Made by a program: the position numbers and the translations under genes
Shown here: in pieces, positions 1-64,000 of the stretch
Layout of the letters: each line of letters opens with the position of its first letter
How positions within the stretch are numbered: the first letter of the stretch is position 1
Notes under the pieces: model-generated
Told to the model about the DNA's origin: nothing
Databases searched by the model: none
Seen by the model: the letters and a program-made list of their open reading frames with translations, nothing else
Virus record (IMG/VR): IMGVR_UViG_3300020202_000066
Location: 25,960 to 89,959 of that record
From: a virus
DNA length: 64,000 nt
Reading direction: 5' to 3' (one strand)

Positions 1-918
1 TGGACCGGGGACGTGCGGCTGGTGAAAGAGCGCTTGGCAGATCCGCTGCGCTGGCGGGAGTCGCGGCGCATCTTCGTGAACAGCATGGCGGATCTGTTCC
101 ACGAGAGGCTCAGCAACCAAGACATTGCCGAGGTCTTTGCGGTGATGGCGCTCGCCAAGCATCACACGTTCCAAGTCCTGACGAAGCGCCCGCAGCGGAT
201 GCTCGACTGGTTCACAAAATGGATATCGTTCGGGGAGACAGACCAGGCGGCGTTCATGCGCCAGCGCAAAACGAAGGGCGGCGTTTGGGATGCCGCACAT
301 TGGAAGGCCATTCCCTGGCCCCTCCCGAACGTCTGGCTTGGCGTCAGCGTCGAGGACCAGCGCGCCGCCGACGAGCGGATCCCGCTGCTGCTGCAGACGC
401 CCGCGGCGGTGCGGTTCCTCAGCATCGAGCCACTGCTTGGGCCGGTTGTTCTGCCGGTCGCTTCGAAGCACCAGTGGCCCGACCAGATCGTCGGGCTCGC
501 CAACGGTGAGGAGCCGGACGACTGGAAGTACTGGGCACAGCGGGACGGCGGCATTCGGTGGGTGATCGTTGGCGGGGAGTCAGGCCCGGGTGCTCGCCCG
601 ATGCACCCCGGCTGGGCGAGATCGCTGCGGGATCAGTGCGCAGCGGGTCAAGTTCCGTTCTTCTTCAAACAGTGGGGAGAGTGGCGGCCGCAGCTGGCGT
701 CTGTCGCCGGAGCTCCCACGCCTCTCTGCACGGCCACCAACTGGGGAACGCTGAAGGACGACGGGCGTTTCATGCCGGGGGTTTCGCCGTGGAATGGCCG
801 ACAGCTGGAGGACTCCAGCGACGAGGCCGAGTGCGTGATGGTCCGCGTCGGCAAGAGCGCGGCCGGCGCACTGCTCGACGGGGTGCGGCATGTGGCGTTC
901 CCGGAGGTGCCAAGATGA
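1..918 (+). CDS. DUF5131 (phage Gp37/Gp68-like) protein, 5' truncated by window
   Basis: The reading frame is open to the first base of the window, so the N-terminus, where this family usually carries its cysteine cluster, is missing. Visible family features are FVNSMADLFHE near the start, a LTKRPQRM segment, WLGVSVEDQ, and a C-terminal VIVGGESGPGARPMHPGW followed by FFKQWGEW. These match the DUF5131/Gp37-Gp68 family common in phages and plasmids, which has radical-SAM-like character; the biochemical reaction is not established. The stop overlaps the next start (ATGATGA), so it is translationally coupled to the early operon. Assignment to the family is fairly sure; function is unknown. Confidence 0.85.
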   Translation, partial: WTGDVRLVKERLADPLRWRESRRIFVNSMADLFHERLSNQDIAEVFAVMALAKHHTFQVLTKRPQRMLDWFTKWISFGETDQAAFMRQRKTKGGVWDAAHWKAIPWPLPNVWLGVSVEDQRAADERIPLLLQTPAAVRFLSIEPLLGPVVLPVASKHQWPDQIVGLANGEEPDDWKYWAQRDGGIRWVIVGGESGPGARPMHPGWARSLRDQCAAGQVPFFFKQWGEWRPQLASVAGAPTPLCTATNWGTLKDDGRFMPGVSPWNGRQLEDSSDEAECVMVRVGKSAAGALLDGVRHVAFPEVPR

Positions 919-1229
919 TGCGTCTCGACGAACTCTTCGAAGGTGTCCAGCTGGACTTCGGCAGCTGTGGCCAGCGGCGGTTCTTCACCCCTGACGGAGG
1001 GCCCATTTGCCCCATCGCTCACGCGGCGGTGGCAAAGGGATTCAAGCTGCCGAGCGAGAGCTGTCACCGGCGAACGGATCCGGACTTCGGACAGGACCTG
1101 ATCGTTGCTCACTTCGATCTGAAGAACACGGAGGTCAACCGCTTCACGAGGGAATGGGATGGCGACAGCGAGACTCCTCCCACGATTCGATTCGAGCGGG
1201 CTCTCAAGGCGGCGCCCTCGGGGCTGTGA
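915..1229 (+). CDS. Hypothetical protein, 104 aa
   Basis: I do not recognise this protein. It begins at an ATG overlapping the stop of the previous gene and ends in a TGA overlapping the next ATG, which is the pattern of the whole operon. It has several cysteines (CGQRR, ICPIA, SCHRR) and a charged C-terminal half. No catalytic motif or membrane segment is visible. Confidence 0.7.
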   Translation: MMRLDELFEGVQLDFGSCGQRRFFTPDGGPICPIAHAAVAKGFKLPSESCHRRTDPDFGQDLIVAHFDLKNTEVNRFTREWDGDSETPPTIRFERALKAAPSGL

Positions 1230-1453
1230 TGAGCGGGCTCCCTGTTTACCGCCACTACAAGGGAGGCATGTACGAGGTGGTCGCGCTCGCGAAGGACTCA
1301 GAGACGCAGGAGATGATGGTCGTGTACCGCTCGCTGAAGGATCAGGGCGTGTGGGTGCGGCCCGCGTCGATGTTCCACGGGATGGTCGAGGTGCCGGAAC
1401 GCCGGATGGTTCCGCGGTTCGAGCGGATCTGGGGCTTCAAAGGAGAGGGATGA
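1229..1453 (+). CDS. DUF1653-type small protein, 74 aa
   Basis: The sequence runs YRHYKGGMYEVVALA, then SETQEMMVVYRSLKDQG, then VWVRPASMF. This is the typical order of the DUF1653 domain: a YxHYKGxxYEV opening, a VVYR core and a WVRPxxMF end. The domain is small and its role is unknown, although it recurs in phage and bacterial genomes. The ATG at 1229 overlaps the upstream TGA by one base, fixing the start within the coupled operon. Confidence 0.85.
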   Translation: MSGLPVYRHYKGGMYEVVALAKDSETQEMMVVYRSLKDQGVWVRPASMFHGMVEVPERRMVPRFERIWGFKGEG

Positions 1454-1743
1454 CGGACCCGCTCTACGAGATCGAGATCCCATCCGGAGATTCCGACCTC
1501 GATCGCGTCGGAGTGCTGGTCGTTTGCTACAGCGAGCGGGCCGACCTGTGGAACCCCGGGCGGCGGTGCTGCATCCGTGCGTGCCAAACGGTCACAACGG
1601 ACGGATACAAATTCTTCATTCGGGCCACTGGGAAGGGCCAACGCTTCTACATGTGCGACCGGCATCGAAAGAACAGGTACATCAGGAATGCGACGATCTC
1701 ACGGTGGGCGGCGTCGCAAGGTATCGAGGTGGAGTTGAAGTGA
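1450..1743 (+). CDS. Hypothetical protein, 97 aa
   Basis: Unrecognised. The start ATG overlaps the preceding TGA by four bases and follows an AGGAGAGG ribosome-binding site inside the upstream gene. It contains a CCIRAC segment and a later YMCDRHRKNRY segment, so a metal site is possible but not shown. The C-terminus (ISRWAASQGIEVELK) is helical in character. Confidence 0.65.
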   Translation: MTDPLYEIEIPSGDSDLDRVGVLVVCYSERADLWNPGRRCCIRACQTVTTDGYKFFIRATGKGQRFYMCDRHRKNRYIRNATISRWAASQGIEVELK

Positions 1744-2060
1744 GCGACGCGACGATCGGCTACATCGACAGCGGCCCGGTGCGCCCGATCCGCTATGAGC
1801 TGTTGTATTTCTGGTCGCCAACCTGTCATCCGTGCCGGGAGGTCTCGCTCCACGTCAGCTACCTGGAGCGACAGCTGGCCGGGCGTGTTGACGTCGAGCG
1901 CATCGAGGTGACGACGCAGCCCGACGTGGCGAACCGGTACCAGGTGATGTCCGTGCCCACCGTGCTTCTCCTCCGCGACGGCCGCGTGGTGCGGTCGGCG
2001 GTCGGGGCGCGGACCCTGCAGCAGCTGCGGGAGCTCGTGGAGGAGGGGATGGGGGAGTGA
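1740..2060 (+). CDS. Thioredoxin-like protein with CHPC active site
   Basis: A 106-residue thioredoxin fold: strand YELLYFWSPTC, the active-site motif C-H-P-C, a helix, then the cis-proline segment MSVPTVLLLRDG and a C-terminal helix. Thioredoxins catalyse dithiol-disulfide exchange; in phages they may keep a reductase or polymerase reduced, but no partner is visible here. The gene starts with a GTG overlapping the previous TGA. No signal peptide, so probably cytoplasmic. Length and motif order fit the family well. Confidence 0.88.
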   Translation: MSDATIGYIDSGPVRPIRYELLYFWSPTCHPCREVSLHVSYLERQLAGRVDVERIEVTTQPDVANRYQVMSVPTVLLLRDGRVVRSAVGARTLQQLRELVEEGMGE

Positions 2061-2278
2061 GGCTCGCCACCGAGGAGGAGATTGCCTACGCGCGCATCTG
2101 CAGTGACCAGATGCTCAAAGACATTCAGGATACGGCCCGTCTGGGAATCAAGCTGGTCGACGTCCTGCGCCAAGCGCTGAGAGATGATCGACTGAAACAC
2201 CTGCCGCACGAGGGCAGGCTGTGGTCTGGATGTGCAGCGTGCCGGGCGATTGCATTGCTGCGTGAGGTGGTCGGATGA
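2057..2278 (+). CDS. Hypothetical protein, 73 aa
   Basis: Unrecognised small, mostly helical protein starting at a GTG that overlaps the thioredoxin stop. The first half is acidic and amphipathic; the C-terminus has a CAACRA cysteine pair followed by a hydrophobic helix. It sits inside the chain of overlapping early genes, which is the main support for its being expressed. Confidence 0.6.
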   Translation: MRLATEEEIAYARICSDQMLKDIQDTARLGIKLVDVLRQALRDDRLKHLPHEGRLWSGCAACRAIALLREVVG

Positions 2279-2559
2279 GCGACGAGAAAATCCAGCTGTT
2301 CGACCTGGCCTATCTGGATGAATGTAAGCGCGATGCGACACAGCTCGAGGGCTTCGATGCGATCGCGGTCTCGATGCCCCTCTCGTACGCGATGCGGTTC
2401 GAGGCCAACGCCCGGCTGGCCCGGGAACTCGTGTCGCTGGCGAAGGACGCAATCGTCGTGCTCGAGGAGCATATGGTGAGCGACAGCACGCTCGCTGCAC
2501 ATGCCGCTCTGCTGCTGACGGACATCCAGCGGCTGCTTGCGAAGGTGGAAGAACCATGA
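2275..2559 (+). CDS. Small helical paralogue (MSDEKI family), 94 aa
   Basis: The protein opens MSDEKIQLFD and ends in LLLTDIQRLLAKVEEP. The genes at 2726 and 4240 share this plan: a MS(D/G)E(K/R)I opening, a middle helix with A.LA.ELV.L, and a C-terminal ALLA.VEG. I read the three as duplicated copies of one small gene. Function is unknown. The ATG overlaps the upstream TGA. Confidence 0.65.
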   Translation: MSDEKIQLFDLAYLDECKRDATQLEGFDAIAVSMPLSYAMRFEANARLARELVSLAKDAIVVLEEHMVSDSTLAAHAALLLTDIQRLLAKVEEP

Positions 2560-2729
2560 GCGACCGCAAGCCCTATCTCTGCGCCGAGGCCGAGCCCTGG
2601 CATCCGCCGATAGCCACCCCTGTCTGGCACCCTGACGCCGTACAGGTGCGCGAGTGCGATCACGAGTGCTGCGTCATCTGGCAGTGCCCGTGGTGTCACC
2701 TGGAATTCAGAGAGGAGCTGCCGCAATGA
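2556..2729 (+). CDS. Small cysteine-rich protein, 57 aa
   Basis: A 57-residue frame running exactly from one 4-base overlap (ATGA at 2556) to the next (2726-2729). It contains ECDHECC and QCPWCHLEF, a spacing that could form a zinc knuckle. No other function can be read. Confidence 0.6.
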   Translation: MSDRKPYLCAEAEPWHPPIATPVWHPDAVQVRECDHECCVIWQCPWCHLEFREELPQ

Positions 2730-2980
2730 GCGACGAGAGAATCAGCATGCCGACGGCCGACGATCTGAAGCTGGGCGACTTTGCTTTTTCGCGAGTCGCG
2801 TTCAGTGAGAGGTGGGACTGGAAAGCGAGCGTCAGCCTCGCTCGCATGATCTCCGCCGCCCGCCTGTCGGTTGAGCTCGTGCGGCTACTGCGGCTCGCTC
2901 GCGACAACGACTACCACTCAATCGTGGCCATCCAGGCGCGCGCAGCTATTGACGCGCTCCTCGCGCGGGTGGAGGGCTGA
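2726..2980 (+). CDS. Small helical paralogue (MSDEKI family), 84 aa
   Basis: Opens MSDERISMPTADDL and closes ALLARVEG. The N-terminus is nearly identical to that of the protein at 4240 (MSGEKIRMPTAEQL), and the C-terminal helix LSVELVRLLR is shared with it (LAVELVRLLR). This is the clearest pair in the duplicated set. The stop is followed directly by the next gene. Confidence 0.65.
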   Translation: MSDERISMPTADDLKLGDFAFSRVAFSERWDWKASVSLARMISAARLSVELVRLLRLARDNDYHSIVAIQARAAIDALLARVEG

Positions 2981-2981
2981 G

Positions 2982-3329
2982 ATGGGCGATGGAGCGTGTT
3001 GTCACTACTGCCGCAAGTACGTATGCGAGTGCGAGCGTGCGCCGGAGCCTAAGGCACTGCGCTGGAATGCGCCGGACAGCAAGCGCATCGCGTACCTGGA
3101 CAAGCTCGCCAAGGATTACGCTGCCCAGCTCGACGCCAACACCGCCCGCATCGCCGCGCTCGAGCAGCAGGTGGCGTGCAGTGCGAAAGAGCGAGAGAGG
3201 CTTCAGGTGCTGCTGCGGGAGGGCGTGGCGCTGATGTCCGCCGTCGACTACTGGGGGCCCTCCGTTCCAGACGCCGTCCATGACTGGGAGGTCCGCGCCC
3301 GGCGCGAGCTGGGGGGCGAAGGCGCATGA
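2982..3329 (+). CDS. Mosaic early protein: Cys-rich head, coiled coil, shared tail, 115 aa
   Basis: The N-terminus MGDGACCHYCRKYVCEC matches that of the protein at 4973 (MSDGACCHECRRYQCIC), so both likely hold the same metal-binding head. A coiled-coil segment follows (LDANTARIAALEQQV), then a tail ERERLQVLLREGVAL...RRELGGEG, which recurs in the proteins at 3326, 3724 and 4494. The role is unknown. Confidence 0.65.
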   Translation: MGDGACCHYCRKYVCECERAPEPKALRWNAPDSKRIAYLDKLAKDYAAQLDANTARIAALEQQVACSAKERERLQVLLREGVALMSAVDYWGPSVPDAVHDWEVRARRELGGEGA

Positions 3330-3727
3330 GCGACGTGCCGGTATGCGCAGAGGGCGGGCACCGCTTTGCTGGCGAGTCCTGGGATGCCCCGTGTGAGTCC
3401 TGCGGTGTCGATCGACACGACGCTTTCGTGAGCGGGTTGCGTCACCGCATCGCCGAGCTTGAGAAGCAAATGACTGAGATGGCCGAAGCCAGGGAGCGCG
3501 CGTCGCTTGCGCTCGAGATGGATCGGATTCTGATCCAGAGGAGATTCACGCTGAAGGAGCGGTACGTGGGTCGCCTACAGGCTGACCTCGCCGCAGCCAA
3601 CGAGGAGCGGAGCAGGCTGCGGGGGTTGCTGCGGAGGGGTCAGAAGCTGACGCAGTGGTCATCCTCCGGGGACATCTTGAGCTGGTCCAACGCCATCGAC
3701 CGCGAGCTGGGGGAGGAGGGGCGATGA
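3326..3727 (+). CDS. Coiled-coil mosaic early protein, 133 aa
   Basis: Starts with an ATG overlapping the previous stop. The N-terminus has CAEGGHRF and CESCGVDRHD, resembling a small zinc site. Residues about 35-100 form a long coiled coil (HRIAELEKQMTEMAEARE). The C-terminal tail ERSRLRGLLRRG...DRELGEEGR is the module shared with neighbouring proteins. No enzymatic motif is seen. Confidence 0.65.
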   Translation: MSDVPVCAEGGHRFAGESWDAPCESCGVDRHDAFVSGLRHRIAELEKQMTEMAEARERASLALEMDRILIQRRFTLKERYVGRLQADLAAANEERSRLRGLLRRGQKLTQWSSSGDILSWSNAIDRELGEEGR

Positions 3728-3975
3728 GCAGGGACACGCACTTCCTGCTTGGCATCGTGCTGTGCTGCGTCGGCCTGCTCTGCCTGCTCGAGGCGGCCTA
3801 CCCGGACGAGCAGCAGCACCGGGTCGATGCGCTCTACCGGGAGCGGGACGCCCTGCGGGCCTTGCTCCAGGAGGGGGTCCAGGCGGTCCGTACCGGATGC
3901 GATTGCCCGCAGGAGCGCTGCTCGCCGGAGCTGCGAAGGTGGGCCGACGACGCTGTCCGCGAGCTGTGGAGGTAG
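3724..3975 (+). CDS. Small single-pass membrane protein with shared tail, 83 aa
   Basis: Residues 7-25 (FLLGIVLCCVGLLCLLEAA) form a convincing transmembrane segment near the N-terminus, followed by a soluble part RERDALRALLQEGVQAV that is the same module seen in four neighbouring proteins. The shared tail is thus attached to a membrane anchor here, and to metal-binding or coiled-coil heads in the others. Confidence 0.65.
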   Translation: MSRDTHFLLGIVLCCVGLLCLLEAAYPDEQQHRVDALYRERDALRALLQEGVQAVRTGCDCPQERCSPELRRWADDAVRELWR

Positions 3976-3979
3976 GGCG

Positions 3980-4243
3980 ATGAGCGAGACGCACCAGATC
4001 AAACAGATCGCCGATCCGCATCCGGGAGGTCAGCAGTGTGGCGCGCGGCCGCTCTATGCAGCCTGTGGCCGATGCGGTCGGACGTGGGCTCTACCGGACC
4101 GTGAGATCCACAACGCCGCGGGTCGGCAGTCGCTCCGGCAGCAGTGGGAGTGGCTGCAGCTGCAGCCGTGTCCGGGCACGTCGGGTCCGCAGGAGAGCGA
4201 CCATCGACGATTGGGTGCGGAGAGCGACAGGGAGGAACGATGA
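3980..4243 (+). CDS. Hypothetical small protein, 87 aa
   Basis: Unrecognised. Contains CGARPLYAACGRCGRTW, a CxxC-bearing stretch that could bind zinc. The ribosome-binding site is GGAGGTAGGG at about 3968-3977. The stop overlaps the next ATG. Nothing else can be inferred. Confidence 0.55.
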   Translation: MSETHQIKQIADPHPGGQQCGARPLYAACGRCGRTWALPDREIHNAAGRQSLRQQWEWLQLQPCPGTSGPQESDHRRLGAESDREER

Positions 4244-4497
4244 GCGGGGAGAAGATCAGGATGCCGACGGCGGAACAGCTGGAGCACTGGCGCATCATGC
4301 GGCTGACGAGTGGCGGGCCGCTTAAGGGCGCCGAAGTCGTGATGTCCACTGACGAGCATGTTTTGCTCTCGGACCTCGCGCTCCTGGCGGTGGAGCTGGT
4401 GAGGTTGCTGCGCGCGGCGGATCCAGCCACCGCTTACTGGCCATACCCGGGGTCAGATGAGCTTCGCGCGCTCCTCGCGCGGGTGGAGGGGCCATGA
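4240..4497 (+). CDS. Small helical paralogue (MSDEKI family), 85 aa
   Basis: Third member of the duplicated set: MSGEKIRMPTAEQL at the N-terminus, LAVELVRLLRAAD in the middle and ALLARVEGP at the end. The closest relative in the window is the protein at 2726. The 4-base overlaps on both sides show it belongs to the same polycistronic message. Confidence 0.65.
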   Translation: MSGEKIRMPTAEQLEHWRIMRLTSGGPLKGAEVVMSTDEHVLLSDLALLAVELVRLLRAADPATAYWPYPGSDELRALLARVEGP

Positions 4498-4976
4498 GCG
4501 ACAAGTCGGTGATCCAAAAGGTCGTGGAGAGCGCGGCTCAGGTGCATGCCGAGCGAGTCGCGAAGGACCGGCGCATTGCCAAGCTCGAGAAGCAGGTGGA
4601 AGAGCTTCGCAGCGAGCTGACCGTCAGCCGCGCGAAGATTGCGTTCTATCGGCGACGCCTCCAGCTGATCGCTGGGGAGCGGGACCGGCTGAAGCGCGGA
4701 GAGGCGGACCTGCTGGCGGACATCGACCGGATGCAGGCGCACGGGATCCAGCAGCAGGCGATGGTCGTCAGGCTGAGCGAGGAGCGGGGCAGGCTGCGTG
4801 GCCTTCTGCGGGTCGCGGACAGATTCATCAGGCACCGCGGGCCCTGTGACTGGAGCACGTCCAGCGAGTGTCACTGCATGTTCGTTCAGTTGCAGCACAA
4901 CATCCGGTGTGAGTTCGATCCCGAGCCCCACATGGATGCTGACGAGTTGCGCGAGCTGGGAGGGGAGGGGCGATGA
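4494..4976 (+). CDS. Long coiled-coil mosaic early protein, 160 aa
   Basis: A heptad-rich region spans about residues 20-95 (RRIAKLEKQVEELRSEL, then a second run). It is followed by the shared module ERGRLRGLLRVADRF and by a Cys/His-containing insertion (SSECHCMFVQL). The terminal RELGGEGR is the same tail found at 2982 and 3326. Function is unknown. Confidence 0.65.
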   Translation: MSDKSVIQKVVESAAQVHAERVAKDRRIAKLEKQVEELRSELTVSRAKIAFYRRRLQLIAGERDRLKRGEADLLADIDRMQAHGIQQQAMVVRLSEERGRLRGLLRVADRFIRHRGPCDWSTSSECHCMFVQLQHNIRCEFDPEPHMDADELRELGGEGR

Positions 4977-5554
4977 GCGACGGCGCGTGCTGTCACGAGT
5001 GCCGCAGGTACCAGTGCATCTGCGGCGCGCCGGAACAGATCGACACCCGGCGACCGGCCTCTGATCGGGCGGCCGCGGATGGCGTCGGCTCTGGCGGCTC
5101 CCGGCGTCAGCGTCTGCTTGCTCTACTGAGGCGGGCGATCGAGCTGGTTGACCACGAGCCTCACTGTGGCTCGCGCCTCGGTGCGACTTGCCGGTGCCGC
5201 TACGGAGCATGGGCTTTGGACGTCGATCGCGAGTTCGGAGGAAATCCCGGCGAGCGCGCTCTTCACGCAACGACGTGCTGGACTGGAATGCAGTCGGGCG
5301 CGGCGTGCGACTGCGGTGGCTCGGTGATCACTCGGGGAGTGGATAGCCCGGCGGCCGCCAGCATTGTCGGCGAGTTCGGTGAGGTCTTGCGGTCGCACAC
5401 CATCGTTATCTGTCAGAAGTGCTACGACCTTGAGGGCCATATGTGCCACACGCCTGAGTGCGTCTTCTGCCGGCGCTCAATGAGCGAGGTCGCCGCCATC
5501 CTCGACACGCTGCTGATCCGTCCCCTGATCGACGGGGAAAGGCTGAAGCTATGA
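4973..5554 (+). CDS. Cys-rich mosaic early protein, 193 aa
   Basis: Opens with the head MSDGACCHECRRYQCIC, shared with the protein at 2982, then carries the RRQRLLALLRRAIEL module. The second half is a separate cysteine-rich domain (TCWTG...CDCGG; CQKCYDLEGHMCHTPECVFC), which looks like one or two zinc knuckles. I do not recognise the family. The start overlaps the previous TGA. Confidence 0.65.
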   Translation: MSDGACCHECRRYQCICGAPEQIDTRRPASDRAAADGVGSGGSRRQRLLALLRRAIELVDHEPHCGSRLGATCRCRYGAWALDVDREFGGNPGERALHATTCWTGMQSGAACDCGGSVITRGVDSPAAASIVGEFGEVLRSHTIVICQKCYDLEGHMCHTPECVFCRRSMSEVAAILDTLLIRPLIDGERLKL

Positions 5555-5913
5555 GCCACGCGCCGAAGCCTCTGCGACTCAAGATGGTCGGACGTTGGGC
5601 TGAACAGTGGGTGTCGGTCGCCAAGGCGCTGCCGCCGCCAGGGTTGCTAGTTCTGGTGATGATCCGTGGTGATGACTTCCCGGCTCTCGGGCACCTCAAG
5701 TACGGAGCGGGCGATCCGCTGTCGCCCTACTTCGTGTGTCCGCAGATTGGCGCTATGGCGCCGCGCGGTTTGAAGCACCCCGAGTGGGACGACATCACGC
5801 ACTGGTACGCGATGGAGAATATGCCTCCTTGGATCTCAGGGACGGGCTGGCGTCCGCCGGGCCACGCATCCTCCGAGTGGGGATTGGGCGGGCGCGGGTG
5901 GGTGAAGAGATGA
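5551..5913 (+). CDS. DUF551-like protein, 120 aa
   Basis: The order WVSVAKALPPPGLLVLVM, a variable middle, and DDITHWYAMENMPPW resembles DUF551, whose members read WIsvxxxLPxxgxxVLv...vTHWmplP. DUF551 proteins are small phage proteins of unknown role. The ATG follows the upstream stop without a gap. Confidence 0.6.
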   Translation: MSHAPKPLRLKMVGRWAEQWVSVAKALPPPGLLVLVMIRGDDFPALGHLKYGAGDPLSPYFVCPQIGAMAPRGLKHPEWDDITHWYAMENMPPWISGTGWRPPGHASSEWGLGGRGWVKR

Positions 5914-6308
5914 TCCCGGTGAATCCCTTGACGCCCGAGGAGCCTGACGTGGCTGTCTCGTGCGCCGACATCCTGTCGGCCATTCGCCGGTGGCGATACC
6001 GGCCGGCCGGCGAGGCTGAGCTGCAGGAGGCTATCGGCCAGGCGCTCGCGGCGGCCTGCATCGCGTTCGAGCGCGAGGTCCCACTCTCCGCGGCAGACCG
6101 CATCGACTTCCTGGTGGGCAGCATCGGGCTCGAGCTCAAGGTGGACGGCGGCCCCGCGGCCGTCATGCGTCAGCTGCAGCGCTATGCCCTCAGCGAGCGA
6201 ATCTCCGAGTTGGTGCTGGTGACCACGCGGAGCCAGATGGCGCGCGTACCTTCATCCCTGGCGGGCAAGGGTATTCACGTGGTGGTGCTTCGAGTGGGGT
6301 TGCAATGA
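5910..6308 (+). CDS. PD-(D/E)XK-like nuclease candidate, 132 aa
   Basis: After a helical N-terminus, the core reads DRIDFLVGSIGLELKVDGG. This places D66, E75 and K77 in the order expected for a PD-(D/E)XK nuclease active site. It is followed by a helix (VMRQLQRYAL) and a strand LVLVTT, also usual for the fold. The gene overlaps the SNF2-type helicase by four bases, so nuclease and motor are likely made together and may form one DNA-processing unit. No specificity can be read. Confidence 0.65.
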   Translation: MIPVNPLTPEEPDVAVSCADILSAIRRWRYRPAGEAELQEAIGQALAAACIAFEREVPLSAADRIDFLVGSIGLELKVDGGPAAVMRQLQRYALSERISELVLVTTRSQMARVPSSLAGKGIHVVVLRVGLQ

Positions 6309-8023
6309 GACCGGTCGGAAGCGTGGTGCTGGACCCGGAGAAGCGCGCGTGGCGGATCGAGTGCGAGCCACACGTGATGCTCCGGTTGAAGCGCGTGTTC
6401 GCGAAGGTCAACCGCGGGAGTTACAGCACGGTGGATCTCGCGGACACGACCGAGAACGCGCGGGAGCTGCTGTGGTTCCTCGATCGGTACCCGATGACGA
6501 TCCTACCGAAGGGCTACCTGAAGGATAGAGCGGAGCAGCACATCGCCAAGCAGGCCCAGATCGCGGAGGTCTTGGCGCCGACGTACGTGCCGCGTTCGTT
6601 CGAGCTGGCGATCCCTCCTCGCGAATATCAGCGGCTCGCGGCGGACGTCGTGCTCAAGACCGGCGTGCTTCTCTTGGCGGACGATGTTGGGCTGGGAAAG
6701 ACTGTGTCGTCCATCACGATGATCTCCGATCCCCGGGCTCGGCCAGCGCTCGTAGTCACGCTGACCCATCTCCCTCGACAGTGGAAGGCGGAACTCGCCC
6801 GGTTCGCGCCCAACCTGCTGGTTCACATTCTGCGCAGTGGGAAGCCGTACGAACTCGAGCGGAAGCGCGCGTGTCGAGGCCGGACACCAGACGTGATCAT
6901 CACGAACTACCACAAGCTGGCCGGCTGGGCCGAGACGCTCGCCGGGCGAGTGAAGTCTGTCACGTTCGACGAGGCACAGGAGCTCCGCCACTCGGACACC
7001 GCCCGCTACGGCGCAGCGAAGCACCTTGCCGCGAAAGCGGCGTACGTCCTCGGCCTCACGGCCACGCCCATCTACAACTACGGCGGCGAGATCTACAACA
7101 TCCTCTCGTGCCTGCGGGAAGACTGCCTCGGGACGCCGGAGGAGTTCGGCCGCGAGTGGACCGGCGGCGCCATCTACGACAGCACCGCCAAGGTGATCGT
7201 GAAGGACCCTCGGAGTCTCGGTGCCTACCTCCGCACGTCCGGCCTGATGCTCCGTCGAACCCGTGCTGAGGTCGGCCGCGAGATTCCTCCGATCCAGACG
7301 GTGGTCCACGAGATCGATGCGGATCCCGACGCTCTCGACAAGGTCGCCGGTAACGCCGCCGAGCTCGCGCGGATCATCCTGGACCAGGGTGGCCAGAAGG
7401 GCTTCGTCAAGATGCAGGCCTCGGAGCAGCTCAGCTACCTGCTCCGACAGGCAACGGGCATCGCCAAGGCACCCTACGTCGCGGACTTCGTTCGCCTGCT
7501 CGTCGAGAGCGGCGAGCAGGTCGTGCTCTACGGCTGGCACCGAGAGGTCTACGCACTGTGGAGGGAGCGGCTCGCCGACCTGAAACCGGCGATGTACACC
7601 GGCTCGGAAACCACGTCCCAGAAGGAGGCAGCGAAGGCTGCGTTCCTCTCCGGGGAGGCGCGAGTGTTGCTGATCTCGCTCCGCGCTGGAGCCGGCCTTG
7701 ACGGGCTGCAGCGCAAGTGCCGCATCGTCGTCTTCGGGGAGCTGGATTGGAGCCCCGGGGTGCTTGAGCAGTGCATCGGGCGGGTCGCGCGTGACGGTCA
7801 GGAGGGGCAGGTTCTTGCGTACTACTTGGTCGCAGATTCGGGCTCCGATCCCGTCGTGTCCGACGTTCTCGGGCTGAAGAGCTCACAGTCTCATGCGATC
7901 CGCGATCCGGATGCCAAGCTGATTGAAGCCCAGACGGTCGATCCGGATCGTGTGAAGCGCCTGGCTCAGGCGTATCTCGAGCAGATCTCGAAGGCATCCG
8001 GCATGGAGGTGGATAGGTCGTGA
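6305..8023 (+). CDS. SNF2/superfamily 2 helicase-like ATPase, 572 aa
   Basis: Superfamily 2 motifs appear in order: a Q-like IPPREYQRLA, Walker A DVGLGKT (127-133), DEAQ box (222-225), TATP (about 252-255) and, in the second lobe, ISLRAGAGLDGLQ and CIGRVARDGQEG (motif VI). The DVGLGKT and RxxRxGQ pattern places it with SNF2-type double-stranded DNA translocases. It is probably an ATP-driven motor acting in recombination, replication or restriction with the overlapping nuclease candidate. Cytoplasmic. Confidence 0.92.
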   Translation: MRPVGSVVLDPEKRAWRIECEPHVMLRLKRVFAKVNRGSYSTVDLADTTENARELLWFLDRYPMTILPKGYLKDRAEQHIAKQAQIAEVLAPTYVPRSFELAIPPREYQRLAADVVLKTGVLLLADDVGLGKTVSSITMISDPRARPALVVTLTHLPRQWKAELARFAPNLLVHILRSGKPYELERKRACRGRTPDVIITNYHKLAGWAETLAGRVKSVTFDEAQELRHSDTARYGAAKHLAAKAAYVLGLTATPIYNYGGEIYNILSCLREDCLGTPEEFGREWTGGAIYDSTAKVIVKDPRSLGAYLRTSGLMLRRTRAEVGREIPPIQTVVHEIDADPDALDKVAGNAAELARIILDQGGQKGFVKMQASEQLSYLLRQATGIAKAPYVADFVRLLVESGEQVVLYGWHREVYALWRERLADLKPAMYTGSETTSQKEAAKAAFLSGEARVLLISLRAGAGLDGLQRKCRIVVFGELDWSPGVLEQCIGRVARDGQEGQVLAYYLVADSGSDPVVSDVLGLKSSQSHAIRDPDAKLIEAQTVDPDRVKRLAQAYLEQISKASGMEVDRS

Positions 8024-8319
8024 CGTCTCAGGTAGCGGTGACCCAAGACGAAGGCTGCGCTCTTCCAGGTCATCTGACCCTGGAGCAGGCCATCGCGTAC
8101 ATCGGGTGCTCGAAGACCTGGTTCTTTGCCAACGCCCGTAAGCATCTTCCGATCGTCCGACTCCACCGGGTGTTCTACCTCCGCTCCGATCTGGACGCGT
8201 TCATCGCGGCCCAGCGCAAGGAGCCGACGGTGGTCCCGATCAAGACCGGCCGCTCCCGGCGGGCCAGACGTCACGCAGACGCGAGTTGGCAGGACCTCGC
8301 GAAGAAGCACCGGCTGTAG
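8020..8319 (+). CDS. Excisionase-like HTH protein, 99 aa
   Basis: Residues about 19-65 (LTLEQAIAYIGCSKTWFF, then IVRLHRVFYLRSDLDAFI) form a MerR/AlpA-type winged helix-turn-helix, the fold of phage excisionases and HTH_17 proteins. The C-terminal third is basic. Its position just upstream of the integrase and attP supports a role as recombination directionality factor, inferred from context. The GTG start overlaps the helicase stop. Confidence 0.75.
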   Translation: MTSQVAVTQDEGCALPGHLTLEQAIAYIGCSKTWFFANARKHLPIVRLHRVFYLRSDLDAFIAAQRKEPTVVPIKTGRSRRARRHADASWQDLAKKHRL

Positions 8320-8364
8320 CAGGGAGCCGCTCACCGGCGAGGTGACGGAGATCGGAGTGGACAC

Positions 8365-9618
8365 GTGGGCGAGAAGTGGAAGAAGCAGCCGTACCGCATC
8401 ACAGCGCGGGGCGAGTCCTGGGAAGTGAGCCTCTACGTAGACGGACACCGGGAGCGGAAGTCCTTCAGATGGGAGACTCCCAACGACCCGGTTGCGCGTA
8501 AGAAGGCCGAGGAGTGGGCGATTTCCTTCAAGGCCGACGCCTTCCGCGGACTCATCGGCGCCAAGAAGAAGCATCCACCGCTGCCGTTCCGGGGGCTGGC
8601 GGCGCTCTTCCTCGACGACCTGGAGTCCTCCACGAAGAACGCGAAGGGGGCGGAGAGTAGGTCTCGTCGGACCTACGTCTACTACCGCGACCGGCTCGCC
8701 CTGTACATCAGCCCGGAGCTCGGGGACATCGAGGCTCGCGAGGTGCGACGGGCTGACATCCGCCGCTACTTGAAGAAGATGAGTGACGCTGGCCTCGGGC
8801 AGGACGAGCTGAACAAGCACGTCCAGATCATCAAGCGGGTGTTCAACTGGGGGATCGAGCAGGAGAAGGTCGACGCCAACCCGGCGGCCCTACTCAAGAA
8901 GGAGAAGGCTCCCCGCAAGGTGCCGATCCGGTTCTACACGCTGGCGGAGCAGGCGGTGATCCTCGAGAAGTTGAAGGGGCCCGCGTACGGGCTGATGCTG
9001 GTGGCCTTCAAGGCCGGACTCCGGCGGCGCGAGCTGATGGGGATGCAGCTCTCCTGGATCCACTGGGACGCGAACCTCATCGAAGTGCCCTTCACGCAGC
9101 AGTTTCGGGACAAGAGCAAGGAGGGCCGGTTCGTCCCGCTGGACCCAGCCATCCGCGACTGGCTGGAGACACTCGGGCGGAAGGCCGGCCCGGTGTTCTT
9201 GACCCGGCGCTCCTACAAGTCATCGAAGGGCTTGGTCCGTCCGCTCCGCGATCCGCGGAAGCTGCTCGCTGAGATCGAGCGAGCCGTCGGCTTCCACGTG
9301 AAGCTTCACGACTGCCGGCATAGCTTCGCGTCGGTGCTCTTGGGCCAAGGGGTTGACATGCGCGATGTGCAGATAGTCCTCGGCCACGCGAGCATCACGA
9401 CCACAGAGATCTACAGCCACCACGAGCCCGAGTATCTGGAACCGGTTCGGAAGGCGATGGAGGCCGCTCGGCAGAAGGTGGCCAACCGCCACAAAACCGC
9501 CACAAGCGGGGAGGGGCCGCCGGAAGCGGCAACGGGATCAGCGGTCCAGAAGCCAGACCAGGAGCGAGAAGGAGAGGAGCGCCCTCGACTGGGATCGAAC
9601 CAGCGACCCACGGATTAG
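8365..9618 (+). CDS. int: Phage tyrosine integrase, 417 aa
   Basis: An N-terminal arm-binding and SAM-like domain is followed by a catalytic domain with the first Arg in KAGLRRREL, HDCRH with the second Arg in the box, LGHASITTTEIYSHH with the His and the Tyr nucleophile. It catalyses site-specific integration between attP and a bacterial tRNA gene. The GTG start was chosen because it is the first start after the upstream gene. The last codons (RLGSNQRPTD) lie inside the attP core, a known arrangement in integrases that use tRNA genes. Confidence 0.93.
   Translation: MGEKWKKQPYRITARGESWEVSLYVDGHRERKSFRWETPNDPVARKKAEEWAISFKADAFRGLIGAKKKHPPLPFRGLAALFLDDLESSTKNAKGAESRSRRTYVYYRDRLALYISPELGDIEAREVRRADIRRYLKKMSDAGLGQDELNKHVQIIKRVFNWGIEQEKVDANPAALLKKEKAPRKVPIRFYTLAEQAVILEKLKGPAYGLMLVAFKAGLRRRELMGMQLSWIHWDANLIEVPFTQQFRDKSKEGRFVPLDPAIRDWLETLGRKAGPVFLTRRSYKSSKGLVRPLRDPRKLLAEIERAVGFHVKLHDCRHSFASVLLGQGVDMRDVQIVLGHASITTTEIYSHHEPEYLEPVRKAMEAARQKVANRHKTATSGEGPPEAATGSAVQKPDQEREGEERPRLGSNQRPTD
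9483..9508 (+). repeat. Arm-type direct repeat, left copy
   Basis: A 26-base sequence beginning CAACCGCCACAAAACCGC, itself holding two copies of ACCGCCAC, lies inside the integrase 3' end. It recurs with one mismatch at 9725-9750, on the other side of the attP core. Paired direct repeats flanking a core are what integrase arm-binding sites look like; binding is inferred. Confidence 0.6.
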
Positions 9619-9627
9619 AAGTCCGTG
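9581..9627 (-). other. attP core: 3' half of a tRNA-Arg(TCT) gene
   Basis: On the minus strand this reads as an anticodon stem-loop (CACGGACTTCTAATCCGTG, anticodon TCT), variable loop, T-arm with TTCGATC and the 3' acceptor strand, but there is no 5' half. Such half-tRNA sequences next to an integrase gene are attP cores that restore the host tRNA on integration. The integrase stop codon lies within it. Confidence 0.82.
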
Positions 9628-9724
9628 AATAAGCTATGTCATTCTGGCTCGATGCTGATCTGGAGCGGCCTCGCCGGTGTCAATCTGTCGCAATCGGTCC
9701 CGATCTCTCCGCTTGAAGGCTGGG

Positions 9725-9750
9725 CAACCGCCACAAAACCGCCACGAGCG
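9725..9750 (+). repeat. Arm-type direct repeat, right copy
   Basis: Second copy of the 26-base repeat also found at 9483-9508 (one base differs). It sits about 100 bases beyond the attP core. The 9628-9778 interval holds no gene that I can support. Confidence 0.6.
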
Positions 9751-9778
9751 CCTCCGCTGACTGGTGGTCTTTTTACAT

Positions 9779-10543
9779 TCACAAGTCAGGGCGGCGAGGG
9801 CCGGGCCGTCTGCCTGCGCCGCGCACCGGCCGGCGCGGACCGGTCTGCTGGCGGCCGCGGCCGCTGGTATTGGCCCGCGGCGGCAGCCCGAGAGACCGCA
9901 TCCGGCCGCGCACCGATCGTTCCGATCGACGCAGGCGCGCCCCTATTTCCCTCAGAGTGAGGGACTTGTCCCGGAGCATGGCATCTTCCTCCCGCGTCCA
10001 CGTCCTCCGCCCAGTCCCGACGTGAGGGTCACGCGCTCGCCGTGCGCGCGCGTACTGCGTGCTCGAGTGCGGATGACGCCGGCGCCACGCAGCGTTGCTC
10101 CACCGGCTCTGACACGGACGACACGATTTGAGTCCCCGGGCTGGCCGGCGGCGGCCGCACACCGGACAGAGGCCGGCGGCTGTCCTCTCGGCCCTCCGCC
10201 GATCGAGGGCCTCTCGCGCGCGCTGGCGCGACTCGTCCGGGGGGAGCGCCTGGCGGAGTCGGATTATCCCAAGCAGGTGGGCACGCATGGCGCATGCTTG
10301 TTCGCTCCGGCCGATCGTCTCGGCCACCTGCGCAAGCGTCAAGCGCGTGTCCGCCAGCGTGCGGTCCTCCGCCGCGGACCACGGACGCGGCGGCGGTCGT
10401 AGGAGCGGCAGGCCGAGCTTGTAGCGTCGCTGGATGCAGGCGACGCGGCTGCGCCCGATCCGAGCAGCCAGCGCGTTGATGTCGCGCGCGCGCCTGAGCG
10501 CGGCGTCCTCCGTTGCGGTCCATGGTCTACTCGATGATGTCAT
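9779..10543 (-). CDS. Triple Myb/SANT-like DNA-binding protein with zinc knuckle, 254 aa
   Basis: Three units share a W-(S/T)-x-x-E-D-x-x-L helix start: WTATEDAAL near residue 8, WSAAEDRTL near 54 and WTREEDAML near 184. Each is followed by a helix with I.R or IGR (IGRSRVACIQRR; IGRSEQACAMR; LRRSERSVRGR), as in Myb/SANT-type or GcrA-like HTH repeats. Between units two and three is a CPVCG...CRPCQ zinc knuckle. It is probably a DNA-binding regulator; the target is unknown. The SD (GGAGTGAGGGA) precedes the ATG. Confidence 0.75.
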   Translation of the reverse strand: MTSSSRPWTATEDAALRRARDINALAARIGRSRVACIQRRYKLGLPLLRPPPRPWSAAEDRTLADTRLTLAQVAETIGRSEQACAMRAHLLGIIRLRQALPPDESRQRAREALDRRRAERTAAGLCPVCGRRRPARGLKSCRPCQSRWSNAAWRRRHPHSSTQYARARRARDPHVGTGRRTWTREEDAMLRDKSLTLREIGARLRRSERSVRGRMRSLGLPPRANTSGRGRQQTGPRRPVRGAGRRPGPRRPDL

Positions 10544-10793
10544 TCCCTCACTCCGACCTTCGCCGGGCTGCGTGCCCCGCCGCCCCCCCCATCATCTTCG
10601 CGGGGTGCGCGCCCGCGGCCACCCCCGAGCCAAGGAGGACCGCATGCCCGGCGACACCCGCGCCCTCCGCGGGGTCGCCCGCCTCACCGGGAAGGACCCC
10701 GCCGCGCTGCTGCCCGCGCTCGTGCGGAACGGGCTGCTGAGGCAGGCGAGGGGCCGGTTTGGACGTATCGGGAGCGAGCCGGGCGCGCCGGGC

Positions 10794-11057
10794 TCAACGA
10801 GCCGGGCGTCCGCTGTCAATCTCGCCCCTGACCTCGATGCCGGGGGATTCGATCACGGTGAACACGCCAGAACACCGCTTGGCGTACTCGACCGCCTCTT
10901 CTCGGCTCGGGAACGCCAAGCTGTGGCCAGGGTCGTAGGGAAGTCCGCCGACGTGCACCGCGATTCGCCATGTACCGTTCTGCTGCACGCCGCTATCGTC
11001 ATGGATCAGCGGCATCTCGAAGATGAAGAGCCGCACCTGATCCTGCCCTCGCTTCAT
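10794..11057 (-). CDS. Hypothetical protein, 87 aa
   Basis: The ATG at 11057 follows AAGGAGGAG, and the start overlaps the stop of the upstream gene. The protein reads VRLFIFEMPLI, TWRIAVHVGG and FPSREEAVEYAKR, an alpha/beta pattern resembling small DUF-type phage proteins, but I do not recognise it. Confidence 0.65.
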   Translation of the reverse strand: MKRGQDQVRLFIFEMPLIHDDSGVQQNGTWRIAVHVGGLPYDPGHSLAFPSREEAVEYAKRCSGVFTVIESPGIEVRGEIDSGRPAR

Positions 11058-11296
11058 CGCTCCTCCTTGTTCGTCGCGCACCCACACTCGACCGCGGGCA
11101 CCAGCGAGCAGCACGGCGGCAGCCGTCGGGCGTTCTGCTGGTCGCGGCACCACAGCACGTCGTCTGCCACCTCGGCGCGGGTGCCTACGAGCTGGTGCTC
11201 CGCCGGGTGCCGACCGGTGCAGCGCAGGCACCACCGCTCGAGGGTCGACTCGTCCTCGATCCGGGGAATCTTGCCGCCGACGCCGGTCCAGGTCAT
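11054..11296 (-). CDS. Cysteine-rich small protein, 80 aa
   Basis: Starts at an ATG with GAGAGGAG upstream. It contains CLRCTGRH and, after a gap, CRDQQNARRLPPCC and CGC, giving enough cysteines and histidines for a zinc site. Function is unknown. It is co-transcribed with the 87-residue gene below it. Confidence 0.6.
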   Translation of the reverse strand: MTWTGVGGKIPRIEDESTLERWCLRCTGRHPAEHQLVGTRAEVADDVLWCRDQQNARRLPPCCSLVPAVECGCATNKEER

Positions 11297-11349
11297 GTTG
11301 CTCCTCTCGCCCGGGTCTCCGCCCGCGCTTCGCCTACTTCTTCTCCCAC

Positions 11350-11386
11350 GCCCCTCGGAGAGGGGCCCGCGCCTGGCTGGCGCGGG
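11350..11386. other. Two adjacent GC hairpins
   Basis: GCCCCTC-GGA-GAGGGGC is immediately followed by CCCGCGCC-TGGCT-GGCGCGGG. They lie between two minus-strand genes. There is no T-run, so a processing or stabilising element is more likely than a Rho-independent terminator. Confidence 0.5.
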
Positions 11387-11412
11387 CTGTGGACTGGGCT
11401 AGTCAGGCCCTG

Positions 11413-11493
11413 CTACACTCGGACTGTCACCCTCCAGGTGATCGCGATCTGGCCGACCTTCACCGTCAGCTGGATCGTGTAGGTGCGCCGCAT
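11413..11493 (-). CDS. Very small protein, 26 aa
   Basis: A 26-codon frame with a strong ribosome-binding site (AAAGGAGGG, spacing 5). It alternates hydrophobic and polar residues (YTIQLTVKV), ending WRVTVRV, a beta-strand pattern. It is the first frame behind promoter P1. Real translation is plausible; function unknown. Confidence 0.45.
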   Translation of the reverse strand: MRRTYTIQLTVKVGQIAITWRVTVRV

Positions 11494-11512
11494 AGGCTCC
11501 CTCCTTTCAGGG

Positions 11513-11532
11513 GCCCCAGTGGCTGCTGGGGC
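11513..11532 (-). other. Leader hairpin before the 26-aa gene
   Basis: GCCCCAG-TGGCTG-CTGGGGC, a 7-bp stem lying between P1 and the ribosome-binding site of the 26-residue gene. There is no U-tract; it may be a 5' stabiliser or a protein-binding site. Confidence 0.4.
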
Positions 11533-11588
11533 TTCTGTGACCCGGGTGTCGGGTCAACGGGATGGGGCCTTTTCCTTTTCTCCTGCCC

Positions 11589-11670
11589 GGGGCCGCGTCG
11601 CGCGTCCCTCACACTCTTAACTGTAACGCGAGAGTTACTGATGCGCAAGCGTCATCGCGAACTTTTTTCG
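11589..11670 (-). repeat. Promoter/operator repeat, copy 1
   Basis: About 80 bases that recur at 12391-12470. The block GGGGCCGCGTCGCGCGTCCC plus TCACACTC and AACTGTAACG is nearly identical in both. Each copy holds a matching promoter pointing leftwards. The retained identity suggests both are bound by one regulator. Confidence 0.7.
11620..11648 (-). promoter_or_regulatory. Promoter P1 (TTGCGC-17-TACAGT)
   Basis: On the minus strand -35 TTGCGC (11643-11648) and -10 TACAGT (11620-11625) are 17 bases apart. ACTCT/AGAGT arms flank the -10 box, giving a possible operator. It would drive the 26-, 80- and 87-residue genes and perhaps the Myb-like gene. Confidence 0.55.
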
Positions 11671-11987
11671 CGCGGCCTTCGGGCGACCGGCTGCGCCCTG
11701 ATCTCCGCCGACCGCTGACGCTCGCCTGGCGTCAGATCCTCCTCGTCGACTGGGACCTCCACCCGGCCGGGCTCCTCCAGGTCGAGCGCGAGGGTGAGCG
11801 TCCCGCCGAGGGCTCGCACGTACCGGTCCAGCGCTGCGACGCCCGCGCGCCAGTCCCGCTCCAGGCGTAACACCGCCTGCGGCGTCACGCCCAGCCGCTC
11901 GGCGACCTCCACCCGGTTGAGTCCCGCCAGATGCCGGGCGGCGTCCAACCCGTCGACACGCTGCGCGCCGCTTCGTCTCGTCGCCAT
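11652..11987 (-). CDS. XRE-family transcriptional regulator, 111 aa
   Basis: Helix-turn-helix at about residues 15-60: ARHLAGLNRVEVAERLGV, then TPQAVLRLERD, followed by LDRYVRALGGTLTLALDLE, typical of XRE/HigA-type regulators. The ATG was chosen for its GGAGGAGAC ribosome-binding site. It lies between two near-identical promoters, so auto-repression and control of both is likely (inferred). It could be the lysogeny repressor or an antitoxin-like regulator; no toxin gene is next to it. Confidence 0.8.
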   Translation of the reverse strand: MATRRSGAQRVDGLDAARHLAGLNRVEVAERLGVTPQAVLRLERDWRAGVAALDRYVRALGGTLTLALDLEEPGRVEVPVDEEDLTPGERQRSAEIRAQPVARRPREKSSR

Positions 11988-12021
11988 TGTCTCCTCCTCT
12001 GGGCAGCGCCCGGGCCTCCCG

Positions 12022-12189
12022 CTACTTTGCCGGCGCCAGCTCAATCGCGGCCTTCCCGGCCGGCCCGTCTGTAGCCAGTGCCTCTAGCAGCTCGTCGAGT
12101 TCTGCGTCCCGCGGCGCGGGCGACGGCGCTACCAGCCCAGCGATCGCCGCCATCACCGCGTCAATTCCATCCCCGTCCAACTCGTCCAT
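12022..12189 (-). CDS. Small acidic protein, 55 aa
   Basis: ATG with GGGAGGG upstream. It reads MDELDGDGIDAVMAAIAGL, then DAELDELLEALATDG, giving two amphipathic acidic helices. It is transcribed from P2 ahead of the XRE gene. Unrecognised; it could be a partner of the regulator. Confidence 0.5.
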   Translation of the reverse strand: MDELDGDGIDAVMAAIAGLVAPSPAPRDAELDELLEALATDGPAGKAAIELAPAK

Positions 12190-12231
12190 GTTGCCCTCCC
12201 TCCCTGCACGCCACCACGACCCAAGCGCACC

Positions 12232-12251
12232 GGGCCCCCTCTCGGGGGCCC
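12232..12251. other. Perfect 8-bp hairpin
   Basis: GGGCCCCC-TCTC-GGGGGCCC between the 37- and 55-residue genes. No T-run follows, so it may reduce read-through or stabilise the upstream message. Confidence 0.45.
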
Positions 12252-12257
12252 CTCCGG

Positions 12258-12371
12258 CTACTTCGCCCGCTCCCTCTCCATCACCTCGATCAGGTGGTCC
12301 AGCGCTGCGTCCCTCTCCGGGCTGGCTTCGGTCGCCATCAGGGCCTCGAGCACTTCCTGCATCTCGTTCAT
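12258..12371 (-). CDS. Very small helical protein, 37 aa
   Basis: First frame behind P2, with GGGAGGACA before the ATG. It is one amphipathic helix (MNEMQEVLEALMATEA, then LDHLIEVMERER). It resembles the helices of the 55-residue protein. Function is unknown. Confidence 0.5.
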   Translation of the reverse strand: MNEMQEVLEALMATEASPERDAALDHLIEVMERERAK

Positions 12372-12390
12372 CTTGTCCTCCCTCACCGCC

Positions 12391-12470
12391 GGGGCCGCGT
12401 CGCGCGTCCCTCACACTCTCAACTGTAACGTGTGAGTTGTAGTTACGCAAGAGATTTCGCGAATATTTTT
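12391..12470 (-). repeat. Promoter/operator repeat, copy 2
   Basis: Second copy of the 80-base control repeat. In this copy CTCACAC and GTGTGAG arms lie 13 bases apart around the -10 box, giving a better inverted repeat than in copy 1. Confidence 0.7.
12422..12450 (-). promoter_or_regulatory. Promoter P2 (TTGCGT-17-TACAGT)
   Basis: On the minus strand -35 TTGCGT (12445-12450) and -10 TACAGT (12422-12427) with a 17-base spacer, the same layout as P1. It drives the 37-residue, 55-residue and XRE genes. Confidence 0.55.
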
Positions 12471-12640
12471 CGGAAGCCCGCCGGCCCCGCCTGGAACGCT
12501 GTCTCGCTGCCGCTGCTGCTCCCGCTTCGCGACCGACGTGAGCCCCCCGACGCAGCGTCGGAACAGCGCGTCACCGCACACCGACGGACATGCTTCTCAC
12601 CTGGAGCGCCGCATCCGCTTCGTCCGCTGGACGGCCTCTC

Positions 12641-12829
12641 CTACAGGTAGCCGTGCCGCTGGACCAGCGGCCGCCGGGACTCGCGGGGCCACTGCCGGCC
12701 GTACCACTTCCGCTTACCACGTACCCATGCCTCGCTCCCGCCCTCGTTCTGGGCCGTCCTCGCGTTGTGCGCGGCTACGGTGAGTCCAAGGGTCGCGCAT
12801 CAAGACTTGGCGCGATCTTCGGCTGACAC
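12641..12829 (-). other. Candidate UGA-interrupted small ORF
   Basis: From GTG at 12829 the frame reads MSAEDRAKS, then UGA (12800-12802), then CATLGLTVAAHNARTAQNE and on to WYGRQWPRESRRPL before a TAG. The part after the UGA has no start codon of its own. It reads like a protein, but there is no ribosome-binding site, so it may be a remnant. The rest of 12476-12842 shows nothing supportable. Confidence 0.3.
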
Positions 12830-12842
12830 GTGGAGGTCGCGC

Positions 12843-13172
12843 GTGGGGAACCTGACGGATAGCGGCATGGTGCGGGCGGCGACGTGGATGTGTATCGCGT
12901 GCGCCTTGGTCACAGCGTGCCTGGTGGGGTGGCTGGAGTATCGCGTCCGAGGGGGACGGCTCGACGCACCAGCGCGCGACGTGGAGTCCGTCCCGCACGA
13001 TGGACAGGGCGGCGCCGTGCCAGTCCTCCACCGGCCGGAGGACTGCCCGGCGAGCTTTCGTCTGCTCTCCCCGTCGATCGCCGCGCCGAGCGACTCGGAC
13101 GCCTTGGTCTGCTACGGCCTGACGGTCGGCGCGGCGACCTTCAGCGGCAGCACGGGGATGACGGGGCTGTGA
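12843..13172 (+). CDS. Membrane-anchored small protein, 109 aa
   Basis: GTG start with GGAGG six bases upstream. Residues about 11-31 (ATWMCIACALVTACLVGWLEY) form an N-terminal transmembrane anchor, followed by a polar domain with two cysteines (DCPASF; LVCYGL). It overlaps the NlpC/P60 gene by four bases. A lysis-accessory role (spanin or holin partner) is possible from context only. Confidence 0.6.
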   Translation: MGNLTDSGMVRAATWMCIACALVTACLVGWLEYRVRGGRLDAPARDVESVPHDGQGGAVPVLHRPEDCPASFRLLSPSIAAPSDSDALVCYGLTVGAATFSGSTGMTGL

Positions 13173-13663
13173 GGGTCGAGGAGCTCCTCAAGAGGGCCCG
13201 TTCCCAGATCGGACGGAAGACCATCTACCGCCTCGGGTCCGGCGGCATGTGCCCCGGGGCCGACCGGCCGACCGGCGATGACGGCGCCTGCGACTGCTCC
13301 GGCTTCGTGTGCTGGGCGCTGAGGCTCTGCCGAAACACGAACCATCCGTTCTACATGAAGCAGACGGGCGGGTGGATCAACACCAACGCGATGGCGGCTG
13401 ACATCAAGGCAACCGCCGGGTTCTTCGAGAAGTTGTCGAAGGCGAAGCCGGGCTGCATTGTGGTGTACCCGGGCGGTATCCCTGGTCACAAGATCGGGCA
13501 TGTCGGCATCGTCGCGTCTGTCTCCGGCGGCCGGCCAGGCACCGTGATCCACTGCAGCTCCGGCAACTTCCGGACTCACGGTGACGCGATACGGGAGACC
13601 GGGCCCGAGGTCTTCGACACCCCGCACTCTCTGTTCGGCTGGTACTCCGGTCTCGAGGGGTGA
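13169..13663 (+). CDS. NlpC/P60-family cysteine peptidase, 164 aa
   Basis: The catalytic motif is CDCSGF with the nucleophile at Cys43, and the general base is His111 in IGHVGIVAS. These are the hallmarks of NlpC/P60 endopeptidases that cut peptide stems of peptidoglycan. There is no signal peptide, so it could be an endolysin working with the membrane protein just upstream, or a virion enzyme. The GTG start overlaps the upstream TGA. A separate muramidase-like gene lies at 59495. Confidence 0.85.
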   Translation: MRVEELLKRARSQIGRKTIYRLGSGGMCPGADRPTGDDGACDCSGFVCWALRLCRNTNHPFYMKQTGGWINTNAMAADIKATAGFFEKLSKAKPGCIVVYPGGIPGHKIGHVGIVASVSGGRPGTVIHCSSGNFRTHGDAIRETGPEVFDTPHSLFGWYSGLEG

Positions 13664-13729
13664 CCGTGCCCCGACTCGCTGCCGCGGCCGTGCAGGTGAA
13701 CGCGGACTGCGGCAGCGCGGCGCGCTGAG

Positions 13730-13918
13730 ATGTTGATGCCCCGAGGACTTCCGCCCCGCCCGATCACAGTCCGATCCCTCGTCCGGCTCAAGGGCGGTGG
13801 CCCGCTGATGGTGGTCCACGTGCTGATCCACAAGCGGGCGCACTGCCTCTGGCTCGCGGACGGTCGTACGCACGCTCGGTGGTTCCCGCTCGTCGCGCTC
13901 GAGCTCGAACGTGACTGA
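13730..13918 (+). CDS. DUF2158 (YodC-like) small protein, 62 aa
   Basis: The core VRSLVRLKGGGPLMVV, a later CLWLADGR and a terminal WFPLVALELE match the DUF2158/YodC pattern (VrLKSGGPxMtV...C.W....G....F....L). These are small beta-rich proteins of unknown function. It lies directly upstream of thyX with an 8-base overlap. Confidence 0.7.
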   Translation: MLMPRGLPPRPITVRSLVRLKGGGPLMVVHVLIHKRAHCLWLADGRTHARWFPLVALELERD

Positions 13919-14816
13919 CGCTAGCGTCAGAGCGGCTATGCTCTCCCGCATGAAGTTCCCCGCCATCCACTCTCAGGTGCATCACACCGCTGCCGGGACG
14001 CCGTACCTCCGCGAGCCCGGTATTGTGCTGATCGCGCAGCCGCAGGTCGACCTCTCAGGGCTCCGCGGATTCCTGGAGGGCTTCGATCCGGAGCTCGAGT
14101 TCCCCGCCTACCTGGACGACCCCGTGCAGCTGCCGCCGGCGGAGCAGCTCGTGAAGGTCGCTGGCCAGCTGTGCTATGCGTCCTTCGGGCCGAAGCGCAC
14201 TCTGAACGAGCGGGCGCAGGCTTACCTGGACCACATCAAAGAGTCAGGTCACGGTTCCGTGTGCGAGCACGCGAACTTCACCTTCCTTCTGTACGGAGTT
14301 GATCGGGCTCTGACGCACGAGCTGGTCCGGCATCGAGCTGGCGTCGCGATCTCGCAGCTGAGCCAGCGATTCGTGGATGGGAAGGTTCTGCGTTTCGTGG
14401 AGCGGCCGGAGTACCAGGGCCATCCGCATCTGCACGAGCGCTTCGAGCTCTGGATCGATCTGGCCGCCGAGGAGTACCGGATCCGCACCGAGATCCTGCT
14501 CGAGCTCCAAGGCGACGGAGTCGAGCTTCTGTCGGACGAGGACCGCACGGGGCGACGGAAGAAGGTTCAGCAGGCGTCGCGATCCTGTCTGCCGAACGAG
14601 ACGGAAGCCCCCATCATCATCACGCCGAACGCGCGAGCGCTTCGCCACATCATCGAGATGAGAGGGGCGGGCGCGGCCGACATCCCGATCCGGCTCGCGG
14701 CAATGGGGATGCTGGAGGTCATGCAGCAGTTGGCCCCGATGCTGTTCTCCGACTACGACGTTGTGCAGCACACGGACGGCACGCAGGTCGCATCGACCAA
14801 GTGGCGCAAGGTCTAG
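13911..14816 (+). CDS. thyX: Flavin-dependent thymidylate synthase ThyX, 301 aa
   Basis: Converts dUMP to dTMP using FAD, NADPH and methylene-tetrahydrofolate. The ThyX signature RHR-x5-S-x-x-SQR is present (RHRAGVAISQLSQRF, residues 140-154), with GHGSVCEHANFTF before it and the C-terminal RHIIEMR segment. Phages carry thyX to supply thymidine for replication. The start is uncertain: GTG 13911, ATG 13938 or ATG 13950 are all in frame, and none has a strong ribosome-binding site. Confidence 0.93.
   Translation: MTDASVRAAMLSRMKFPAIHSQVHHTAAGTPYLREPGIVLIAQPQVDLSGLRGFLEGFDPELEFPAYLDDPVQLPPAEQLVKVAGQLCYASFGPKRTLNERAQAYLDHIKESGHGSVCEHANFTFLLYGVDRALTHELVRHRAGVAISQLSQRFVDGKVLRFVERPEYQGHPHLHERFELWIDLAAEEYRIRTEILLELQGDGVELLSDEDRTGRRKKVQQASRSCLPNETEAPIIITPNARALRHIIEMRGAGAADIPIRLAAMGMLEVMQQLAPMLFSDYDVVQHTDGTQVASTKWRKV
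13915..13942 (+). promoter_or_regulatory. 16-bp palindrome and possible thyX promoter
   Basis: CTGACGCTAGCGTCAG is a perfect palindrome (13915-13930). A TATGCT -10-like box at 13937-13942 lies 16 bases from CTGACG. This may be an operator-controlled promoter giving thyX its own transcript, in which case the downstream ATGs would be used. Confidence 0.4.
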
Positions 14817-14833
14817 GGCCCCGATCGAGGCCA

Positions 14834-15148
14834 TCACCAGTGCGGGTGCTTTCTCTTGGCTCGTCGGCGTCGGCGAGCGCGCGCTTCGGGCGACTGAGAC
14901 GCCGGCGGCGCGCCAGAAGGGAAGGGGGGCAGCCTGCGAGGCTCGGGCTCTCGGGGTGCGCCGACGAGCGAAGGAGGCAGGACGCCAAGTGCGATCGCGG
15001 CCAGGATCAGCTGCGTAGATGGCGGAAGCGGCGGCGAAGGCCTGATCAAGGTCGTCTGGCCGGGGATGCTTTCGGCGACGAGCTGGCAGTCGCACGGAGA
15101 CACCACGTGGCCGCAGACGAGCACCATGTTCTCCGCTTCGTCGTTCAT
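14834..15148 (-). CDS. Hypothetical protein, 104 aa
   Basis: ATG preceded by GGGAGTG and overlapping the upstream stop. It begins with VLVCGHVVSPCDC (possible metal site), has a hydrophobic stretch LILAAIALGVLPP and a very basic C-terminus (RARRRRRAKRK). It converges on thyX with an 18-base gap. Unrecognised. Confidence 0.6.
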   Translation of the reverse strand: MNDEAENMVLVCGHVVSPCDCQLVAESIPGQTTLIRPSPPLPPSTQLILAAIALGVLPPSLVGAPREPEPRRLPPFPSGAPPASQSPEARARRRRRAKRKHPHW

Positions 15149-15501
15149 TCTGCACTCCCGCTCTCGATGTCCAGCCGGCGCGCGATCGCCTCAGCCTTCT
15201 CCTCCTCGCGCTCGTAGCGGTAGTCGATCCAGCGGAGGCGGATGGACGCAAGCGCCGACGGGATCATCGAGACGAACAGCAGCGCAAACACGAGCGGCTG
15301 CGACACGCCGAGGAAGACCAGTCCGAGCGCCGCTCCTGCCAGCCAGCGTTCCGCCTTCTCCCTCAGTGACCGCCGCTGCTCACGGTGGCGGTCACGGCGC
15401 CGCACTTGGGCGACGGCCAACTTCACCAGGGCCGAGCCGCTTCGGTCGACATTCAGATCTTGGCTCGGGGGCGCGGGGATCACGCCGTGCTCGAAGCTCA
15501 C
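15145..15501 (-). CDS. Membrane protein, 118 aa
   Basis: Start placed at the GTG overlapping the upstream TGA. A basic cytosolic half is followed by hydrophobic segments (LAGAALGLVFLGVSQPLVFA and LLFVSMIPSALAS) and a charged C-terminal helix. Two membrane passes are likely. Function is unknown. Confidence 0.6.
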   Translation of the reverse strand: MSFEHGVIPAPPSQDLNVDRSGSALVKLAVAQVRRRDRHREQRRSLREKAERWLAGAALGLVFLGVSQPLVFALLFVSMIPSALASIRLRWIDYRYEREEEKAEAIARRLDIESGSAE

Positions 15502-15680
15502 CGGCCCCACCACCCGTCATCGGAGGGGATCTCCGGCAGGGCGGTAGCGATGAACAGTCCCGCTGCCGCGGCGCCCGCTACAGCGCAGGCGAGCTCCCTG
15601 GCAGGGCCGGCCTCAAGAAGCGCGTAGCTGCAGGTGGCCGCGCACAGGATGCACCCGAGGAGAAAGCTGATCGGGTTCAT
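15498..15680 (-). CDS. Small membrane protein, 60 aa
   Basis: ATG with GGGAGGACCC upstream. Two hydrophobic segments (ISFLLGCILCAATCSYALL; LACAVAGAAAAGLFIATAL) make a hairpin membrane protein. Size and topology would suit a holin or antiholin, but no family is recognised. Confidence 0.6.
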   Translation of the reverse strand: MNPISFLLGCILCAATCSYALLEAGPARELACAVAGAAAAGLFIATALPEIPSDDGWWGR

Positions 15681-15726
15681 GGGTCCTCCCTTCTCGGGAG
15701 AACCCTAGCCGCGATCGAGAGGAGTT

Positions 15727-16191
15727 CTAGGGCTCGGGCGCGATCTCACTCCGGGCAGGTTCGCGCTCCGCCCCGGTCTCGGTCGAGCCGTCGGGGAACA
15801 CCACGATGCAGGGAACGCCGCTTTTCCGGGCGAAATCGATCGTGTACCACGTACCGCCGCGAGCCTGGTGCGTGGACTCGCGCGGGCAGCCGATGATGAG
15901 GTCGACACTCCGCACGATCGCCCGATTCCGAGCGAAGTGAGTGGCTGGAGGGGCGACCTCATCGTTGAAGGAGAAGCAACCCTGCCATGGGTCGCCGTCG
16001 GGACCGGGCATGGAGTGGATCCGCGGGCGCGGCTGCATCTTGTCCGCGATGGCGGCTACCTCGACGTCGACGCCGCTGCACTGCCCGTGGACGAACAGTG
16101 CCGGGCGGTGCTCCTGAAGGAGGTCGAGCACGCGCTCGCGCTGCGCAGGCGTCATCCCGTAGCGGGTTCCGGTGATTCCGATTCGGGTCAT
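15727..16191 (-). CDS. SLOG-superfamily (YspA/DUF2493-like) protein, 154 aa
   Basis: The N-terminus RIGITGTRYGMTPAQRERV, then FVHGQCSGVDVEVAAIAD and IHSMPG, follows the nucleotide-binding Rossmann-like SLOG pattern (GTR..T..Q, HG...GvD..a). A later RAIVRSVDLIIGCP, then GGTWYTIDFAR and VPCIVVFPDG complete the domain. SLOG proteins bind nucleotides or derivatives, and some act in conflict systems. The start was chosen at the ATG after GAGGTAG. Confidence 0.8.
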   Translation of the reverse strand: MTRIGITGTRYGMTPAQRERVLDLLQEHRPALFVHGQCSGVDVEVAAIADKMQPRPRIHSMPGPDGDPWQGCFSFNDEVAPPATHFARNRAIVRSVDLIIGCPRESTHQARGGTWYTIDFARKSGVPCIVVFPDGSTETGAEREPARSEIAPEP

Positions 16192-16240
16192 CGCTGCTAC
16201 CTCGCGATCTTGGTTTCGAGAGATCACGATAGCATGTCGT

Positions 16241-16450
16241 TCAGGTGGCGGTCGCTGGCCTTGGACGGCCGACGCGCTTGCACGTCACCTTGAACTTCCG
16301 GAACTCCTGGATGCTCAGCAGCTCTGGCGCGGCCGCGGAGAGGTACACGATCAGCACGTCTCCGGCGCCGACACCCACCGAGACCAGCCCACGAGTGCCG
16401 GACTTGTCCAGGCTGGCGTAGAGTTCACGTGCGGCGGTGGCGGCCGTCAT
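16241..16450 (-). CDS. Hypothetical protein, 69 aa
   Basis: Reads LYASLDKSGTRGLVSVGVG, then GDVLIVYLS and VTCKRVGRP, a small alpha/beta pattern. No strong ribosome-binding site. It is the last protein gene before the tRNA array. Unrecognised. Confidence 0.5.
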   Translation of the reverse strand: MTAATAARELYASLDKSGTRGLVSVGVGAGDVLIVYLSAAAPELLSIQEFRKFKVTCKRVGRPRPATAT

Positions 16451-16489
16451 AGCTCGAAGCGTACCAGCTCTGGCGGCAAGCGAACGCGA

Positions 16490-16571
16490 TGGGGCCGTGC
16501 CGAATCGAACGGCCAAGCGCGGCGGCATCTGCTCTACAGGCAGACGGTGGATCCCACTCCCCAGCAGCCCC
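16490..16571 (-). tRNA. tRNA-Tyr(GTA)
   Basis: Acceptor GGGGCTG/CGGCCCC, anticodon loop CTGTAGA, T-loop TTCGATT and the long variable arm expected for bacterial tRNA-Tyr. Discriminator A. Confidence 0.85.
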
Positions 16572-16581
16572 GGGAACCGAA

Positions 16582-16658
16582 GTACCGCCAGCGGGATTCG
16601 AACCCGCACTGTCACGACTCTCGATCGTGTGCCTCTGCCAGGTTGGGCTACGGCGGCA
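16582..16658 (-). tRNA. tRNA-like gene, anticodon GAG (irregular)
   Basis: Acceptor TGCCGCC/GGCGGTA and T-arm GCGGGTTCGAATCCCGC are sound. The 7-base anticodon loop TCGAGAG gives anticodon GAG (Leu) but with C at position 33, and the variable loop has only five bases, unlike class II tRNA-Leu. Charging identity is uncertain. Confidence 0.65.
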
Positions 16659-16664
16659 AGAAAG

Positions 16665-16748
16665 TACCCGGGGTGGGAGTCGAACCCACAAATGGACTCG
16701 CGTCCGCTGGGTCTGAGCCAGCTGGCTATCCCGTTCGCCTACCCGGGC
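16665..16748 (-). tRNA. tRNA-Leu(CAG)
   Basis: Acceptor GCCCGGG/CCCGGGT, anticodon loop CTCAGAC, long variable arm GGAC-GCGA-GTCC, T-loop TTCGACT. A regular class II tRNA-Leu. Confidence 0.9.
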
Positions 16749-16764
16749 AAGATGAACCGCACCA

Positions 16765-16837
16765 TGCCGACCCGCGGGATCGCACCGCGTTCTCCCGCTC
16801 TTCAGGCGGGCGTGAGGACTACCTTCACCAGATCGGC
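16765..16837 (-). tRNA. tRNA-Phe(GAA)
   Basis: Acceptor GCCGATC/GGTCGGC, anticodon loop CTGAAGA in a CCCGC/GCGGG stem. The T-loop is TGCGATC, with G instead of T at position 55. Confidence 0.82.
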
Positions 16838-16848
16838 GAGAGATCGCG

Positions 16849-16922
16849 TGCCCGCCCCGGGATTCGAACCCGGAACCTTCCGCTTTTGAGACGGATGCCT
16901 CTACCGGTTGGACCAGGCGGGC
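16849..16922 (-). tRNA. tRNA-like gene, anticodon CAA (irregular)
   Basis: Acceptor GCCCGCC/GGCGGGC, anticodon loop CTCAAAA, five-base variable loop, T-loop TTCGAAT. The anticodon is that of Leu(UUG), yet the class II variable arm that leucyl-tRNA synthetase substrates carry is absent. Confidence 0.72.
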
Positions 16923-16927
16923 GAGAG

Positions 16928-16998
16928 CAGGCCCTGACGGATTCGAACCGCCACCCGACGGGTTGGAGCCGTCGATGCTGCCGTTACACCAAGGACCT
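16928..16998 (-). tRNA. tRNA-Trp(CCA)
   Basis: Acceptor AGGTCCT/AGGGCCT, anticodon loop CTCCAAC in GACGG/CCGTC, discriminator G as in bacterial tRNA-Trp. Confidence 0.88.
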
Positions 16999-17014
16999 GA
17001 GTGGGGAGTGCAGC

Positions 17015-17090
17015 TGGCTCCGGGAGCAGGGATCGAACCTGCGGCGGACCGGTTAACAGCCGGCTGCTCTGCCAACTGAGCTATCCCGGA
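17015..17090 (-). tRNA. tRNA-Asn(GTT), CCA encoded
   Basis: Acceptor TCCGGGA/TCCCGGA, anticodon loop CTGTTAA, discriminator G followed by an encoded CCA. It is the only member of the array in which I see a templated CCA end. Confidence 0.93.
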
Positions 17091-17099
17091 GCGAGCTGG

Positions 17100-17168
17100 T
17101 TGCGGGCCCGGGTGTCGATCCCGGCATTCCAGGCTTATGAGGCCCGGCTGATCGCCGAATCGCCCGCA
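17100..17168 (-). tRNA. tRNA with anticodon CAT (Met or Ile2), short D-arm
   Basis: Acceptor TGCGGGC/GCCCGCA and anticodon loop CTCATAA are clear. The D-region is only about 15 bases and the T-loop is ATCGACA. It could be elongator Met, initiator Met or lysidine-type Ile; not resolvable by eye. Confidence 0.7.
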
Positions 17169-17187
17169 ACGAGTTAGGGCTGGGCCG

Positions 17188-17364
17188 TCAGGCCCCGGGA
17201 TTGAGAAGGCGCAGAAGGCACCAGGCCCATGCGGGCCCGGTAAAGAGGGGGAGCCGCCACAAGTGCGGCCGTGCAGCGGGATAACGCCGAGGGACGGACG
17301 TGGTGGTCGGGAGCGCAGCACCGACCGCGGGCGCTGCCGGGCGGATCGAATGCTGTCCAGTCAT
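17188..17364 (-). CDS. Small ORF inside tRNA array, 58 aa (doubtful)
   Basis: ATG at 17364 after GGAGCC. The C-terminal part is hydrophobic (LWRLPLFTGPAWAWCLLRLL). It occupies most of the 270-base gap between tRNA-Thr(TGT) and the CAT tRNA. Weak evidence; it matches the placement of two other leader ORFs in the array. Confidence 0.35.
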   Translation of the reverse strand: MTGQHSIRPAAPAVGAALPTTTSVPRRYPAARPHLWRLPLFTGPAWAWCLLRLLNPGA

Positions 17365-17435
17365 CGGTGGCTCCTCGGGGCACGTCAGGCCCTCGGGGTC
17401 GACGTAGGATCCGACGGCGGCGGTGGGTGCAATAA

Positions 17436-17506
17436 AGGCCCCAGAGAGAATCGAACTCTCGCCACCGGGTTACAAAGCCGGCGCTCGACCTTCGAGCTAT
17501 GAGGCC
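17436..17506 (-). tRNA. tRNA-Thr(TGT)
   Basis: Acceptor GGCCTCA/TGGGGCC, anticodon loop TTTGTAA, T-arm GAGAGTTCGATTCTCTC. The innermost anticodon-stem pair is a C-C mismatch. Confidence 0.82.
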
Positions 17507-17510
17507 GAAG

Positions 17511-17582
17511 AGCCCTGACGGCGGATCGAACGCCGGTCTGCTGCTTACGAAACAGCCATCCTACCAACTGGACGATCAGGGC
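17511..17582 (-). tRNA. tRNA-Thr(CGT)
   Basis: Acceptor GCCCTGA/TCAGGGC, anticodon loop TTCGTAA in GCTGT/GCAGC, T-loop TTCGATC. Confidence 0.88.
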
Positions 17583-17585
17583 TGA

Positions 17586-17657
17586 AGCTCTCGCCGGGGG
17601 TCGAACCCGGGTTTCGGTCTTACCAAGACCGCGTGCTACCAGCTGCACCACGGGAGC
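17586..17657 (-). tRNA. tRNA-Thr(GGT)
   Basis: Acceptor GCTCCCG/CGAGAGC with one mismatch, anticodon loop TTGGTAA in CGGTC/GACCG, T-loop TTCGACC. Third threonine isoacceptor in a row. Confidence 0.87.
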
Positions 17658-17661
17658 GGAG

Positions 17662-17733
17662 TGCGGGTCGAGCGAGTCGAACGCTCTCATCCAGTTTGGA
17701 AGACTGGCATGCAACCACCAACATCTGGCCCGC
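17662..17733 (-). tRNA. tRNA-Gly(TCC)
   Basis: Acceptor GCGGGCC/GACCCGC with one mismatch, anticodon loop CTTCCAA in CCAGT/ACTGG, T-arm GAGCGTTCGACTCGCTC. Confidence 0.87.
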
Positions 17734-17743
17734 ATGAAACTGA

Positions 17744-17816
17744 AGTGCCCGGCGGGGCTCGAACCCGCGACCTCCTCGTTGGCAACGAGGCGTTCCGCCA
17801 ACCGAACTCCGAGCAC
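17744..17816 (-). tRNA. tRNA-Gly(GCC)
   Basis: Acceptor GTGCTCG/CGGGCAC, anticodon loop TTGCCAA in CCTCG/CGAGG, T-loop TTCGAGC. Confidence 0.9.
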
Positions 17817-17820
17817 AGGA

Positions 17821-17893
17821 TGTGGCGAGAGGGAGTCGAACCCTCGTGACCGGATTCACAGCCCGGCGCCTGTACCGCTCGGCCATCGCCACC
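17821..17893 (-). tRNA. tRNA-His(GTG)
   Basis: Acceptor GTGGCGA/TCGCCAC with an extra 5' G as expected for tRNA-His, anticodon loop CTGTGAA, T-loop TTCGACT. Discriminator is A rather than the usual C. Confidence 0.87.
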
Positions 17894-17914
17894 ACGATCA
17901 GCACTCGAACCTGG

Positions 17915-17988
17915 CGAACATGATGGGACTCGCACCCACTTTCTCCGGCGTGACGGGCCGGCGTCTCGACTGCTTCGACCTCATGTCC
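17915..17988 (-). tRNA. tRNA-Asp(GTC), C33 variant
   Basis: Acceptor GGACATG/CATGTTC, anticodon stem CCGGC/GCCGG with loop CCGTCAC, so position 33 is C instead of T. The T-loop is TGCGAGT. Discriminator G fits Asp. Confidence 0.75.
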
Positions 17989-17992
17989 GTAG

Positions 17993-18066
17993 TTCGCCCG
18001 GAGGGACTCGAACCCCCGAAATGGCTGGGTGTAGGCCAGCTGCCTTTGCCGCTTGGCGACGGGCGA
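17993..18066 (-). tRNA. tRNA-Val(TAC), C33 variant
   Basis: Acceptor TCGCCCG/CGGGCGA, anticodon stem GCTGG/CCAGC with loop CCTACAC (C33), T-loop TTCGAGT. Confidence 0.78.
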
Positions 18067-18071
18067 ATGGA

Positions 18072-18142
18072 TGGAGCTCCAGGGAATCGAACCCTGATCT
18101 GCCGGGTGCAAGCCGACCGTCCTCCCGTTGAACGAGAGCCCC
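18072..18142 (-). tRNA. tRNA-Ala(TGC)
   Basis: Acceptor GGGGCTC/GAGCTCC, anticodon loop CTTGCAC, T-loop TTCGATT. Its 5' end begins directly after the T-run of an intrinsic terminator at 18144-18181. Confidence 0.9.
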
Positions 18143-18143
18143 A

Positions 18144-18181
18144 GAAAGAGAAACCCCCGGGCCAGGTGAGTGGTCCGGGGG
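18144..18181 (-). terminator. Intrinsic terminator/attenuator directly before tRNA-Ala
   Basis: On the minus strand CCCCCGGACCA/TGGCCCGGGGG forms an 11-bp stem followed by TTTCTCTTTC. The U-run ends one base before tRNA-Ala begins, so the cluster below can only be transcribed by read-through or by attenuation control. Confidence 0.75.
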
Positions 18182-18206
18182 CCTTGAGCGCGCTCTTCAG
18201 TTCGCG

Positions 18207-18284
18207 CTACAGGGCGGACCACCCGCCGGCATCGACGCCGGCCGCGTGTGCGGTCGTCCCTGTGTGCACAGTGAAGAGCAGCAT
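18207..18284 (-). CDS. Leader-type small ORF, 25 aa
   Basis: ATG preceded by GATAGGAGACGACC, a strong ribosome-binding site. The peptide opens MLLFTVHTGTTAHAAG and ends 25 bases before the terminator stem. Position and size suit a leader peptide; the same plan recurs at 19265-19333. Confidence 0.5.
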   Translation of the reverse strand: MLLFTVHTGTTAHAAGVDAGGWSAL

Positions 18285-18323
18285 GGTCGTCTCCTATCAC
18301 GGTCGTGGCTATCGCGGTGCAAG

Positions 18324-18395
18324 TCCTCGCGGAGAGATTCGAACTCCCAGCCGTCTGGTTCGAAGCCAGCCGCTCTTCCGCTGAGCTACGCGAGG
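18324..18395 (-). tRNA. tRNA-Arg(TCG)
   Basis: Acceptor CCTCGCG/CGCGAGG, anticodon loop CTTCGAA, T-loop TTCGAAT. The outermost anticodon-stem pair is G-A. Confidence 0.87.
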
Positions 18396-18399
18396 ATGA

Positions 18400-18472
18400 T
18401 GTACCCGGCAAGGCTCGAACTTGCGGCCGCCCTGGTAGGAACAGGGTGCTCCTCCGACTGAGCTACGGATGC
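18400..18472 (-). tRNA. tRNA-Arg(CCT)
   Basis: Anticodon loop TTCCTAC in CCCTG/CAGGG, T-arm GCAAGTTCGAGCCTTGC; acceptor GCATCCG/CGGGTAC has one mismatch. Confidence 0.86.
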
Positions 18473-18494
18473 AGGAGCCACACACGGGAACTGG

Positions 18495-18569
18495 TCTGCG
18501 CGGAGGGACTCGAACCCCCGGTCTCCTGCTCCCAAGGCAGGCGCTTTCGCCAGGCTAAGCTACGCGCAG
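18495..18569 (-). tRNA. tRNA-Pro(TGG)
   Basis: Acceptor CTGCGCG/CGCGCAG, anticodon loop CTTGGGA in CCTGC/GCAGG, T-loop TTCGAGT, discriminator A. Confidence 0.9.
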
Positions 18570-18572
18570 AGA

Positions 18573-18643
18573 TGCACCCACGTGGAATCGAACCACGGGC
18601 TCGGTCTTCGGAGGACCGCATCCTTCCTCTGGACGATGGGTGC
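18573..18643 (-). tRNA. tRNA-Arg(CCG)
   Basis: Acceptor GCACCCA/TGGGTGC, anticodon loop CTCCGAA in CGGTC/GACCG, T-loop TTCGATT. Confidence 0.89.
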
Positions 18644-18648
18644 TGCTT

Positions 18649-18720
18649 GGTGCCTCTGTCGGGAGTCGAACCCGATGGGCAGCCTTCGCAGGGCTGCCTC
18701 CAATCCCCTGGCAGAAGCAC
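18649..18720 (-). tRNA. tRNA-like, anticodon GCG (irregular, Arg codons)
   Basis: Anticodon loop CTGCGAA in CAGCC/GGCTG; T-arm TCGGGTTCGACTCCCGA. Nine pairs can form in the acceptor (GTGCTTCTG/CAGAGGCAC) and the D-stem is only three pairs (CCA/TGG), so the fold is not standard. GCG reads CGC and CGU (Arg). Confidence 0.65.
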
Positions 18721-18725
18721 GGAAG

Positions 18726-18797
18726 TAGGCCGTCGTGGTGCTGCCCCACGCTCCTCCGACTTATAAGGTCGGCGCTCTGCTGATGAGCTAACGGCCC
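18726..18797 (-). tRNA. tRNA-Ile(TAT), unusual T-loop
   Basis: Acceptor GGGCCGT/ACGGCCT, anticodon loop CTTATAA in CCGAC/GTCGG. The T-loop is GGCAGCA in CGTGG/CCACG, lacking the TTC core. Confidence 0.75.
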
Positions 18798-18946
18798 AGA
18801 TGGCCGGGAAGCGTGGAGCTATATACGCCGTCGGGGAGACGGCACCGGGGGTGGGCAGAATGGTCGCCTCGGGGCGAAGCTGGTGAGTGCGATGTGGGCG
18901 ACCATGGTCCAGCGTAGCGCGCACGCGCGGTGGCTGGTGCAGATGA

Positions 18947-19033
18947 CGGAGAGCCAGAGACTCGAACTCTGACGCGGTGAACCGCCCGCCGGGTAGCAAC
19001 CGGGGCCCGATACCAGTTACGGGATAGCTCTCC
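18947..19033 (-). tRNA. tRNA-Ser(GCT)
   Basis: Acceptor GGAGAGC/GCTCTCC, anticodon loop TTGCTAC, long variable arm (GGGCGGTTCACCGC), T-loop TTCGAGT, discriminator G. Confidence 0.87.
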
Positions 19034-19041
19034 AGGAACAG

Positions 19042-19122
19042 AGGAGGGCGGAGGTGTCGATCCCCGAGCCCGAAGGCCCCACCGTTTTCAAGACGGCTTG
19101 CCGCGCCGGCGGCGCGCCCTCC
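19042..19122 (-). tRNA. tRNA-Ser(TGA)
   Basis: Acceptor GGAGGGC/GCCCTCC, anticodon loop CTTGAAA, long variable arm GGGCC-TTC-GGGCTC. T-loop ATCGACA, so T54 is replaced. Confidence 0.8.
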
Positions 19123-19136
19123 AGGAACAACACCAG

Positions 19137-19206
19137 AACGCTGGCCGGGAATCGAACCCGGGCCGGTACCTTTGCAGGGCACCTCCGCGCCACGCGAATC
19201 CAGCGC
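19137..19206 (-). tRNA. tRNA-Cys(GCA)
   Basis: Acceptor GCGCTGG/CCAGCGT, anticodon loop CTGCAAA, T-arm CCGGGTTCGATTCCCGG. Its 5' end abuts the T-run of the terminator at 19207-19246. Confidence 0.88.
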
Positions 19207-19246
19207 AAAGAGAAAGCCCCCGGCGGTCCTGTGACTGCCGGGGGCT
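19207..19246 (-). terminator. Intrinsic terminator/attenuator directly before tRNA-Cys
   Basis: AGCCCCCGGC/GCCGGGGGCT on the minus strand is a perfect 10-bp stem followed by TTTCTCTTT. As before tRNA-Ala, there is no room for a promoter between the U-run and the tRNA. Confidence 0.78.
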
Positions 19247-19264
19247 CTCGATCCTGCGTCGTCG

Positions 19265-19333
19265 TCAGGGCGTCGAGACTCCCGGCCAGCCGGCGCCGCG
19301 GGAACTCGACGAACAGGTGACGATGCGGATCAT
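19265..19333 (-). CDS. Leader-type small ORF, 22 aa
   Basis: ATG after GGATAGGAGCAGACC, almost the same ribosome-binding context as the leader at 18284. The peptide starts MIRIVTCSSSSRGAG. A 6-bp hairpin (CCGCGT-CCCG-ACGCGG) lies just upstream and the terminator just downstream. Confidence 0.5.
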   Translation of the reverse strand: MIRIVTCSSSSRGAGWPGVSTP

Positions 19334-19409
19334 GGTCTGCTCCTATCCGCGTCGGGACGCGGTGGGTGCACGCTCGGGCGATCGAAGGAGGTTCACGGGG
19401 GGGAAGAGG

Positions 19410-19712
19410 CTAGACGCCGACGGAGACGACCTTTCCCAGGATCGCGGTCCGCTTGACCCAACCGTTGATGCGGCCGATGTTGTTCCCGATGAGAGCTCGG
19501 TCTCCCTGCAGCTGCTTGACCAGATGCAAGAGGAATCCTCCACGCCAGCGGACGAACACCGCGTCTCCGACCGCTACGGCCATGGGATCGACCGGCGCGA
19601 TGGTCACGAGCTCGCCGCTCTCGATCCGGCCGCGCATCGACCCCCCGAGCGGACGAACCTTCGCGACTCGACCAGCAGAGATCTCCCGCAGCGCATCCGA
19701 TGCCCAGCCCAT
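19410..19712 (-). CDS. S24/S26-like peptidase within tRNA array, 100 aa
   Basis: After a short helix, VRPLGGSMRGRIESGELV carries the Ser of a LexA/signal-peptidase G-S-M motif. The later FLLHLVKQLQGDRALIGNN holds the Lys expected of the Ser-Lys dyad, and FVRW precedes it. These are S24/S26 features, but there is no DNA-binding domain and no membrane anchor. It is probably a self-acting or regulatory fold. The ATG follows GGAGGAG. Substrate unknown. Confidence 0.72.
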   Translation of the reverse strand: MGWASDALREISAGRVAKVRPLGGSMRGRIESGELVTIAPVDPMAVAVGDAVFVRWRGGFLLHLVKQLQGDRALIGNNIGRINGWVKRTAILGKVVSVGV

Positions 19713-19801
19713 CGCCTGACTCCTCCGGCGACCTTCGTGCGGCCGCCACCGATGCCGGGCGAGTAGGTCGCGCGCTGCGATTCGGGTGCGCGGATCTCGA
19801 G

Positions 19802-19887
19802 AGGACCGGAAGGGGATCGAACCCTTCGTGCGCCTCGCGGCGCGACGGCTTAAAAGGCCGCTGCCGACACCAGTCGGCCACCGGTCC
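19802..19887 (-). tRNA. Class II tRNA with anticodon TTT (irregular)
   Basis: Acceptor GGACCGG/CCGGTCC, anticodon loop CTTTTAA (TTT, Lys codons), T-loop TTCGATC. A long variable arm (CGCC-GCGA-GGCG) is present, a feature of Leu/Ser/Tyr tRNAs, so anticodon and body disagree. Confidence 0.7.
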
Positions 19888-19889
19888 GA

Positions 19890-19960
19890 TACCCCCGCCA
19901 GGAATTGCACCTGGGTCTCCACGTCATCAGCGTGGCATCCTGCTGTTGAACGACGGGGAT
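19890..19960 (-). tRNA. tRNA-Ile(GAT)
   Basis: Acceptor ATCCCCG/CGGGGGT, anticodon loop CTGATGA in CCACG/CGTGG. T-loop TGCAATT departs from the TTC consensus. Confidence 0.8.
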
Positions 19961-19965
19961 GCGGA

Positions 19966-20037
19966 TGAACCCGCCGGGATTCGCACCCGGATGCCCGGAT
20001 TAAGAGTCCGGTCCGTTGCTGTTACGGTCACGGGTCC
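19966..20037 (-). tRNA. tRNA-Lys(CTT)
   Basis: Acceptor GGACCCG/CGGGTTC, anticodon loop CTCTTAA in CCGGA/TCCGG, short variable loop. T-loop TGCGAAT. Confidence 0.84.
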
Positions 20038-20048
20038 AGAGGAGGGGA

Positions 20049-20121
20049 GCAGCTCCTGATCGTGTCGAGCGATCACCTTCCGGGTCAAAGCCGGACGTGC
20101 AGAGCCGCTACACCAAGCAGC
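20049..20121 (-). tRNA. tRNA-Gln(TTG)
   Basis: Anticodon loop CTTTGAC in TCCGG/CCGGA, discriminator G. Acceptor GGCTGCT/AGGAGCT has one G-G mismatch and the T-loop is CTCGACA. Confidence 0.75.
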
Positions 20122-20130
20122 CGGGGGAGA

Positions 20131-20202
20131 GCAGCCGCCCAGGGAATCGAACCCCGACCCTCTCGGTCAGAACGAGGTGTGCTGCCACTACACCCGGCGG
20201 CT
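20131..20202 (-). tRNA. tRNA-Gln(CTG)
   Basis: Acceptor AGCCGCC/GGCGGCT, anticodon loop TTCTGAC, T-loop TTCGATT, discriminator G. The outermost anticodon-stem pair is C-A. Confidence 0.85.
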
Positions 20203-20397
20203 TCGGAATTGATCCAGCTGGTTGACGGTGGGGCGGTGAAGCGAGAGCAGCGCCTCACTCTTACCCGCCGAGCGCCCTCGGCAGACCCCTCCGCCGACCA
20301 GCTACGCCTGGCGTTGCTGGATGGGTTTGGCCCGTCCGGGCCCGGGAATGCCGGCACCCGCGACGGGCCGACGCTTGAGCAGGAAGGAGCGGAGGAG

Positions 20398-20470
20398 TAG
20401 CCCGCCAGGGACTCGAACCCTGCTTTCCTGGCTGAGAACCAGGTGTCCTGGCCGGATAGACGAGCGGGCC
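20398..20470 (-). tRNA. tRNA-Glu(CTC)
   Basis: Acceptor GGCCCGC/GCGGGCT, anticodon loop TTCTCAG in CCTGG/CCAGG, T-loop TTCGAGT. The 20203-20397 spacer before it shows no gene that I can support. Confidence 0.87.
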
Positions 20471-20476
20471 ATGAGA

Positions 20477-20548
20477 TAGCCCGCCGGAGACTCGAACTCC
20501 GCTTCCCCGTTTGAAGGACGGGGGACTTCACCCATAGTCGAGCGGGCC
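20477..20548 (-). tRNA. tRNA-Glu(TTC), C33 variant
   Basis: The acceptor is identical to that of the neighbouring tRNA-Glu(CTC), suggesting duplication. Anticodon loop CCTTCAA has C at position 33. T-loop TTCGAGT. Confidence 0.8.
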
Positions 20549-20674
20549 GCGAGGAACGCGAGAAGGGCCCCGAGGGGCCGGCGTTCGAGCGGACCGGTGA
20601 GCGAGGGTGAGGAGTGCATGCGCCGGCATAGCGCTGCCCGGCCGGCGCGGGTGCATGTCGAGGACGACTGCGAG

Positions 20675-20941
20675 CTACTGGCCCGTCGACGTCGGATGCG
20701 GAGGCGGGTTGGTTTCGAGGTGCTCGAGCAGCGCGCGTACTGCGCAATCCTTCGACTCGATCAGCTTCCTGAGCGCCACGGTGCGCTCCGCGCTGCCGGG
20801 GAGCATCTGGACGAGCTGGTGAGCTAGCACGCAGTACGGCTCGCTGGCCTTCTGCAAGAAGAACGGCAGGTGCGCGAAGCGGAAGAACTTCAGCAGGGGC
20901 TCGGGGGGCGGTGCCGCGGGGACTTCGGTCGTGTCGGTCAT
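20675..20941 (-). CDS. Acb2/Tad1-like anti-defence protein, 88 aa
   Basis: The C-terminal pattern ERTVALRKLIESKDCAVRAL, preceded by HLPFFLQKASEPYCVLAHQL, matches small phage proteins carrying the Acb2/Tad1 helical-hairpin domain, as I recall it. Acb2 proteins form hexamers that soak up cyclic di- and trinucleotide signals and so block CBASS defence. ATG with GGAGAG upstream. The family call is by pattern memory; the ligand-binding residues cannot be checked here. Confidence 0.7.
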   Translation of the reverse strand: MTDTTEVPAAPPPEPLLKFFRFAHLPFFLQKASEPYCVLAHQLVQMLPGSAERTVALRKLIESKDCAVRALLEHLETNPPPHPTSTGQ

Positions 20942-21132
20942 AGGCAGACTCTCCTCGTGGTCGGAGCCAGAATGACTTGGGCGTCGGTGTGAGCCGCTGG
21001 AAGCTCCCCGGCGTCAGGGCCCCGCGTGCGATGGAACCGGGTCTTGTCCCCACGGGCCTGTGCTTCGGCCAACCTCGACCGTCAGCAGCTCGGGCGAACC
21101 GTAGGCGCGCCGGGGCGCGGGCGCAAGCACTG

Positions 21133-21270
21133 TCAGCCGGGGATAGCGAGGGCCACCAGGCTGACGACCGCGACCGACTCCAGGATCGCGACGAAGTCGA
21201 ACAGCAGGATGGCTCGCTCCGTCGGCTCGAACGACCTTCCGTCGAGCCAACGGGCGATCAGGTACGTCAC
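21133..21270 (-). CDS. Single-pass membrane microprotein, 45 aa
   Basis: GTG start with GGGAGGTATCC upstream. The C-terminal half (FDFVAILESVAVVSLVALAI) is a transmembrane helix. It lies in a run of three small membrane proteins next to the Acb2-like gene. Confidence 0.55.
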   Translation of the reverse strand: MTYLIARWLDGRSFEPTERAILLFDFVAILESVAVVSLVALAIPG

Positions 21271-21282
21271 GGATACCTCCCT

Positions 21283-21456
21283 TCAGCGCGGCAGCACGAC
21301 CTCCGTCGGCGTGTGTCCGTTCACCAGGTAGTAGATCAGCCCGTGCCAGCCGTAGCAGTGAACGATCCACGCGAGGATCGGGATCCCGATGAGGATGAAG
21401 AGGATGAGCACGGCGGCTTCATCGGATGATTCGCCGCGTCGGTTGAGGCGGGTCAC
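21283..21456 (-). CDS. Small membrane protein, 57 aa
   Basis: GTG overlapping the upstream TGA. One strong hydrophobic helix (AAVLILFILIGIPILAWIV) is followed by a semi-polar segment with aromatics (HGLIYYLVNG). No family recognised. Confidence 0.58.
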   Translation of the reverse strand: MTRLNRRGESSDEAAVLILFILIGIPILAWIVHCYGWHGLIYYLVNGHTPTEVVLPR

Positions 21457-21725
21457 TTCGCATCGTCTCCCACACCGGTGAACTTCACCGAGCAGCGGAG
21501 GTGCTTGCCGGGCGTGCTGGCCCACCAGTCGTAGAGCCACGCGACGAGGGCGAACGGGGTCACGAGGAGGGCGCACACGCCGGCGACCAGCAGAGGTCCG
21601 CCGATCAGAAGGATGACCAAGAGCCACGGGAAGGCCAGCGGCGTGCAGCCGAGCGCAGCAACCCACCCCGGCCAGATCTGAAAGCCCCATCCGATCAGGG
21701 ACACGATCGCGAGCGCATATGGCAT
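21453..21725 (-). CDS. Two-pass membrane protein, 90 aa
   Basis: The ATG at 21725 was chosen for its spacing from GAGGAGG. Hydrophobic segments include LAIVSLIGWGFQIWPGWVAA and WLLVILLIGGPLLVAGV plus VTPFALVAWLYDWW, so two to three membrane passes. It is the first gene of the minus-strand unit. Confidence 0.6.
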   Translation of the reverse strand: MPYALAIVSLIGWGFQIWPGWVAALGCTPLAFPWLLVILLIGGPLLVAGVCALLVTPFALVAWLYDWWASTPGKHLRCSVKFTGVGDDAK

Positions 21726-21936
21726 CACGTGCCTCCTCAGCAGCTACTCGTCCCCGGCCTGCGGCCAGTTGGGCAACAAGGCACTGGCCAGTGCAGTGGT
21801 TTCACCGTAGCCGAGGTACGGCCCAGCGGGGGACGGTCAGTCTCGGCGGAGGGGACCGCGACCAACTCCTTAAGGAATTGCAAATTCAGCTGGGATCATG
21901 GTTCCATGTCCGCACGGGGGGGCATTGGAGGTTCGC

Positions 21937-22893
21937 ATGACGGATCCGGGAACAACGAAAAGATCCATCTACTTCTTTCGGGTGAGGGTAGCTCCGGACA
22001 CGAACGGACGAGCACAGGAGTTCAATCCGGACGAGGCTGTGCGACGCATCGCAGAACTCTCATTCGCGCGGAACATCACCGGTGCCAGCAGCGCCTACCA
22101 CACTTACCAAGACGGTTCTGCGGTCGCTGTATGGCCCCTGCCGCAGACCCCGGCCCCGCGGGTTGGTTTGAAACTCGGGGGGCTGCGGAGGCAGAACCTA
22201 CCTCACCTTGAGGACGGTGGAAATCTTGACGCGCTGAATCTGCAGGTCGGAAAGAACTTGGCGGAGTTGACTCACATGGTCTTCTTCAAGGAAAAGAAGC
22301 AACTAATCGTGGCTTCGGAGGCCAACTTTTTTGGTCCAAGGCCAACCAGATTTCCGTATTATCTTCAGGCGAAGTTTTCGGATATGCCCCAGATCTTCCT
22401 GGAGCTGCTCGTCAATGAACACATGGCCAAGAAGTTGAACACGCTCGAGGATATCCGCCTGCTTCGCCTCAAGCTGCGACGGAGCAACGCCGATGTTCTG
22501 AAAGAGGCCAGCCCGAGCCTGGCTAAAGCCCTCCAAGCGGCATGCGAAGATGCAGACGCGCCCGTGTTCGAACTCACTCTGCGCGCCGATGAGCGCTCGC
22601 GCCAGGCGCTGAACCCTTCCTTGATCGACATGGTTAAGAACATCATCGGCTTGGGTCTTGTCGATAGAGGTAGGGAGGAGATTGTTGTCCGAGGCTATAG
22701 CAACGAAACTTCCCGAGTGGAGGAGTTCGACCTCCTAAAGGACCGCGCTGTGGTGAAGACTGTGGTCATGAAGGAGTCCGAGAAGTCTCGGAATGTTGAC
22801 TCTGAGGACATGATCTCTAAGATGATCGAGTCCTACGAGGGAGAGAAGTCATGGCTGCTGAAGGCCCCGTCGCTCGCATCACTTCGGCAGTAG
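21937..22893 (+). CDS. Putative RexA-like sensor protein, 318 aa
   Basis: ATG with GGAGG upstream. The protein starts RSIYFFRVRVAP and is soluble, with a VASEANFFGPRPTRFPYY segment and an alternating alpha/beta C-terminus ending near EDMISKMIESYEGEK. I do not recognise a named family. The plan of a soluble protein of about 300 residues overlapping a small multi-pass membrane protein is that of phage exclusion pairs such as RexAB. Lower GC than its neighbours suggests recent gain. Confidence 0.6.
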   Translation: MTDPGTTKRSIYFFRVRVAPDTNGRAQEFNPDEAVRRIAELSFARNITGASSAYHTYQDGSAVAVWPLPQTPAPRVGLKLGGLRRQNLPHLEDGGNLDALNLQVGKNLAELTHMVFFKEKKQLIVASEANFFGPRPTRFPYYLQAKFSDMPQIFLELLVNEHMAKKLNTLEDIRLLRLKLRRSNADVLKEASPSLAKALQAACEDADAPVFELTLRADERSRQALNPSLIDMVKNIIGLGLVDRGREEIVVRGYSNETSRVEEFDLLKDRAVVKTVVMKESEKSRNVDSEDMISKMIESYEGEKSWLLKAPSLASLRQ

Positions 22894-23402
22894 ATCTCTT
22901 CCTCCAACGCTGGTTCCTGGCGATTGATTTTTGCGTCTCTTCGGGCGCTTTCCTGATCCTGCTCGGAATCAATGCCTGCAGACCGTTCGTCTCAGTCCCG
23001 GCCGGGATGAGGTCGATGCTCTACAGCACCACCGTTTCGCTCTGTGGCTCGCTTCTTGGGTTTCTCATATCAGCTGTCTCTATCATCATTGCCTTGGCCT
23101 CGCTGCCACAGTTCCAGATTCTGAAGGACAGCGGTGCGCTGCCACAGCTGTACCAAGTCTACTTCCAGGCCATATTTTGGCTTGGCGCAGCCACCGCTTG
23201 GGCCTTTGCGGCGATGCTCATCGACACGGATGCGAGCCCGCATCCCTGGGTTGGATGGGTGCAATTCTGGCTGTTGCTCGTGGCTGCGATCCGGACGTAT
23301 CGATCGGTCCGGTATCTTCGAAAGATGACTGTGGCGGCCGCCGCAGCACCGGCCGATGCTGACCGCGCTAGAGCACCGGAGCCGGAGTCGGCCTTCGGCT
23401 AG
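22851..23402 (+). CDS. Multi-pass membrane protein, putative RexB-like effector, 183 aa
   Basis: The ATG lies 43 bases inside the upstream gene, with GGGAGAG before it, so translation is coupled. Membrane segments: WFLAIDFCVSSGAFLILLG, TVSLCGSLLGFLISAVSII, YFQAIFWLGAATAWAFAAML and WVGWVQFWLLLVAAI. A four-pass membrane partner after a soluble protein fits an ion-channel type effector; inferred only. Confidence 0.62.
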   Translation: MAAEGPVARITSAVDLFLQRWFLAIDFCVSSGAFLILLGINACRPFVSVPAGMRSMLYSTTVSLCGSLLGFLISAVSIIIALASLPQFQILKDSGALPQLYQVYFQAIFWLGAATAWAFAAMLIDTDASPHPWVGWVQFWLLLVAAIRTYRSVRYLRKMTVAAAAAPADADRARAPEPESAFG

Positions 23403-23525
23403 CCGATCGGTGCCCGCTTCGTAGGGCAGGAAGAGTGGTCAGCAACTCTGGTTGACCCGATGGAACATCGCCGGATCGGCCGGCAAGCGCGCTAGGAGGA
23501 GTGGACGTCGCGACGGTGGCGGGTC

Positions 23526-23726
23526 TCACTTCCTCCGGATCGGGATCGTGCGCCATCCGCTCTCAGGCTTCGAGTCGACCCACACGACCTCGCCCTCGAC
23601 GCCGCAGCGGAGGCACTCCCAGCCATCGAGCACCAACGGCCCGGCGGTCGTCGAGTGCCGTGCGGCCTCCTTCAAGCGCTCCGCATCGCGGTGGATCCAC
23701 AGGTGATCCCAGAGCCAGCACCACAC
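23526..23726 (-). CDS. Zinc-ribbon small protein, about 66 aa
   Basis: The body WECLRCGVEGEVVWVDSK contains one CxxC, and the N-terminus is rich in Trp and His (WCWLWDHLWIH). GTG 23726 was preferred because GAGGTG precedes it; longer starts to 23771 would overlap an operator-like repeat. Confidence 0.5.
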   Translation of the reverse strand: MWCWLWDHLWIHRDAERLKEAARHSTTAGPLVLDGWECLRCGVEGEVVWVDSKPESGWRTIPIRRK

Positions 23727-23741
23727 GGCCGTCACCTCGCT

Positions 23742-23788
23742 GTTCTCACTTCGGCCCGGTGCTGAGAACACCGGGCTCGCCGTTCTCA
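23742..23788. promoter_or_regulatory. Three alternating GTTCTCA/TGAGAAC boxes
   Basis: GTTCTCA at 23742, TGAGAAC at 23763 and GTTCTCA at 23782 alternate in orientation over 47 bases, and the middle one lies within the hairpin CCCGGTG-CTGAGAA-CACCGGG. This is operator-like. It sits between the zinc-ribbon genes. Confidence 0.4.
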
Positions 23789-23845
23789 GCGCGGCAAGTA
23801 CGGGTGGAGCGTGGGGAGGCGAGGCGTTCGGCCGGCTGCGGGATG

Positions 23846-24169
23846 TCAGTCCACGAACTCCGCCGGCCGGTCATCGACCTCGACGGGCTCCCGCTCCGCC
23901 ATCGCCGCGGTCCGATCGATCTTGAACCGGTCGCCGTTGCCCCATGGCGTGGCGGTCACGAGCCAGTTCCGGTGCTCGCAGCCGGCGCAGTCCAGGTACC
24001 GTCGGCCGTCGACCTCCCCGGCGGTGAAGTGGCGATCGAGCGTGGGCTCCCCGCCGCGCTTCTTCGGCACGTGGTCGACGAAGAGAGGACCGCCGCACCC
24101 GCCGCACTCGGGCGAGCCGACCAAGGTGAGCGTGGAGTCGGGGGTCAGGGTTCGCGGGAGCGCGGGCAT
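23846..24169 (-). CDS. Zinc-ribbon protein, 107 aa
   Basis: ATG after AAGGAGGATCC. It carries CGGCGGPLFVDH and LDCAGCEHRNWL, a paired CxxC zinc ribbon, followed by an acidic tail. The role is unknown. It is transcribed from the promoter at 24217-24245. Confidence 0.65.
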   Translation of the reverse strand: MPALPRTLTPDSTLTLVGSPECGGCGGPLFVDHVPKKRGGEPTLDRHFTAGEVDGRRYLDCAGCEHRNWLVTATPWGNGDRFKIDRTAAMAEREPVEVDDRPAEFVD

Positions 24170-24207
24170 GGGGATCCTCCTTGGGGTTGCGGTGTAGGTG
24201 GTGCGGT

Positions 24208-24245
24208 ACACCCGTGAGTGTAATTTGGGTGTGCGCCGCTGTCCA
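24208..24245 (-). promoter_or_regulatory. Promoter TGGACA-17-TACACT with ACACCC/GGGTGT operator
   Basis: On the minus strand -35 TGGACA (24240-24245) and -10 TACACT (24217-24222) are 17 bases apart. ACACCC and GGGTGT arms (24208-24213 and 24227-24232) are centred on the -10 box, as expected for a repressor site. Confidence 0.6.
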
Positions 24246-24260
24246 CCATGATCGGAGGGA

Positions 24261-25208
24261 TCACCCGGACCGGAGCCCCGGCAGCCGGCACCGGGGGCAG
24301 ACCTCGTACAAGCGGGCGTCTTTGCACACTGCGCAGGGCAGCTTGAGCGTGTCGCACTCCTGCCGGTACCGCAGCGCACAGGGATCGCAGAGCTCGAATT
24401 CGTCGGGCACCGAGGTCCTGAGGTCCATCGATGCGCAGGCGGCACAGAGGTGACTCGTGCATGCCTCCACCGCGAGCGCTTCCTCCGCACGGTTCGGCCG
24501 CGGCCGGGGGACCTCCCACCCCTTGCCGCACTTCTCGCAGCCGACCTGCCTGCGCTGGAAGCCGATGGAGGGTCCGTCGACGAGCTTGTGGCGGATCACG
24601 GCCGCCGCGGCGGTGGGTGGATCGTTCGGCTGCGCGGACTCCTCGACAGGGGGCAACGGATCGGTGGAGCTCCGAGGAATTTTGGGGGAGTCCTCCGCCG
24701 CGGGCGGACAGCGAGGGGGGCGACCGGCCTGGTCGAGGGGCTCGTACACGACCACCCGGACGTCGGGGAGCCCGGCGAAGGCGCGCTCGATCAGGGGGCG
24801 GACGTCGGACCAGGCGAGCCCGCCCAAGCCGCAGCCCAGTGCGGGGATGGCGATCGATGGGATGCTCCGCTCCTTCACCTCACGGACCAGCGCGGCCAGC
24901 CCGGTCTCGATGTAAGCCAGAGTGCTCTTGCCGGTCCAGCGCCGCTTCGTCGGGAAGTTGATGATGAGGGAGCGGGGCCCGAGTCGACCCAGGTCGAACA
25001 CGAACAGGCGGCCCGGGTAAACGTCGCCGCGGTCGCACGCTGCGACGTAAGCCTTGAAGTTCTCTGGATACGCGGCTTTGAACTTGGCGGCGAGGCCCGC
25101 TCCCATCACGCCGAGGCAGTTCACGGGGTTGACCAAGGCCACGACGTCGGCCCAGAGAATGTCGCCTGTGTTGAACTCGATGTGGGACGGGCTGGGCTGG
25201 ATGTTCAA
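24261..25208 (-). CDS. DarG-like macrodomain protein with C-terminal zinc fingers, 315 aa
   Basis: The first 160 residues are a macrodomain: NTGDILWADVVALVNPVNC, GVMGAGLAAKFK, LIINFPTKRRW and IPALGCGLGGLAW, the signature of the DarG/ALC1-type ADP-ribosyl-glycohydrolase group. DarG removes ADP-ribose placed on DNA by DarT. A proline-rich linker leads to at least three CxxC pairs. No DarT toxin is adjacent, so an anti-DarT or repair role for the phage is possible. TTG start. Confidence 0.82.
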   Translation of the reverse strand: MNIQPSPSHIEFNTGDILWADVVALVNPVNCLGVMGAGLAAKFKAAYPENFKAYVAACDRGDVYPGRLFVFDLGRLGPRSLIINFPTKRRWTGKSTLAYIETGLAALVREVKERSIPSIAIPALGCGLGGLAWSDVRPLIERAFAGLPDVRVVVYEPLDQAGRPPRCPPAAEDSPKIPRSSTDPLPPVEESAQPNDPPTAAAAVIRHKLVDGPSIGFQRRQVGCEKCGKGWEVPRPRPNRAEEALAVEACTSHLCAACASMDLRTSVPDEFELCDPCALRYRQECDTLKLPCAVCKDARLYEVCPRCRLPGLRSG

Positions 25209-25277
25209 GCGGCACGACCTTTCGGGACGGGACTGGAGCCAGGGAGACCACCCGGCACCGTAGCCGCTCCGTGAAGT

Positions 25278-25844
25278 TCAGTCGACCTCGATCGCGGCGC
25301 GCAGCGTCACCCGCGCCCGACGCAGGGCCGACCGGTGCGCCCCCGAGTGAACTCCCGTCGCCGCGGTGATCTCCCGTTCCTGGTGGCGCTGGATCGGCCC
25401 GAGAATGACGGCGGTCCGCTGCTTCTTCGGCAGCATGTTGATCTTCGCCACCAACCGGGAGAGCACGTCCCGTACCTCGACGGCGATCTCCGGTCCCCGC
25501 TCCGGCCGGTCCGGCGGCTGCACACCCACAGCATCCAGGCTCTCGCACGTGGTCTGCGCAAGGCGCCGGGCCTGCCGCCGGTACCGCATCGACCGGATCA
25601 TCGCGGTGTTCAGCGCCACGCGGTAGAGCCAGGATGAGAAGAGGCTCCGGTGCTGGAACGAGGGGAGAGAGCGGTGGACCTGCAGCCACACGTCCTGCAC
25701 GGCGTCCTCGAGCTCGAACTCAACCACGTACCGTGTGCAGGCTCGCCGGACGAGCGCGACGTGACGGCGGTACAGGGACGCGAAGGCGTCGTGGTCTCCG
25801 GCTGCGGCGAGAGCGACGGCATCGTGGTCCGGGTCGGGCGTCAC
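25278..25844 (-). CDS. ECF-type sigma factor, 188 aa
   Basis: Sigma region 2: FASLYRRHVALVRRACTRYV, then LEDAVQDVWLQVHRSLPSF and SWLYRVALNTAM. Sigma region 4: LPKKQRTAVILGPI, then EREITAATGVHSGAHRSALR. Spacing and length fit extracytoplasmic-function sigma-70 factors, which redirect RNA polymerase to a small promoter set. No anti-sigma gene is evident next to it. It could switch transcription towards late or lysogenic genes. GTG start, AGGAAG upstream. Confidence 0.85.
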   Translation of the reverse strand: MTPDPDHDAVALAAAGDHDAFASLYRRHVALVRRACTRYVVEFELEDAVQDVWLQVHRSLPSFQHRSLFSSWLYRVALNTAMIRSMRYRRQARRLAQTTCESLDAVGVQPPDRPERGPEIAVEVRDVLSRLVAKINMLPKKQRTAVILGPIQRHQEREITAATGVHSGAHRSALRRARVTLRAAIEVD

Positions 25845-26158
25845 TGCTGGACCACTTCCTGAGAATTCCGGAAAATTTTGGGGAGGAGAGAGGGGGACCG
25901 ATTTTGGAAAAATGGGATGTTACGAGGGGGGGCTACCGGGACCCCCTCCGAGGCGGTAATAATTCCCCACCCTGCCGCGGTGGCCCGCGCCGCCGAGGCA
26001 CGCCCGCCGGACCGAGCTGTCGGCTGCTGCCGACACCGAGCCGCGCTCGGCGCGGTCGACTCGGCTGGCCTGTCGAGGTCGAAACCTGTTGCGCACACCC
26101 CGAGAATCGGGTATGAGAATGGTACTTCTGGTTTGAAGTCGACGAGAGGAGTGCGGCG
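25845..26158. other. Divergent intergenic region, sigma factor / recombinase
   Basis: About 310 bases with no supportable gene. It contains an AT-rich patch (GGAAAATTTTGGGG near 25870) against the GC-rich background, a hairpin with GAGGGGG/CCCCCTC arms near 25923, and the recombinase promoter at 26089-26117. Confidence 0.5.
26089..26117 (+). promoter_or_regulatory. Promoter TTGCGC-17-TATGAG before recombinase
   Basis: TTGCGC (26089-26094) and TATGAG (26112-26117) are 17 bases apart. The spacer holds the near-palindrome CCCCGAGAATCGGG, a possible operator. GAGGAG follows upstream of the ATG at 26159. Confidence 0.5.
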
Positions 26159-27112
26159 ATGGAGACCCGACCTGTCCCTTCCGAGCTCGTGGTCACCCAC
26201 GAGATCCCCGCCGACCGGAACCCGGCGCTGGTCTATCTGGGCAGCCTTGGGGCCGGCAGTCTCCACTCCCAGACCGGCGCGCTCGAGCAGATGGCCCGCC
26301 TCCTCAGCGGCGGACTCGTCGGCCTGCGGGAACTCAACTGGTCCGCCGTCCGATACCCGCACGTCGCGCGCCTCAGGACATTGCTGGTCGACCAAGGCAA
26401 GGCGCCCGCGACGGTGAACCGATTCCTGGCAGCCATCAAGGGAACTGCCCGGGAATCCTGGCGACTCGGGTACATCGATGCCGAAGAGCTGCGGCGTGTC
26501 GAAGACGTGAAGTCCGTGCGAGGCTCGACCCTCCCCGCAGGCCGGGCACTTTCCATCGCCGAGGTTCAGGCGCTCGGCAATGCGTGCGACCGGACCACCC
26601 CCGGCGGGGCGCGCGATGCTGCGATGATCGCAGTCCTGTTCGGCGGGGGCCTGCGCCGGCAGGAGCTGGTCTCGCTTGACCTCAGCGACTACACGCCCGT
26701 GACCGGCGAGCTCCGCATCCGCGCTGGCAAGGGGCACAAGGAGCGGCTCGTGTACGCGACCAACGGCAGCGCGACCCTCCTGGCCGCCTGGCTTGCGCAT
26801 CGCGGCGGCGAGCCGGGGCCGCTGTTCGTCCCCGTGAACAAGGGCGGTCGGGTGACGATCGCTCGCTTGAACCCACAAGCGGTGTACATGATGCTGCGAG
26901 CTCGTGGCGCCGAGGCGGGCCTCGCCCCCTTCAGCCCGCACGACCTGCGCCGGACCTTCATCGGCGAGCTGCTGGACCGTGGGGCCGACCTCGCTGCAGT
27001 GCAGCAGCTCGCCGGTCACGCGAACATCACCACGACCGCCCGGTACGACCGCCGCGGAGAGCGCGCCAAGCGCAAGGCCGCCGAGCTCCTGCACATCCCG
27101 TTCGGCCAGTAG
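26159..27112 (+). CDS. XerC/D-like tyrosine recombinase, 317 aa
   Basis: All catalytic residues of the tyrosine recombinases are visible: Arg in FGGGLRRQELVSL, Lys in AGKGHKERLVY, HDLRR, LAGHANITTTARY with the Tyr nucleophile. The N-terminal SAM-like domain is short, as in XerC/D. It differs from the integrase at 8365 and lacks an adjacent tRNA core. It could resolve dimers, act on a second site or mobilise part of the genome. ATG with GAGGAG. Confidence 0.88.
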   Translation: METRPVPSELVVTHEIPADRNPALVYLGSLGAGSLHSQTGALEQMARLLSGGLVGLRELNWSAVRYPHVARLRTLLVDQGKAPATVNRFLAAIKGTARESWRLGYIDAEELRRVEDVKSVRGSTLPAGRALSIAEVQALGNACDRTTPGGARDAAMIAVLFGGGLRRQELVSLDLSDYTPVTGELRIRAGKGHKERLVYATNGSATLLAAWLAHRGGEPGPLFVPVNKGGRVTIARLNPQAVYMMLRARGAEAGLAPFSPHDLRRTFIGELLDRGADLAAVQQLAGHANITTTARYDRRGERAKRKAAELLHIPFGQ

Positions 27113-27114
27113 CA

Positions 27115-27723
27115 TCACGCCGCCTTCGTGCCGGCAGCCGCGGCGGCCGCCTTGGCAGCTTCCTTCGCCCGGGCCGCGGCCTTGCGCGCCTGGCGCTTCT
27201 CCTCGCGGGTGAGCTTCCTCGCGCGATGCTTCGGCTTCTTCGGCCGACCGTGCGGAACAGAAGCAACGCCCCGCAGCACGCCGAGGCGCTTGGCGTTGTC
27301 CCCGAGTTCGCGGTCGATCTGCTCGTCCGTGAGCTTGTCGGGGTCCGCGTCCTGGTCCACGACCTGGATCTTGCCGGTGTCGATGCGCAGCTTGATGCGC
27401 GACTGCCGCGCCTCGCGCGCCTGCTTGATCAGCGCCGCCTGCTGGGTCGCGGTGATGGGCCGGGGCTTGCCGTCTGCGTCCTTCGCGTCGAGCTCCGCGA
27501 GGGCTCGCTCCTCCAGCGACACGAAGAACGCCTCACAGCCCGCGAGGAACTCGGCGGGCTTCTGGTTCCAGCTGTCGCGGTGCCGCGCGCGCAGGCGCTT
27601 CTTCCAGACGCGAACACTGTCGGCGTCGGCCTGGAAGTGGTCCTCGATCTGGGAGTTGCGCCAGCCGGCGAGGACCATGCGCTCGAGGTCGCGCATCTCG
27701 ACGTCGGTCAGTCTGCGGGCCAC
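27115..27723 (-). CDS. HTH protein with long basic tail, 202 aa
   Basis: GTG start after GGGAGGTCTCC. Residues about 3-40 (LTDVEMRDLERMVLAGWRNSQIEDHF then VRVWKKRLRAR) form a homeodomain-like HTH as found in terminase small subunits and transposase-like proteins. The second half is Lys/Arg/Ala-rich (KRQARKAAARAKEAAKAAA). It may be a terminase small subunit despite its distance from the large subunit, or a nucleoid-type protein. It converges with the recombinase gene two bases away. Confidence 0.6.
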   Translation of the reverse strand: MARRLTDVEMRDLERMVLAGWRNSQIEDHFQADADSVRVWKKRLRARHRDSWNQKPAEFLAGCEAFFVSLEERALAELDAKDADGKPRPITATQQAALIKQAREARQSRIKLRIDTGKIQVVDQDADPDKLTDEQIDRELGDNAKRLGVLRGVASVPHGRPKKPKHRARKLTREEKRQARKAAARAKEAAKAAAAAAGTKAA

Positions 27724-28670
27724 GGAGACCTCCCGGTCGACCGGCGGCGCGGCACCTGGGGGTTGCAGGTGTTCCAGCCTCGGGTCGATCCGAGGGGCAC
27801 TGTACACGCTTCGACGTCGAGTCAAGCGGACCCGCGAGAAACCACCGGGCGAGGTATGACTCGGTGAGTCAAGACGACCCGCGCGCAGGCGCGCGCGCAC
27901 GTGGGGAGGGGGGAATTCCAAGATGTTGCCCGCAACTTCACATGAAGCGGCCGGTCGTTTCCTCCCCTCTCTTCTCCACGCGCGCGCGAGTACTACTAGC
28001 GAGCTGAGTCCCCACTCGGCCGAAGAGAATCCGAGGGCCCGGTCGGGCTCGTGGCGTGCCCTCCCTCTTGGGCTTCCCGCTTCCTGCGCCGCTCTCCGCC
28101 CCTCCCGGCCGGCTTTCTCCCGCTCCTGCCCTCGCCCGCCCCTCCCGCTCCGCTCGGCTTCGCCCTCGCTCCTGGCCGTCGTTTCAGCTCCGCCCGACGG
28201 ACCCGGTACGGGGGATCGGACCCCCTCCGGGTCCCTTGCCCTTCCGCTTCCCATCTAGGTTTCCGCGGGTTTCATAGCGCCACTTTGTGCACGCTGAAAC
28301 CAAGTGCTCTCACGGTGCTCCTGTTCTGCCCGGCCGGCCGGTCTCCGGATGCACCTCTGCCTGGTCTGTCTTGCGCGGGTGGTTGTCGTTCCCTCTCCGA
28401 CCGGAAACGCGCAGTTGAGGGACGGGGATGGGGGCGAGAAAAGTGCGCGCATGGGTTGCGAGGGGGGTCAGAGCTGCTAGGGTCCGGGATGTGGGCGGTC
28501 TGGCCGGGACCGCCGCTGGTGGGGGGAGCGGACCGCGGTTGCTTGGCCGCGGAGGGCAGGGGATGCGCGCAGTGGGGCTTTCGCGGGGTGGGGTTCCTCG
28601 CGGAGTCGTTCGCTGTGTGCCGCTGGTCCCGATGCCCTTGAGCCCGGCTGTCGTCCTGACGGGAGGCCCT
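27724..28670. other. Large region without a supportable gene
   Basis: No frame here has coding-like composition. Contents: a weak minus-strand promoter for the HTH gene (TTGACT 27820-27825, TACAGT 27799-27804, 15-base spacer), CG-alternating runs near 27877-27900 and 27978-27990, a strongly C/T-rich plus strand at about 28050-28220, and an interrupted palindrome GGTTTCA/TGAAACC at 28268-28301. A small RNA, replication origin or packaging-related site could lie here. Confidence 0.5.
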
Positions 28671-29030
28671 GTGACTGAGCCTGTGGTGATCGCGCAGCAG
28701 AGTGATCGATCCGCGGAGGAGTACAACGACCCCGACACGAAGCGCTACGTCGTCGGAGTCGTGCGCGAGGTCCTGTGTCAGGCCGGGTCCATCCTCGGTG
28801 AGGTGGCGCTCGCGGCTGACCGGCTCGATGTCGTGGTGGACGGCATCGCCTGTGGGAACAGCCTCCTCGACGACCTGAAGAAGCTCGGGGACGGGGCGGC
28901 GGACATGACGGCCGCGGGGGCTGCTGCGAGGGACCACGCGGCGACCATCGTCGCCCAGATCGTGGCGTTCTTCCACATGACGAAGCGGGACTTCGCTCCC
29001 GTGACCCCCGCGCCGCTGAGGAGCCTCTGA
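28671..29030 (+). CDS. Hypothetical protein, 119 aa
   Basis: GTG with GGGAGG upstream. Largely helical (VVGVVREVLCQAGSILGEV; LLDDLKKLGDGAAD; HAATIVAQIVAFF). First gene of a rightward operon. Unrecognised. Confidence 0.6.
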   Translation: MTEPVVIAQQSDRSAEEYNDPDTKRYVVGVVREVLCQAGSILGEVALAADRLDVVVDGIACGNSLLDDLKKLGDGAADMTAAGAAARDHAATIVAQIVAFFHMTKRDFAPVTPAPLRSL

Positions 29031-29452
29031 TGTCGGAGGTCGTCGACCTCGCCCGGGTGCGCTCTGTGACGCGGCTCCGCTACGAGCTCGCGATCGCCGC
29101 GGGGCGTGTGCTCGGAGCTGTGCTCGCGCTCCGGTGGGACCGCCTCGACCTGTACGAGGCATGCGAGGCGGGCATCGTCCGGGTGAAGGTCACCAGCGGC
29201 GACGCGATGGTCACGCTGCAGACCTTTCGGCCGACGCGGATGCACATCCTCGCGGAGAGCACCGACATCGGAGGACCTACCGGGAACGAGGTGGACAGCG
29301 TGCCAGCCGACAGCCTCGAGGTGGGCATCGGTCTGGTGATGCTTACCCAGCTGGCCGTGCTCCGGAAGTCCGCGATGGAGCCACGGAGGAGTGCGCTGGG
29401 GGATGAGCTCAGGCGGATCATCCGGCGCGGGAAGGTGGCTGTCGGTGGGTAA
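29030..29452 (+). CDS. Hypothetical protein, 140 aa
   Basis: ATG overlapping the preceding stop by one base. Alpha/beta content (LYEACEAGIVRVKVTSGDAM; MHILAEST) with a basic C-terminus. No motif recognised. Confidence 0.6.
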   Translation: MSEVVDLARVRSVTRLRYELAIAAGRVLGAVLALRWDRLDLYEACEAGIVRVKVTSGDAMVTLQTFRPTRMHILAESTDIGGPTGNEVDSVPADSLEVGIGLVMLTQLAVLRKSAMEPRRSALGDELRRIIRRGKVAVGG

Positions 29453-29846
29453 GAGTCCCTACTGGCTCAGGAGCGGGTCACTGCGTCACGGGTCGGCTCG
29501 CCTTGATGCTGAGGGGTTGCCGCCTGAACCGATCGGTGCCGGCGCCGACGAGTGGCCGAAGTGTCGCAAGTGCTCCCGGCGGATGCCGGAGGGACGCTTC
29601 GGTTTCTGCTCCAACCGCTGCTCGATGCTCTACCACCAGTGTGGCTTCAACGCCTCCCACAAGCGGCCGATGGTGCGGGCCTTCTTCGAGAAGGTGGCGA
29701 GCCTGATCGAGTCGGATATGCCGCCGGCGGTCCGAGCTGCTCTCGAAGAGTTCCTCGCGGAGCACAAGGGCGCTGCATGGTCGGGGTTCGAGAGCTGGTT
29801 CACTGAAGAGCTGTGCCGCCGCATCACCGGCCGTAGGAGGGTCTGA
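29445..29846 (+). CDS. Zinc-finger-like protein, 133 aa
   Basis: GTG overlapping the previous stop. The central WPKCRKCSRRMPEGRFGFC with SNRCSMLYHQC has the spacing of a treble-clef or FCS-type zinc finger. The remainder is helical (AFFEKVASLIESDMPP). Function unknown. Confidence 0.62.
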   Translation: MGKSPYWLRSGSLRHGSARLDAEGLPPEPIGAGADEWPKCRKCSRRMPEGRFGFCSNRCSMLYHQCGFNASHKRPMVRAFFEKVASLIESDMPPAVRAALEEFLAEHKGAAWSGFESWFTEELCRRITGRRRV

Positions 29847-29849
29847 GCT

Positions 29850-30257
29850 GTGGAGATCGTCAATGCCCGGCGCGGGCAGAACCCGTTCGCCGGCTACGCT
29901 GGCCAGTGGATCCTCCTCTACCAGGATCCGGGGTTCCGGCTCCCGTTCTGCTTCTGGGACGAGACGCGGCAGCGCATCCCCACCTTCAAGTCGAAGGACG
30001 ACGGCATTCGTGCGATGCAGTACCACGCCGTCTCTCGCGGCTTCTGGGCTATCTACGGCCGGTACGAACCCAAGTTGGTTCAGTACGAGAGCATGAAGGA
30101 GTTCGCGGACTACTACCACCAGATGCACTACACGCTGGAGATCCCCGTGGTCTGGTTCGGCTCCGTCGCCGAGATGGACGAGGTCGCCGAGTGCCGCCGG
30201 CTGATCACGCCCGGTGTGGTCCCGACGATGACAGGACTCATGGCGGTGGGCGAGTGA
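29850..30257 (+). CDS. Hypothetical protein, 135 aa
   Basis: GTG start. Aromatic-rich protein (GQWILLYQDPGFRLPFCFWDE; HAVSRGFWAIYGRYEP; FADYYHQMHY). No family recognised. The stop overlaps the next start. Confidence 0.6.
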   Translation: MEIVNARRGQNPFAGYAGQWILLYQDPGFRLPFCFWDETRQRIPTFKSKDDGIRAMQYHAVSRGFWAIYGRYEPKLVQYESMKEFADYYHQMHYTLEIPVVWFGSVAEMDEVAECRRLITPGVVPTMTGLMAVGE

Positions 30258-30385
30258 CCCGCCACGAGGGTGATCCGGAGCTTGTGCGTGACGCCCGAGC
30301 CCTAGCCCTGTCCTTCGTCGCACTCATCCTGACCATCCTGACCGTGGCGCTGTGGTGCGCAGCGTTGCCTATCCCGGCGGTCTGA
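30254..30385 (+). CDS. Membrane microprotein, 43 aa
   Basis: GTG overlapping the upstream TGA. A charged N-terminus is followed by one transmembrane helix (ALSFVALILTILTVALWCAA). Confidence 0.55.
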   Translation: MTRHEGDPELVRDARALALSFVALILTILTVALWCAALPIPAV

Positions 30386-30386
30386 C

Positions 30387-31013
30387 GTGGGACGCCCGCG
30401 CACCCGCAAGCCCAAGACCTGCACGGCCTGCGGCCAGGTGTTCGAGGACAGGACGAAGGCCGGCGACCGCCGGCGGTGCCGCCTGCCCGGGTGCGGCTGG
30501 AAGTGCACCTGCTACTACTGCAAGGCGCCCTTCGTGAGCCACGGTCCTCGTCCGCCGACGATCTGTCGCGCGGAGGAGTGCCAGCTGAAGTACAAGCGCA
30601 ACCGGCAGCGCGCCTACTACCGGCGGCCGGAGAACGTCGAGAAGGTCAAGGGCTGGTGGGCGAACGCCCGCGCCAAGGCGCTGGCGGCCGCGAAGGCGAA
30701 GCAGGCAGAGCTCGCGAAGAAGGGGATCAAGAAGTGCCTGACTGCGATCCGTGACCCGAGCTACCCCTACGTCGACAAGCGCAAGAAGCGGCGCCGGGAC
30801 CGGGTCTGCGAGAACTACAAGATGGGCTGGTGCTACGCCGTGAAGCCCGAAGCCCGGTGCCCGCTCCGCCAGGCGGACCGGCCGGGATGTTCGATGTTCA
30901 AGCCGACGTCTGAGTGGCTCGCGAAACAGAAGCCCGCGCCGGACGTACCGCCGAAGAAGGCTAGAACGCCAGACGAGCCTGGTACTGGATCAGCTCCGGC
31001 ATCGGATACGTGA
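30387..31013 (+). CDS. Cys-rich basic protein, 208 aa
   Basis: GTG start one base after the previous stop. The N-terminal CTACGQVFEDRT with CRLPGCGWKC and CYYC resembles tandem zinc knuckles; the middle is Lys/Ala-rich and a second CENYKMGWC...CPLRQ cluster follows. It is probably nucleic-acid binding. Its last 53 bases overlap the convergent tail gene on the other strand. Confidence 0.6.
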   Translation: MGRPRTRKPKTCTACGQVFEDRTKAGDRRRCRLPGCGWKCTCYYCKAPFVSHGPRPPTICRAEECQLKYKRNRQRAYYRRPENVEKVKGWWANARAKALAAAKAKQAELAKKGIKKCLTAIRDPSYPYVDKRKKRRRDRVCENYKMGWCYAVKPEARCPLRQADRPGCSMFKPTSEWLAKQKPAPDVPPKKARTPDEPGTGSAPASDT

Positions 31014-31344
31014 TCCCGCTGCCGTAGTCCAAGACGATCTCTGCCTCGTACAGGCCGGGGTCGACCAGATCGGTGGCGGCCCAGTCGTAGTGGGCGAGCC
31101 CGCCGACCGCGTTGTCCACGTCCATCTCGGTGTCGTCGGCGTTGATCACCGTTGTGTCGCCGGCGCGGCGGAGCTTGAAATGCGGCGTGATGCTGGTGAG
31201 GTTCAGCGCTGTCCCGTCCGGGTTCGTGAACGCGAACTCCTGTCGCGGGCGCCTGGCTCCGGTGACGATCGGGATGACCACACTGCGGAAGTCTGCGCCC
31301 ACGGTCAGGACCTTCGTGGTGAGCCGGATCTCGATCGCGCTCAT
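30961..31344 (-). CDS. BppU-like tail/fibre domain protein, 127 aa
   Basis: Reads FAFTNPDGTALNLTSITPHF, KLRRAGDTTVINAD, HYDWAATDLVDPGLYEAEI. This is the pattern of the small beta-sandwich domain found at the N-terminus of BppU-type baseplate and fibre proteins. It is the last gene of the structural operon and probably a virion protein. The start overlaps the stop of the response-regulator-like gene. Confidence 0.6.
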   Translation of the reverse strand: MSAIEIRLTTKVLTVGADFRSVVIPIVTGARRPRQEFAFTNPDGTALNLTSITPHFKLRRAGDTTVINADDTEMDVDNAVGGLAHYDWAATDLVDPGLYEAEIVLDYGSGITYPMPELIQYQARLAF

Positions 31345-32153
31345 TGAGGCCTCCGGTCCAGCCGGTCAAGGATCCGCTGGACGTCCCGTCCCATCCGCTC
31401 GACCTTCGCCTTGATCTCGGGCACACCTTGGACGACGGCAACGCGCTCGATGATCTGATCGCGGCACGTCGAGCCGAGCCACATTAGCGATGCGCCCAGC
31501 ACGGTCACGAGGCTCCAGAGCAGGAAGTCCCGACCTGCCCACCATGCCTTCGCGAGCGCCGGAAGGGTCATCCCTGCGATCTGCTGCTTCGCCGTGCTCA
31601 CTGACTTGGCCAGCTGGAGAACCTCTTGATCTCGGACTGCTGCGCCGTTGTTGACCTGCCTCACGGTGCTGGAGATCAGCTCACTCAGGCTCTCGATGCC
31701 GCCGGAGACGTCGGCGAATCCCTTGCGAGTTTCCTCGACAAACGCGTCGAGCCCCTTCTGGATGCTGTCGATCCGGTAGGCGGTGTCCGCGTCCATCATC
31801 GCCTTGCGCACGATGCCGACGAAGCTGTAGCTGTCCCCAACCAGCTGAGGCTTGTAGAACACCGGCAGATGACGCGGCGCGCGGAAGTGTTGGTCCGCAG
31901 TGAGGAAGATCACACGGATGGACGGGTGGTGCTCGATGATCCAGGCCGCGAGCGCCTCCCCATTCATCCCTGGGAGGGTTACGTCGGCGACCACGACGCT
32001 GATGGAGTTGCGCTTCAGCCGCTCAATGGCCGCCGCGGCCGTCGGGACACCCTCAGGATGCAGACCGGCCTCAGTGAGGATGTGTTGCATCAGGTCGAGC
32101 ACGTCCTGATCGTCGTCGACTACCAACACTGTGCGCGGGCCGGTGCTGGACAT
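31341..32153 (-). CDS. Response-regulator receiver domain fused to membrane anchor, 270 aa
   Basis: Residues 8-125 are a receiver domain: acidic pair D13-D14 (VLVVDDDQD), phospho-acceptor D57 in VVVADVTLPGMNG, switch T85 in FLTA and K101 in FYKP. A helical linker (about 128-190) leads to one transmembrane segment (209-227, DFLLWSLVTVLGASLMWLG) and a short coiled coil. There is no DNA-binding output domain. Such a protein among phage tail genes is unusual. It may sense host phosphorelay state or act in lysis or lysogenic signalling. Confidence 0.82.
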   Translation of the reverse strand: MSSTGPRTVLVVDDDQDVLDLMQHILTEAGLHPEGVPTAAAAIERLKRNSISVVVADVTLPGMNGEALAAWIIEHHPSIRVIFLTADQHFRAPRHLPVFYKPQLVGDSYSFVGIVRKAMMDADTAYRIDSIQKGLDAFVEETRKGFADVSGGIESLSELISSTVRQVNNGAAVRDQEVLQLAKSVSTAKQQIAGMTLPALAKAWWAGRDFLLWSLVTVLGASLMWLGSTCRDQIIERVAVVQGVPEIKAKVERMGRDVQRILDRLDRRPQ

Positions 32154-32178
32154 GGTCTAGGCCCTCCGGGGATGCGCG

Positions 32179-32610
32179 CTACTGGTTCATACCGCGGCCC
32201 GTGAACACAGCCGCCGCGGCGTCGTTGTTCGTGATCCGGTACTTGCCCCACCCGGATGGAAGGAGCTGGAGGTCTGACCCGCCCTGTGCGGTGTTGATGG
32301 TGATGGTGTTGACGGCAGTGGTGCCAGCGGCGCTGGTCGCGGCCCACTTCGTGAAAGGGCCCGCCTGCGAGTTTGACTGCAGCACCTCGATCGTTACGTT
32401 GACGCTCCCCACGGTCGTGACGACCCAGTCCACGCCGTGGATCGTCGAGTCGCCGATGTAGAACGGCTGCGTGGTCGTGGCTGACGTGCCGGCCGCGACA
32501 TACTGGCTAGTGAAGAGCCGGTCGATAGACGGGGCGTAGACCTTCGAGTGAGCGCTGCTGACGGCCGGCAGCGCGCAGAGCAGGAGTGCAATCAGCAGCC
32601 ACCGCGTCAT
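32179..32610 (-). CDS. Exported small structural-type protein, 143 aa
   Basis: The ATG at 32610 was chosen for GGGAGGGTGCG and because it gives a clean signal peptide (MTRWLLIALLLCALPAVSSA). An earlier ATG at 32661 also has a ribosome-binding site. The mature part is beta-rich (VNVTIEVLQSNSQAGPF; WGKYRITNND), like fibre-tip domains. Confidence 0.6.
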   Translation of the reverse strand: MTRWLLIALLLCALPAVSSAHSKVYAPSIDRLFTSQYVAAGTSATTTQPFYIGDSTIHGVDWVVTTVGSVNVTIEVLQSNSQAGPFTKWAATSAAGTTAVNTITINTAQGGSDLQLLPSGWGKYRITNNDAAAAVFTGRGMNQ

Positions 32611-32675
32611 CGCACCCTCCCTTTCGATGGTGTAGCACTGGGCGAACTTCTTGGACTTCATCGCTCAACCTCTCT

Positions 32676-33887
32676 TCAGTGCAACGGCCGGATGACGATC
32701 CGCTCGCGTACCAGAGTGTTGCCTGCCGCGGCATCGCCCCACTGCACCGCTACGCCGAGGTTCTTGGCGGTGGTGGTGTCCGCGGCGGTGCTTCCGCGCT
32801 TGGATCGGCCCGCGTCGCCTGTCCCATTGGTGATCGAGCCTGAGAGGCTGCCCGCTACCGTGCCGCTCGCACCTACCGCTCGAAACTCAACGAGCCCCTT
32901 CACCGACCACGCCGCATCGGTCAAACTTGCGTCCACATCGAAGGCGGGGGTTCGCGCAACGACGGTGCTCCCGTACATCAGCGCAAATGTGATGCTCGTT
33001 GGCGATGCGCTCGTAGAGAGCTTTCCGGATGCGAGGATCTCCCACGCTTGGCCCAACACTGCCGACGATGCTGCCAGCGAGAGCGTCGGGGTCAGCATCG
33101 TCTCCGTGGTAGTGTTGGCGATCGGGCTCGTGTCGTCGGTGCTGACGTACTTGTCGGCCCGGAGGGCAAGGATCCCGCTCCATGCGGAGTAGCTCCCAGT
33201 GCCGGTGAGTGCGCTGATCGTCGGCGCATCGGCGTCGACCTCGATCGTGATGATCAAGTCTGTCGGCGATCCTGGTGTCGTGCGTCGCACCAACAAGATT
33301 GCGTCGTGAGAGGCGTTCGACTTAAGAACGAGGGCGAAGTCACCTGCGCCATTGTAGTCGTTGAAGCCAGCGTCAGAGATCGGCGGGATGGTGCGGTACT
33401 CGTCTGCCGTGAGATCCATCCGCACTGAGAAGACGTAGGACTTCGCAGCCGCCAGTGCGCTTCCGCCGGCGGGGGGCGCGATAGACACTCGAAGCGTCTG
33501 TCCACCGAAATTGTGGACGAAGTTGGCTACGAACGCATAGTCGTCGGTGTTGCCTCCGAGCGTTCTGCTGTACTTCACGATGCGCTTCGTGCCCACGATG
33601 GTGACCACACCGTCGGAATTTGTGATGTCAGCATAGGCGCCAGCCGGCCCGGTTGATCCGGTTGATCCGGTTGCACCCGTCGCGCCCGTGGCTCCGGCAG
33701 AGCCAGCGGGGCCTGCTGAACCTGCCGCGCCGGTGCTTCCGGTTGCGCCTGTGGATCCCGTCGCGCCCGTGGCTCCCGTAGCACCGGTAGCTCCGGTCGC
33801 GCCGATACCACCGCCGGCCCCAGCTCCCGCCCAGCCGAATGCGGAGGAGTGAAGGACGAGGAGCAGAACTGCCGTGCGGATTCTCAT
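32676..33887 (-). CDS. Collagen-like fibre protein with signal peptide, 403 aa
   Basis: Signal peptide [18 protein letters not shown], then about 75 residues of G-x-x triplets ([10 protein letters not shown] type), as in collagen-like phage fibre stalks that form triple helices. The C-terminal 300 residues are beta-rich, probably the receptor-facing part. ATG after GGAGG. Sec signals are not expected on virion fibres; see findings. Confidence 0.8.
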
Positions 33888-33914
33888 AGCGCCTCCATCC
33901 CCCCGGGGTTCCAA

Positions 33915-34313
33915 CTACTGGTCCACTCGGTTTTCGGTGATGTCAATCTGAACCGTCGTGTCCGCGCCGTTGCCCGCATCGTCCGTGACTCGCACTCGGA
34001 TCAATGGGAGCCACGTGTCCGGGATGTTGACTGCGTGCGGACTAGAGTCCGAGATCGTGATGAGAGCTCCTTGGACTTCCAGCTCCGGGGTCAGTGCTGT
34101 GTACTTTGTATCCGTGTCGGCGGTCGCACCCTCGACGAAGACCTTCAGGGCGGGGCTCGATCCGGCAGCCTTGATCCAGAGGGACATCTTCCCGATGCCC
34201 CGCTTGTGCCGGAAAGGAGTGCTTTTGATGTTCTGGCTGGCGCCCGGCACAGCAGTGCCGGCGGGCAGCAGCGTCTTGACGTTGTACTCAAGGTCGAGCA
34301 GGTCAACGGCCAT
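33915..34313 (-). CDS. Tail/fibre-associated protein, 132 aa
   Basis: ATG after GGAGGAGCC. Beta-rich (GKMSLWIKAAGSSPALKVF; LPLIRVRVTDDAG), with no signal peptide. Probably a small structural protein of the fibre module by position; family not recognised. Confidence 0.6.
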   Translation of the reverse strand: MAVDLLDLEYNVKTLLPAGTAVPGASQNIKSTPFRHKRGIGKMSLWIKAAGSSPALKVFVEGATADTDTKYTALTPELEVQGALITISDSSPHAVNIPDTWLPLIRVRVTDDAGNGADTTVQIDITENRVDQ

Positions 34314-34326
34314 GGCTCCTCCGTGA

Positions 34327-35133
34327 CTAGCGGTTCTGGCCCGCGTCCCGCACCGTGCCGGCGTATGGAATCGTGACCGCGAGCATCGTGGTGTCCCGCA
34401 CGACGGTCTCCGCGTAGCCTCCGACGATGCCGTGACCCCAGCGGGCGAAGCTGCAGTCCTTGAACAACGCGGAGGTCTCGCCAGCGCCGCCTGCATTGAC
34501 CCACGCGCCGTACGTCCCGGATCTGGTGACAGCCAGCGAGAACGAGCAGTCGGAGACCACGGTGCCGCCGGCACGATCCAGATGCAGGCCGACAACCTCG
34601 CCGCCCGCCGGTACCGTCATGCCCACCACGGAGCAGTGCTCGACCCGCATTCCGGGGCCAATCGCCTTGAACCCCATCGGGCGCGTCGAGCTGGCGAGTG
34701 TGGATCCGCCGGCGTCACTCACGGTGCAGTCACGGATGCGCCCGGCGCGACCATCGATCCAGAGACCGAGGTACGTTGGGGTGACCGAGAGGTTCGCCAT
34801 CTCGTGACCTGATCCGCCGAGATACCCGCAGCAGTAGAAGCCGCGAATCGAGCCATTGCGGACGCGCACGTTGGTGCGGCCGGAACACCACACGCCGAAA
34901 GCGATCGTGCCGGTACCGGCGTTGCCGACGAGCGCGTGGCCGCCGAGATCCAGCGTCACGTCGTTGGCGGCAATGACAACCGCATGTCCGGTGGCGTGCG
35001 GATAGGAGAGTGTGGAGGCAAGGCGGTACTCGCCCGGAGCCGAGATGCTGACGGGGAGGCTCGCGATCTGGATGGGCGCGGCGATGGCGCCTGCCGAGAG
35101 CAGCGCGATCAGCGCCAGGTGGAGCAGCCGCAT
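34327..35133 (-). CDS. Right-handed beta-helix protein with signal peptide, 268 aa
   Basis: Signal peptide MRLLHLALIALLSAGAIA. The rest shows repeating strands with conserved asparagine or cysteine turns (DVTLDLGGHALVG; NVRVRNGSIRGF; MRVEHCSVVGM; TVVSDCSFSL; ALFKDCSFARWG), as in parallel beta-helices of phage tailspikes and polysaccharide lyases. It could bind or cut surface glycans. No catalytic residues can be fixed. Confidence 0.75.
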   Translation of the reverse strand: MRLLHLALIALLSAGAIAAPIQIASLPVSISAPGEYRLASTLSYPHATGHAVVIAANDVTLDLGGHALVGNAGTGTIAFGVWCSGRTNVRVRNGSIRGFYCCGYLGGSGHEMANLSVTPTYLGLWIDGRAGRIRDCTVSDAGGSTLASSTRPMGFKAIGPGMRVEHCSVVGMTVPAGGEVVGLHLDRAGGTVVSDCSFSLAVTRSGTYGAWVNAGGAGETSALFKDCSFARWGHGIVGGYAETVVRDTTMLAVTIPYAGTVRDAGQNR

Positions 35134-35145
35134 AGCGCCGCCTCC

Positions 35146-35268
35146 TCAGTAGTCGATCACCACCGTGGTGAGGATGACTTCCTGAGTGACCTCGGTGACG
35201 ATGGACTCAACTGTAGCCGCGGACACGACGACTTCCTGAGTCACCGTCGTCTCGATGATCGCTGACAT
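35146..35268 (-). CDS. Very small Val/Thr-rich protein, 40 aa
   Basis: Consists of two similar units (TTVTQEVVVS and TEVTQEVILT). It follows the holin-like gene closely. Weak ribosome-binding site; position in the operon supports it. Confidence 0.42.
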   Translation of the reverse strand: MSAIIETTVTQEVVVSAATVESIVTEVTQEVILTTVVIDY

Positions 35269-35277
35269 TCAGATTCA

Positions 35278-35754
35278 CTACGCAGCTGGTGAGGGTGGCT
35301 TGGGTACCCCGATGCCGGGGCTCTGCGGTTGGGCGGCTTTGAGCCGAGCGTGGATCGCCAGCGCTAGGCTATCCAGCATCTCCTGGCTGAAGGCCGGTAC
35401 CGCTGGAGTCGACTGCGTTGCAGGCAGCGAGGCCTTCTCCATCTCCCGTCGATGCGTCCATTCTGCGAGAGCCTTGACGTCGAAGCTGGGAGGGCGAGCC
35501 TTGCCGAGGGCTCGCCAGAGGTCGTCGGCGTACTTGAGTCCCTTCTCCAGCCAGTCGTGGTCATCCTCCGGATTCTGGCGTCGGTACTTCGCGACCATGG
35601 CGTAGGCGCCAGCAAGGATGGTCTGGACGTCCTCCTGGAGCTCCTTGTTCTGCAGGTACTTGCCGAGACCCCAGTAGCCGAGGATCGCCAGGACGACGAA
35701 CGCGACGGCGTCCACATGCGCATGTAGAAACGCAAGTACCTGATCGAGAGACAC
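35278..35754 (-). CDS. Holin-like membrane protein (LLH type), 158 aa
   Basis: N-terminal transmembrane helix (VDAVAFVVLAILGYWGLGKY) followed by a long helical region (ELQEDVQTILAGAYAMVAKY) and a Pro-rich tail, the plan of LL-H-type holins. GTG at 35754 fits the GGAGG spacing. Holins form lesions that release endolysin. The call rests on topology. Confidence 0.5.
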   Translation of the reverse strand: MSLDQVLAFLHAHVDAVAFVVLAILGYWGLGKYLQNKELQEDVQTILAGAYAMVAKYRRQNPEDDHDWLEKGLKYADDLWRALGKARPPSFDVKALAEWTHRREMEKASLPATQSTPAVPAFSQEMLDSLALAIHARLKAAQPQSPGIGVPKPPSPAA

Positions 35755-35855
35755 TTGGATCACCTCCGGTCGAGGACAAGCGTTCGGGGGGCGAACTCTA
35801 TCTCATCGCGCCGCTGAGGACGAGGCGCTGTCGATGTAGTCATCGTAGCCGAGAC

Positions 35856-38489
35856 TCAGTTCAGTAGATGAACCTCGAACTGCTCGATGATGAGGGTTGA
35901 GAAGATGTTGGTGAGTACTCCGACGCTCCCACCGATCGTTGTGGAGCCAGAAGTATTGCCATTCGGGACGGAGCTACGTCCGGAGAAGTTGGGCGATGAA
36001 GTAGACCCGCCGAATTCTCCTCTTATCCATCCTGTCAGGTCTGCAGTTCCGGCACCCGATGAGCGGACCCATACGTCGAACTGGAGGTACCACGGTTTAT
36101 CGGTTTGATTGACCGGAACTGATACCGAGGAAGAAGACACGGTCATCGTACTGAACGTCGCATTGAAGGACGCCGTGGGCGCCGAGCCGGTCGATGTGTA
36201 CCTCCCGTACCATGTCGCTCTAAAGTGACGGCCGGTGAGATTAAAGGCTGCGCTTGGTGCGGCGAAAGTATTCGGGCTCGCGAATACATTCGTTCCGAGC
36301 GAATTGCCAAGGTTGCCGCTGTCCGAGTTGTTCTGGTACAGCAACGTGGGCACCACACCAGCGAACGACGTCCCTGTGCCCGGAATGACGGCACACCATG
36401 CCTGCTTGGCAGTGTCGTACCAGAGGTCACCATTCGCGGCGGTGGCGAAGGGACCAGTCCCGCCTGTCGAGTGGAGGCAGGTGTCCGCCGCGAGGTTCAC
36501 GGCTCGAGCGCATTCGAGGTTAATGTCCCCGCCAGATGCGATCAGGTTGATAGTCTTGATCGCCCCCGAGGAGCTCGCGCCTCCAGTGAGGAGGTCGATT
36601 CGTCCACCGGTTGCTCCGGTCCCGCCAGTTCCGGCGATCAGCTTGACCCGTCCCGAAACGCCCGTGCCTACTGCATTTCCGCCAGAGATCGTATTGTCGC
36701 CGCCATTGGCGTTGTTGCCTTGGCCGGAACCGCCAGAGACTGAAGCCGGTCCACCGTTGCCTGCGCTTGACCCGCCGTTGCCTGCGGCCGCAGAGAATGC
36801 CCCCCCGGCGCCAGTGACGCCGGGGGCGCCGCCGACCGCGTTGAGGGCGCCTCCCGTCGATCCGCTGTTGCTGGTGGCGCCGCCCTTGATGTTCGAGGAG
36901 TAGCCAGTCCCGCCGGTGTTCGTGGGGGGCTCGAGCGTGAAGTTGGCGGCAGACATCGTGGGCGAAGTGGCGAGCAGTGGGGCGGGAAGGGTGCCTGCAA
37001 GCGCGGCGCTCAGTGATCCCGAGTAGGATCCCGTGGCTCCGGTGGCGCCTGTCGAGCCTGTGGCGCCCGTGGCCCCGAGGTCGCCGGTGCGTGAGAATAC
37101 GAGGGCGATCGGGTCTCCGTTCGTGAACGGCGAACTCGCCGAGGCGCTCACATACACGAGCGTGATCTTGCGGTAACCGGTCCCGCTGGCAATGGATCCG
37201 GAGATTGTGAACAGGGCCCACTTCGATGGGTCGGTTCGATGCACAGCTCGGAGGTGGCCACGCACGGCGGATGTCGAGTCGGCAAGGGTGTCGACGATCC
37301 CGCTGATGGTCGTGCTGAAGGCGTCCGCGTTGTTGGCGTAGCTCTTGGTAACCGACGACATCGTGCCGTGGTCGAATCGTGCCTTGCCGGCCCCCGGATC
37401 GGCGTCGGTTGTGCCGTTGTCGAACGCGAACGCGAGCGTGACAGCGCCGCCAACGGCGCCAGTACTTCCGGTCGCCCCGGTCGCGCCCGTACTTCCGGTC
37501 GCGCCCCCAGCACCTGCGGAGCCTGCGGCTCCTGTGGATCCTGTGGATCCTGTTGCGCCAGTGGCGCCTGTTGATCCGGTCGCTCCAGTCGAGCCAAGGT
37601 CACCGGTGCGGCTGAAGGCGAGTGCAGTCAGGTCGCCGGGACCAAAGCTGGTGTCGCCACCTACCCAAGCGAGGGGGACCTTGACGTAGGTCGTCGCGTC
37701 GGTCACCGAGCCTGTGATGCGGTACTCTGCCCAGGAATCATAGTCCTCAAGATCGATCAGCCGGAGGGTCCCTTTCACAGCGCTCGAGCTGTCGTCGAGT
37801 GCGAGGAGGACGGACTCTAGATTTGTTCCGACGAAAGCGTTCTTGTTGATGTAGAGGAAAGTCGCGCTGTCCACGGCCGCATTGTTGAAACGAAATAGTC
37901 CCGCGCCGGGATTGCTATCCGCGGTGGAGCCGCTGTCGAACACGTACCGTCCGAGCTCTCCTCCGAAGGCGCCGGTCGCGCCCGCTGGGCCGACGAAGCC
38001 TGGACCGATAGGGCCGGTGGCTCCAGTGGATCCAGTTGCGCCCCTCGCACCCGTGCTCCCCGTCGCTCCGGTAGCCCCCGTGCTTCCGGTCGCGCCGGCT
38101 GGACCTGCCGAGCCAGTCGAACCGGTCGCGCCGGTTGGGCCCGTGGATCCCGCTGGCCCCGCAGCCCCGTCTGCGCCCGCGGATCCGGCAGGTCCAGTGC
38201 TGCCGGTGGCTCCCGTTGCTCCTGTGCTTCCAGTCGCACCTGTGGCTCCAGTGGCGCCTGTGGCACCCGTGGCGCCGGTTGCTCCGGCCGCACCCGCAGC
38301 CGCAGAGGCAGGTTCCCACTTCTGAGTGCTGCTGTTGTAGAGCAGGATCTGCCCGTTGGTAGGCGGGGTTTCCGATATGAGTCGCCCCATGATCCTGTCG
38401 CCGCGGGGAACGCCGCCGGCGAGCACTCCCGAGGCGAGGACGAGGAGCGCGAGAGTGCTCACGCTGAGGAGCGGGCGGTGCTGAGCCAT
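35856..38489 (-). CDS. Large collagen-like fibre protein with signal peptide, 877 aa
   Basis: Signal-like MAQHRPLLSVSTLALLVLAS, then ISETPPTNGQILLYNSST (fibre-shaft motif), then three blocks of G-x-x collagen repeats at about 65-170, 300-345 and 470-490. Globular beta domains lie between them (GLFRFNNAAVDSATFLYIN), and a Gly/Asn-rich segment spans about 520-600. The C-terminal 200 residues are probably the tip. Probably a trimeric tail fibre. The repetitive DNA is prone to recombination. Confidence 0.82.
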   Translation of the reverse strand: MAQHRPLLSVSTLALLVLASGVLAGGVPRGDRIMGRLISETPPTNGQILLYNSSTQKWEPASAAAGAAGATGATGATGATGATGATGSTGATGATGSTGPAGSAGADGAAGPAGSTGPTGATGSTGSAGPAGATGSTGATGATGSTGARGATGSTGATGPIGPGFVGPAGATGAFGGELGRYVFDSGSTADSNPGAGLFRFNNAAVDSATFLYINKNAFVGTNLESVLLALDDSSSAVKGTLRLIDLEDYDSWAEYRITGSVTDATTYVKVPLAWVGGDTSFGPGDLTALAFSRTGDLGSTGATGSTGATGATGSTGSTGAAGSAGAGGATGSTGATGATGSTGAVGGAVTLAFAFDNGTTDADPGAGKARFDHGTMSSVTKSYANNADAFSTTISGIVDTLADSTSAVRGHLRAVHRTDPSKWALFTISGSIASGTGYRKITLVYVSASASSPFTNGDPIALVFSRTGDLGATGATGSTGATGATGSYSGSLSAALAGTLPAPLLATSPTMSAANFTLEPPTNTGGTGYSSNIKGGATSNSGSTGGALNAVGGAPGVTGAGGAFSAAAGNGGSSAGNGGPASVSGGSGQGNNANGGDNTISGGNAVGTGVSGRVKLIAGTGGTGATGGRIDLLTGGASSSGAIKTINLIASGGDINLECARAVNLAADTCLHSTGGTGPFATAANGDLWYDTAKQAWCAVIPGTGTSFAGVVPTLLYQNNSDSGNLGNSLGTNVFASPNTFAAPSAAFNLTGRHFRATWYGRYTSTGSAPTASFNATFSTMTVSSSSVSVPVNQTDKPWYLQFDVWVRSSGAGTADLTGWIRGEFGGSTSSPNFSGRSSVPNGNTSGSTTIGGSVGVLTNIFSTLIIEQFEVHLLN

Positions 38490-38503
38490 GGCTCTCCTAG
38501 CTG

Positions 38504-39247
38504 CTAGCTATCAGCGAGCGTGATAGCGATCTCGCCGGAGTACACCTGCTCTCCAGGAGCTGCGCTGAATAGCAGGCGGAGTGTCACGTAGCCGCCCGCT
38601 GCGTAGGTCCCGGCAGTCACGGTGCAGACCGTTTCGGTCCAGCCCGAGCTCGTCAGAGCGCCGACACCCGACAGCGACACGCTGGCGTTGCTGGTGTCGA
38701 AGAGCTGGACTCCCAAGAACGTATCCGCATCGGTGCCGACCCTTCTGTTCCAGATGCGGATAGTCGCCACGCGTCCTCCGGATGGAGTTGACGGCGGCAT
38801 CCGGAATCGGATGTTTGTTTGCGCGGTCTGCGTGGCGTCATCGCGGTTGTCCAACTTCAGCGCGTTGTGGAAGTTTGCGCCGTCGAACTCCTCCTCGAAG
38901 GTGGAGATGACAGCGGAGGAGGTAAACGCAGAGACTTCGCCGGGATAGGTTGGGATCAGGACTATCGCGAGGTTTGCCACCCCGCCGAGCATCGGAACCG
39001 CTCCGGCGCCGTTGTTGATTTCCCAGCGCCCAGCCGATTCATTCCAGCGGACGTAGCGTGCTCCACCGAGGCGGTTGGCGTTGATCGTCCGATTGGAGTT
39101 GGTGGTACCGTCACCCAGGTTGATCGTCTCGGCATGTGGGTTCGCAGTGGACGTCGCGAGATGCTCACCCAGAAAGGCCGTGCGGAGGGCTTGGTAGTCC
39201 GGCTCGTCCCATAGGTCACCGACGAAACGGGAGGGGATGAGTACCAT
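38504..39247 (-). CDS. Tail fibre/baseplate protein, 247 aa
   Basis: Opens with FVGDLWDEPDYQALRTAF. The C-terminal 150 residues read as a carbohydrate-binding-like jelly roll (IWNRRVGTDADTFLGVQLFD; GYVTLRLLFSAAPGEQV). By position it belongs to the distal tail. No named family. Confidence 0.6.
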   Translation of the reverse strand: MVLIPSRFVGDLWDEPDYQALRTAFLGEHLATSTANPHAETINLGDGTTNSNRTINANRLGGARYVRWNESAGRWEINNGAGAVPMLGGVANLAIVLIPTYPGEVSAFTSSAVISTFEEEFDGANFHNALKLDNRDDATQTAQTNIRFRMPPSTPSGGRVATIRIWNRRVGTDADTFLGVQLFDTSNASVSLSGVGALTSSGWTETVCTVTAGTYAAGGYVTLRLLFSAAPGEQVYSGEIAITLADS

Positions 39248-39255
39248 CGGAACTC

Positions 39256-39693
39256 CTATGTCGGTCGGTACGAGACGCCGAGCCGAAGTCTCGCAAAGCG
39301 CTCCGTGGAGAGCGAGGCTGGGAGCGTCACTCGCACATCAATGTCGACGAACTCCCTGGGAGCGAGGTCGTCGAGAGGGAAGTAGTTCCCGGACGGAGAG
39401 CCATTGCCGTACGGGCCGCCGATTCCCTGGAACGATCCGACACCAGCGAGGCGGACCTCAACCCAGTGCTCGGTCATCGCCTCTGAGCCCTCTTCGTTGG
39501 TACCCCCGTAGACCGGTCCTGTGATCAGCTTAGCCGCGATCCGAACTGCGGTCAGAGTAGAGCTCCCGACGCTCGTGATCCGGATGGTGCGGACATCAGA
39601 CGTCTGACCGGGAGCCAGATTTGCGAACACAAGCTCGCGAATCTGCTCCCCGTCTATCGTGAAGACCAGAATGTGCTCGATGCTGTAGGGCAC
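39256..39693 (-). CDS. Structural protein, 145 aa
   Basis: GTG start overlapping the TAG of the previous gene. Immunoglobulin-like strand pattern (LVFANLAPGQTSDVRTIRITS; FVDIDVRVTLPASLS). Probably a tail accessory protein. Confidence 0.55.
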   Translation of the reverse strand: MPYSIEHILVFTIDGEQIRELVFANLAPGQTSDVRTIRITSVGSSTLTAVRIAAKLITGPVYGGTNEEGSEAMTEHWVEVRLAGVGSFQGIGGPYGNGSPSGNYFPLDDLAPREFVDIDVRVTLPASLSTERFARLRLGVSYRPT

Positions 39694-42425
39694 TACGGGA
39701 ACTCCAAGGGAATGAACCCCCGGTAGAGCTGCTCGACGTCTTGGTAGAGCGGGCCGACTCCGGCGACTTCACTTGACGCGGTCAGCCCACGGAGTTCAAC
39801 GATGCCGGTGATGTTGAGGACAGGACGGGTGACGTCAGTGAGGTCGAGCATGTACCCGGACTCCGCAAGCAGGAGCGTGCCAGCTCGATTCAGGAAGGAC
39901 TTCCGGCGAGCGCCGATGAAGTAGGCCAGTTCGCTTTCATAGCTGGTGTTATCCGGCAGGATGGTGTCCTCGCTCGGCAGACTCTCGACTAGCTCCTCGC
40001 CCGTCGCCAGCGGCCCCCCTGCGGCGTCCAGAGCTGTGATCGTTGATCGACCCGGCACCCGTAGCTCGCACGGGCTGATGAAAGTGATCACCGGCTCCGA
40101 TCGATTGGTTCGGTCCACATAGTACATACCCGCGAAAAACCTGACGCCGAGCGGAGGGATCGTGAACCAGCCGTGCGCAGTGAAGAGCATCTTATCGCCG
40201 TTCGGGGTCACCGTAGGACAGGTGAGATAGCTTCCTGGGTTGGTCCGCGAGCCGACGATCAGCTGCTCGAGTTCCGCTCCCGTGATTGCGCTATAGACGC
40301 AGAACGTGTCGCCGTGCGCGATAGGATTTCGCGGGGCATCCCATGCGTACTCCGCGAAGTGGTCACCGACGTAGGCATTCGTGTCGCCGAGATAGTCTTG
40401 GTCGTAGACCTGTCGACCCTGGGGAGGCGCTGTCTCAGCCGCCAGCGTCTCGAGCCTCACCGTGTCCTCCTCTCCGGTCCAGACAAAGGCCCAGGCTGCG
40501 ACCGGAGCTGTCGGCCCAGGATCCATCGCCACCCAGTTGCCAGCTGGCACGTATCGCTGCCACGGATAGCCGGGCGTTCTTGGATTTCCGTTGACTGGAA
40601 AGTCCATCCCGCCGGGAGACACGAATGGTATCTGGGTGAAGATGTCAGGATTGACCGGGTAGCCCTGACCAGCCGGGCGGTTGATGGGATTCCACCAACG
40701 CGCGAGCGGTGAAGACGGTCCCGTTCGCCCGGAGCCCTGGACGTAGTTGAACACTCGCCGCTGGGATCGGGACTCCAGCTCCGCGAAGGTCTTCTGTCCG
40801 CGATTCTCATTGGTCAGCGAGGAGTCATCGAAAGAGGTGGTCGTCACGTCGGCGCTATGGACGAGCGTCGCGGAGCCCGACTCGACGTGGACGGAGTAGA
40901 GCCGCTGCGTGCGCAGCACCTCTCCGCCGAAGTCCATATTCTCTTTCTCTGGGGCCGCCTCGGGCGAGCTCGTCCCCGGGCTCCAGCCCGGCGCAGGATC
41001 CGGGTTGATGCCGAACTTGTATCTGCGATGAACGCACGGGATCAGCACGTAGGACGTCGATGGGCTGGTCGCGATCGGCGGGGAGGGGACACCGGTAAGT
41101 ACCTCCTCGTCGATCTCCGTGAAGCGCACCAGGTGTGAGAACGGCGAGTAGACGTCGAATGAGTATCCCCACTGGCTAAAGTCGTCCGGACCTATGGCAT
41201 GATTGCCGAAACCACCATCTGCGTCTCGTTCAGGAAGTGAGACGCAGCCGCTTGAGTCTCCGATGGCCAGTCCATAGGACGGGTCGCCCGGAAACCCCAG
41301 ATCGAAGTCCTCGTTCGGGTTCGGATCCGGCGCAGTGAAGCTAATGTAGTAGGGGTCAACGATGTGTCGCGCGCACGTTTTGAACTCTAGCTTGAACGTC
41401 GTCAGCAACCGACTGGCTGACGTTGGGCGCCAAAGCTGAGTCTTGGCTCCTGAGACCGGATCGACCAGAATCGCACCTGTGTTCTGAGTGCCGCCGATGA
41501 CTCCCATGACTACTAGCTTTCCGGTTGCCAAGCAGTACTGAAGACCGTTCCAGGTCCAACCGGGGATGGACCGATACTCAGCGAAGGTGGTGATGTACTC
41601 GATGAAGAACGGATCCATCGGGATACCCGCATCGCCAAGCTGAGAACTCACGGCGCTGAGGGGGAACTGCCTGACTGTGTCGGATCCGAGCGCCCCTTCA
41701 GAGGGTTGCACGTAGGGCGTTCTGAAGTCTTCCGGCCGCTGATGGACGTGGTTCCCATGTCGAGCGCCTATGACCGTGATGCTGACCCAGTCGTCAATAA
41801 GATCTTGATAGTCCCAACCGCAGGAGTGGCTCGATACGTTATAGAAGGCTGCGTTCGGACGGTAGTTGGTGACGCGACCTCGGTCGTAGCTATCGATGAT
41901 GTTCGGGCTGTACTCCATCGTGTAGGCAAGAGCACTTCCGCTTGCCGACAGCAGCCCTCCGACGTTTGTGTGGCTAGCGTACAGGTACGTTTCGTCGGTG
42001 AATCCGACCTGCACGAGCTGCAGGTTCTGCTTCGGTTCCGGAAAATCCGGGATTGCGGGATCGTGGCGGCCGAGGATGCCGAAGATCTTGGCCTCAAATC
42101 CGCACGGCCGCGGTCCCCGAGTGAAGCCGATCACCTCGGATGCTGAGACCTCGCAGTTGCGCGCAAATACCAGCACGTGGTCTCCGACGCGGAAGGCCTG
42201 CGAGTTACAGGTGCCGTATCGCACCGGAAGCTTCTTCGGCCCGCTCGAGAATGGCCATCGCACCATCAGGTGATCCACGTCGCCCGGAATTAGCGCAGTG
42301 ACGACACCCTCGGTGAACTGATGGATCTTGCGGCCGCGCTGGGCAGCGCCATAGTTCTTGAGGTATGTGAGAGCCCCGCGACCGGGAGTCCCGGCGTAGT
42401 CGCCTGGCTTGCGGCTTGAGCCCAT
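39693..42425 (-). CDS. Large tail-associated protein, 910 aa
   Basis: The N-terminus holds a small OB/beta domain (VVTALIPGDVDHLMVRWPF; RVGDHVLVFARN) of the kind found in baseplate spike or hub proteins. The rest is long and beta-rich without recognised enzyme motifs. Size and position between hub-like and fibre genes suggest a baseplate or tip protein. Family unknown. Confidence 0.6.
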   Translation of the reverse strand: MGSSRKPGDYAGTPGRGALTYLKNYGAAQRGRKIHQFTEGVVTALIPGDVDHLMVRWPFSSGPKKLPVRYGTCNSQAFRVGDHVLVFARNCEVSASEVIGFTRGPRPCGFEAKIFGILGRHDPAIPDFPEPKQNLQLVQVGFTDETYLYASHTNVGGLLSASGSALAYTMEYSPNIIDSYDRGRVTNYRPNAAFYNVSSHSCGWDYQDLIDDWVSITVIGARHGNHVHQRPEDFRTPYVQPSEGALGSDTVRQFPLSAVSSQLGDAGIPMDPFFIEYITTFAEYRSIPGWTWNGLQYCLATGKLVVMGVIGGTQNTGAILVDPVSGAKTQLWRPTSASRLLTTFKLEFKTCARHIVDPYYISFTAPDPNPNEDFDLGFPGDPSYGLAIGDSSGCVSLPERDADGGFGNHAIGPDDFSQWGYSFDVYSPFSHLVRFTEIDEEVLTGVPSPPIATSPSTSYVLIPCVHRRYKFGINPDPAPGWSPGTSSPEAAPEKENMDFGGEVLRTQRLYSVHVESGSATLVHSADVTTTSFDDSSLTNENRGQKTFAELESRSQRRVFNYVQGSGRTGPSSPLARWWNPINRPAGQGYPVNPDIFTQIPFVSPGGMDFPVNGNPRTPGYPWQRYVPAGNWVAMDPGPTAPVAAWAFVWTGEEDTVRLETLAAETAPPQGRQVYDQDYLGDTNAYVGDHFAEYAWDAPRNPIAHGDTFCVYSAITGAELEQLIVGSRTNPGSYLTCPTVTPNGDKMLFTAHGWFTIPPLGVRFFAGMYYVDRTNRSEPVITFISPCELRVPGRSTITALDAAGGPLATGEELVESLPSEDTILPDNTSYESELAYFIGARRKSFLNRAGTLLLAESGYMLDLTDVTRPVLNITGIVELRGLTASSEVAGVGPLYQDVEQLYRGFIPLEFP

Positions 42426-42667
42426 TACACCCTCCGACAGGAGAAGCCGTTGGCGATCTGCAGAAACGCGGTCTCGCTGATACCGACGTAGTAGCAGCTC
42501 ACGGGTTCCGTGAGGTAGACGCTCTCCCCTACCGATGCCTCATCCGTCGTCGAGAGAAGCACGAGGCCTCGCCCCCGTGGCGTCAGACACAGCCAGAGGT
42601 AGGGCCCATGTTTGGCCAGGAGCTTGCCTCGCGGAGGTCCGCCAGAGAGCTGCTCAATGGTGCTCAT
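42425..42667 (-). CDS. Small tail protein, 80 aa
   Basis: ATG overlapping the stop of the next gene upstream. Reads GPYLWLCLTPRGRGLVLLS and VYLTEPVSCYYVG, a small beta domain. Unrecognised. Confidence 0.55.
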   Translation of the reverse strand: MSTIEQLSGGPPRGKLLAKHGPYLWLCLTPRGRGLVLLSTTDEASVGESVYLTEPVSCYYVGISETAFLQIANGFSCRRV

Positions 42668-43851
42668 TCGTCGAGGTCACCACCAAATGCGAACGAACCG
42701 CCGGGATTCGATCGCTTCCAGTCGAGGTGCCTCCATCGGACGATGAGCGTCTGGCCGTCCATGTTGGACCCGATCCCATTCACCTCGTCGTCCGAAAGAT
42801 CCACAGTGTCACCGGCGACCATCACCGGATTGATGGTCTTTGCTGTCACCGAGAGCTGCGCCATCGCCCGGAATGTGCGGTCGATCATCTCTTGGGCGGC
42901 TGCATCAGCCTCGGCCGCGGTGCCGATCTGATTGACCGACGACAGCGCCGCCTGGCGGTAGCCGAAGATGGCCTGCTTATCGGCATCGCCGTACTCCCGA
43001 TCCCCGGTGGTGGTGACGCCGATGGTGTTCACCTGGGTCACAAGAGCTCCTGATGTCTGGCCGGGCTGCAGCTCGGAGACATTCTTCGCTGTGTCGTACG
43101 TCCAAGATTGAGCGCCGACGGCGCCTCCGGCTCGTGCGACGAAGAATCCATACTCGTCCACGTAGTGGTCGAGCGCGGCGGTGTACCGGAACAGCTCAGC
43201 GATGGAAGCTTCGACGGTCGTCGAGAACAGGGTGACCGCGATGTAGCTGTCAGCGATCGGGAGATATGATTGTCGGATGCCAGCTCGAACGAGCAACGTC
43301 GTCAGCAGGTTGTAGAGGGTTCCAGAGAACGCGATGGAGCCATCCTGTGTCCGCAGGAATTCGGCGAGATTGGCGCCGGTCACGTTCATCGAGCTATTGC
43401 CGCGACGGAACGTCGGCCGGCTTGCCGTGATCGTGCCGGTGAAGACCCGGAAGGTGTGTGTGGCACCCCGGATCTTGAACCGGACGAAGAACTTGAGGAC
43501 CTTCGCCAGATCGCCGGCACGAAGAACGTCCGGGTTCACTGCGCCGAAAGGGCTCCAGGTAGGAGCGTCGGCGAGCACCATCGAGAAGCTGTCCTGGGCG
43601 CCTTGGCTGTTCCAGTCGAAGGACGCCTGAACAAGGGCTTCGCTCAGGTCGTAGGTGGTATCGGTGTTCTGATTCGTGACCGTCGCCAAGACGGTGAACT
43701 CGTCCATCGCGTACGAGTCCGGATCCTCCATCGCCATCTTCACTTCCGGCTGCACGATGCTGATCTCGACCGGCACCCATTCAAAACACCATCCGATGTA
43801 GCTACCGCCGATCACGCCGGAGGTCGAGAATGCCCCCTCAAGAATCCCCAT
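42664..43851 (-). CDS. Tail hub / late-control-D-like protein, 395 aa
   Basis: The ATG at 43851 was chosen over a GTG at 43893 because it leaves only a short overlap with the upstream gene. Strand and loop pattern (SFSMVLADAPTWSPFG; HTFRVFTGTITASRPTF; VTGANLAEFLRTQDG) and a later IMVAGDTVDLSDDE-like segment fit the gp27/gpD-type hub fold at the tail tip. Confidence 0.62.
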   Translation of the reverse strand: MGILEGAFSTSGVIGGSYIGWCFEWVPVEISIVQPEVKMAMEDPDSYAMDEFTVLATVTNQNTDTTYDLSEALVQASFDWNSQGAQDSFSMVLADAPTWSPFGAVNPDVLRAGDLAKVLKFFVRFKIRGATHTFRVFTGTITASRPTFRRGNSSMNVTGANLAEFLRTQDGSIAFSGTLYNLLTTLLVRAGIRQSYLPIADSYIAVTLFSTTVEASIAELFRYTAALDHYVDEYGFFVARAGGAVGAQSWTYDTAKNVSELQPGQTSGALVTQVNTIGVTTTGDREYGDADKQAIFGYRQAALSSVNQIGTAAEADAAAQEMIDRTFRAMAQLSVTAKTINPVMVAGDTVDLSDDEVNGIGSNMDGQTLIVRWRHLDWKRSNPGGSFAFGGDLDE

Positions 43852-44221
43852 CTGTGTCACCGCCTTCGCGGGACACGATGAATCGCCGGCCACCCATCAG
43901 CGGGACGAACACGACGAGCCGACCGGACTCGTCCCTCGCCCGCTGGATGGTAGCGCCCGGTGCCCACGGTTGGTTGAGAGCAAGGAGTTCTGGCGGGAGG
44001 GATGGGCTCGCAGCAGCCCCCGGCGGCGGGATGCCTGGTAGCCGCACCTGTGGGCGTTCACCGGGCTGTGGGACTTTCGGATACTCGACCGGGCCCGGCG
44101 GATCTGGGTCGTTGTACGGGCTTGCGCGCCAGCACATCTTGTCCCAGTGGGGAGAGAACTTCTTCACGCAGCGGTGCTTGTCGGGGCAGTTCGTTTCGAG
44201 GGTGCAGTACATGGTGGTCAT
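43838..44221 (-). CDS. Cys-containing tail protein, 127 aa
   Basis: ATG overlapping the upstream TGA. The N-terminus YCTLETNCPDKHRCVKKF has three cysteines in a knuckle-like layout, followed by a Pro-rich linker and a small strand pair (GRLVVFVPLMGGRRFIVS). Function unknown. Confidence 0.55.
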   Translation of the reverse strand: MTTMYCTLETNCPDKHRCVKKFSPHWDKMCWRASPYNDPDPPGPVEYPKVPQPGERPQVRLPGIPPPGAAASPSLPPELLALNQPWAPGATIQRARDESGRLVVFVPLMGGRRFIVSREGGDTDGDS

Positions 44222-44577
44222 TTGAGCTTCTTCACCACCATCAACTCCCAGGTCAGAGAGTAGTTGCCGCCCCCGATCGGGGTGAGCTCCCACATCTTGA
44301 TCCGTACCCGGTACGCGCTCACCCCATCCGAGAACTCCCATAGCGTCTTCGCTGAGTCACGGACGGCCTTGACGGCCGCGAGCTGGTCGCGCCGGATCGC
44401 GGCTGAGCCCTTCGGTACCACATCGGTCGGGTCGACCGGGGCCGCCTGATGGAAGGACGGCCCGGCGGCTCCGGGCTGGGTGGACGTGTACCGGACCGGG
44501 TTGTCAGTGTAGTTCGCCGGCGCGGCAAACCAGGCGTCAGGCCCAGCTCCGTCGCTCGCGGCGATGTGGAAGTCCAT
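44218..44577 (-). CDS. Tail protein, 119 aa
   Basis: Beta-strands at the C-terminus (YRVRIKMWELTPIG; YSLTWELMVVKKL) after a helix. It lies directly downstream of the tape measure gene, where distal tail and tip proteins usually start. Confidence 0.55.
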   Translation of the reverse strand: MDFHIAASDGAGPDAWFAAPANYTDNPVRYTSTQPGAAGPSFHQAAPVDPTDVVPKGSAAIRRDQLAAVKAVRDSAKTLWEFSDGVSAYRVRIKMWELTPIGGGNYSLTWELMVVKKLK

Positions 44578-44586
44578 GTCCTATAC

Positions 44587-47500
44587 CTAGCCGCAGCAGA
44601 GCTCCCCACCCTCGCGGCTCGCCTGCAGCATCAGGCGTTCGGTGACCTCTCGGACGAGGGAGGTCATCGCCGGGTCGGTGCCGTCCACCTTGATCCGGAA
44701 GGACTGCGCCACGCCTGCGGCGGTCAGCGCGCGCTTCTGACGGAGGTTCTCCAGGTTCTCCTGGTTGAGCTGCTTCTGTTGCTCGACGAGCTCCGCCTGG
44801 AGCTGGAACTGCCCGAGGATCCGGTTCGTGATGTCGTTGCCCATCATCGAGAAAGGGCGCGTGGGATCCATCAGGTCCTTCAGGACCGGGGCGGTGCCCG
44901 TGATCGAGCCGCTCACTGCGGTGAGACTTCCCTCGATGGCCTTCATCGAACCCGTGATCTGCTCCTCTGTGATCTTCGCCATGTCAGTCACGAACTTCGA
45001 CTTCAGTTCGTAGGACTTGGCCCACGACTCGAAGGCGAACTTCGTGCGGTCGAATGCATCCTTCTGCTGGTCTCCGGAGCTTTTGACCGCAGTCCCGACA
45101 GTCTTGTGGGCAGTGACGGCCGCGGTGGCGGCAGGGGTCATGTCATACAAGGTGTCCCGGAGCCGCTTGCTTGCACCGCTCGCTTTCTCTACGGCAGATA
45201 CCTGTTTCTCGATGGCATCAGCAGCCGACTGCGCGGCCGTCTGCTGCTTCAACAAGCCGGCGAGCTCCTCTTTCCGTGCGTCGGTAACCATCGAGGTGGC
45301 CTCGGTGAGGTTGCCGATTTTGACCTTCAGTTCATTCAGGCCATTCAGCCCGGCCTTCTGCTGGGCATAGAGCCGCACAAGGGCGGCAGCTGCGCCGGTG
45401 TCGATAGCCTCGCCGGACATTTTGAATGCGTTGGAAACCGACGCAAGTACGGGCGACATCTTCGCGAGCGATTCCGCTGAATCTCCAAGTCCTGCCTTGA
45501 GAAGCCTCTGCTTATCAGTAGCGTACGCAGCCGAGTCAGCGAGGTCCGTCTGGGCTATCTTCACCGCCTCCGCGTAGGGCACGCCCGCCCGCATCAGGAG
45601 GCCAAGCTCCTTCCACGCGCTGCCATTCTTGCCGAGCGTTCGGGTGCTCTCGATGAGCTGCTCGTCAGAGAGGCGGATAGCGCCAGCGAGCTCGCGCACC
45701 GTCTGCCGGAGCCGGACGTAGCTCTGGCTGGTGGCGCTGATGGTCGTCAGGGATGCCGATAGCTCCGCCTTGCCGGCTGCGATGTCGACGCTCTCCGCAG
45801 TCATCCCGGAGAAGAAGTCCTTGACGTCGCGGCCAAGGTCGACGAGCGCTCCTTTGAAGGCCACGCCGAATGTCGTTCCAATGAGCTTCCCCTGTGCGGT
45901 GGCCTGCTGTCCTGCATCAAGCAGGCCCTGAGAGAGCCCCTCTGGGATTGCACGCGAGAGTCCGGGGATCTTCTCCAGCTGACGGACGACGTGCGAGGCG
46001 AACGTCAGCGCCATCTCGGCCAGCTTGCCGAGGGCCGCGCCGACCGCGGCAAGTCCGGCGGTGATACCGTCGAGGATTCGATTCGCGATGGCTCCGAGGT
46101 TCGACATAATCCCGGTGCCTCCACCAACGGCGCCGATCATGTTCTTGACCTTCTCCGTCAGCAGCTCGAAGCCGTAGACCACGTTATCCAAGATGATCTT
46201 CCAGCCCTCCAGGGCTTTCGGAATCAGCTTGACGAGAAGGTAAAGCTCGGCGAGGGGCACGGCCACAGCAGCCAGAGTGCTGAAGCCAGCGGCTGCTGCA
46301 GAGGCGAGTGAGCCCGTACTCGTGAGCGCGCTGCCGAAGTTGACGATCATCGGCGTGATGTCGATGAACAGGCTCTTGATCACGGTGAGTCCGGCAGTGA
46401 GAGATCCCGCCTGGAAGCCCTTTGCTGCTCCCAGCGCGGACATCGCGAGCCCTGTTGCCGTCAGGACGCCGACGACCTCTTTGGAGTTCTTGATGGCGTC
46501 GCGGAGGTGGACGCCGAAGCTCAGCATCGCGCGAGCGCCGGCATCGATACTGGGCAGGAACACAGACCCTATCTCGACGCCGACCTGAAGGAACGCTTCC
46601 TTCATTCGCTTGAGGATGTTGGTCAGGGTCTCGCTGACCATCTTGAACTTCTCCGCGAGGGCTGTGCCGCGCTCGGTAGCGTCGCTGCTTGTCTTCAGCA
46701 CGGCCTCAAAGTCCTTGTAGTGGCCAGCGAGTTGGACAACCTGCCGGCCAGATTCCTCACCGAAGATCGCCTGCGCCGTGGTCAATCGGTCGACACCGGA
46801 TGTCATCTTTCCGAGCGACTGCAGCACGGAAAGCAGGGCTTGGTTCGCATCCGTCTCGAGAGCCGTCTTGAAGGCTTTACCGGTGATCCCAACTAACTGG
46901 CCAGCTTTGTCTATGTTCCTGCCCATGTTCGCCAGCATTTCATTGATGGACGGCCCAACGCTCTCGGCGGCGACGCCAAGGTTTGCGAATTCGGCGACCA
47001 TGGCGGCCACAGTTCCGGGCTTGATCCCGAGCGTGGCCGCGGATCCGACGCGGCTGACCGCCTCGGCAATCTGGCTGGCCGATGCGGCGCTCACGTCTTG
47101 GAGCGCGGTAAAGCCGGAGGCCAGCTGCATCAGTGCCTGTTGCGAATCGCCAAGTGAGTCACGGAAAACGCTCCGAAGCGTCGTGAACGTCTGAGCTGCT
47201 TCAGCGCTCGACTCTCCTGTGATGGCCGCGAACTGAGCAGCTGTCTCGGTAAACTGCGTCAGGTCGGCGCCGCGCAGGCCGAGCTTCGCGGCACTGGAGG
47301 CCACAGTCGCCAGAGCTGCAGCCGATTCTCCCGACGCGACGGCCGTATCCTCGAGCCGGGCGCGCAGCTGTCCGAGCGCATCGCCCGTGGTGTGCGTGAT
47401 GGAGCCGAGCTTTGCCATCGCGCCCTCGAAGGCGATCGCGGCCTCAACTGGCGCATTGATGAGCGAGTCTGCGAACGTGAGGACCTTGGTCGTCAGGCTC

Positions 47501-47688
47501 TGGAAGATTCCGGAGACAGCTCCTGCGGCCTTGCCCGCCGGCGCCATCGCCTCATCCCATTTGCTGGCCAGCGACTGGACCTGACCGCCGAACTTTTCGA
47601 AGGAGCTCTGCATCGACTGCAGAGTGGCGGTGAGTTGGTCTTGTGCGGAAACCGCTACGACCAGTTCTTCAACAGTCGTGGTTCCCAC
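44587..47688 (-). CDS. Tail tape measure protein, 1033 aa
   Basis: GTG start with AGGTGA upstream. The N-terminal 400 residues match tape-measure domains (MAKLGSITHTTGDALGQLR; SSAAKLGLRGADLTQFTETA; VSRVGSAATLGIKPGTVAAM). A hydrophobic middle (450-600) and a long helical C-terminus follow. It sets tail length and is ejected during infection. At about 0.15 nm per residue, a tail near 155 nm is expected (inference). Confidence 0.93.
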   Translation of the reverse strand: MGTTTVEELVVAVSAQDQLTATLQSMQSSFEKFGGQVQSLASKWDEAMAPAGKAAGAVSGIFQSLTTKVLTFADSLINAPVEAAIAFEGAMAKLGSITHTTGDALGQLRARLEDTAVASGESAAALATVASSAAKLGLRGADLTQFTETAAQFAAITGESSAEAAQTFTTLRSVFRDSLGDSQQALMQLASGFTALQDVSAASASQIAEAVSRVGSAATLGIKPGTVAAMVAEFANLGVAAESVGPSINEMLANMGRNIDKAGQLVGITGKAFKTALETDANQALLSVLQSLGKMTSGVDRLTTAQAIFGEESGRQVVQLAGHYKDFEAVLKTSSDATERGTALAEKFKMVSETLTNILKRMKEAFLQVGVEIGSVFLPSIDAGARAMLSFGVHLRDAIKNSKEVVGVLTATGLAMSALGAAKGFQAGSLTAGLTVIKSLFIDITPMIVNFGSALTSTGSLASAAAAGFSTLAAVAVPLAELYLLVKLIPKALEGWKIILDNVVYGFELLTEKVKNMIGAVGGGTGIMSNLGAIANRILDGITAGLAAVGAALGKLAEMALTFASHVVRQLEKIPGLSRAIPEGLSQGLLDAGQQATAQGKLIGTTFGVAFKGALVDLGRDVKDFFSGMTAESVDIAAGKAELSASLTTISATSQSYVRLRQTVRELAGAIRLSDEQLIESTRTLGKNGSAWKELGLLMRAGVPYAEAVKIAQTDLADSAAYATDKQRLLKAGLGDSAESLAKMSPVLASVSNAFKMSGEAIDTGAAAALVRLYAQQKAGLNGLNELKVKIGNLTEATSMVTDARKEELAGLLKQQTAAQSAADAIEKQVSAVEKASGASKRLRDTLYDMTPAATAAVTAHKTVGTAVKSSGDQQKDAFDRTKFAFESWAKSYELKSKFVTDMAKITEEQITGSMKAIEGSLTAVSGSITGTAPVLKDLMDPTRPFSMMGNDITNRILGQFQLQAELVEQQKQLNQENLENLRQKRALTAAGVAQSFRIKVDGTDPAMTSLVREVTERLMLQASREGGELCCG

Positions 47689-47698
47689 AGCGATTCAC

Positions 47699-47923
47699 CT
47701 ACTCATCTGCGCCCGTGGGCGAGTCGTCGCGAGTCCTGCCGGCCAGCGGCGCCGGCTCGCCCCAATAGAACGCCGCCATGTCGATGAACTCCGCGAGCGG
47801 AAGATCGGCGACCGCAGTACCAGGCGGCGAGAACACCCAGCACTGCTTCTTGTCCGCGATGGCGTGCGCCAGCAGCAGGTGGCCGGATCGACTTAGACGC
47901 TGCCTGGCGCGCTCGAGAAAGGG
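47699..47923 (-). CDS. Tail assembly chaperone, -1 frameshift extension
   Basis: This frame has no start codon but continues the upstream chaperone if ribosomes slip back one base at CCCTTTC (47917-47923), which fits X XXY YYZ with codons CCU UUC. The product would gain about 70 residues (SGHLLLAHAIADKKQCWVF and more). It matches the G/G-T arrangement that sits before tape measure genes in most long-tailed phages. Confidence 0.8.
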   Translation of the reverse strand, partial: PFLERARQRLSRSGHLLLAHAIADKKQCWVFSPPGTAVADLPLAEFIDMAAFYWGEPAPLAGRTRDDSPTGADE

Positions 47924-48378
47924 GTACGGTCGCCCGCCTTGGGCTTCTCGATGCCGCTCAGGCGATTGACTGCTGCGAAGGCAGCGTCGAACTGGCCAAC
48001 GGTCCAGCCTTCGAACAGGTCCAGATCGGACATCGAAACCTGTGGCTCAACGAGGGCTCGGATCAGCATGAACTTCAGCTTCGCGCCTACGTCGAGGTGG
48101 GTTTGCCCAGTCCGAGGGTCGACCACACGCGTGGCCGCCCTTTCGGCCTCATCGATATCCCCGTAGGTCAGCCCGCGAACGAGCAGGCGGCCGATGCCGG
48201 GGACGTCGATGAATTCCGTCGGCAGACGGCTGCGGCTCCCGCGGGCACGGAGCTCGTGCAGGGAGACGCAGCCGGACACGGGCGCCGCGCCCGACGCCGC
48301 GAGCGGCGCACCCGCCGGGGCATCGTGAGTGAGCTGGTTGATCTGCCCGACCACCGTCGGGTCGAAGTCGCTTCCCAC
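47893..48378 (-). CDS. Tail assembly chaperone (gpG-like), 161 aa
   Basis: GTG with TAGGAGG upstream. Contains LPTEFIDVPGIGRLLVRGLT and GAKLKFMLIRALVEP, the pattern of tail chaperones that coat the tape measure. It lies between the tail tube and tape measure genes and carries the frameshift site near its 3' end. Confidence 0.82.
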   Translation of the reverse strand: MGSDFDPTVVGQINQLTHDAPAGAPLAASGAAPVSGCVSLHELRARGSRSRLPTEFIDVPGIGRLLVRGLTYGDIDEAERAATRVVDPRTGQTHLDVGAKLKFMLIRALVEPQVSMSDLDLFEGWTVGQFDAAFAAVNRLSGIEKPKAGDRTPFSSAPGSV

Positions 48379-48389
48379 GGAGGAGCCTC

Positions 48390-49376
48390 CTAGTTACCGG
48401 TCGCCCGGCGAGTCAGCGGGCCGGAGCCCATGAGGGTGATCGACTCGGTCACGGCGCCGGTGACCGGGTTGGACGGCTTCCAGCCGGTAACGTGGGCGAG
48501 ACCCTCCCACTCGTACTGGTCATCCTTGTGGTGACGCAGGCGGATGAGCACAAGCCCCTGCTGGTTGAACCGGTCGAACCAGTACGGCGAGGTGACGTAG
48601 CCTTCCACGCTGGCGCTCCACGACTTCGTCAGGGCGACCGAAGTCTCCCACTCGTCGTTGGCGCCGCTGAGATTCGCGGAGCCCTTCTTGGTATCCACGT
48701 CCCACTTGGTGATGTCCGCGATCAGCTGCATCGACGCAGTGCGGTACGTCACGTACATGCCGCGGACCACGCTTCCCGTGTGGATGGTCGGCAGCGCGAG
48801 TGAGCACACGATCTTGCCATTGAAGTAGTCCGGGGTGGTGCCGGGGATGTCCGCGCGCTCCTTGCCCGCATTGTCGATCTCGACGGCGACGACCGCGGCG
48901 GCCGAAGTGCCGGCCAAGGTCACGTCGGCCAGCAGGATCGATCCCACCGGAATGAACGGCGGCCCGCCGGCCGCGCCGCGAGCTCCGCCGGGTGCTCCCT
49001 CAGTGCCGGCCAGCTTGGTGACCACGCCGAGGGAACTCATCACGATGGAGTTGATGACGACGTTCGGTGTGGCGGCCGGACGCGTGAGGCTTCCGACCGT
49101 GCCCGCGGCGACCGTCAGCGAAAGGCCGGCCATGTAGGCGGAGCCCGCCGAATACGCGATGGTGTTGTTCGCGCCGTTCGGGTCGACACTGACTTCCAAC
49201 CCGGCGAGAACCCCGTTGATGCGCACGACCGGCGGCGGCACATCCGAGATCGGACGGTTCGCGAGCGTGAACGTCCGGTGGTCACCGGAGTCGGTTGCAG
49301 CCTCGATGGGGAACAGCGCGCCGCTGTCGACCGCCTGGCAGTACAGCTGGCCGTAGAGTCCGGACTTCCGTCCCAT
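48390..49376 (-). CDS. Major tail (tube) protein, 328 aa
   Basis: Placed just before the tail chaperone. Beta-rich sequence (HRTFTLANRPISDVPPPVVR; YVTSPYWFDRFNQQGLVLI; HKDDQYEWEGLAHVTGWKP), the last segment resembling tail-tube proteins. Forms the tail tube by inference. ATG with GGAGTAGC. Confidence 0.65.
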   Translation of the reverse strand: MGRKSGLYGQLYCQAVDSGALFPIEAATDSGDHRTFTLANRPISDVPPPVVRINGVLAGLEVSVDPNGANNTIAYSAGSAYMAGLSLTVAAGTVGSLTRPAATPNVVINSIVMSSLGVVTKLAGTEGAPGGARGAAGGPPFIPVGSILLADVTLAGTSAAAVVAVEIDNAGKERADIPGTTPDYFNGKIVCSLALPTIHTGSVVRGMYVTYRTASMQLIADITKWDVDTKKGSANLSGANDEWETSVALTKSWSASVEGYVTSPYWFDRFNQQGLVLIRLRHHKDDQYEWEGLAHVTGWKPSNPVTGAVTESITLMGSGPLTRRATGN

Positions 49377-49379
49377 GTG

Positions 49380-49562
49380 CTACTCCTCCTCTCCGGCCTT
49401 GCCGGCGCTGTGGTCGGTCTGAGGGGCCTCGGACTGGACCACGCCCTGCATGACCCATTCCGAGGGGTTCTCGAACGTCCCGCCGCGGGTGGCGACGAGT
49501 TTCCAGCCTTTCTGCTGCATCTGCCTGGCTTCCTGCAGCGAGTTGACGGTCTTGATCTCCAT
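49380..49562 (-). CDS. Small protein, 60 aa
   Basis: The second of two adjacent start codons was preferred. Reads EIKTVNSLQEARQMQQKGWKL, then GGTFENPSEWVMQ, a small fold seen in head-tail regions. Function unknown. Confidence 0.55.
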   Translation of the reverse strand: MEIKTVNSLQEARQMQQKGWKLVATRGGTFENPSEWVMQGVVQSEAPQTDHSAGKAGEEE

Positions 49563-50065
49563 CACTTGGTCACCATCTTGGTCAGCAGATCGATGATCTT
49601 CTGGCGATCTTCAGGCTGGATCATCAGGAACGGCCGCCCCGGGACGAAAACACCGCCGCGATGCTTGTTCCGGAAGCCGAACTGCATCGGCGCGGCGTAT
49701 GGACAAGAGACGCCAAATGTGAGACGCAGTGGCTCGACCCGGTTGATGCCGGTCGCGGAGTGCGCCTTGCCGTCATACTTCGACGTCTTGCCCTTCTGCG
49801 CGCGTGCGGAGCGGGTTCCTGACGCGCCGACGGCCGCGGCAAGCACGCCAGTGTCTCGCAGCGTCCTCCCGGACTGCTCCTGTGCCCGCTGGCTGATGGC
49901 CCATCCCGTGGGGCGGCCGCCTTGGGCGAAGTTCAGCCCGACGGACCGGATGAGCACCAAGCTGGCGAGCTTCAGCGCCGGCGTGAAGTCCTTGTTGAGT
50001 GCCTTCGCTTGGAAGCGCGCGAGGATGCGCGTGAGACCGACGAGCTTGACGCCAAGTCCTGCCAT
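49562..50065 (-). CDS. Virion morphogenesis protein (Mu gpG / tail completion type), 167 aa
   Basis: ATG at 50065 after GGAGGTGGCGTG. The order ALKLASLVLIRSVGLNF, GGRPTGWAISQRAQ, RTLRDTGVLAAAVGAS and the C-terminal FGFRNKH...PGRPFLMI matches the phage virion morphogenesis (gpG-like) family that links tail to head. Confidence 0.8.
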   Translation of the reverse strand: MAGLGVKLVGLTRILARFQAKALNKDFTPALKLASLVLIRSVGLNFAQGGRPTGWAISQRAQEQSGRTLRDTGVLAAAVGASGTRSARAQKGKTSKYDGKAHSATGINRVEPLRLTFGVSCPYAAPMQFGFRNKHRGGVFVPGRPFLMIQPEDRQKIIDLLTKMVTK

Positions 50066-50580
50066 CACGCCACCTCCTTCACGTTCTCGAGCCGGTTGCA
50101 CGCGAGCACTTCTTCCTCGAAGATCACGGGCAGACTCACCCGTGGCGCATCGGGATCACGCACGAACGTAGCAGCTCCGAACTCCAGGGCCTTGAGGAGA
50201 TCGTTCTTTTTGAACGCGTTCTCGATGGCTGACTTCACGTTCGCCAGCGCGTCGAGTTCCCCCAGCCGCCCGCCGCCTCCAAGGATCCTCTGTTCCGTTC
50301 GCTGCTCCCTCAGGTAGATGTCGATCGACAGGCTCCACTTGCAGGTCAGGGTCGAGCCGTCAGTGGTGCCTCCGGGGGTGAGTGGCTTGCGCGTATTCAC
50401 TGACTGCGTACGAGTGGATTCGACGTCCTGCTCTGCCAGGGGAACGATTCGAATCTCATCCTGAACGGGGTTGGTCGGCCCGCGATCACCGAGCAGGATT
50501 GCGTTGGGGCCGAACTGCCCCAGTCCGTGGCCGGACTTGAGGGTCGCGAGGAGCCATTTGACGCAAGATGCGTAGCTCAC
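50065..50580 (-). CDS. Head-tail joining protein, 171 aa
   Basis: Starts overlapping the previous stop. Reads QFGPNAILLGDRGPTNPVQ, then CKWSLSIDIYLREQ and IENAFKKNDLLKAL. Position between head-completion and gpG-type genes suggests a tail-terminator or joining role; family not recognised. Confidence 0.58.
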   Translation of the reverse strand: MSYASCVKWLLATLKSGHGLGQFGPNAILLGDRGPTNPVQDEIRIVPLAEQDVESTRTQSVNTRKPLTPGGTTDGSTLTCKWSLSIDIYLREQRTEQRILGGGGRLGELDALANVKSAIENAFKKNDLLKALEFGAATFVRDPDAPRVSLPVIFEEEVLACNRLENVKEVA

Positions 50581-50951
50581 GGTGCGCCCGTCTCCAGTAC
50601 CGGCAGGGTGAACTTGCCTGCCGGCAAGGTCTGGCCGGCGCGGGCGCCGCTTGAGAATGCAACACGGAGCTCGAGGTACAGGACGCCTTCAACATCTAGT
50701 TGGCCAGCCGTGAGCCTCACCGCAGACTTGCCGTCTGATGCGTCGCCAACGGGTGCGCACACGGCCGAGAACAGCAGCGCGGTCGCCGAGTCCGGACTGA
50801 GCTTGGCGTAGAGCGTCACGGTTCCGCCGGTGAGGTCCAGAGGTTTGCCCTGCTCATCAGGGGAGACATCCACGCCACGCTTAACCACGCGCGAGGTGAA
50901 CGTGAGTTGAGGTGTGCTCCGCCGATACACCGGCTCGAGACGGGTGCTCAT
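50577..50951 (-). CDS. BppU-like small structural protein, 124 aa
   Basis: FTSRVVKRGVDVSPDE, then LDLTGGTVTLYAKLSPDS and VLYLELRVAFSSGA follow the same beta-sandwich pattern as the protein at 30961. Probably a structural domain protein. Confidence 0.58.
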   Translation of the reverse strand: MSTRLEPVYRRSTPQLTFTSRVVKRGVDVSPDEQGKPLDLTGGTVTLYAKLSPDSATALLFSAVCAPVGDASDGKSAVRLTAGQLDVEGVLYLELRVAFSSGARAGQTLPAGKFTLPVLETGAP

Positions 50952-51430
50952 GAGCCACCTCGTCGAGCGCTGATGTCGTCCAGCTGCGCAGGGTCAATCC
51001 CGTGGTTCTCGGTGTCATCGAGACCCATGATGGGCGTGTATGTCTGGGTGTTGCTGTTCACCCGCTCCGCCATCGTCGCGCCTGGGATTCGCGACCTGCG
51101 ATCGCGCACGGCCTTGAGTGAGGTGAGCGCATCCTCGTAGTCCGCGTTGATTGCCTGGAGATCGACCGCCTGCTGGACGGAGAACTGGGGAGAGCGGATG
51201 ACGAAGTGCGTCGCCAGCCGCTCTGCCCACATCACGACTAGGTCGGGGTATGGAGCCGCGAACAGGTGGCTTCCCACGGCCCCTCCCTGCTGTGCGTAGG
51301 CTATGGCGCACATCGAGTCGATGATGGCGTCCGCATCTCGCTGGGCCCGGGCGAGCACACTCGGCGGCAGCTGATCCTCAGGAGGATCACCGAGCCGCGA
51401 GCGGATCGCGCCTGGATCGGAGTAGGCCAC
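50948..51430 (-). CDS. Head-tail connector (DUF1320-like), 160 aa
   Basis: Starts MAYSDPGAIRSRLGD, followed by helices (ARAQRDADAIIDSM; DLVVMWAERLATHFVI; YEDALTSLKAVRDR). This is the layout of DUF1320 head-completion proteins in Mu-like heads. Confidence 0.72.
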   Translation of the reverse strand: MAYSDPGAIRSRLGDPPEDQLPPSVLARAQRDADAIIDSMCAIAYAQQGGAVGSHLFAAPYPDLVVMWAERLATHFVIRSPQFSVQQAVDLQAINADYEDALTSLKAVRDRRSRIPGATMAERVNSNTQTYTPIMGLDDTENHGIDPAQLDDISARRGGS

Positions 51431-51433
51431 GAG

Positions 51434-51757
51434 CTACTCCTTCTTCCTCCGCGGGGAGGAGGTGGGTGGCAGATCCACCGGGATGGCAGAGCGAGGCGGG
51501 TGGGTGCTCGCGAGCTCCCGCTCGTTGAGCTCGAGCGCTCCGGAGGAGCCATCGACGCGGTACATTGAGCTCGCGGCGGAGGGGGGCTCCGGCGGCTCCA
51601 CGTGGGGCTCGGCCATCTCCGAGGTGTACACGAGTCCCTTCTCGAGGATCTCCTTGTACAGTTCTTCCTTGGCGGAACCGAGGTCGACGGTCTCGTTGAC
51701 CCTGCGAACCTCACCATCGAAGATGAACGCACGGCGCACCTGATGGACTCGCGACAT
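51434..51757 (-). CDS. Small head protein, 107 aa
   Basis: ATG after GGAGATCCCC. It opens with a small strand pair (RRAFIFDGEVRRVNETVDLG), a helix and a Pro/Ser-rich tail. It resembles short proteins found after capsid genes. Function unknown. Confidence 0.55.
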   Translation of the reverse strand: MSRVHQVRRAFIFDGEVRRVNETVDLGSAKEELYKEILEKGLVYTSEMAEPHVEPPEPPSAASSMYRVDGSSGALELNERELASTHPPRSAIPVDLPPTSSPRRKKE

Positions 51758-51822
51758 GGGGATCTCCGATCGATCGCCGCCGGGACTCGGTCCCGGCGGC
51801 ATCAGGGTTCTGCTGTTGGTGA

Positions 51823-52722
51823 CTAGCAGCCGGTGATCAGGAATCCGGCCGCGGCGGCGACGAGCTTCTCGGCCTGGATGTGACCGGCCTCGATGTACTC
51901 GCCATTGCGCTTCTCCTCGCGCCAGCTCTTGACCATGAACGGCTGGGCCTCGATCTGGTAGCCCAGCGACATGACCTGCAGGTCCGGAGAGGGCTCCACC
52001 TTCGCGATGAGGACGCTGTTGTTCCAGACGTCTGCGATCACGATGGACTGGCTCGGGTTGGCGGTGTTCTCGATGGACCCGCCCACCACGAGGGTGAGGT
52101 CCCACAGCATCGGCGGGAGCTTCGCGAAGCCGACTTCATCGGCGAGAGTCAGGCCCGTCGACAACTTCTTGAGGCGGCGGCGCAGGGACCGCGCCACCTT
52201 GCTCGACATCACCATGCGGTTGGCAATCCCTCCGCCGGCCTGGCGGATCGCCTCGCAAGCAGCATCGACATCCGATTCCGGGTCGGCGCTGCTGTTCGAC
52301 CACGCGGCGGCGGCGGCAGCGGTGTTGGTCACGTGGGAAGTGGACTGCGCGATGGCCTGGACCCTCTTCTCCTTGGCCAGGAGGAGGTGGCCGGTGAGCT
52401 TGGTCGTGGCCCGCATCCGCGGCTGGATGGGGGCGTCCGCGTTGTCCCGGATCCGGTCCGGCAGAAGGAACTTCAGAGCGTACTCCTCGGCGGAGTAGCT
52501 CGCGTTCGTCGGATTCCACTGGATCTCAGCCGCTTCGGCGCCAGCCTGGCGGCGCGCCTCAATCGGCGTGAGTTCCTCGCGGCCGAACACGTAGTACTTG
52601 TCCGACTCCTTCTTGACCTTGACGATCGGGAACACCGCATCGGCGATGAACCCGGGCTGCACGTACTCGACCGCCAGATTGCTGAGTGGCTGGTCGATAT
52701 GGATGTCCTGCGGGGAAGGCAT
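51823..52722 (-). CDS. Major capsid protein, 299 aa
   Basis: The pattern LSNLAVEYVQPGFIADAVFP, KYYVFGREE, YALKFLLPDRIRDNAD and the C-terminal QSIVIADVWNNSVLIAK, QAEKLVAAAAGFLI matches the major capsid family in Mu-like and related siphovirus heads (HK97 fold expected). Position after the protease/scaffold and the decoration gene supports it. Confidence 0.85.
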   Translation of the reverse strand: MPSPQDIHIDQPLSNLAVEYVQPGFIADAVFPIVKVKKESDKYYVFGREELTPIEARRQAGAEAAEIQWNPTNASYSAEEYALKFLLPDRIRDNADAPIQPRMRATTKLTGHLLLAKEKRVQAIAQSTSHVTNTAAAAAAWSNSSADPESDVDAACEAIRQAGGGIANRMVMSSKVARSLRRRLKKLSTGLTLADEVGFAKLPPMLWDLTLVVGGSIENTANPSQSIVIADVWNNSVLIAKVEPSPDLQVMSLGYQIEAQPFMVKSWREEKRNGEYIEAGHIQAEKLVAAAAGFLITGC

Positions 52723-52749
52723 TCTCCGTCACCTCCAGTGGTGCGGGCG

Positions 52750-53220
52750 TTAGAACGGCGAGCTGTTGATACGCACGAGGGCGTAGTCGTTCTGCGCCGC
52801 AGCCGCGGCGATGGCCTGGGCACGCGAGTCGCGGATGTAGTTCATCACCGCGGTCGCGTAGGTGGTGACGGCGTTCACCTCGGCCGCGGTCGGAGTGGCC
52901 GCCGGGGTCGGGGTGGACGGGACCGACACCAGTCGGCCCTTGCCGCGGTCGGCGGAGGTAGCGTGCTCGACGCCGATGTTGGCGCCGGCAGTCCACGCGA
53001 CGTTCGCGACAAGCAGCGAGGTCCCGGCGATCCGGACCACGACCGCCTTGCCGGCTGTGCCCTTGAACTGGGTGATGCCCCAGGTCTTGTAGGCCTCAGC
53101 GGCAGAGGTCGGAACCTTCACTGAGCCCTCCGCGGCGCCCTGGGAGGCGAACAGGTACTGGCCGATGTCCGCGTCCGCGATGAAGCTGACGTCGAGAATG
53201 GGAACCGGGCTGAGGAACAT
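52750..53220 (-). CDS. Capsid decoration-type protein (DUF2190-like), 156 aa
   Basis: The first 90 residues are beta-rich (ADIGQYLFASQGAAEGSVK; KTWGITQFKGTAGKAVVVRI), as in DUF2190 decoration proteins that sit between protease and capsid genes. The C-terminus is an Ala-rich helix. Confidence 0.65.
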   Translation of the reverse strand: MFLSPVPILDVSFIADADIGQYLFASQGAAEGSVKVPTSAAEAYKTWGITQFKGTAGKAVVVRIAGTSLLVANVAWTAGANIGVEHATSADRGKGRLVSVPSTPTPAATPTAAEVNAVTTYATAVMNYIRDSRAQAIAAAAAQNDYALVRINSSPF

Positions 53221-53232
53221 GTGGTTCGCCTC

Positions 53233-55404
53233 CTAGCTGGCCGACTGCCGGCCAGCCTTGGTCATTGCGTCCGCGTAGCTCATCCCGGGGTTCGCCTTCT
53301 GCAGATCCCGGACCTTCTGGTGGAGATCGGATCCGGCGATCGGGTAGGACCGGTTCTTCGGATCGGTGAAGGTCGCCGTTGCGCCCGCCGCCTGCGCCGG
53401 GGCAGCCGGCGTCGTGCCCGGCAGCACGCCCTCGCTCGTCGCAGCCGGGGACCGACCCAGCTCGTCGAGGATGACCTGCGGCTTCAGCGAGTCGACGAAG
53501 AGTTTGATCCTCGTCGGAAGGTCTTTCCCTCCGGCTGCAGTGAAGGCCTTCAGGCCCTCATCGCCCATCGCGTCCGTCGCGCGGTACGCGTCCATCAGGA
53601 TGCCGGTGAGCTCCGACTCCTGGGCCGGGAGGATGCGTCCCTCGCGCTTCGCCCTGTCGGTGAAGTTCGCGATCTCGTTCTGCCGCATCTGCTCCTGCAG
53701 CTTGCGGTTCTGCTCCATCAGAGCAGCGATCTTGCGATCGGCCTCCGAAGCGGAGGCGGGGGCGGCCGGCGGCGTGCGGGTCGGCTCGTTCTGGCTCATG
53801 GATCCACCTCCTGCGGTGGTGATCGTATAGGTCTTGACGGTCTGGCCTGCTGCCGGGGGGCGCCCGAACGAGTAAAGCAGGGCCACGTCCTGGAGGGTGT
53901 CAACGGCCGGCGTATCTCCGCCGAGCAGTGCGACTCCCCGCAGGACCTTCCCGTAGCTGCGGCGCTTTCCCGTCTCCGGCTCGGTGTCCTGGTAGTTTGT
54001 GAAGATCTCCGCCGAGACGCGCTTGTAGCCGCCCTTCTGGACCAAGTCATAGATCAGCTTCGGAACCTGGTCGAAGTCGGCGAGAAGGACTCCGTCCTGG
54101 GTGTAGACGCGAGTGGCCCAGCCGACCGCCGGGAGGCCCTCCTTGAGGACCAGGTCGTTCGAGTGGCCCAGTTTCAGCATAGGCTTCACCCGATCCCGGA
54201 GGAGCTCGGCGTTCTGGGCGAGTTCGTCGATGTCCGCCGCGGTGTACTCGTCGCCGTTCCAGCGTCCCGGCATGAACACCTGCACGCCCTTCAGCTGGTA
54301 GGTCGGCATCTGAGAGATGTCGATCGGCTTGGCGGCCGCTTCGAAGGCACGGAAGTGCATCATCCCGGCGGCGGACCCGTAGGTCGCCTGGATGTAGTCG
54401 CCGATGGCGACAGCGGGGACGTGGTCGAGCAGCGGGATCAGCTCGCCGAGCGCGTGCGGCAGATCGACTACGAAGTAGTGCACGTGGGGTTGCTCGACGG
54501 ACTCGGTCGTCCGCACTCGGATTGACGTAGCTGCCAGATTCTCCGGAGTGATCTCGTGATCGATGCGATGAACGTGCGCGGTTGCACCAGAGAACTTCGA
54601 CGGCATCACGTAGCCATGCAGTCGCGTGCGGTCGGAGGAGAAGTACAGGTTGTAGCGGTGCCCGTGTTTCTTGATGCCGGCGCCGGCGATCACGTCGGTC
54701 AGTCCGGTGAAGATCTTCCCGAGCTTCTTCGCATCGGCGGCGGTGAACTCCTTCGTGCGGGCGAACCAGAGAGGGCAACCGTGCGCTTTCGCCGCGGCGC
54801 AGCTGCGCGACTCGTCCAGTGCGAGTCCAGTGTCGCCGTCGCAGAACGCCCGCACAGAGGCGGGCGTGACTGGGCAAGTCCGCCCACTCGGGCACTGGTT
54901 GATCGGCCCAGGGAGCGCGGGCCAGATCTGTTCGGTGGACCGCTGGAAGGGGTAGAGAGTCTCGCCCTCCTCAGCAACGCTGAACACCTGAGCGCCGCCC
55001 GGCTTCCGGGTGTACCAGCCTATCGGGACATCGTAGCGGCCCGCGAGATAGATCAGATCGCGCAGCATTGCCAGCCCGGGATCCTGGTCGGCATGCAGCT
55101 TCTGCATCATGCCTTCCATCTTCTGGCGGTGTTCGACTTCTATCTCACCCATCTTCAGGAGCGTCTCCAGCACGGCGAGGATCTTGGACTTCGCCTCTTC
55201 GGGAGTGAGTTCGCCATCCGCCCCAGTCGCGCCCTCATCCGCGAACGCGACGAAGGGCAGGGGAGCGATCGTTGGCCCGGAAATCCGAGTGGCCACCGAC
55301 GAGGACGCGGCGGGGCCGTGGGCAGCGGAACCTCCGCCGCCCCCATCAGTCGGCGCGGAAGCCGAGGGGGTCGCTTCGGATGCTTCAGCTTCTGATGCGG
55401 TCAC
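53233..55404 (-). CDS. Mu I-type prohead protease/scaffold with long N-terminal extension, 723 aa
   Basis: Residues about 360-510 are a phage protease domain (VFMPGRWNGDEYTAADIDEL; MLKLGHSND; RVSAEIFTNYQD; LRGVALLGGDTPAV). The rest to the C-terminus is helical scaffold (AALMEQNRKLQEQMRQNEI). The first 350 residues are an added region with a Cys-rich segment (NQCPSGRTCPVTPASVRAFC) and a HGHRYNLYFSSD stretch, not usual for Mu I. It cleaves itself and the scaffold during head maturation. Confidence 0.82.
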   Translation of the reverse strand: MTASEAEASEATPSASAPTDGGGGGSAAHGPAASSSVATRISGPTIAPLPFVAFADEGATGADGELTPEEAKSKILAVLETLLKMGEIEVEHRQKMEGMMQKLHADQDPGLAMLRDLIYLAGRYDVPIGWYTRKPGGAQVFSVAEEGETLYPFQRSTEQIWPALPGPINQCPSGRTCPVTPASVRAFCDGDTGLALDESRSCAAAKAHGCPLWFARTKEFTAADAKKLGKIFTGLTDVIAGAGIKKHGHRYNLYFSSDRTRLHGYVMPSKFSGATAHVHRIDHEITPENLAATSIRVRTTESVEQPHVHYFVVDLPHALGELIPLLDHVPAVAIGDYIQATYGSAAGMMHFRAFEAAAKPIDISQMPTYQLKGVQVFMPGRWNGDEYTAADIDELAQNAELLRDRVKPMLKLGHSNDLVLKEGLPAVGWATRVYTQDGVLLADFDQVPKLIYDLVQKGGYKRVSAEIFTNYQDTEPETGKRRSYGKVLRGVALLGGDTPAVDTLQDVALLYSFGRPPAAGQTVKTYTITTAGGGSMSQNEPTRTPPAAPASASEADRKIAALMEQNRKLQEQMRQNEIANFTDRAKREGRILPAQESELTGILMDAYRATDAMGDEGLKAFTAAGGKDLPTRIKLFVDSLKPQVILDELGRSPAATSEGVLPGTTPAAPAQAAGATATFTDPKNRSYPIAGSDLHQKVRDLQKANPGMSYADAMTKAGRQSAS

Positions 55405-57908
55405 TGGTTCCCTCCTGCTGAGGTGCCACGTCGTCGTGGAGTCGCGGGTGACGTACGTACACGCTCGGATGTCGTGTATCGCGCGCTCTTGCGCGAAATC
55501 TCTGCGAAGCCTGCGCCGCGGGTGACCCCGGCCTTGGGCTCACGGGGATCCAAGTCCGAGTAGTCCACCTCATCGCCAGACAGCACCGGGATCACGGTAG
55601 ATCGGCACTGGTGGTGCGCCGGGGGGAACTCACCGTCAAGTTGCTCCGGGCGGAAGATCTGCATGTCCATCGCCTCGCAGTAAGGCGTCGTGCGGTCGTC
55701 CATCACGCTCGACCACTGGTATCCGATCACGAACTCGCGCACATCGGCGTCTTGGTACAGCTCCTTGCGAGCCTCGTTGTACGCCTCCATCAGATTCGTG
55801 CGCACGATCGTGTCGAGACGAACTGGCGCCAGGAACGAGCCCTTCTCGAGGTCTCCCGTGGCGATGTACTTGGAGAACACCGAGGCTACGTCCTGCCTGC
55901 CGCGCCGCGGGTCTCCGCTCTTTACGGCTTTCAGGAGTGCGGCCTGAACCTCTTTGAGGATCGACTCGCTTTCGACCTTCGCGACCGTGAACGCGCGCCG
56001 GTCGTAGAGGTCGTAGAGCTCGTCCCCGATCTGCACCGGGATGGTGTTGTCGCCAACAACGAGCCCCTTTCCCTTGAAGAAGCGGCGCGCCACCGCTGGG
56101 TCGACTGGCTCATCCAGGAGTTCGTAGTCAGCCTCGTCCTCATCAGCGAACTGGCGGGTGAACGTGGTCTTGTCCGGCACCCGCTGGGCCAAATCCTGGA
56201 GAGCCACGAAGCGCCCGTTCAGCGCCTGCGTGAACATGGCGTTGCGCAGCACCTTTCGAAGCGGCGCGAGGCTGACCTTGATCGAGTCGAGCTTCGCGAG
56301 TGGACTGCTCTTTCTCAGCAAGCTCTGGACCTTGTCCATCACTCGGTGCTTGATGGCCGAGAACACGGGGTTCGTGCGTACGAAGATCTGACGGGCCATA
56401 GCCTCGTGACTGTCGAGGATTGCGCTGAAGGGCGTCGCCCGCTCGTGAACGGTGAAGTCACGTCTGAAGCGACGCGCCTCCTTGGCTGGAGGCTCTACCT
56501 TCCGGAACGCGCGGGTGAGGTTCCGGGTGCTCGGCTCCGGAGTCGCTTCCGGCTCAACCGGTTCAATCCGTTCACGCGGTTCGGGAATGTTGAGGAAGTT
56601 CCGGATCCACGTCTCGTTCGGCGAAACCACCTTGTTCTCGATCAGCAGTCTGATGATTTCTCCGCGAGCACTGAGTCCCTCCTCAGTCACGGCCTGGAAC
56701 TGCGCCGTCGGATACTGCCTTGTGCCCGGGAAGTTGTAGTCTATGAGCTGCCGAATGGCCTGCTCGAGAAGCAGCTCCTCGATGGTCTTGTGGATCTGCT
56801 TGATGACCCAGATGAAGGTTTCGAACTGCGCCTTTCCCAACGCATACGAGCCCGGCGCTCCGGATCCGGAGAAGCCAAGCAGATCAGGTAGAAGGAATGA
56901 TCGAGAGATCGACACGTTGTGCATGGCGATCATCGATTCGAAGAGGTTCGACGTCGATGGATTGCCCTGCAGGAGGTCGATCGCAAAATCGGTCGGAATG
57001 GTGATCCCTGTTTGACGCTGAAGATTCTCGATGAGCTGCTGGAACTTACGGATCTCCGCAGGATCTGCGTTCCCCGGCACCTTGCCGACGGGTGTCGGGG
57101 CGGCGAACTTCTCCAGGTAGATGTTCCAGAACTTGATACCCCAGTCCTTCGAGAACCATGAGCGGTAGGCGGCCCGGCAGTCCGAGCGCCCATAGGGATT
57201 CCGGGCGAAGCTGTTGTGGGAGTGAATGATGAACTTGTCTGCGGGGAGCCGGAGCTCCGCGCCCACGTTCACTTGAACAACGCCGTTAGGGAGAATCCCG
57301 CCGAACTGGTCCTGCGCGAATCGGAAGGTCAGGGGGGACTTCGTGCGCCAACTCTTCCATCCGATGAGCCCGTTGAACTTCGGATTGGGTGCGTCGTCAA
57401 TGATCCTGAAGTTCTTCTCGGTGACGGAGAACCCGTATTGGAATGAGGAAAGGATCTCGTAGAGAGAGTCGTGGATGCCGCCGGCCATGTTCTGCGCATT
57501 CCAGCGGATGAACTCGCACTTCATCAGGTCGTCCGGCTCCTGCGTGGCCGGGACGAACTCAAGCCGAGATGAGAGGACCGCGTTGCGCTTGAGGTTGAGG
57601 ACGGCCGACACCTGGTCGTCGTTCCCCATTTGCTGATAGATCTCGAGTCCCTTGCGCCCTACGAGATCGTCCGGGTTCGGGAGGTAGGCGCCGGTCCCTG
57701 AAAGGGTGTTGAGTCCGAGGACTCCACGGGCGAGTTCGCCGCTCGAGGTCAGGCTCCGGAGGTCAACCGGGACGTCCGTGGAGCCGCGCGAGATCACCGG
57801 CCGCTGCGGAGCTTCGGCCGGAGGGGGATGGGCGAATGACTTTTTCCGGGCCACGACCGGACCATACGCGCGCGCGTGGGGTGACCCGTGCCGGGTTGCC
57901 GGGTTCAA
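55401..57908 (-). CDS. Portal (DUF935) fused to MuF head-morphogenesis domain, 835 aa
   Basis: The N-terminal 430 residues match Mu gp29/DUF935 portal: LEIYQQMGNDDQVSAVLNLK, ILSSFQYGFSVTEKNF, HNSFARNPYGRSDCRAAYR. The C-terminal 250 residues match MuF/SPP1 gp7 (IVRTNLMEAYNEARKELY; SSVMDDRTTPYCEAMD; PAHHQCRSTVIPVL). In Mu these are separate genes. The TTG start at 57908 is uncertain; a GTG lies about 54 bases downstream. Confidence 0.87.
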   Translation of the reverse strand: MNPATRHGSPHARAYGPVVARKKSFAHPPPAEAPQRPVISRGSTDVPVDLRSLTSSGELARGVLGLNTLSGTGAYLPNPDDLVGRKGLEIYQQMGNDDQVSAVLNLKRNAVLSSRLEFVPATQEPDDLMKCEFIRWNAQNMAGGIHDSLYEILSSFQYGFSVTEKNFRIIDDAPNPKFNGLIGWKSWRTKSPLTFRFAQDQFGGILPNGVVQVNVGAELRLPADKFIIHSHNSFARNPYGRSDCRAAYRSWFSKDWGIKFWNIYLEKFAAPTPVGKVPGNADPAEIRKFQQLIENLQRQTGITIPTDFAIDLLQGNPSTSNLFESMIAMHNVSISRSFLLPDLLGFSGSGAPGSYALGKAQFETFIWVIKQIHKTIEELLLEQAIRQLIDYNFPGTRQYPTAQFQAVTEEGLSARGEIIRLLIENKVVSPNETWIRNFLNIPEPRERIEPVEPEATPEPSTRNLTRAFRKVEPPAKEARRFRRDFTVHERATPFSAILDSHEAMARQIFVRTNPVFSAIKHRVMDKVQSLLRKSSPLAKLDSIKVSLAPLRKVLRNAMFTQALNGRFVALQDLAQRVPDKTTFTRQFADEDEADYELLDEPVDPAVARRFFKGKGLVVGDNTIPVQIGDELYDLYDRRAFTVAKVESESILKEVQAALLKAVKSGDPRRGRQDVASVFSKYIATGDLEKGSFLAPVRLDTIVRTNLMEAYNEARKELYQDADVREFVIGYQWSSVMDDRTTPYCEAMDMQIFRPEQLDGEFPPAHHQCRSTVIPVLSGDEVDYSDLDPREPKAGVTRGAGFAEISRKSARYTTSERVRTSPATPRRRGTSAGGNQ

Positions 57909-57927
57909 GCGTCAAACATCGACCGGC

Positions 57928-59493
57928 TTAGAAGGGGTGTGGATCTCGACCTGGGTTGAAGATCGTGTCGTCGTACGTGCTCTCGGTCGGCGTGGTGCTG
58001 CCATAGACGCGGGATTCACCGAAACCGCCGATCGCCTCCGGTGCGGCCCGGCGGTGCCGTAGGCCCCGTGTCGCCAGCCACGTCGCCATGAGCGTGTCGG
58101 AGTACTCCGCGAAGGGGTAGTCCGCGAGTTCGCGGCACAGCTGACACAGCTCGCACTTGCAGTCGGTCACGTGGCGTCGACCATCCTGCGGGATGACCCA
58201 CATGCCATTCTCGAACTCGACGGCCATCCCGGGAACGCCCATCTCAAGATCCGCCTTCTCAGCTCCAGTCGTCATGCCGACGATCGGCATGCGTTCCTTG
58301 GTCTTCTGGGTCCACTCGATCAGGGCCTGCTGGTAGGTATTGTTCTCGACGATCATCATCACCGGCTGGTGTTTCTGGAAGACCTCCACGAGGATATCCG
58401 CGGTCCGGGTTGAGCTGTAGTGTCCGCGTCGGATGTCGACCACATAACGCGACTGTGTCGCTGGGTCGATCGCGATCGTCACGAAGACGGTGTACTTGGC
58501 GCCTTTCTTCTGAGAGATCGCGAGGTCCACGCCCGTATAGCGGGGCCACTCCCGGGGGATCATCGCTCGGTGGACGTTGGCGCCCTTCGCCTTGGCCTCT
58601 TGGATGCTGTCGTCGGTGAAGACTCGGTCCTCATCGGACATCGCGAGGCCACGATAGGCCCGGTCGAAGTGCCGGGGGCTGAGCTCGCGCCGTACGGCGT
58701 GCAGTCGTTCCGTTGGCCACTTGTCTGGCCAGATCGATTCCAGGTTTGGACCAACGACGGTCTTCAGGAACTTCCATTCCTCGTTGGCCATCAGCTCGGC
58801 CGTGAGATCGGAGTTCGTCCACGGCGTGGAGATCCAGCGCGCGCGCCCGTCAGGCTCGAGCAGGTTCATCCAGACGTCGTGCCAGGCGCTCTTCACGACT
58901 TTCCTGAAGCCCGGCACGCGGATTGAGTTATTGAAGTCCACCACGTCATCGCCGATGAGGACGTCTGCCCGACCGCCGACGCCCGACGCCAGGATGCCGC
59001 GGGCCTCGAGGCTCGGGTCCGGGCTGATGATTCGACGGTTGACTGTGATCGCATACGCAGACCACTCGGCGTCACTCTCGCTGGCCACAAGCTCCGGGAA
59101 CACACGGTGCAGCCGCTTGTTCGTGTCGATGTGGGTTCGACACGCCTTCACGCGCTTCTTGCTGGTCTCTTTGTCCGCCGACACGATCTTGATTCGCAGG
59201 TCCGGGTTCCGCCCGAGATCGAAGAGCGTCCGGATGATGGAGACCTGCTCGGTCTTCCCGTGGTTTCGCGGAGCGATCACGCCGGCTCGCCGGTGTTCGT
59301 CGAAGTGCTTGTGCCAGGCAACATGGAACCACTGCTGCTGGATCGGTTCTTGGCTCTTCGGATCGACGAAGCAGTACTGCGCGAACGCGTTGACGTTGCG
59401 CCGGGCGAGCTTGATCGCCTTCTTCTCCGCGATCGCGAGCTCGAGGCGGCGCTCGGCGAGGAGCTTCCGCTTGTCCTTCAGCGGCAGGCTCAC
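57928..59493 (-). CDS. terL: Terminase large subunit (Mu gp28-like), 521 aa
   Basis: ATPase: Walker A APRNHGKT (74-81), Walker B DVLIGDDVVD. RNase H-like nuclease: first acidic strand GVDLAISQKKG, glutamate strand MMIVENNTYQ and last acidic YSDTLMATWL. It packages DNA into the prohead using ATP and cuts it to length. A Cys cluster (CKCELCQLC) near the C-terminus is an extra feature. It is next to the portal fusion gene. Confidence 0.93.
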   Translation of the reverse strand: MSLPLKDKRKLLAERRLELAIAEKKAIKLARRNVNAFAQYCFVDPKSQEPIQQQWFHVAWHKHFDEHRRAGVIAPRNHGKTEQVSIIRTLFDLGRNPDLRIKIVSADKETSKKRVKACRTHIDTNKRLHRVFPELVASESDAEWSAYAITVNRRIISPDPSLEARGILASGVGGRADVLIGDDVVDFNNSIRVPGFRKVVKSAWHDVWMNLLEPDGRARWISTPWTNSDLTAELMANEEWKFLKTVVGPNLESIWPDKWPTERLHAVRRELSPRHFDRAYRGLAMSDEDRVFTDDSIQEAKAKGANVHRAMIPREWPRYTGVDLAISQKKGAKYTVFVTIAIDPATQSRYVVDIRRGHYSSTRTADILVEVFQKHQPVMMIVENNTYQQALIEWTQKTKERMPIVGMTTGAEKADLEMGVPGMAVEFENGMWVIPQDGRRHVTDCKCELCQLCRELADYPFAEYSDTLMATWLATRGLRHRRAAPEAIGGFGESRVYGSTTPTESTYDDTIFNPGRDPHPF

Positions 59494-59494
59494 G

Positions 59495-60079
59495 TCAGGC
59501 GGGGAAGGTTACGACGCCCTGAGCGACGAGCGTCTTGAGAATTAGCGCCGCTCCGACTTGTTTGGAAATCGCTGTCGGAGACCAGACGTTGTCCTTGATG
59601 AACTTGCCCCGCCGGTACTGATCGCTGAAGGACCAGAGGTATGCGGTGGCCACGCCTCGCTTCCGGCTGCCGAAGCCGTTGAATGCCTCAAGCTTGTAGA
59701 GGCAGCCAGGCAGTGACCAGTCCTTCCAGCGGTGGAGCCCGTCGTATTGCACAGCATCGACGGCGCTGAACTCCCAATCGAAGGGAGGCGTTCCACGTGG
59801 CGGCCGGCCCGCTGGTTTGCGGTGGGTTCGGCGCGCCAGTGAGTCGCCGTTGTGGAGATGCTTCGTCCAACTCGAGTTGCACTCCAAGTTGTGGATGATC
59901 CCGATCAGCCACCACGGCACGCCGGTCTGATCTGCCACTCGCTCGTACCGGGCCCTCCCTGCCTTGACCGCATCCGCGGCCTCGCTGACCGCCGGGATCC
60001 TGCTCTTGGTGATGACCGCAGATGTGAAGCGCCTGTTGTACTCCGCCCTGAGCTGGTCATTGAGCTTCGGTGCGCTCAA
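59495..60079 (-). CDS. Lysozyme-like endolysin, 194 aa
   Basis: TTG start with GGAGGTGTACGC. The pattern VPWWLIGIIHNLECNSSW, HLHNGDSLARRTHRKPAGRP, PFDWEFSAVDAVQYDGL and LYKLEAFNGFGSRKRG fits a phage lysozyme family with the catalytic Glu probably in NLECN. No signal peptide, so a holin is needed. It lies next to the terminase in the late operon. Confidence 0.8.
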   Translation of the reverse strand: MSAPKLNDQLRAEYNRRFTSAVITKSRIPAVSEAADAVKAGRARYERVADQTGVPWWLIGIIHNLECNSSWTKHLHNGDSLARRTHRKPAGRPPRGTPPFDWEFSAVDAVQYDGLHRWKDWSLPGCLYKLEAFNGFGSRKRGVATAYLWSFSDQYRRGKFIKDNVWSPTAISKQVGAALILKTLVAQGVVTFPA

Positions 60080-60330
60080 GCGTACACCTCCACGGAGTAG
60101 TCGCGGTCGGGACGCAGCCCGTGCTGGTATAGCCTGTTCTCGATCAGGGCTCGGAAGGCGTCGGACCCTACTGCGAAGGTCACGGCTCGCTCCAGCGTGT
60201 CCGCCCAGTAGAACGGGCGGCACGTCTTCCAGAAGTCCTCAGCCGAGGACCAGATATCCGAGACCGCAGAGCGAAGCGTCGCTGCGTGCGACTCCTTCAC
60301 GGTGAAGCGCCAGAAGCTAGATCCAGGCAC
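60076..60330 (-). CDS. Hypothetical protein, 84 aa
   Basis: GTG with GGAGGTAGCA upstream, directly after the hairpin at 60349-60393. Reads FWRFTVKESHAATLRSAVSD, then RAVTFAVGSDAFRALIENRL. First gene of the late minus-strand operon. Unrecognised; a small terminase or lysis role would fit the position. Confidence 0.6.
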   Translation of the reverse strand: MPGSSFWRFTVKESHAATLRSAVSDIWSSAEDFWKTCRPFYWADTLERAVTFAVGSDAFRALIENRLYQHGLRPDRDYSVEVYA

Positions 60331-60340
60331 TGCTACCTCC

Positions 60341-60393
60341 GAAAGAGAGGCCCGCCGGCCGGGGGTTGGGGGATGGGAGGTGGCCGGCGGGCC
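60341..60393 (-). terminator. 12-bp hairpin with U-rich tail in late leader
   Basis: GGCCCGCCGGCC (60349-60360) and GGCCGGCGGGCC (60382-60393) pair perfectly with a 21-base loop. On the minus strand TCTCTTTC follows. It lies between the late promoter and the first late gene, so it may be an attenuator. Confidence 0.55.
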
Positions 60394-60442
60394 GATGAAA
60401 TCCGACGAGAGGCGAGGAGGTTGACCACTGGTTCGCAGTCGA

Positions 60443-60471
60443 ACCCTAGGCGCGACGGGGAGGCGAGTCAA
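60443..60471 (-). promoter_or_regulatory. Late promoter candidate TTGACT-17-TAGGGT
   Basis: Minus strand -35 TTGACT (60466-60471) and -10 TAGGGT (60443-60448), 17-base spacer, about 115 bases before the first late gene. Confidence 0.5.
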
Positions 60472-60541
60472 ACGATGCCGGGTGGAGGTGGGCAGGCCAG
60501 TTTCGCAGAAAGATCAGGTCACACACGTGCTACGCTCGCAC

Positions 60542-60574
60542 AAGAGAAAGCCCGCCGGGTGGCTCCGGCGGGCT
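60542..60574 (-). terminator. Intrinsic terminator/attenuator
   Basis: AGCCCGCCGG/CCGGCGGGCT (60549-60558 and 60565-60574), 10-bp stem, with TTTCTCTTG following on the minus strand. The tail is the same as in the two tRNA-array terminators. Confidence 0.6.
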
Positions 60575-60604
60575 GAGGCACGATGCGATTCCTGGAGGTC
60601 TCGC

Positions 60605-61027
60605 GTGCGAAGCATAGTAGCTGTAGACGACTCCGGTCAAGTGACCGAGCCGCCCGAGTACGTGAAGGACAACACGGAGCGGTGGGCAATGCGCCGTGAG
60701 TACATCCACCGCATGATCCGGAACCTCAGCGGTAGCGAGCTGAAGGTCTTCATGGCCCTGAGTAGCTTTGCTCACCAGCCCAAACCGGGCGAGGACGAGG
60801 AGAGCTGTTTCGCCGGCCAAGCGAAGATCGCCCATCGGGCTGGGGTTTCGGCCCGGCAGGTTCGGCGGGCCCTCAAGACTCTGGAGGATGCCGGATGGAT
60901 TCATCGCCGCCGAAGGGGTATGGGCCGATCGAACTACTACTGGTTCTCTATCCCCAGCGCTCGCTCGTTCTTCGAGCGCTTCATCTTCTGGGACGAGGCC
61001 AAGGTCGCGTCAAAATGCGGCGGCTGA
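60605..61027 (+). CDS. HTH (replication-type) protein, 140 aa
   Basis: GTG with GGAGG six bases upstream. LSGSELKVFMALSSFA, then FAGQAKIAHRAGVSARQVRR and TLEDAGWIHRRRRGMGRSNYYW is a winged helix-turn-helix as in phage replication initiators and GntR-like proteins. Palindromic repeats directly after it may be its binding sites. The frame stays open after its UGA stop. Confidence 0.75.
   Translation: MRSIVAVDDSGQVTEPPEYVKDNTERWAMRREYIHRMIRNLSGSELKVFMALSSFAHQPKPGEDEESCFAGQAKIAHRAGVSARQVRRALKTLEDAGWIHRRRRGMGRSNYYWFSIPSARSFFERFIFWDEAKVASKCGG
60611..60640 (-). promoter_or_regulatory. Promoter candidate TTGACC-18-TATGCT (minus strand)
   Basis: -35 TTGACC (60635-60640) and -10 TATGCT (60611-60616), 18-base spacer, within the first codons of the divergent HTH gene. 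Transcripts would cross the terminator at 60542-60574 before reaching the late genes. Confidence 0.5.
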
Positions 61028-61029
61028 GA

Positions 61030-61091
61030 GGACACCCATGTCCGCTCAGGAGAGGACACCCATGTCCGCTCAGGAGAGGACAGGGGTGTCC
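61030..61091. repeat. Three phased palindromes, 24-base period
   Basis: GGACACCCATGTCC at 61030 and 61054 and GGACAGGGGTGTCC at 61078, each with 5-bp arms, spaced exactly 24 bases, separated by GCTCAGGAGA. They look like iterons or operators. Confidence 0.7.
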
Positions 61092-61134
61092 TACAGAACT
61101 CAGATCTACCAGGGAACTCCTATCCAGATGAAAG

Positions 61135-61157
61135 GTCTAGCGTCGCACACGCTAGAC
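61135..61157. other. 9-bp hairpin before UCA tRNA
   Basis: GTCTAGCGT-CGCAC-ACGCTAGAC. Without a T-run it is more likely an operator or RNA processing site than a terminator. Confidence 0.45.
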
Positions 61158-61225
61158 GATTGAGCGTTAGAAGATTCCGCATCCGGAGGACCGAGAGCAG
61201 CTACCAGGTCGGCTATGCTCACCTC

Positions 61226-61300
61226 GTGCCTCCGTGGGCCAGTGGCTGGCCAGTCGGCTTCAAACCGATGCAGGCCGGTTCGATCCCGGCCGGGGGCGCA
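61226..61300 (+). tRNA. tRNA with anticodon UCA (UGA-reading; Sec-like body)
   Basis: Anticodon loop CTTCAAA in GTCGG/CCGAT gives UCA, with U33 present. The acceptor can form 8 pairs (GTGCCTCC/GGGGGCGC), the T-stem 6 (GGCCGG/CCGGCC) and the D-stem 6 with a 3-base loop (GGCCAG-TGG-CTGGCC), all features of bacterial tRNA-Sec, but the variable loop has only three bases. It is probably an opal-suppressor or Sec-type tRNA. Discriminator A. Confidence 0.82.
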
Positions 61301-61345
61301 TAGGAGGTCCCCATGGTCTTCACGTGAATCTCCGATCCCGCCTAT
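61301..61345 (+). promoter_or_regulatory. Strong RBS and ATG leading in frame into UGA
   Basis: AGGAGG (61302-61307), a 5-base spacer and ATG at 61313 start M-V-F-T, then UGA at 61325-61327, then I-S-D-P-A-Y straight into the Pth2-like protein in the same frame. The GTG at 61346 has no ribosome-binding site of its own. Either UGA is read by the adjacent tRNA, or a four-codon leader couples reinitiation. Confidence 0.65.
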
Positions 61346-61663
61346 GTGTACGTCCTAGTGCGCTCTGACCTCACGGTTCCGCAGCAGGCAGTGCAGTCTG
61401 CCCATGCCGTGCTTGAGGCATCCCGCCAAGGCCTGATCCCCGCAGGCATCGATCACCCGAATCTCGTCCTCTGCCACGTGTCCGGGTTCACCCAGCTTCT
61501 CGATGAGGCGGAAAATCTCCGCGCGCTGGGAGTTCAGCTGGCCGTCTTCAACGACTCGGATCACAAGTTCCCATCCACCGCTCTCGCAACGGAGCCGATC
61601 CGCGGCGACCGCCGCCGACTCTTCAAACGGTTTAGGCTTCTCAAGGAGGCCATCCATGCCTAG
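61346..61663 (+). CDS. Pth2-like peptidyl-tRNA hydrolase, 105 aa
   Basis: YVLVRSDLTVPQQAVQSAHA, then HPNLVLCHVSGFTQLLDEAE, LGVQLAVFNDSDHKFPSTALA and GDRRRLFKRFRLL follow the Pth2-type fold (VRxDL, QaaHA, aF.epDl...TA.a). Pth2 frees tRNA from peptidyl-tRNA. The conservative start is GTG 61346; the better-supported initiation site is the in-frame ATG 61313 beyond a UGA. The stop overlaps the next gene by 8 bases. Confidence 0.75.
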   Translation: MYVLVRSDLTVPQQAVQSAHAVLEASRQGLIPAGIDHPNLVLCHVSGFTQLLDEAENLRALGVQLAVFNDSDHKFPSTALATEPIRGDRRRLFKRFRLLKEAIHA

Positions 61664-62126
61664 CGCCCAGCCCATCGAACAGCAGCCCGTCACCCATCGC
61701 AGCCGCTGGGGATTCCATCCCTGCAGCCATGCCACCTTCCTGAAGTTGAAGGCGCTCAAGAAGGCGTACTGGGAGGCAGTGCGCGGACTGGCGCGGTGGA
61801 TCCGCTGGAACAGGAAGCTGCCAGCGAACCAGGTGCGAACCGAGATCATCCGAGACACCCAGGGGCGTCCGTGCGGCCGGCGTGTGCTCGGCCCGATCCC
61901 GGAGCCGATCTACTGCCCGGTGTTCGGTCGCGTGACGAAGCTCAACCCGTCCCGGACGGTGCCGGGCCAGCTGGCGGACTACAAGATCGACGAGGCCGTA
62001 GCGATTGCTCGCCGGCCGACCGAGGAGCCGTTCGAGAAGCCACTGCCGATCTCCGAGGCGTTCATCGATGAGCTGTACGATCGGCTCGTGGAGTGGGAGA
62101 GACTGCCGAAGATCAGCGCCGAGTAG
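61656..62126 (+). CDS. Hypothetical protein, 156 aa
   Basis: ATG with AAGGAGG upstream. Basic protein: FLKLKALKKAYWEAVRGLAR, then EIIRDTQGRPCGRRVLGPI, YCPVFGRVTKL and a C-terminal helix (EAFIDELYDRLVEWERL). It overlaps the Pth2-like gene, so it may act in the same process. Unrecognised. Confidence 0.6.
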   Translation: MPSAQPIEQQPVTHRSRWGFHPCSHATFLKLKALKKAYWEAVRGLARWIRWNRKLPANQVRTEIIRDTQGRPCGRRVLGPIPEPIYCPVFGRVTKLNPSRTVPGQLADYKIDEAVAIARRPTEEPFEKPLPISEAFIDELYDRLVEWERLPKISAE

Positions 62127-62165
62127 AAAGGAAGAGAACGCGCGGTGGCGGCGGCCGGACCGATG

Positions 62166-62759
62166 CTACTTGGTTGTAGCACGGCCGGCCGGGTGAGGAG
62201 CTGAAGCGGCCTCTGTATGGCCCCCCTCTACATTGAGCTGATCGGCGAGATCTCCCAGAGTCCGATCGCCTCGCCAGGTGCAGGCAAAATCGCCGAACAG
62301 CTCTGCAGCTTTCCGACGGTAGGCTTCGTGCGCTTCGATCTCAGTTGAATACGTTCCCAGGCAGAGTGTTTTTCGACGAATCGCAATCTGGGCCATGAAG
62401 CCTCTGCCGTTCTTGCGCACTCCCTTGAGGAACTTCCCGTGTCCCTTCATGTTCCATGCCTGCTGCTGGTGCGTGGCAATTCGTAGATTGGCTATGCGGT
62501 TGTCGTCGCGGATTCCATTGATGTGGTCCACTTCATCGGAGGGCCACTCTCCGTAGTGCAGGATCCACGCGAGTCGGTGGGCGCGGTAGAGCCGACCATT
62601 GACTTTGATTGCGAGATATCCTTTGGTGTCGAGGGATCCCGCAGCGGTGCCCGCGTACCGTGTGTTCCAGGTCCGGCAAACTCCGGCGCGGTATAGCCAG
62701 TAGATGACACCGGTCGATGCGTCGTAGCGTAGAAGCGCTCGCAAGGCCTCGGCGTCCAT
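62166..62759 (-). CDS. HNH endonuclease with AP2-like domain, 197 aa
   Basis: HNH core HRLAWILHYGEWPSDEVDHI, then NGIRDDNRIANLRIAT, followed by the AP2-like DNA-binding segment KGVRKNGRGFMAQIAI with RKTLCLGTYSTEIEAHEAY. Typical of free-standing phage HNH homing endonucleases, which nick DNA at a target and spread with it. The ATG overlaps the PLD stop. Confidence 0.88.
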   Translation of the reverse strand: MDAEALRALLRYDASTGVIYWLYRAGVCRTWNTRYAGTAAGSLDTKGYLAIKVNGRLYRAHRLAWILHYGEWPSDEVDHINGIRDDNRIANLRIATHQQQAWNMKGHGKFLKGVRKNGRGFMAQIAIRRKTLCLGTYSTEIEAHEAYRRKAAELFGDFACTWRGDRTLGDLADQLNVEGGHTEAASAPHPAGRATTK

Positions 62760-63286
62760 CAGCGGAGAGGCTCCGAGTGTGCGAGATGGGTCTTGATGTT
62801 CTCGGCGTATACTGCCGCGATCGCGGTGTCGCGAAGAATGATGAGATTCTCGGCGTTGCGAACTTCCGCCGACTGCGTGAAGTTGTAACTTCCTGTGGAC
62901 ACGATCCCGCCGTCGATGACGATGACCTTGTTGTGCGCGATGGCGTGCTTTGAATCGATCCATACAGGAACGTTTCCGGCTCGGACAGTCCGCGACCTGG
63001 ACTTGGGACCACGCTGCGACCGATCGACGACAACACGCACATCCACCCCCCTGGTCCGTGCCGCTACGAGGGCTGAGGCGATCGGCGCTGACGTGAAGCT
63101 GTAGGCCTGGAGCAGGATACTTCTCCGCGCTCGAGTGATCAGACGCACGATCGCTTCTTGGCAGCCGCCACGTGGCGAGAAGTGAACCTCTACTGCGGGC
63201 GACTCCGGAGGGACGTACCCGCTGGGCGGAAGGGCGCTGGCCGTGCCGGCGAGCATTACCAGGAGCAGTAAGGATCGGCAGCGCAT
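62759..63286 (-). CDS. Secreted phospholipase D-family nuclease (Nuc-like), 175 aa
   Basis: Signal peptide at the N-terminus (RCRSLLLLVMLAGTASALP). One HKD motif: H118, K120, D125 in AHNKVIVIDGG, then STGSYNFTQSAEVRNAEN, as in the Nuc/PLD endonucleases of plasmids, which act as dimers in the periplasm. The ATG at 63286 was chosen for GAGAGGTGG. It may degrade incoming DNA or nucleic acids outside the cell. Confidence 0.85.
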   Translation of the reverse strand: MRCRSLLLLVMLAGTASALPPSGYVPPESPAVEVHFSPRGGCQEAIVRLITRARRSILLQAYSFTSAPIASALVAARTRGVDVRVVVDRSQRGPKSRSRTVRAGNVPVWIDSKHAIAHNKVIVIDGGIVSTGSYNFTQSAEVRNAENLIILRDTAIAAVYAENIKTHLAHSEPLR

Positions 63287-63323
63287 GACCACCTCTCTTC
63301 GTGGAAGTCGTTGGGCCCGAACC

Positions 63324-63755
63324 TTACTCGCGACTATTGACCGCCCTCATCTTGAGCGCTTCCGGTCGACGGAGGCCCTTCCAGGACTTGCCCCGCTTCA
63401 ACCTCGAAACCACGTCAAAAGCCACATCGAGAAGGCCTGCGACATCCACGATTCGCTTCCCCGCCGCAAGCAAGGCCAGCGCCTGGCGGGCTTGGCTCTC
63501 GGTGAGCTTGGGGATGCCTCGCCGTCCGCTGCGAGTCCATACGCCCTTCTTGAGATGGTTCGCGGAAATCTCGCGCTGGAGGCACCCGCAGGACCGGGTT
63601 TCCCCGCGACGCATGTCGCGGCCGCGCACCATCACCTCGGTTCCGCAGTCGCAGACGGCTCGCCATTTCGTGGGGCGGCTACCCGGGACACGGGCGATCG
63701 CACATAGCCGGCCGAACTTCCAACCGGCGAGGTCGATGAGCCTACTGCCGGGCAT
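63324..63755 (-). CDS. Homing-endonuclease-like zinc protein with HTH, 143 aa
   Basis: The opening LIDLAGWKFGRLCAIARV, then RAVCDCGTEVMVRGRDMRRG and TRSCGCLQRE matches the N-terminal zinc module common to phage HNH/AP2 proteins (G.kFGrLtV...C.CG....v....L..G...SCGC). There is no HNH core; instead LTESQARQALALLAAGKRI with AFDVVSRLKRGKSW suggests a resolvase-type HTH. Confidence 0.75.
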   Translation of the reverse strand: MPGSRLIDLAGWKFGRLCAIARVPGSRPTKWRAVCDCGTEVMVRGRDMRRGETRSCGCLQREISANHLKKGVWTRSGRRGIPKLTESQARQALALLAAGKRIVDVAGLLDVAFDVVSRLKRGKSWKGLRRPEALKMRAVNSRE

Positions 63756-63761
63756 TGCCGC

Positions 63762-63989
63762 TCAGCGCGGGCCGGCCATCGCGACGAGTCTGTGGATCGA
63801 GCCGATGGGCAGCTGATCGACCGACTGCTTTCCGGACTGCCTGCCTCCCGGGACAACGCACTGGCGACACTCCACCTCGCAGCCAGGGAACGCACCCTTC
63901 CGCCACACCATCGAGTGGCCACAGGTCAGCGACGCGACCTTGAACGCGCCCGGCGGCAGCTCCTGAACGTGCACCTTAACTCCCGTCAT
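63762..63989 (-). CDS. Small Cys-rich protein, 75 aa
   Basis: The second ATG was chosen for spacing from GGAGGA. Reads LPPGAFKVASLTCGHSMVWRK and CEVECRQCVVPGG; two pairs of Cys/His could hold zinc. Function unknown. It is the last gene in the window and the strand continues beyond it. Confidence 0.6.
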   Translation of the reverse strand: MTGVKVHVQELPPGAFKVASLTCGHSMVWRKGAFPGCEVECRQCVVPGGRQSGKQSVDQLPIGSIHRLVAMAGPR

Positions 63990-64000
63990 CATTCCTCCGT

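Follow-up and report, generated by a model that had tools for sequence, protein, structure and literature searches.

The window, that is the whole 64,000-nucleotide stretch of viral DNA analysed, carries a predicted opal suppressor tRNA gene and, 15 nt past the tRNA body on the same strand, the ATG of a gene for a protein like the peptidyl-tRNA hydrolase Pth2, interrupted by an in-frame TGA (Table 1). The gene reads ATG GTC TTC ACG TGA ATC TCC from its start and the Shine-Dalgarno sequence is perfect. The codon after the TGA is ATC, which places A at +4, and with the TGA taken as sense the product is MVFT-X-ISDPAYVYVLVRSDLTVPQQAVQSAHA..., of 116 residues. This TGA was overlooked in the original prediction for the locus.

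Table 1. Features of the suppressor tRNA-pth2 locus (window coordinates).
Feature	Position	Strand	Basis
tRNA gene, class I, predicted opal suppressor	61228..61298	+	ARAGORN; RF00005 50.7 bits
Anticodon UCA of the tRNA	61260-61262	+	loop CUUCAAA
Shine-Dalgarno AGGAGG, 5 nt 5' of ATG	61302..61307	+	sequence
Pth2-like gene, MVFT-[UGA]-ISDPAYVYVLVRSDL...EAIHA	61313..61663	+	translation, profile, predicted structure
In-frame TGA, codon 5, predicted gate	61325..61327	+	position conserved in relatives
GTG, sole alternative start past the TGA	61346..61348	+	ORF list
Downstream ORF; ATG 61656 overlaps the pth2 stop (ATGCCTAG)	61656..62126	+	sequence, ORF list

ARAGORN calls tRNA-SeC(tca) at 61228-61299. 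The general tRNA model of Rfam, RF00005, aligns over its full length to 61228-61298 and scores 50.7 bits (cut-off 29), with no non-standard pairs; a faster Rfam scan of the whole 64-kb window filtered this tRNA out and a sensitive regional scan recovered it. The covariance model assigns an acceptor stem of 7 bp, a D stem of 4 bp with a D loop of 7 nt, an anticodon stem of 5 bp, a variable region of 4 nt (GCAG) and a T stem of 5 bp. The discriminator is G at 61298 and CCA is not encoded. Energy folding of the bare RNA favours a non-cloverleaf structure (-36.5 as opposed to -31.2 kcal/mol for the cloverleaf), a weak point, yet a preference common among GC-rich tRNAs. No close match that might represent a parent tRNA occurs among the 29 other tRNAs that ARAGORN finds in the window.

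The UGA-reading anticodon that the original prediction placed here is borne out by ARAGORN and RF00005. The same prediction described an 8-bp acceptor, a 6-bp T stem, a 6-bp D stem with a 3-nt loop and a variable region of three bases. These dimensions give way to the canonical ones above, the longer stems having arisen because chance extra G-C pairs flank the canonical stems (61226-61227 with 61298-61299, and bases of the D loop). That the molecule is not tRNA-Sec holds, since the sensitive Rfam scan gave no match to the tRNA-Sec model RF01852, but the Sec-like hybrid body proposed for it does not, the body being canonical class I. Nor does the tRNA fall outside every nameable class: opal and amber suppressor tRNAs of phages are already a known class, and the window tRNA is a canonical class-I opal suppressor. 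Its anticodon is complementary to a stop codon and a phage gene with the matching in-frame stop is present, the TGA at codon 5 of pth2, with matching pairs in relatives.

A large tRNA array (29 tRNAs by ARAGORN) occupies window positions 16490-20548 on the minus strand, opposite to and apart from the suppressor tRNA, with additional matches by Rfam only at 17915, 18726 and 19966. At 19801-19887 on the minus strand ARAGORN assigns an 87-nt tRNA-Lys(ttt) and Rfam a tRNA-Sec, at 51.3 bits and above the cut-off; this tRNA has a long arm and an odd label.

Scored alone against Pfam PF01981 the window protein reaches 15.4 bits and misses the cut-off of 23. The model is matched by 12 of 22 family members (E values up to 0.01, the best 2.4e-11) and a profile of the family matches solved Pth2 structures with an E value of 1.8e-6. 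The AlphaFold model of the window protein has a pLDDT of 91.6, and the top Foldseek matches to it are Pth2 structures with TM scores of about 0.7, among them 2zv3 (E 3.6e-6) and human Bit1/PTRH2 (E 2.1e-5). Assignment to the Pth2 family is weak for this protein alone and clear for the family and by predicted fold; the protein is a candidate hydrolase. In the profile alignment the conserved lysine of the GKGK motif corresponds to glutamine (QQAVQ) in the subfamily of the window; the subfamily of phages Atu_ph07 and Phosso and locus L287 retains GKLA. The GTG past the TGA falls within the first beta strand and no Shine-Dalgarno sequence was seen before it. Because the pth2 stop overlaps the ATG of the next ORF, gating might reach that ORF also, which is possibly coupled translationally to pth2; no PHROG match to it was found.

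No nucleotide relatives of the window were found in a phage collection, a scan with one single protein retrieved none and a conserved-block alignment search produced no usable block, conservation being too low. The first relative comes from a jumbo phage, where a CUA tRNA immediately precedes a Pth2 gene that starts ATG ACT TAG ATT, and further relatives in phage records start MTH-TAG, MS-TAG and MK-TAG. One Pth2 probe was a hand-typed, consensus-like sequence, used to find records that were then read directly. A scan for the motif QQAVQxxHA led to 112 contigs, and the survey set comprises 95 distinct Pth2-family loci, on viral contigs nearly throughout. With these relatives the check in related phages that the original prediction had proposed comes out in its favour: in them the anticodon, UCA or CUA, and the stop of the adjoining gene vary together.

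Two architectures are seen. In the first, an early in-frame stop interrupts the gene itself, as it does in 30 of the 95 loci (TAG in 25, TGA in five and TAA in none). All 30 have an ATG 1-8 codons 5' of the stop, which thus lies at codon 2-9 in every case, and none has an ATG between stop and domain; in 27 this interval is free of GTG and TTG as well. The +4 base is a purine at 29 of the 30 stops. Among random long ORFs from similar genomes the same arrangement occurs in 16 of 2,905 (TAA six, TGA seven, TAG three). HD-domain fusions, for example ORF364 of phage XacN1, likewise start MK-TAG.

We note that Phe-Thr precedes the stop, be it TGA or TAG, in the window (MVFT) and in loci L298 (MSGFT), L366 (GFT), L084 (MGFT) and L031 (MSFT). 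A second in-frame TAG lies within the pth2 domain of L017, L060, L084, L065, L071, L102 and L103. That of L060 aligns with a glutamine of L096 (FIPP-stop-IQHPH compared with LIPPQIEHPH), which suggests that glutamine would be inserted there. Relatives with such additional internal TAGs may be recoded genome-wide.

In the second architecture the stop resides in a leader. A mini-ORF of the form M-x(1-8)-[TAG or TGA]-...-Pro-Pro-stop, with Lys-Pro-Pro the commonest ending (M-x-[TAG/TGA]-x-x-K-P-P-stop), is present in 27 of the 65 loci whose gene has no early stop. It mostly lies 340-450 nt 5' of pth2, in one case at 109 nt. The background, 17 occurrences in 5.9 Mb, amounts to an expected 0.004 per 1,500 nt, which the loci exceed about 100-fold. 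In locus L275 the suppressible stop of the leader is TGA and a UCA tRNA lies just 5' of it. A few more loci have looser leaders ending RSP or DPPF. Outside both architectures as defined are 29 of the 95 loci, several of them with looser leaders.

Two other elements occur in this second group. Directly 5' of the mini-ORF in L001 (2539-2630) lies an element that resembles a tRNA but whose anticodon arm is abnormal, with equivalents in L002, L005, L009, L010 and L011; possible identities for it are a structured leader, a decoy and a degenerate tRNA. A small conserved ORF with the motif RHxHIAYCLxRGR sits between leader and pth2 in L026, L029, L039, L078, L125 and others; in the L001-L011 group this ORF and Pth2 are fused.

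Where stop and suppressor are both visible they match without exception, TGA with UCA in 7 of 7 loci and TAG with CUA in 49 of 49 (Fisher p = 4.3e-9); the suppressor search covered partial sequence for most loci, many contigs being fragments, and some tRNA inventories were added by hand. The window, L238, L275 and L298 were found by way of their UCA tRNA, and with these four set aside the match is 3 of 3 against 49 of 49. The remaining TGA loci, L042, L064 and L069, were found through the protein motif and their tRNAs inventoried afterwards. Among the 40 tRNAs of the L064 contig are two with UCA and none with CUA; the L069 contig has one UCA and no CUA, and L042 two UCA in the parts read. In several TAG phages, of which large parts were read, CUA is present and UCA absent. 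The tRNA of L298 was counted as UCA from its CTTCAAA loop, ARAGORN giving no determined anticodon; this locus has the tRNA-SD-ATG-TGA layout with the Pth2 domain one base out of frame. For L112, which has TAG, no CUA tRNA was found in 234 kb of an incomplete contig. In RaK2 and K64-1 the stop is kept, but no ATG precedes it, an ATG follows, and the search near the stop gave no suppressor, a pattern that fits loss of the gate. An ochre (UUA) suppressor tRNA lies near pth2 in L040 and L062, with no visible TAA gate.

On an 87-row protein tree the TGA label requires six changes, at least four of them forced by well-supported branches, and L028 (TAG) and L069 (TGA) are sisters. As each of the approximately six switches to TGA comes with a UCA tRNA, stop and anticodon have switched together repeatedly, and these repeated joint switches show that the pairing is under selection. 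Comparison of the loci shows, at the level of sequence, that selection keeps a specific stop early in pth2, or in the leader, along with a phage-encoded tRNA predicted to read that stop. The tRNA-pth2 pair with matched stop and anticodon is, to judge from these records, a conserved cassette in dozens of unrelated phages.

The arrangement extends to cultured phages. Acinetobacter phage ME3 has MT-TAG with an annotated CUA tRNA 0.5 kb 5', and Salmonella phage Arash ML-TAG with a CUA tRNA 1.3 kb away. An early TAG is present in pth2 of Serratia phage BF, Cronobacter phage GAP32 and Pectobacterium phage CBB, and in Erwinia phage pEa_SNUABM_19 together with a CUA tRNA. The Pth2 gene of Agrobacterium phage Atu_ph07 begins MIGEHF-TGA-INYEEL..., and the tRNA-bearing parts of this genome that were read hold one UCA and no CUA tRNA; in its relative, Sinorhizobium phage Phosso, the gene begins MKY-TAG-VEEK... 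and there are two CUA and no UCA tRNAs. In cluster C (Bxz1-like) mycobacteriophages pth2 starts ATG-TAG-GTG (Cane17) or GTG-TAG-GTG (Myrna) with a CUA tRNA 130-250 nt 3' of the gene, and from the -35/-10 spacing the mRNA is probably leaderless. LinStu retains tRNA-Sup(cta) at the same place though the stretch is unalignable to Cane17. Existing annotations start pth2 after the stop or inside the domain, or miss the gene, which is why the pattern is easily overlooked.

How might such a pair operate? The early in-frame TGA after a perfect Shine-Dalgarno-ATG, beside a UCA tRNA, and the matched pairs of other phages make the tRNA very probably an on-switch for the gene. We consider it highly likely that the tRNA is an opal suppressor with the adjoining pth2-like gene as its dedicated target, the translation of which it would gate. 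The two genes are probably co-transcribed, being on the same strand and 15 nt apart. Ribosomes would start at ATG 61313 and, without charged suppressor, would terminate at UGA after four residues. Once the UCA tRNA has matured from its transcript and a host synthetase has charged it, UGA would be read and Pth2 produced. Such an AND gate on Pth2 through UGA read-through is strongly supported by the conserved arrangement. In the window the gate would be local, with no change of code for the whole phage, because TGA is the commonest stop, ending 32 of 59 crude gene calls. Two ORFs ended by TGA have long, coding-like in-frame extensions, 25278-25844 (minus strand, 338 codons) and 35146-35268 (minus strand, 272 codons), for which additional read-through, a frameshift or a gene fusion are possible.

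With less confidence a role for the enzyme may be proposed. Pth2 would accompany suppression and recycle tRNAs lost as peptidyl-tRNA, so managing side effects of suppression. Since Pth2 would be made only where suppression takes place, the amount of enzyme would report on, perhaps restrain, suppressor activity and so give feedback. In the second architecture the leader peptide would sense read-through by stalling at Pro-Pro-stop. A widespread phage circuit, in which synthesis of stop-gated Pth2 gauges suppression by the direct in-frame gate or by a leader peptide ending Pro-Pro-stop, and the enzyme in turn limits or repairs the harm done by suppression, for instance by hydrolysing peptidyl- or aminoacyl-suppressor tRNA, is a tentative proposal that we regard as possible rather than probable.

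Other explanations should be considered. The early stop could end a tiny upstream ORF, Pth2 being made by re-initiation at a weak start and the suppressor being unrelated or serving other genes. Short ORFs do permit re-initiation in bacteria, the window offers GTG 61346 past the stop and mycobacteriophage records annotate the GTG directly after ATG-TAG. However 27 of the 30 loci with an early stop lack ATG, GTG or TTG from stop to domain, and re-initiation predicts neither the absence of TAA nor the match of stop and anticodon, so that we judge this explanation improbable. A gate that senses shortage of a release factor (RF1 for UAG, RF2 for UGA), to which the tRNA would be incidental, is less probable still. 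It would account for UAA, read by both factors, never being the gate stop, and prfB likewise has an early in-frame stop, but it leaves the pairing of UGA with UCA and UAG with CUA, and the tight linkage of the tRNA, unexplained.

Reassignment of UGA throughout the genome, as in some Crassvirales, with pth2 one of many interrupted genes, is slightly less credible than re-initiation. Phages that combine suppressor tRNAs with genome-wide recoding have been described (PMC12386605, PMC9523058) and some relatives have the second TAG inside pth2. Against this, TGA is no rare terminator in the window, where a crude scan yields only the two long read-through extensions given above; the annotations of cultured relatives, BF, GAP32 and Atu_ph07 among them, list hundreds of standard-code genes; and random recoding would not place the stop at codon 2-9 in every locus of the first architecture. 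That the tRNA is tRNA-Sec-like and UGA specifies selenocysteine is the least credible reading and was rejected. It draws on the ARAGORN label, which that program gives to a UCA anticodon, whereas the tRNA aligns canonically to RF00005 with 7/5 stems and the 4-nt variable region, with no long variable arm and RF01852 unmatched. In addition relatives have UAG with CUA at the same position and the residues flanking the stop lack the conservation that an active site would show. Rfam SECIS families gave no match in the window or the tRNA region.

A phage suppressor tRNA with a conserved, stop-interrupted target gene is what is new here, and the reading of the tRNA as a suppressor gating pth2 gives the lone suppressor tRNAs of phages a concrete target; what such tRNAs are for had been an open question. 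Since pth2 with an early stop also occurs in cultured phages, the reading is testable now. No description of Pth2 gating by a suppressor tRNA was found in the literature searched, which mostly excluded subscription journals and preprints.

Among known systems, autoregulation of prfB (RF2) and leader-peptide attenuation also use an early in-frame stop or a short leader to couple translation status to expression; in prfB the stop is passed by frameshifting, here it would be read through by a cognate phage tRNA. The suppressor tRNAs of Crassvirales and others resemble what is predicted here, a phage UCA or CUA tRNA that reads a stop during infection. There many genes have in-frame stops, whilst here a single family would be gated at codon 2-9, standard-code phages are included and stop and anticodon switch together. 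Why some phages retain seemingly unused suppressor tRNAs has been asked (PMC12386605). XacN1, with two amber (CUA) tRNAs (PMC5852040), and Atu_ph07, with a UCA suppressor (PMC6102473), are likewise tRNA-rich jumbo phages that have a pth gene; neither publication names a target, and those proposed here are XacN1 ORF364 (MK-TAG-TIKAMK...) and the Atu_ph07 Pth2 gene. Pth2 has been noted in jumbo phages (PMC7824862); the archaeal and eukaryotic-type enzymes (PF01981) share fold and sequence profile with the window protein, whose subfamily differs by the glutamine at the GKGK lysine. A synthetic suppressor-tRNA feed-forward loop (PMC7969014) likewise joins a suppressor tRNA to a stop-interrupted gene in an AND gate; that loop was engineered in E. 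coli, whereas the present case is apparently natural.
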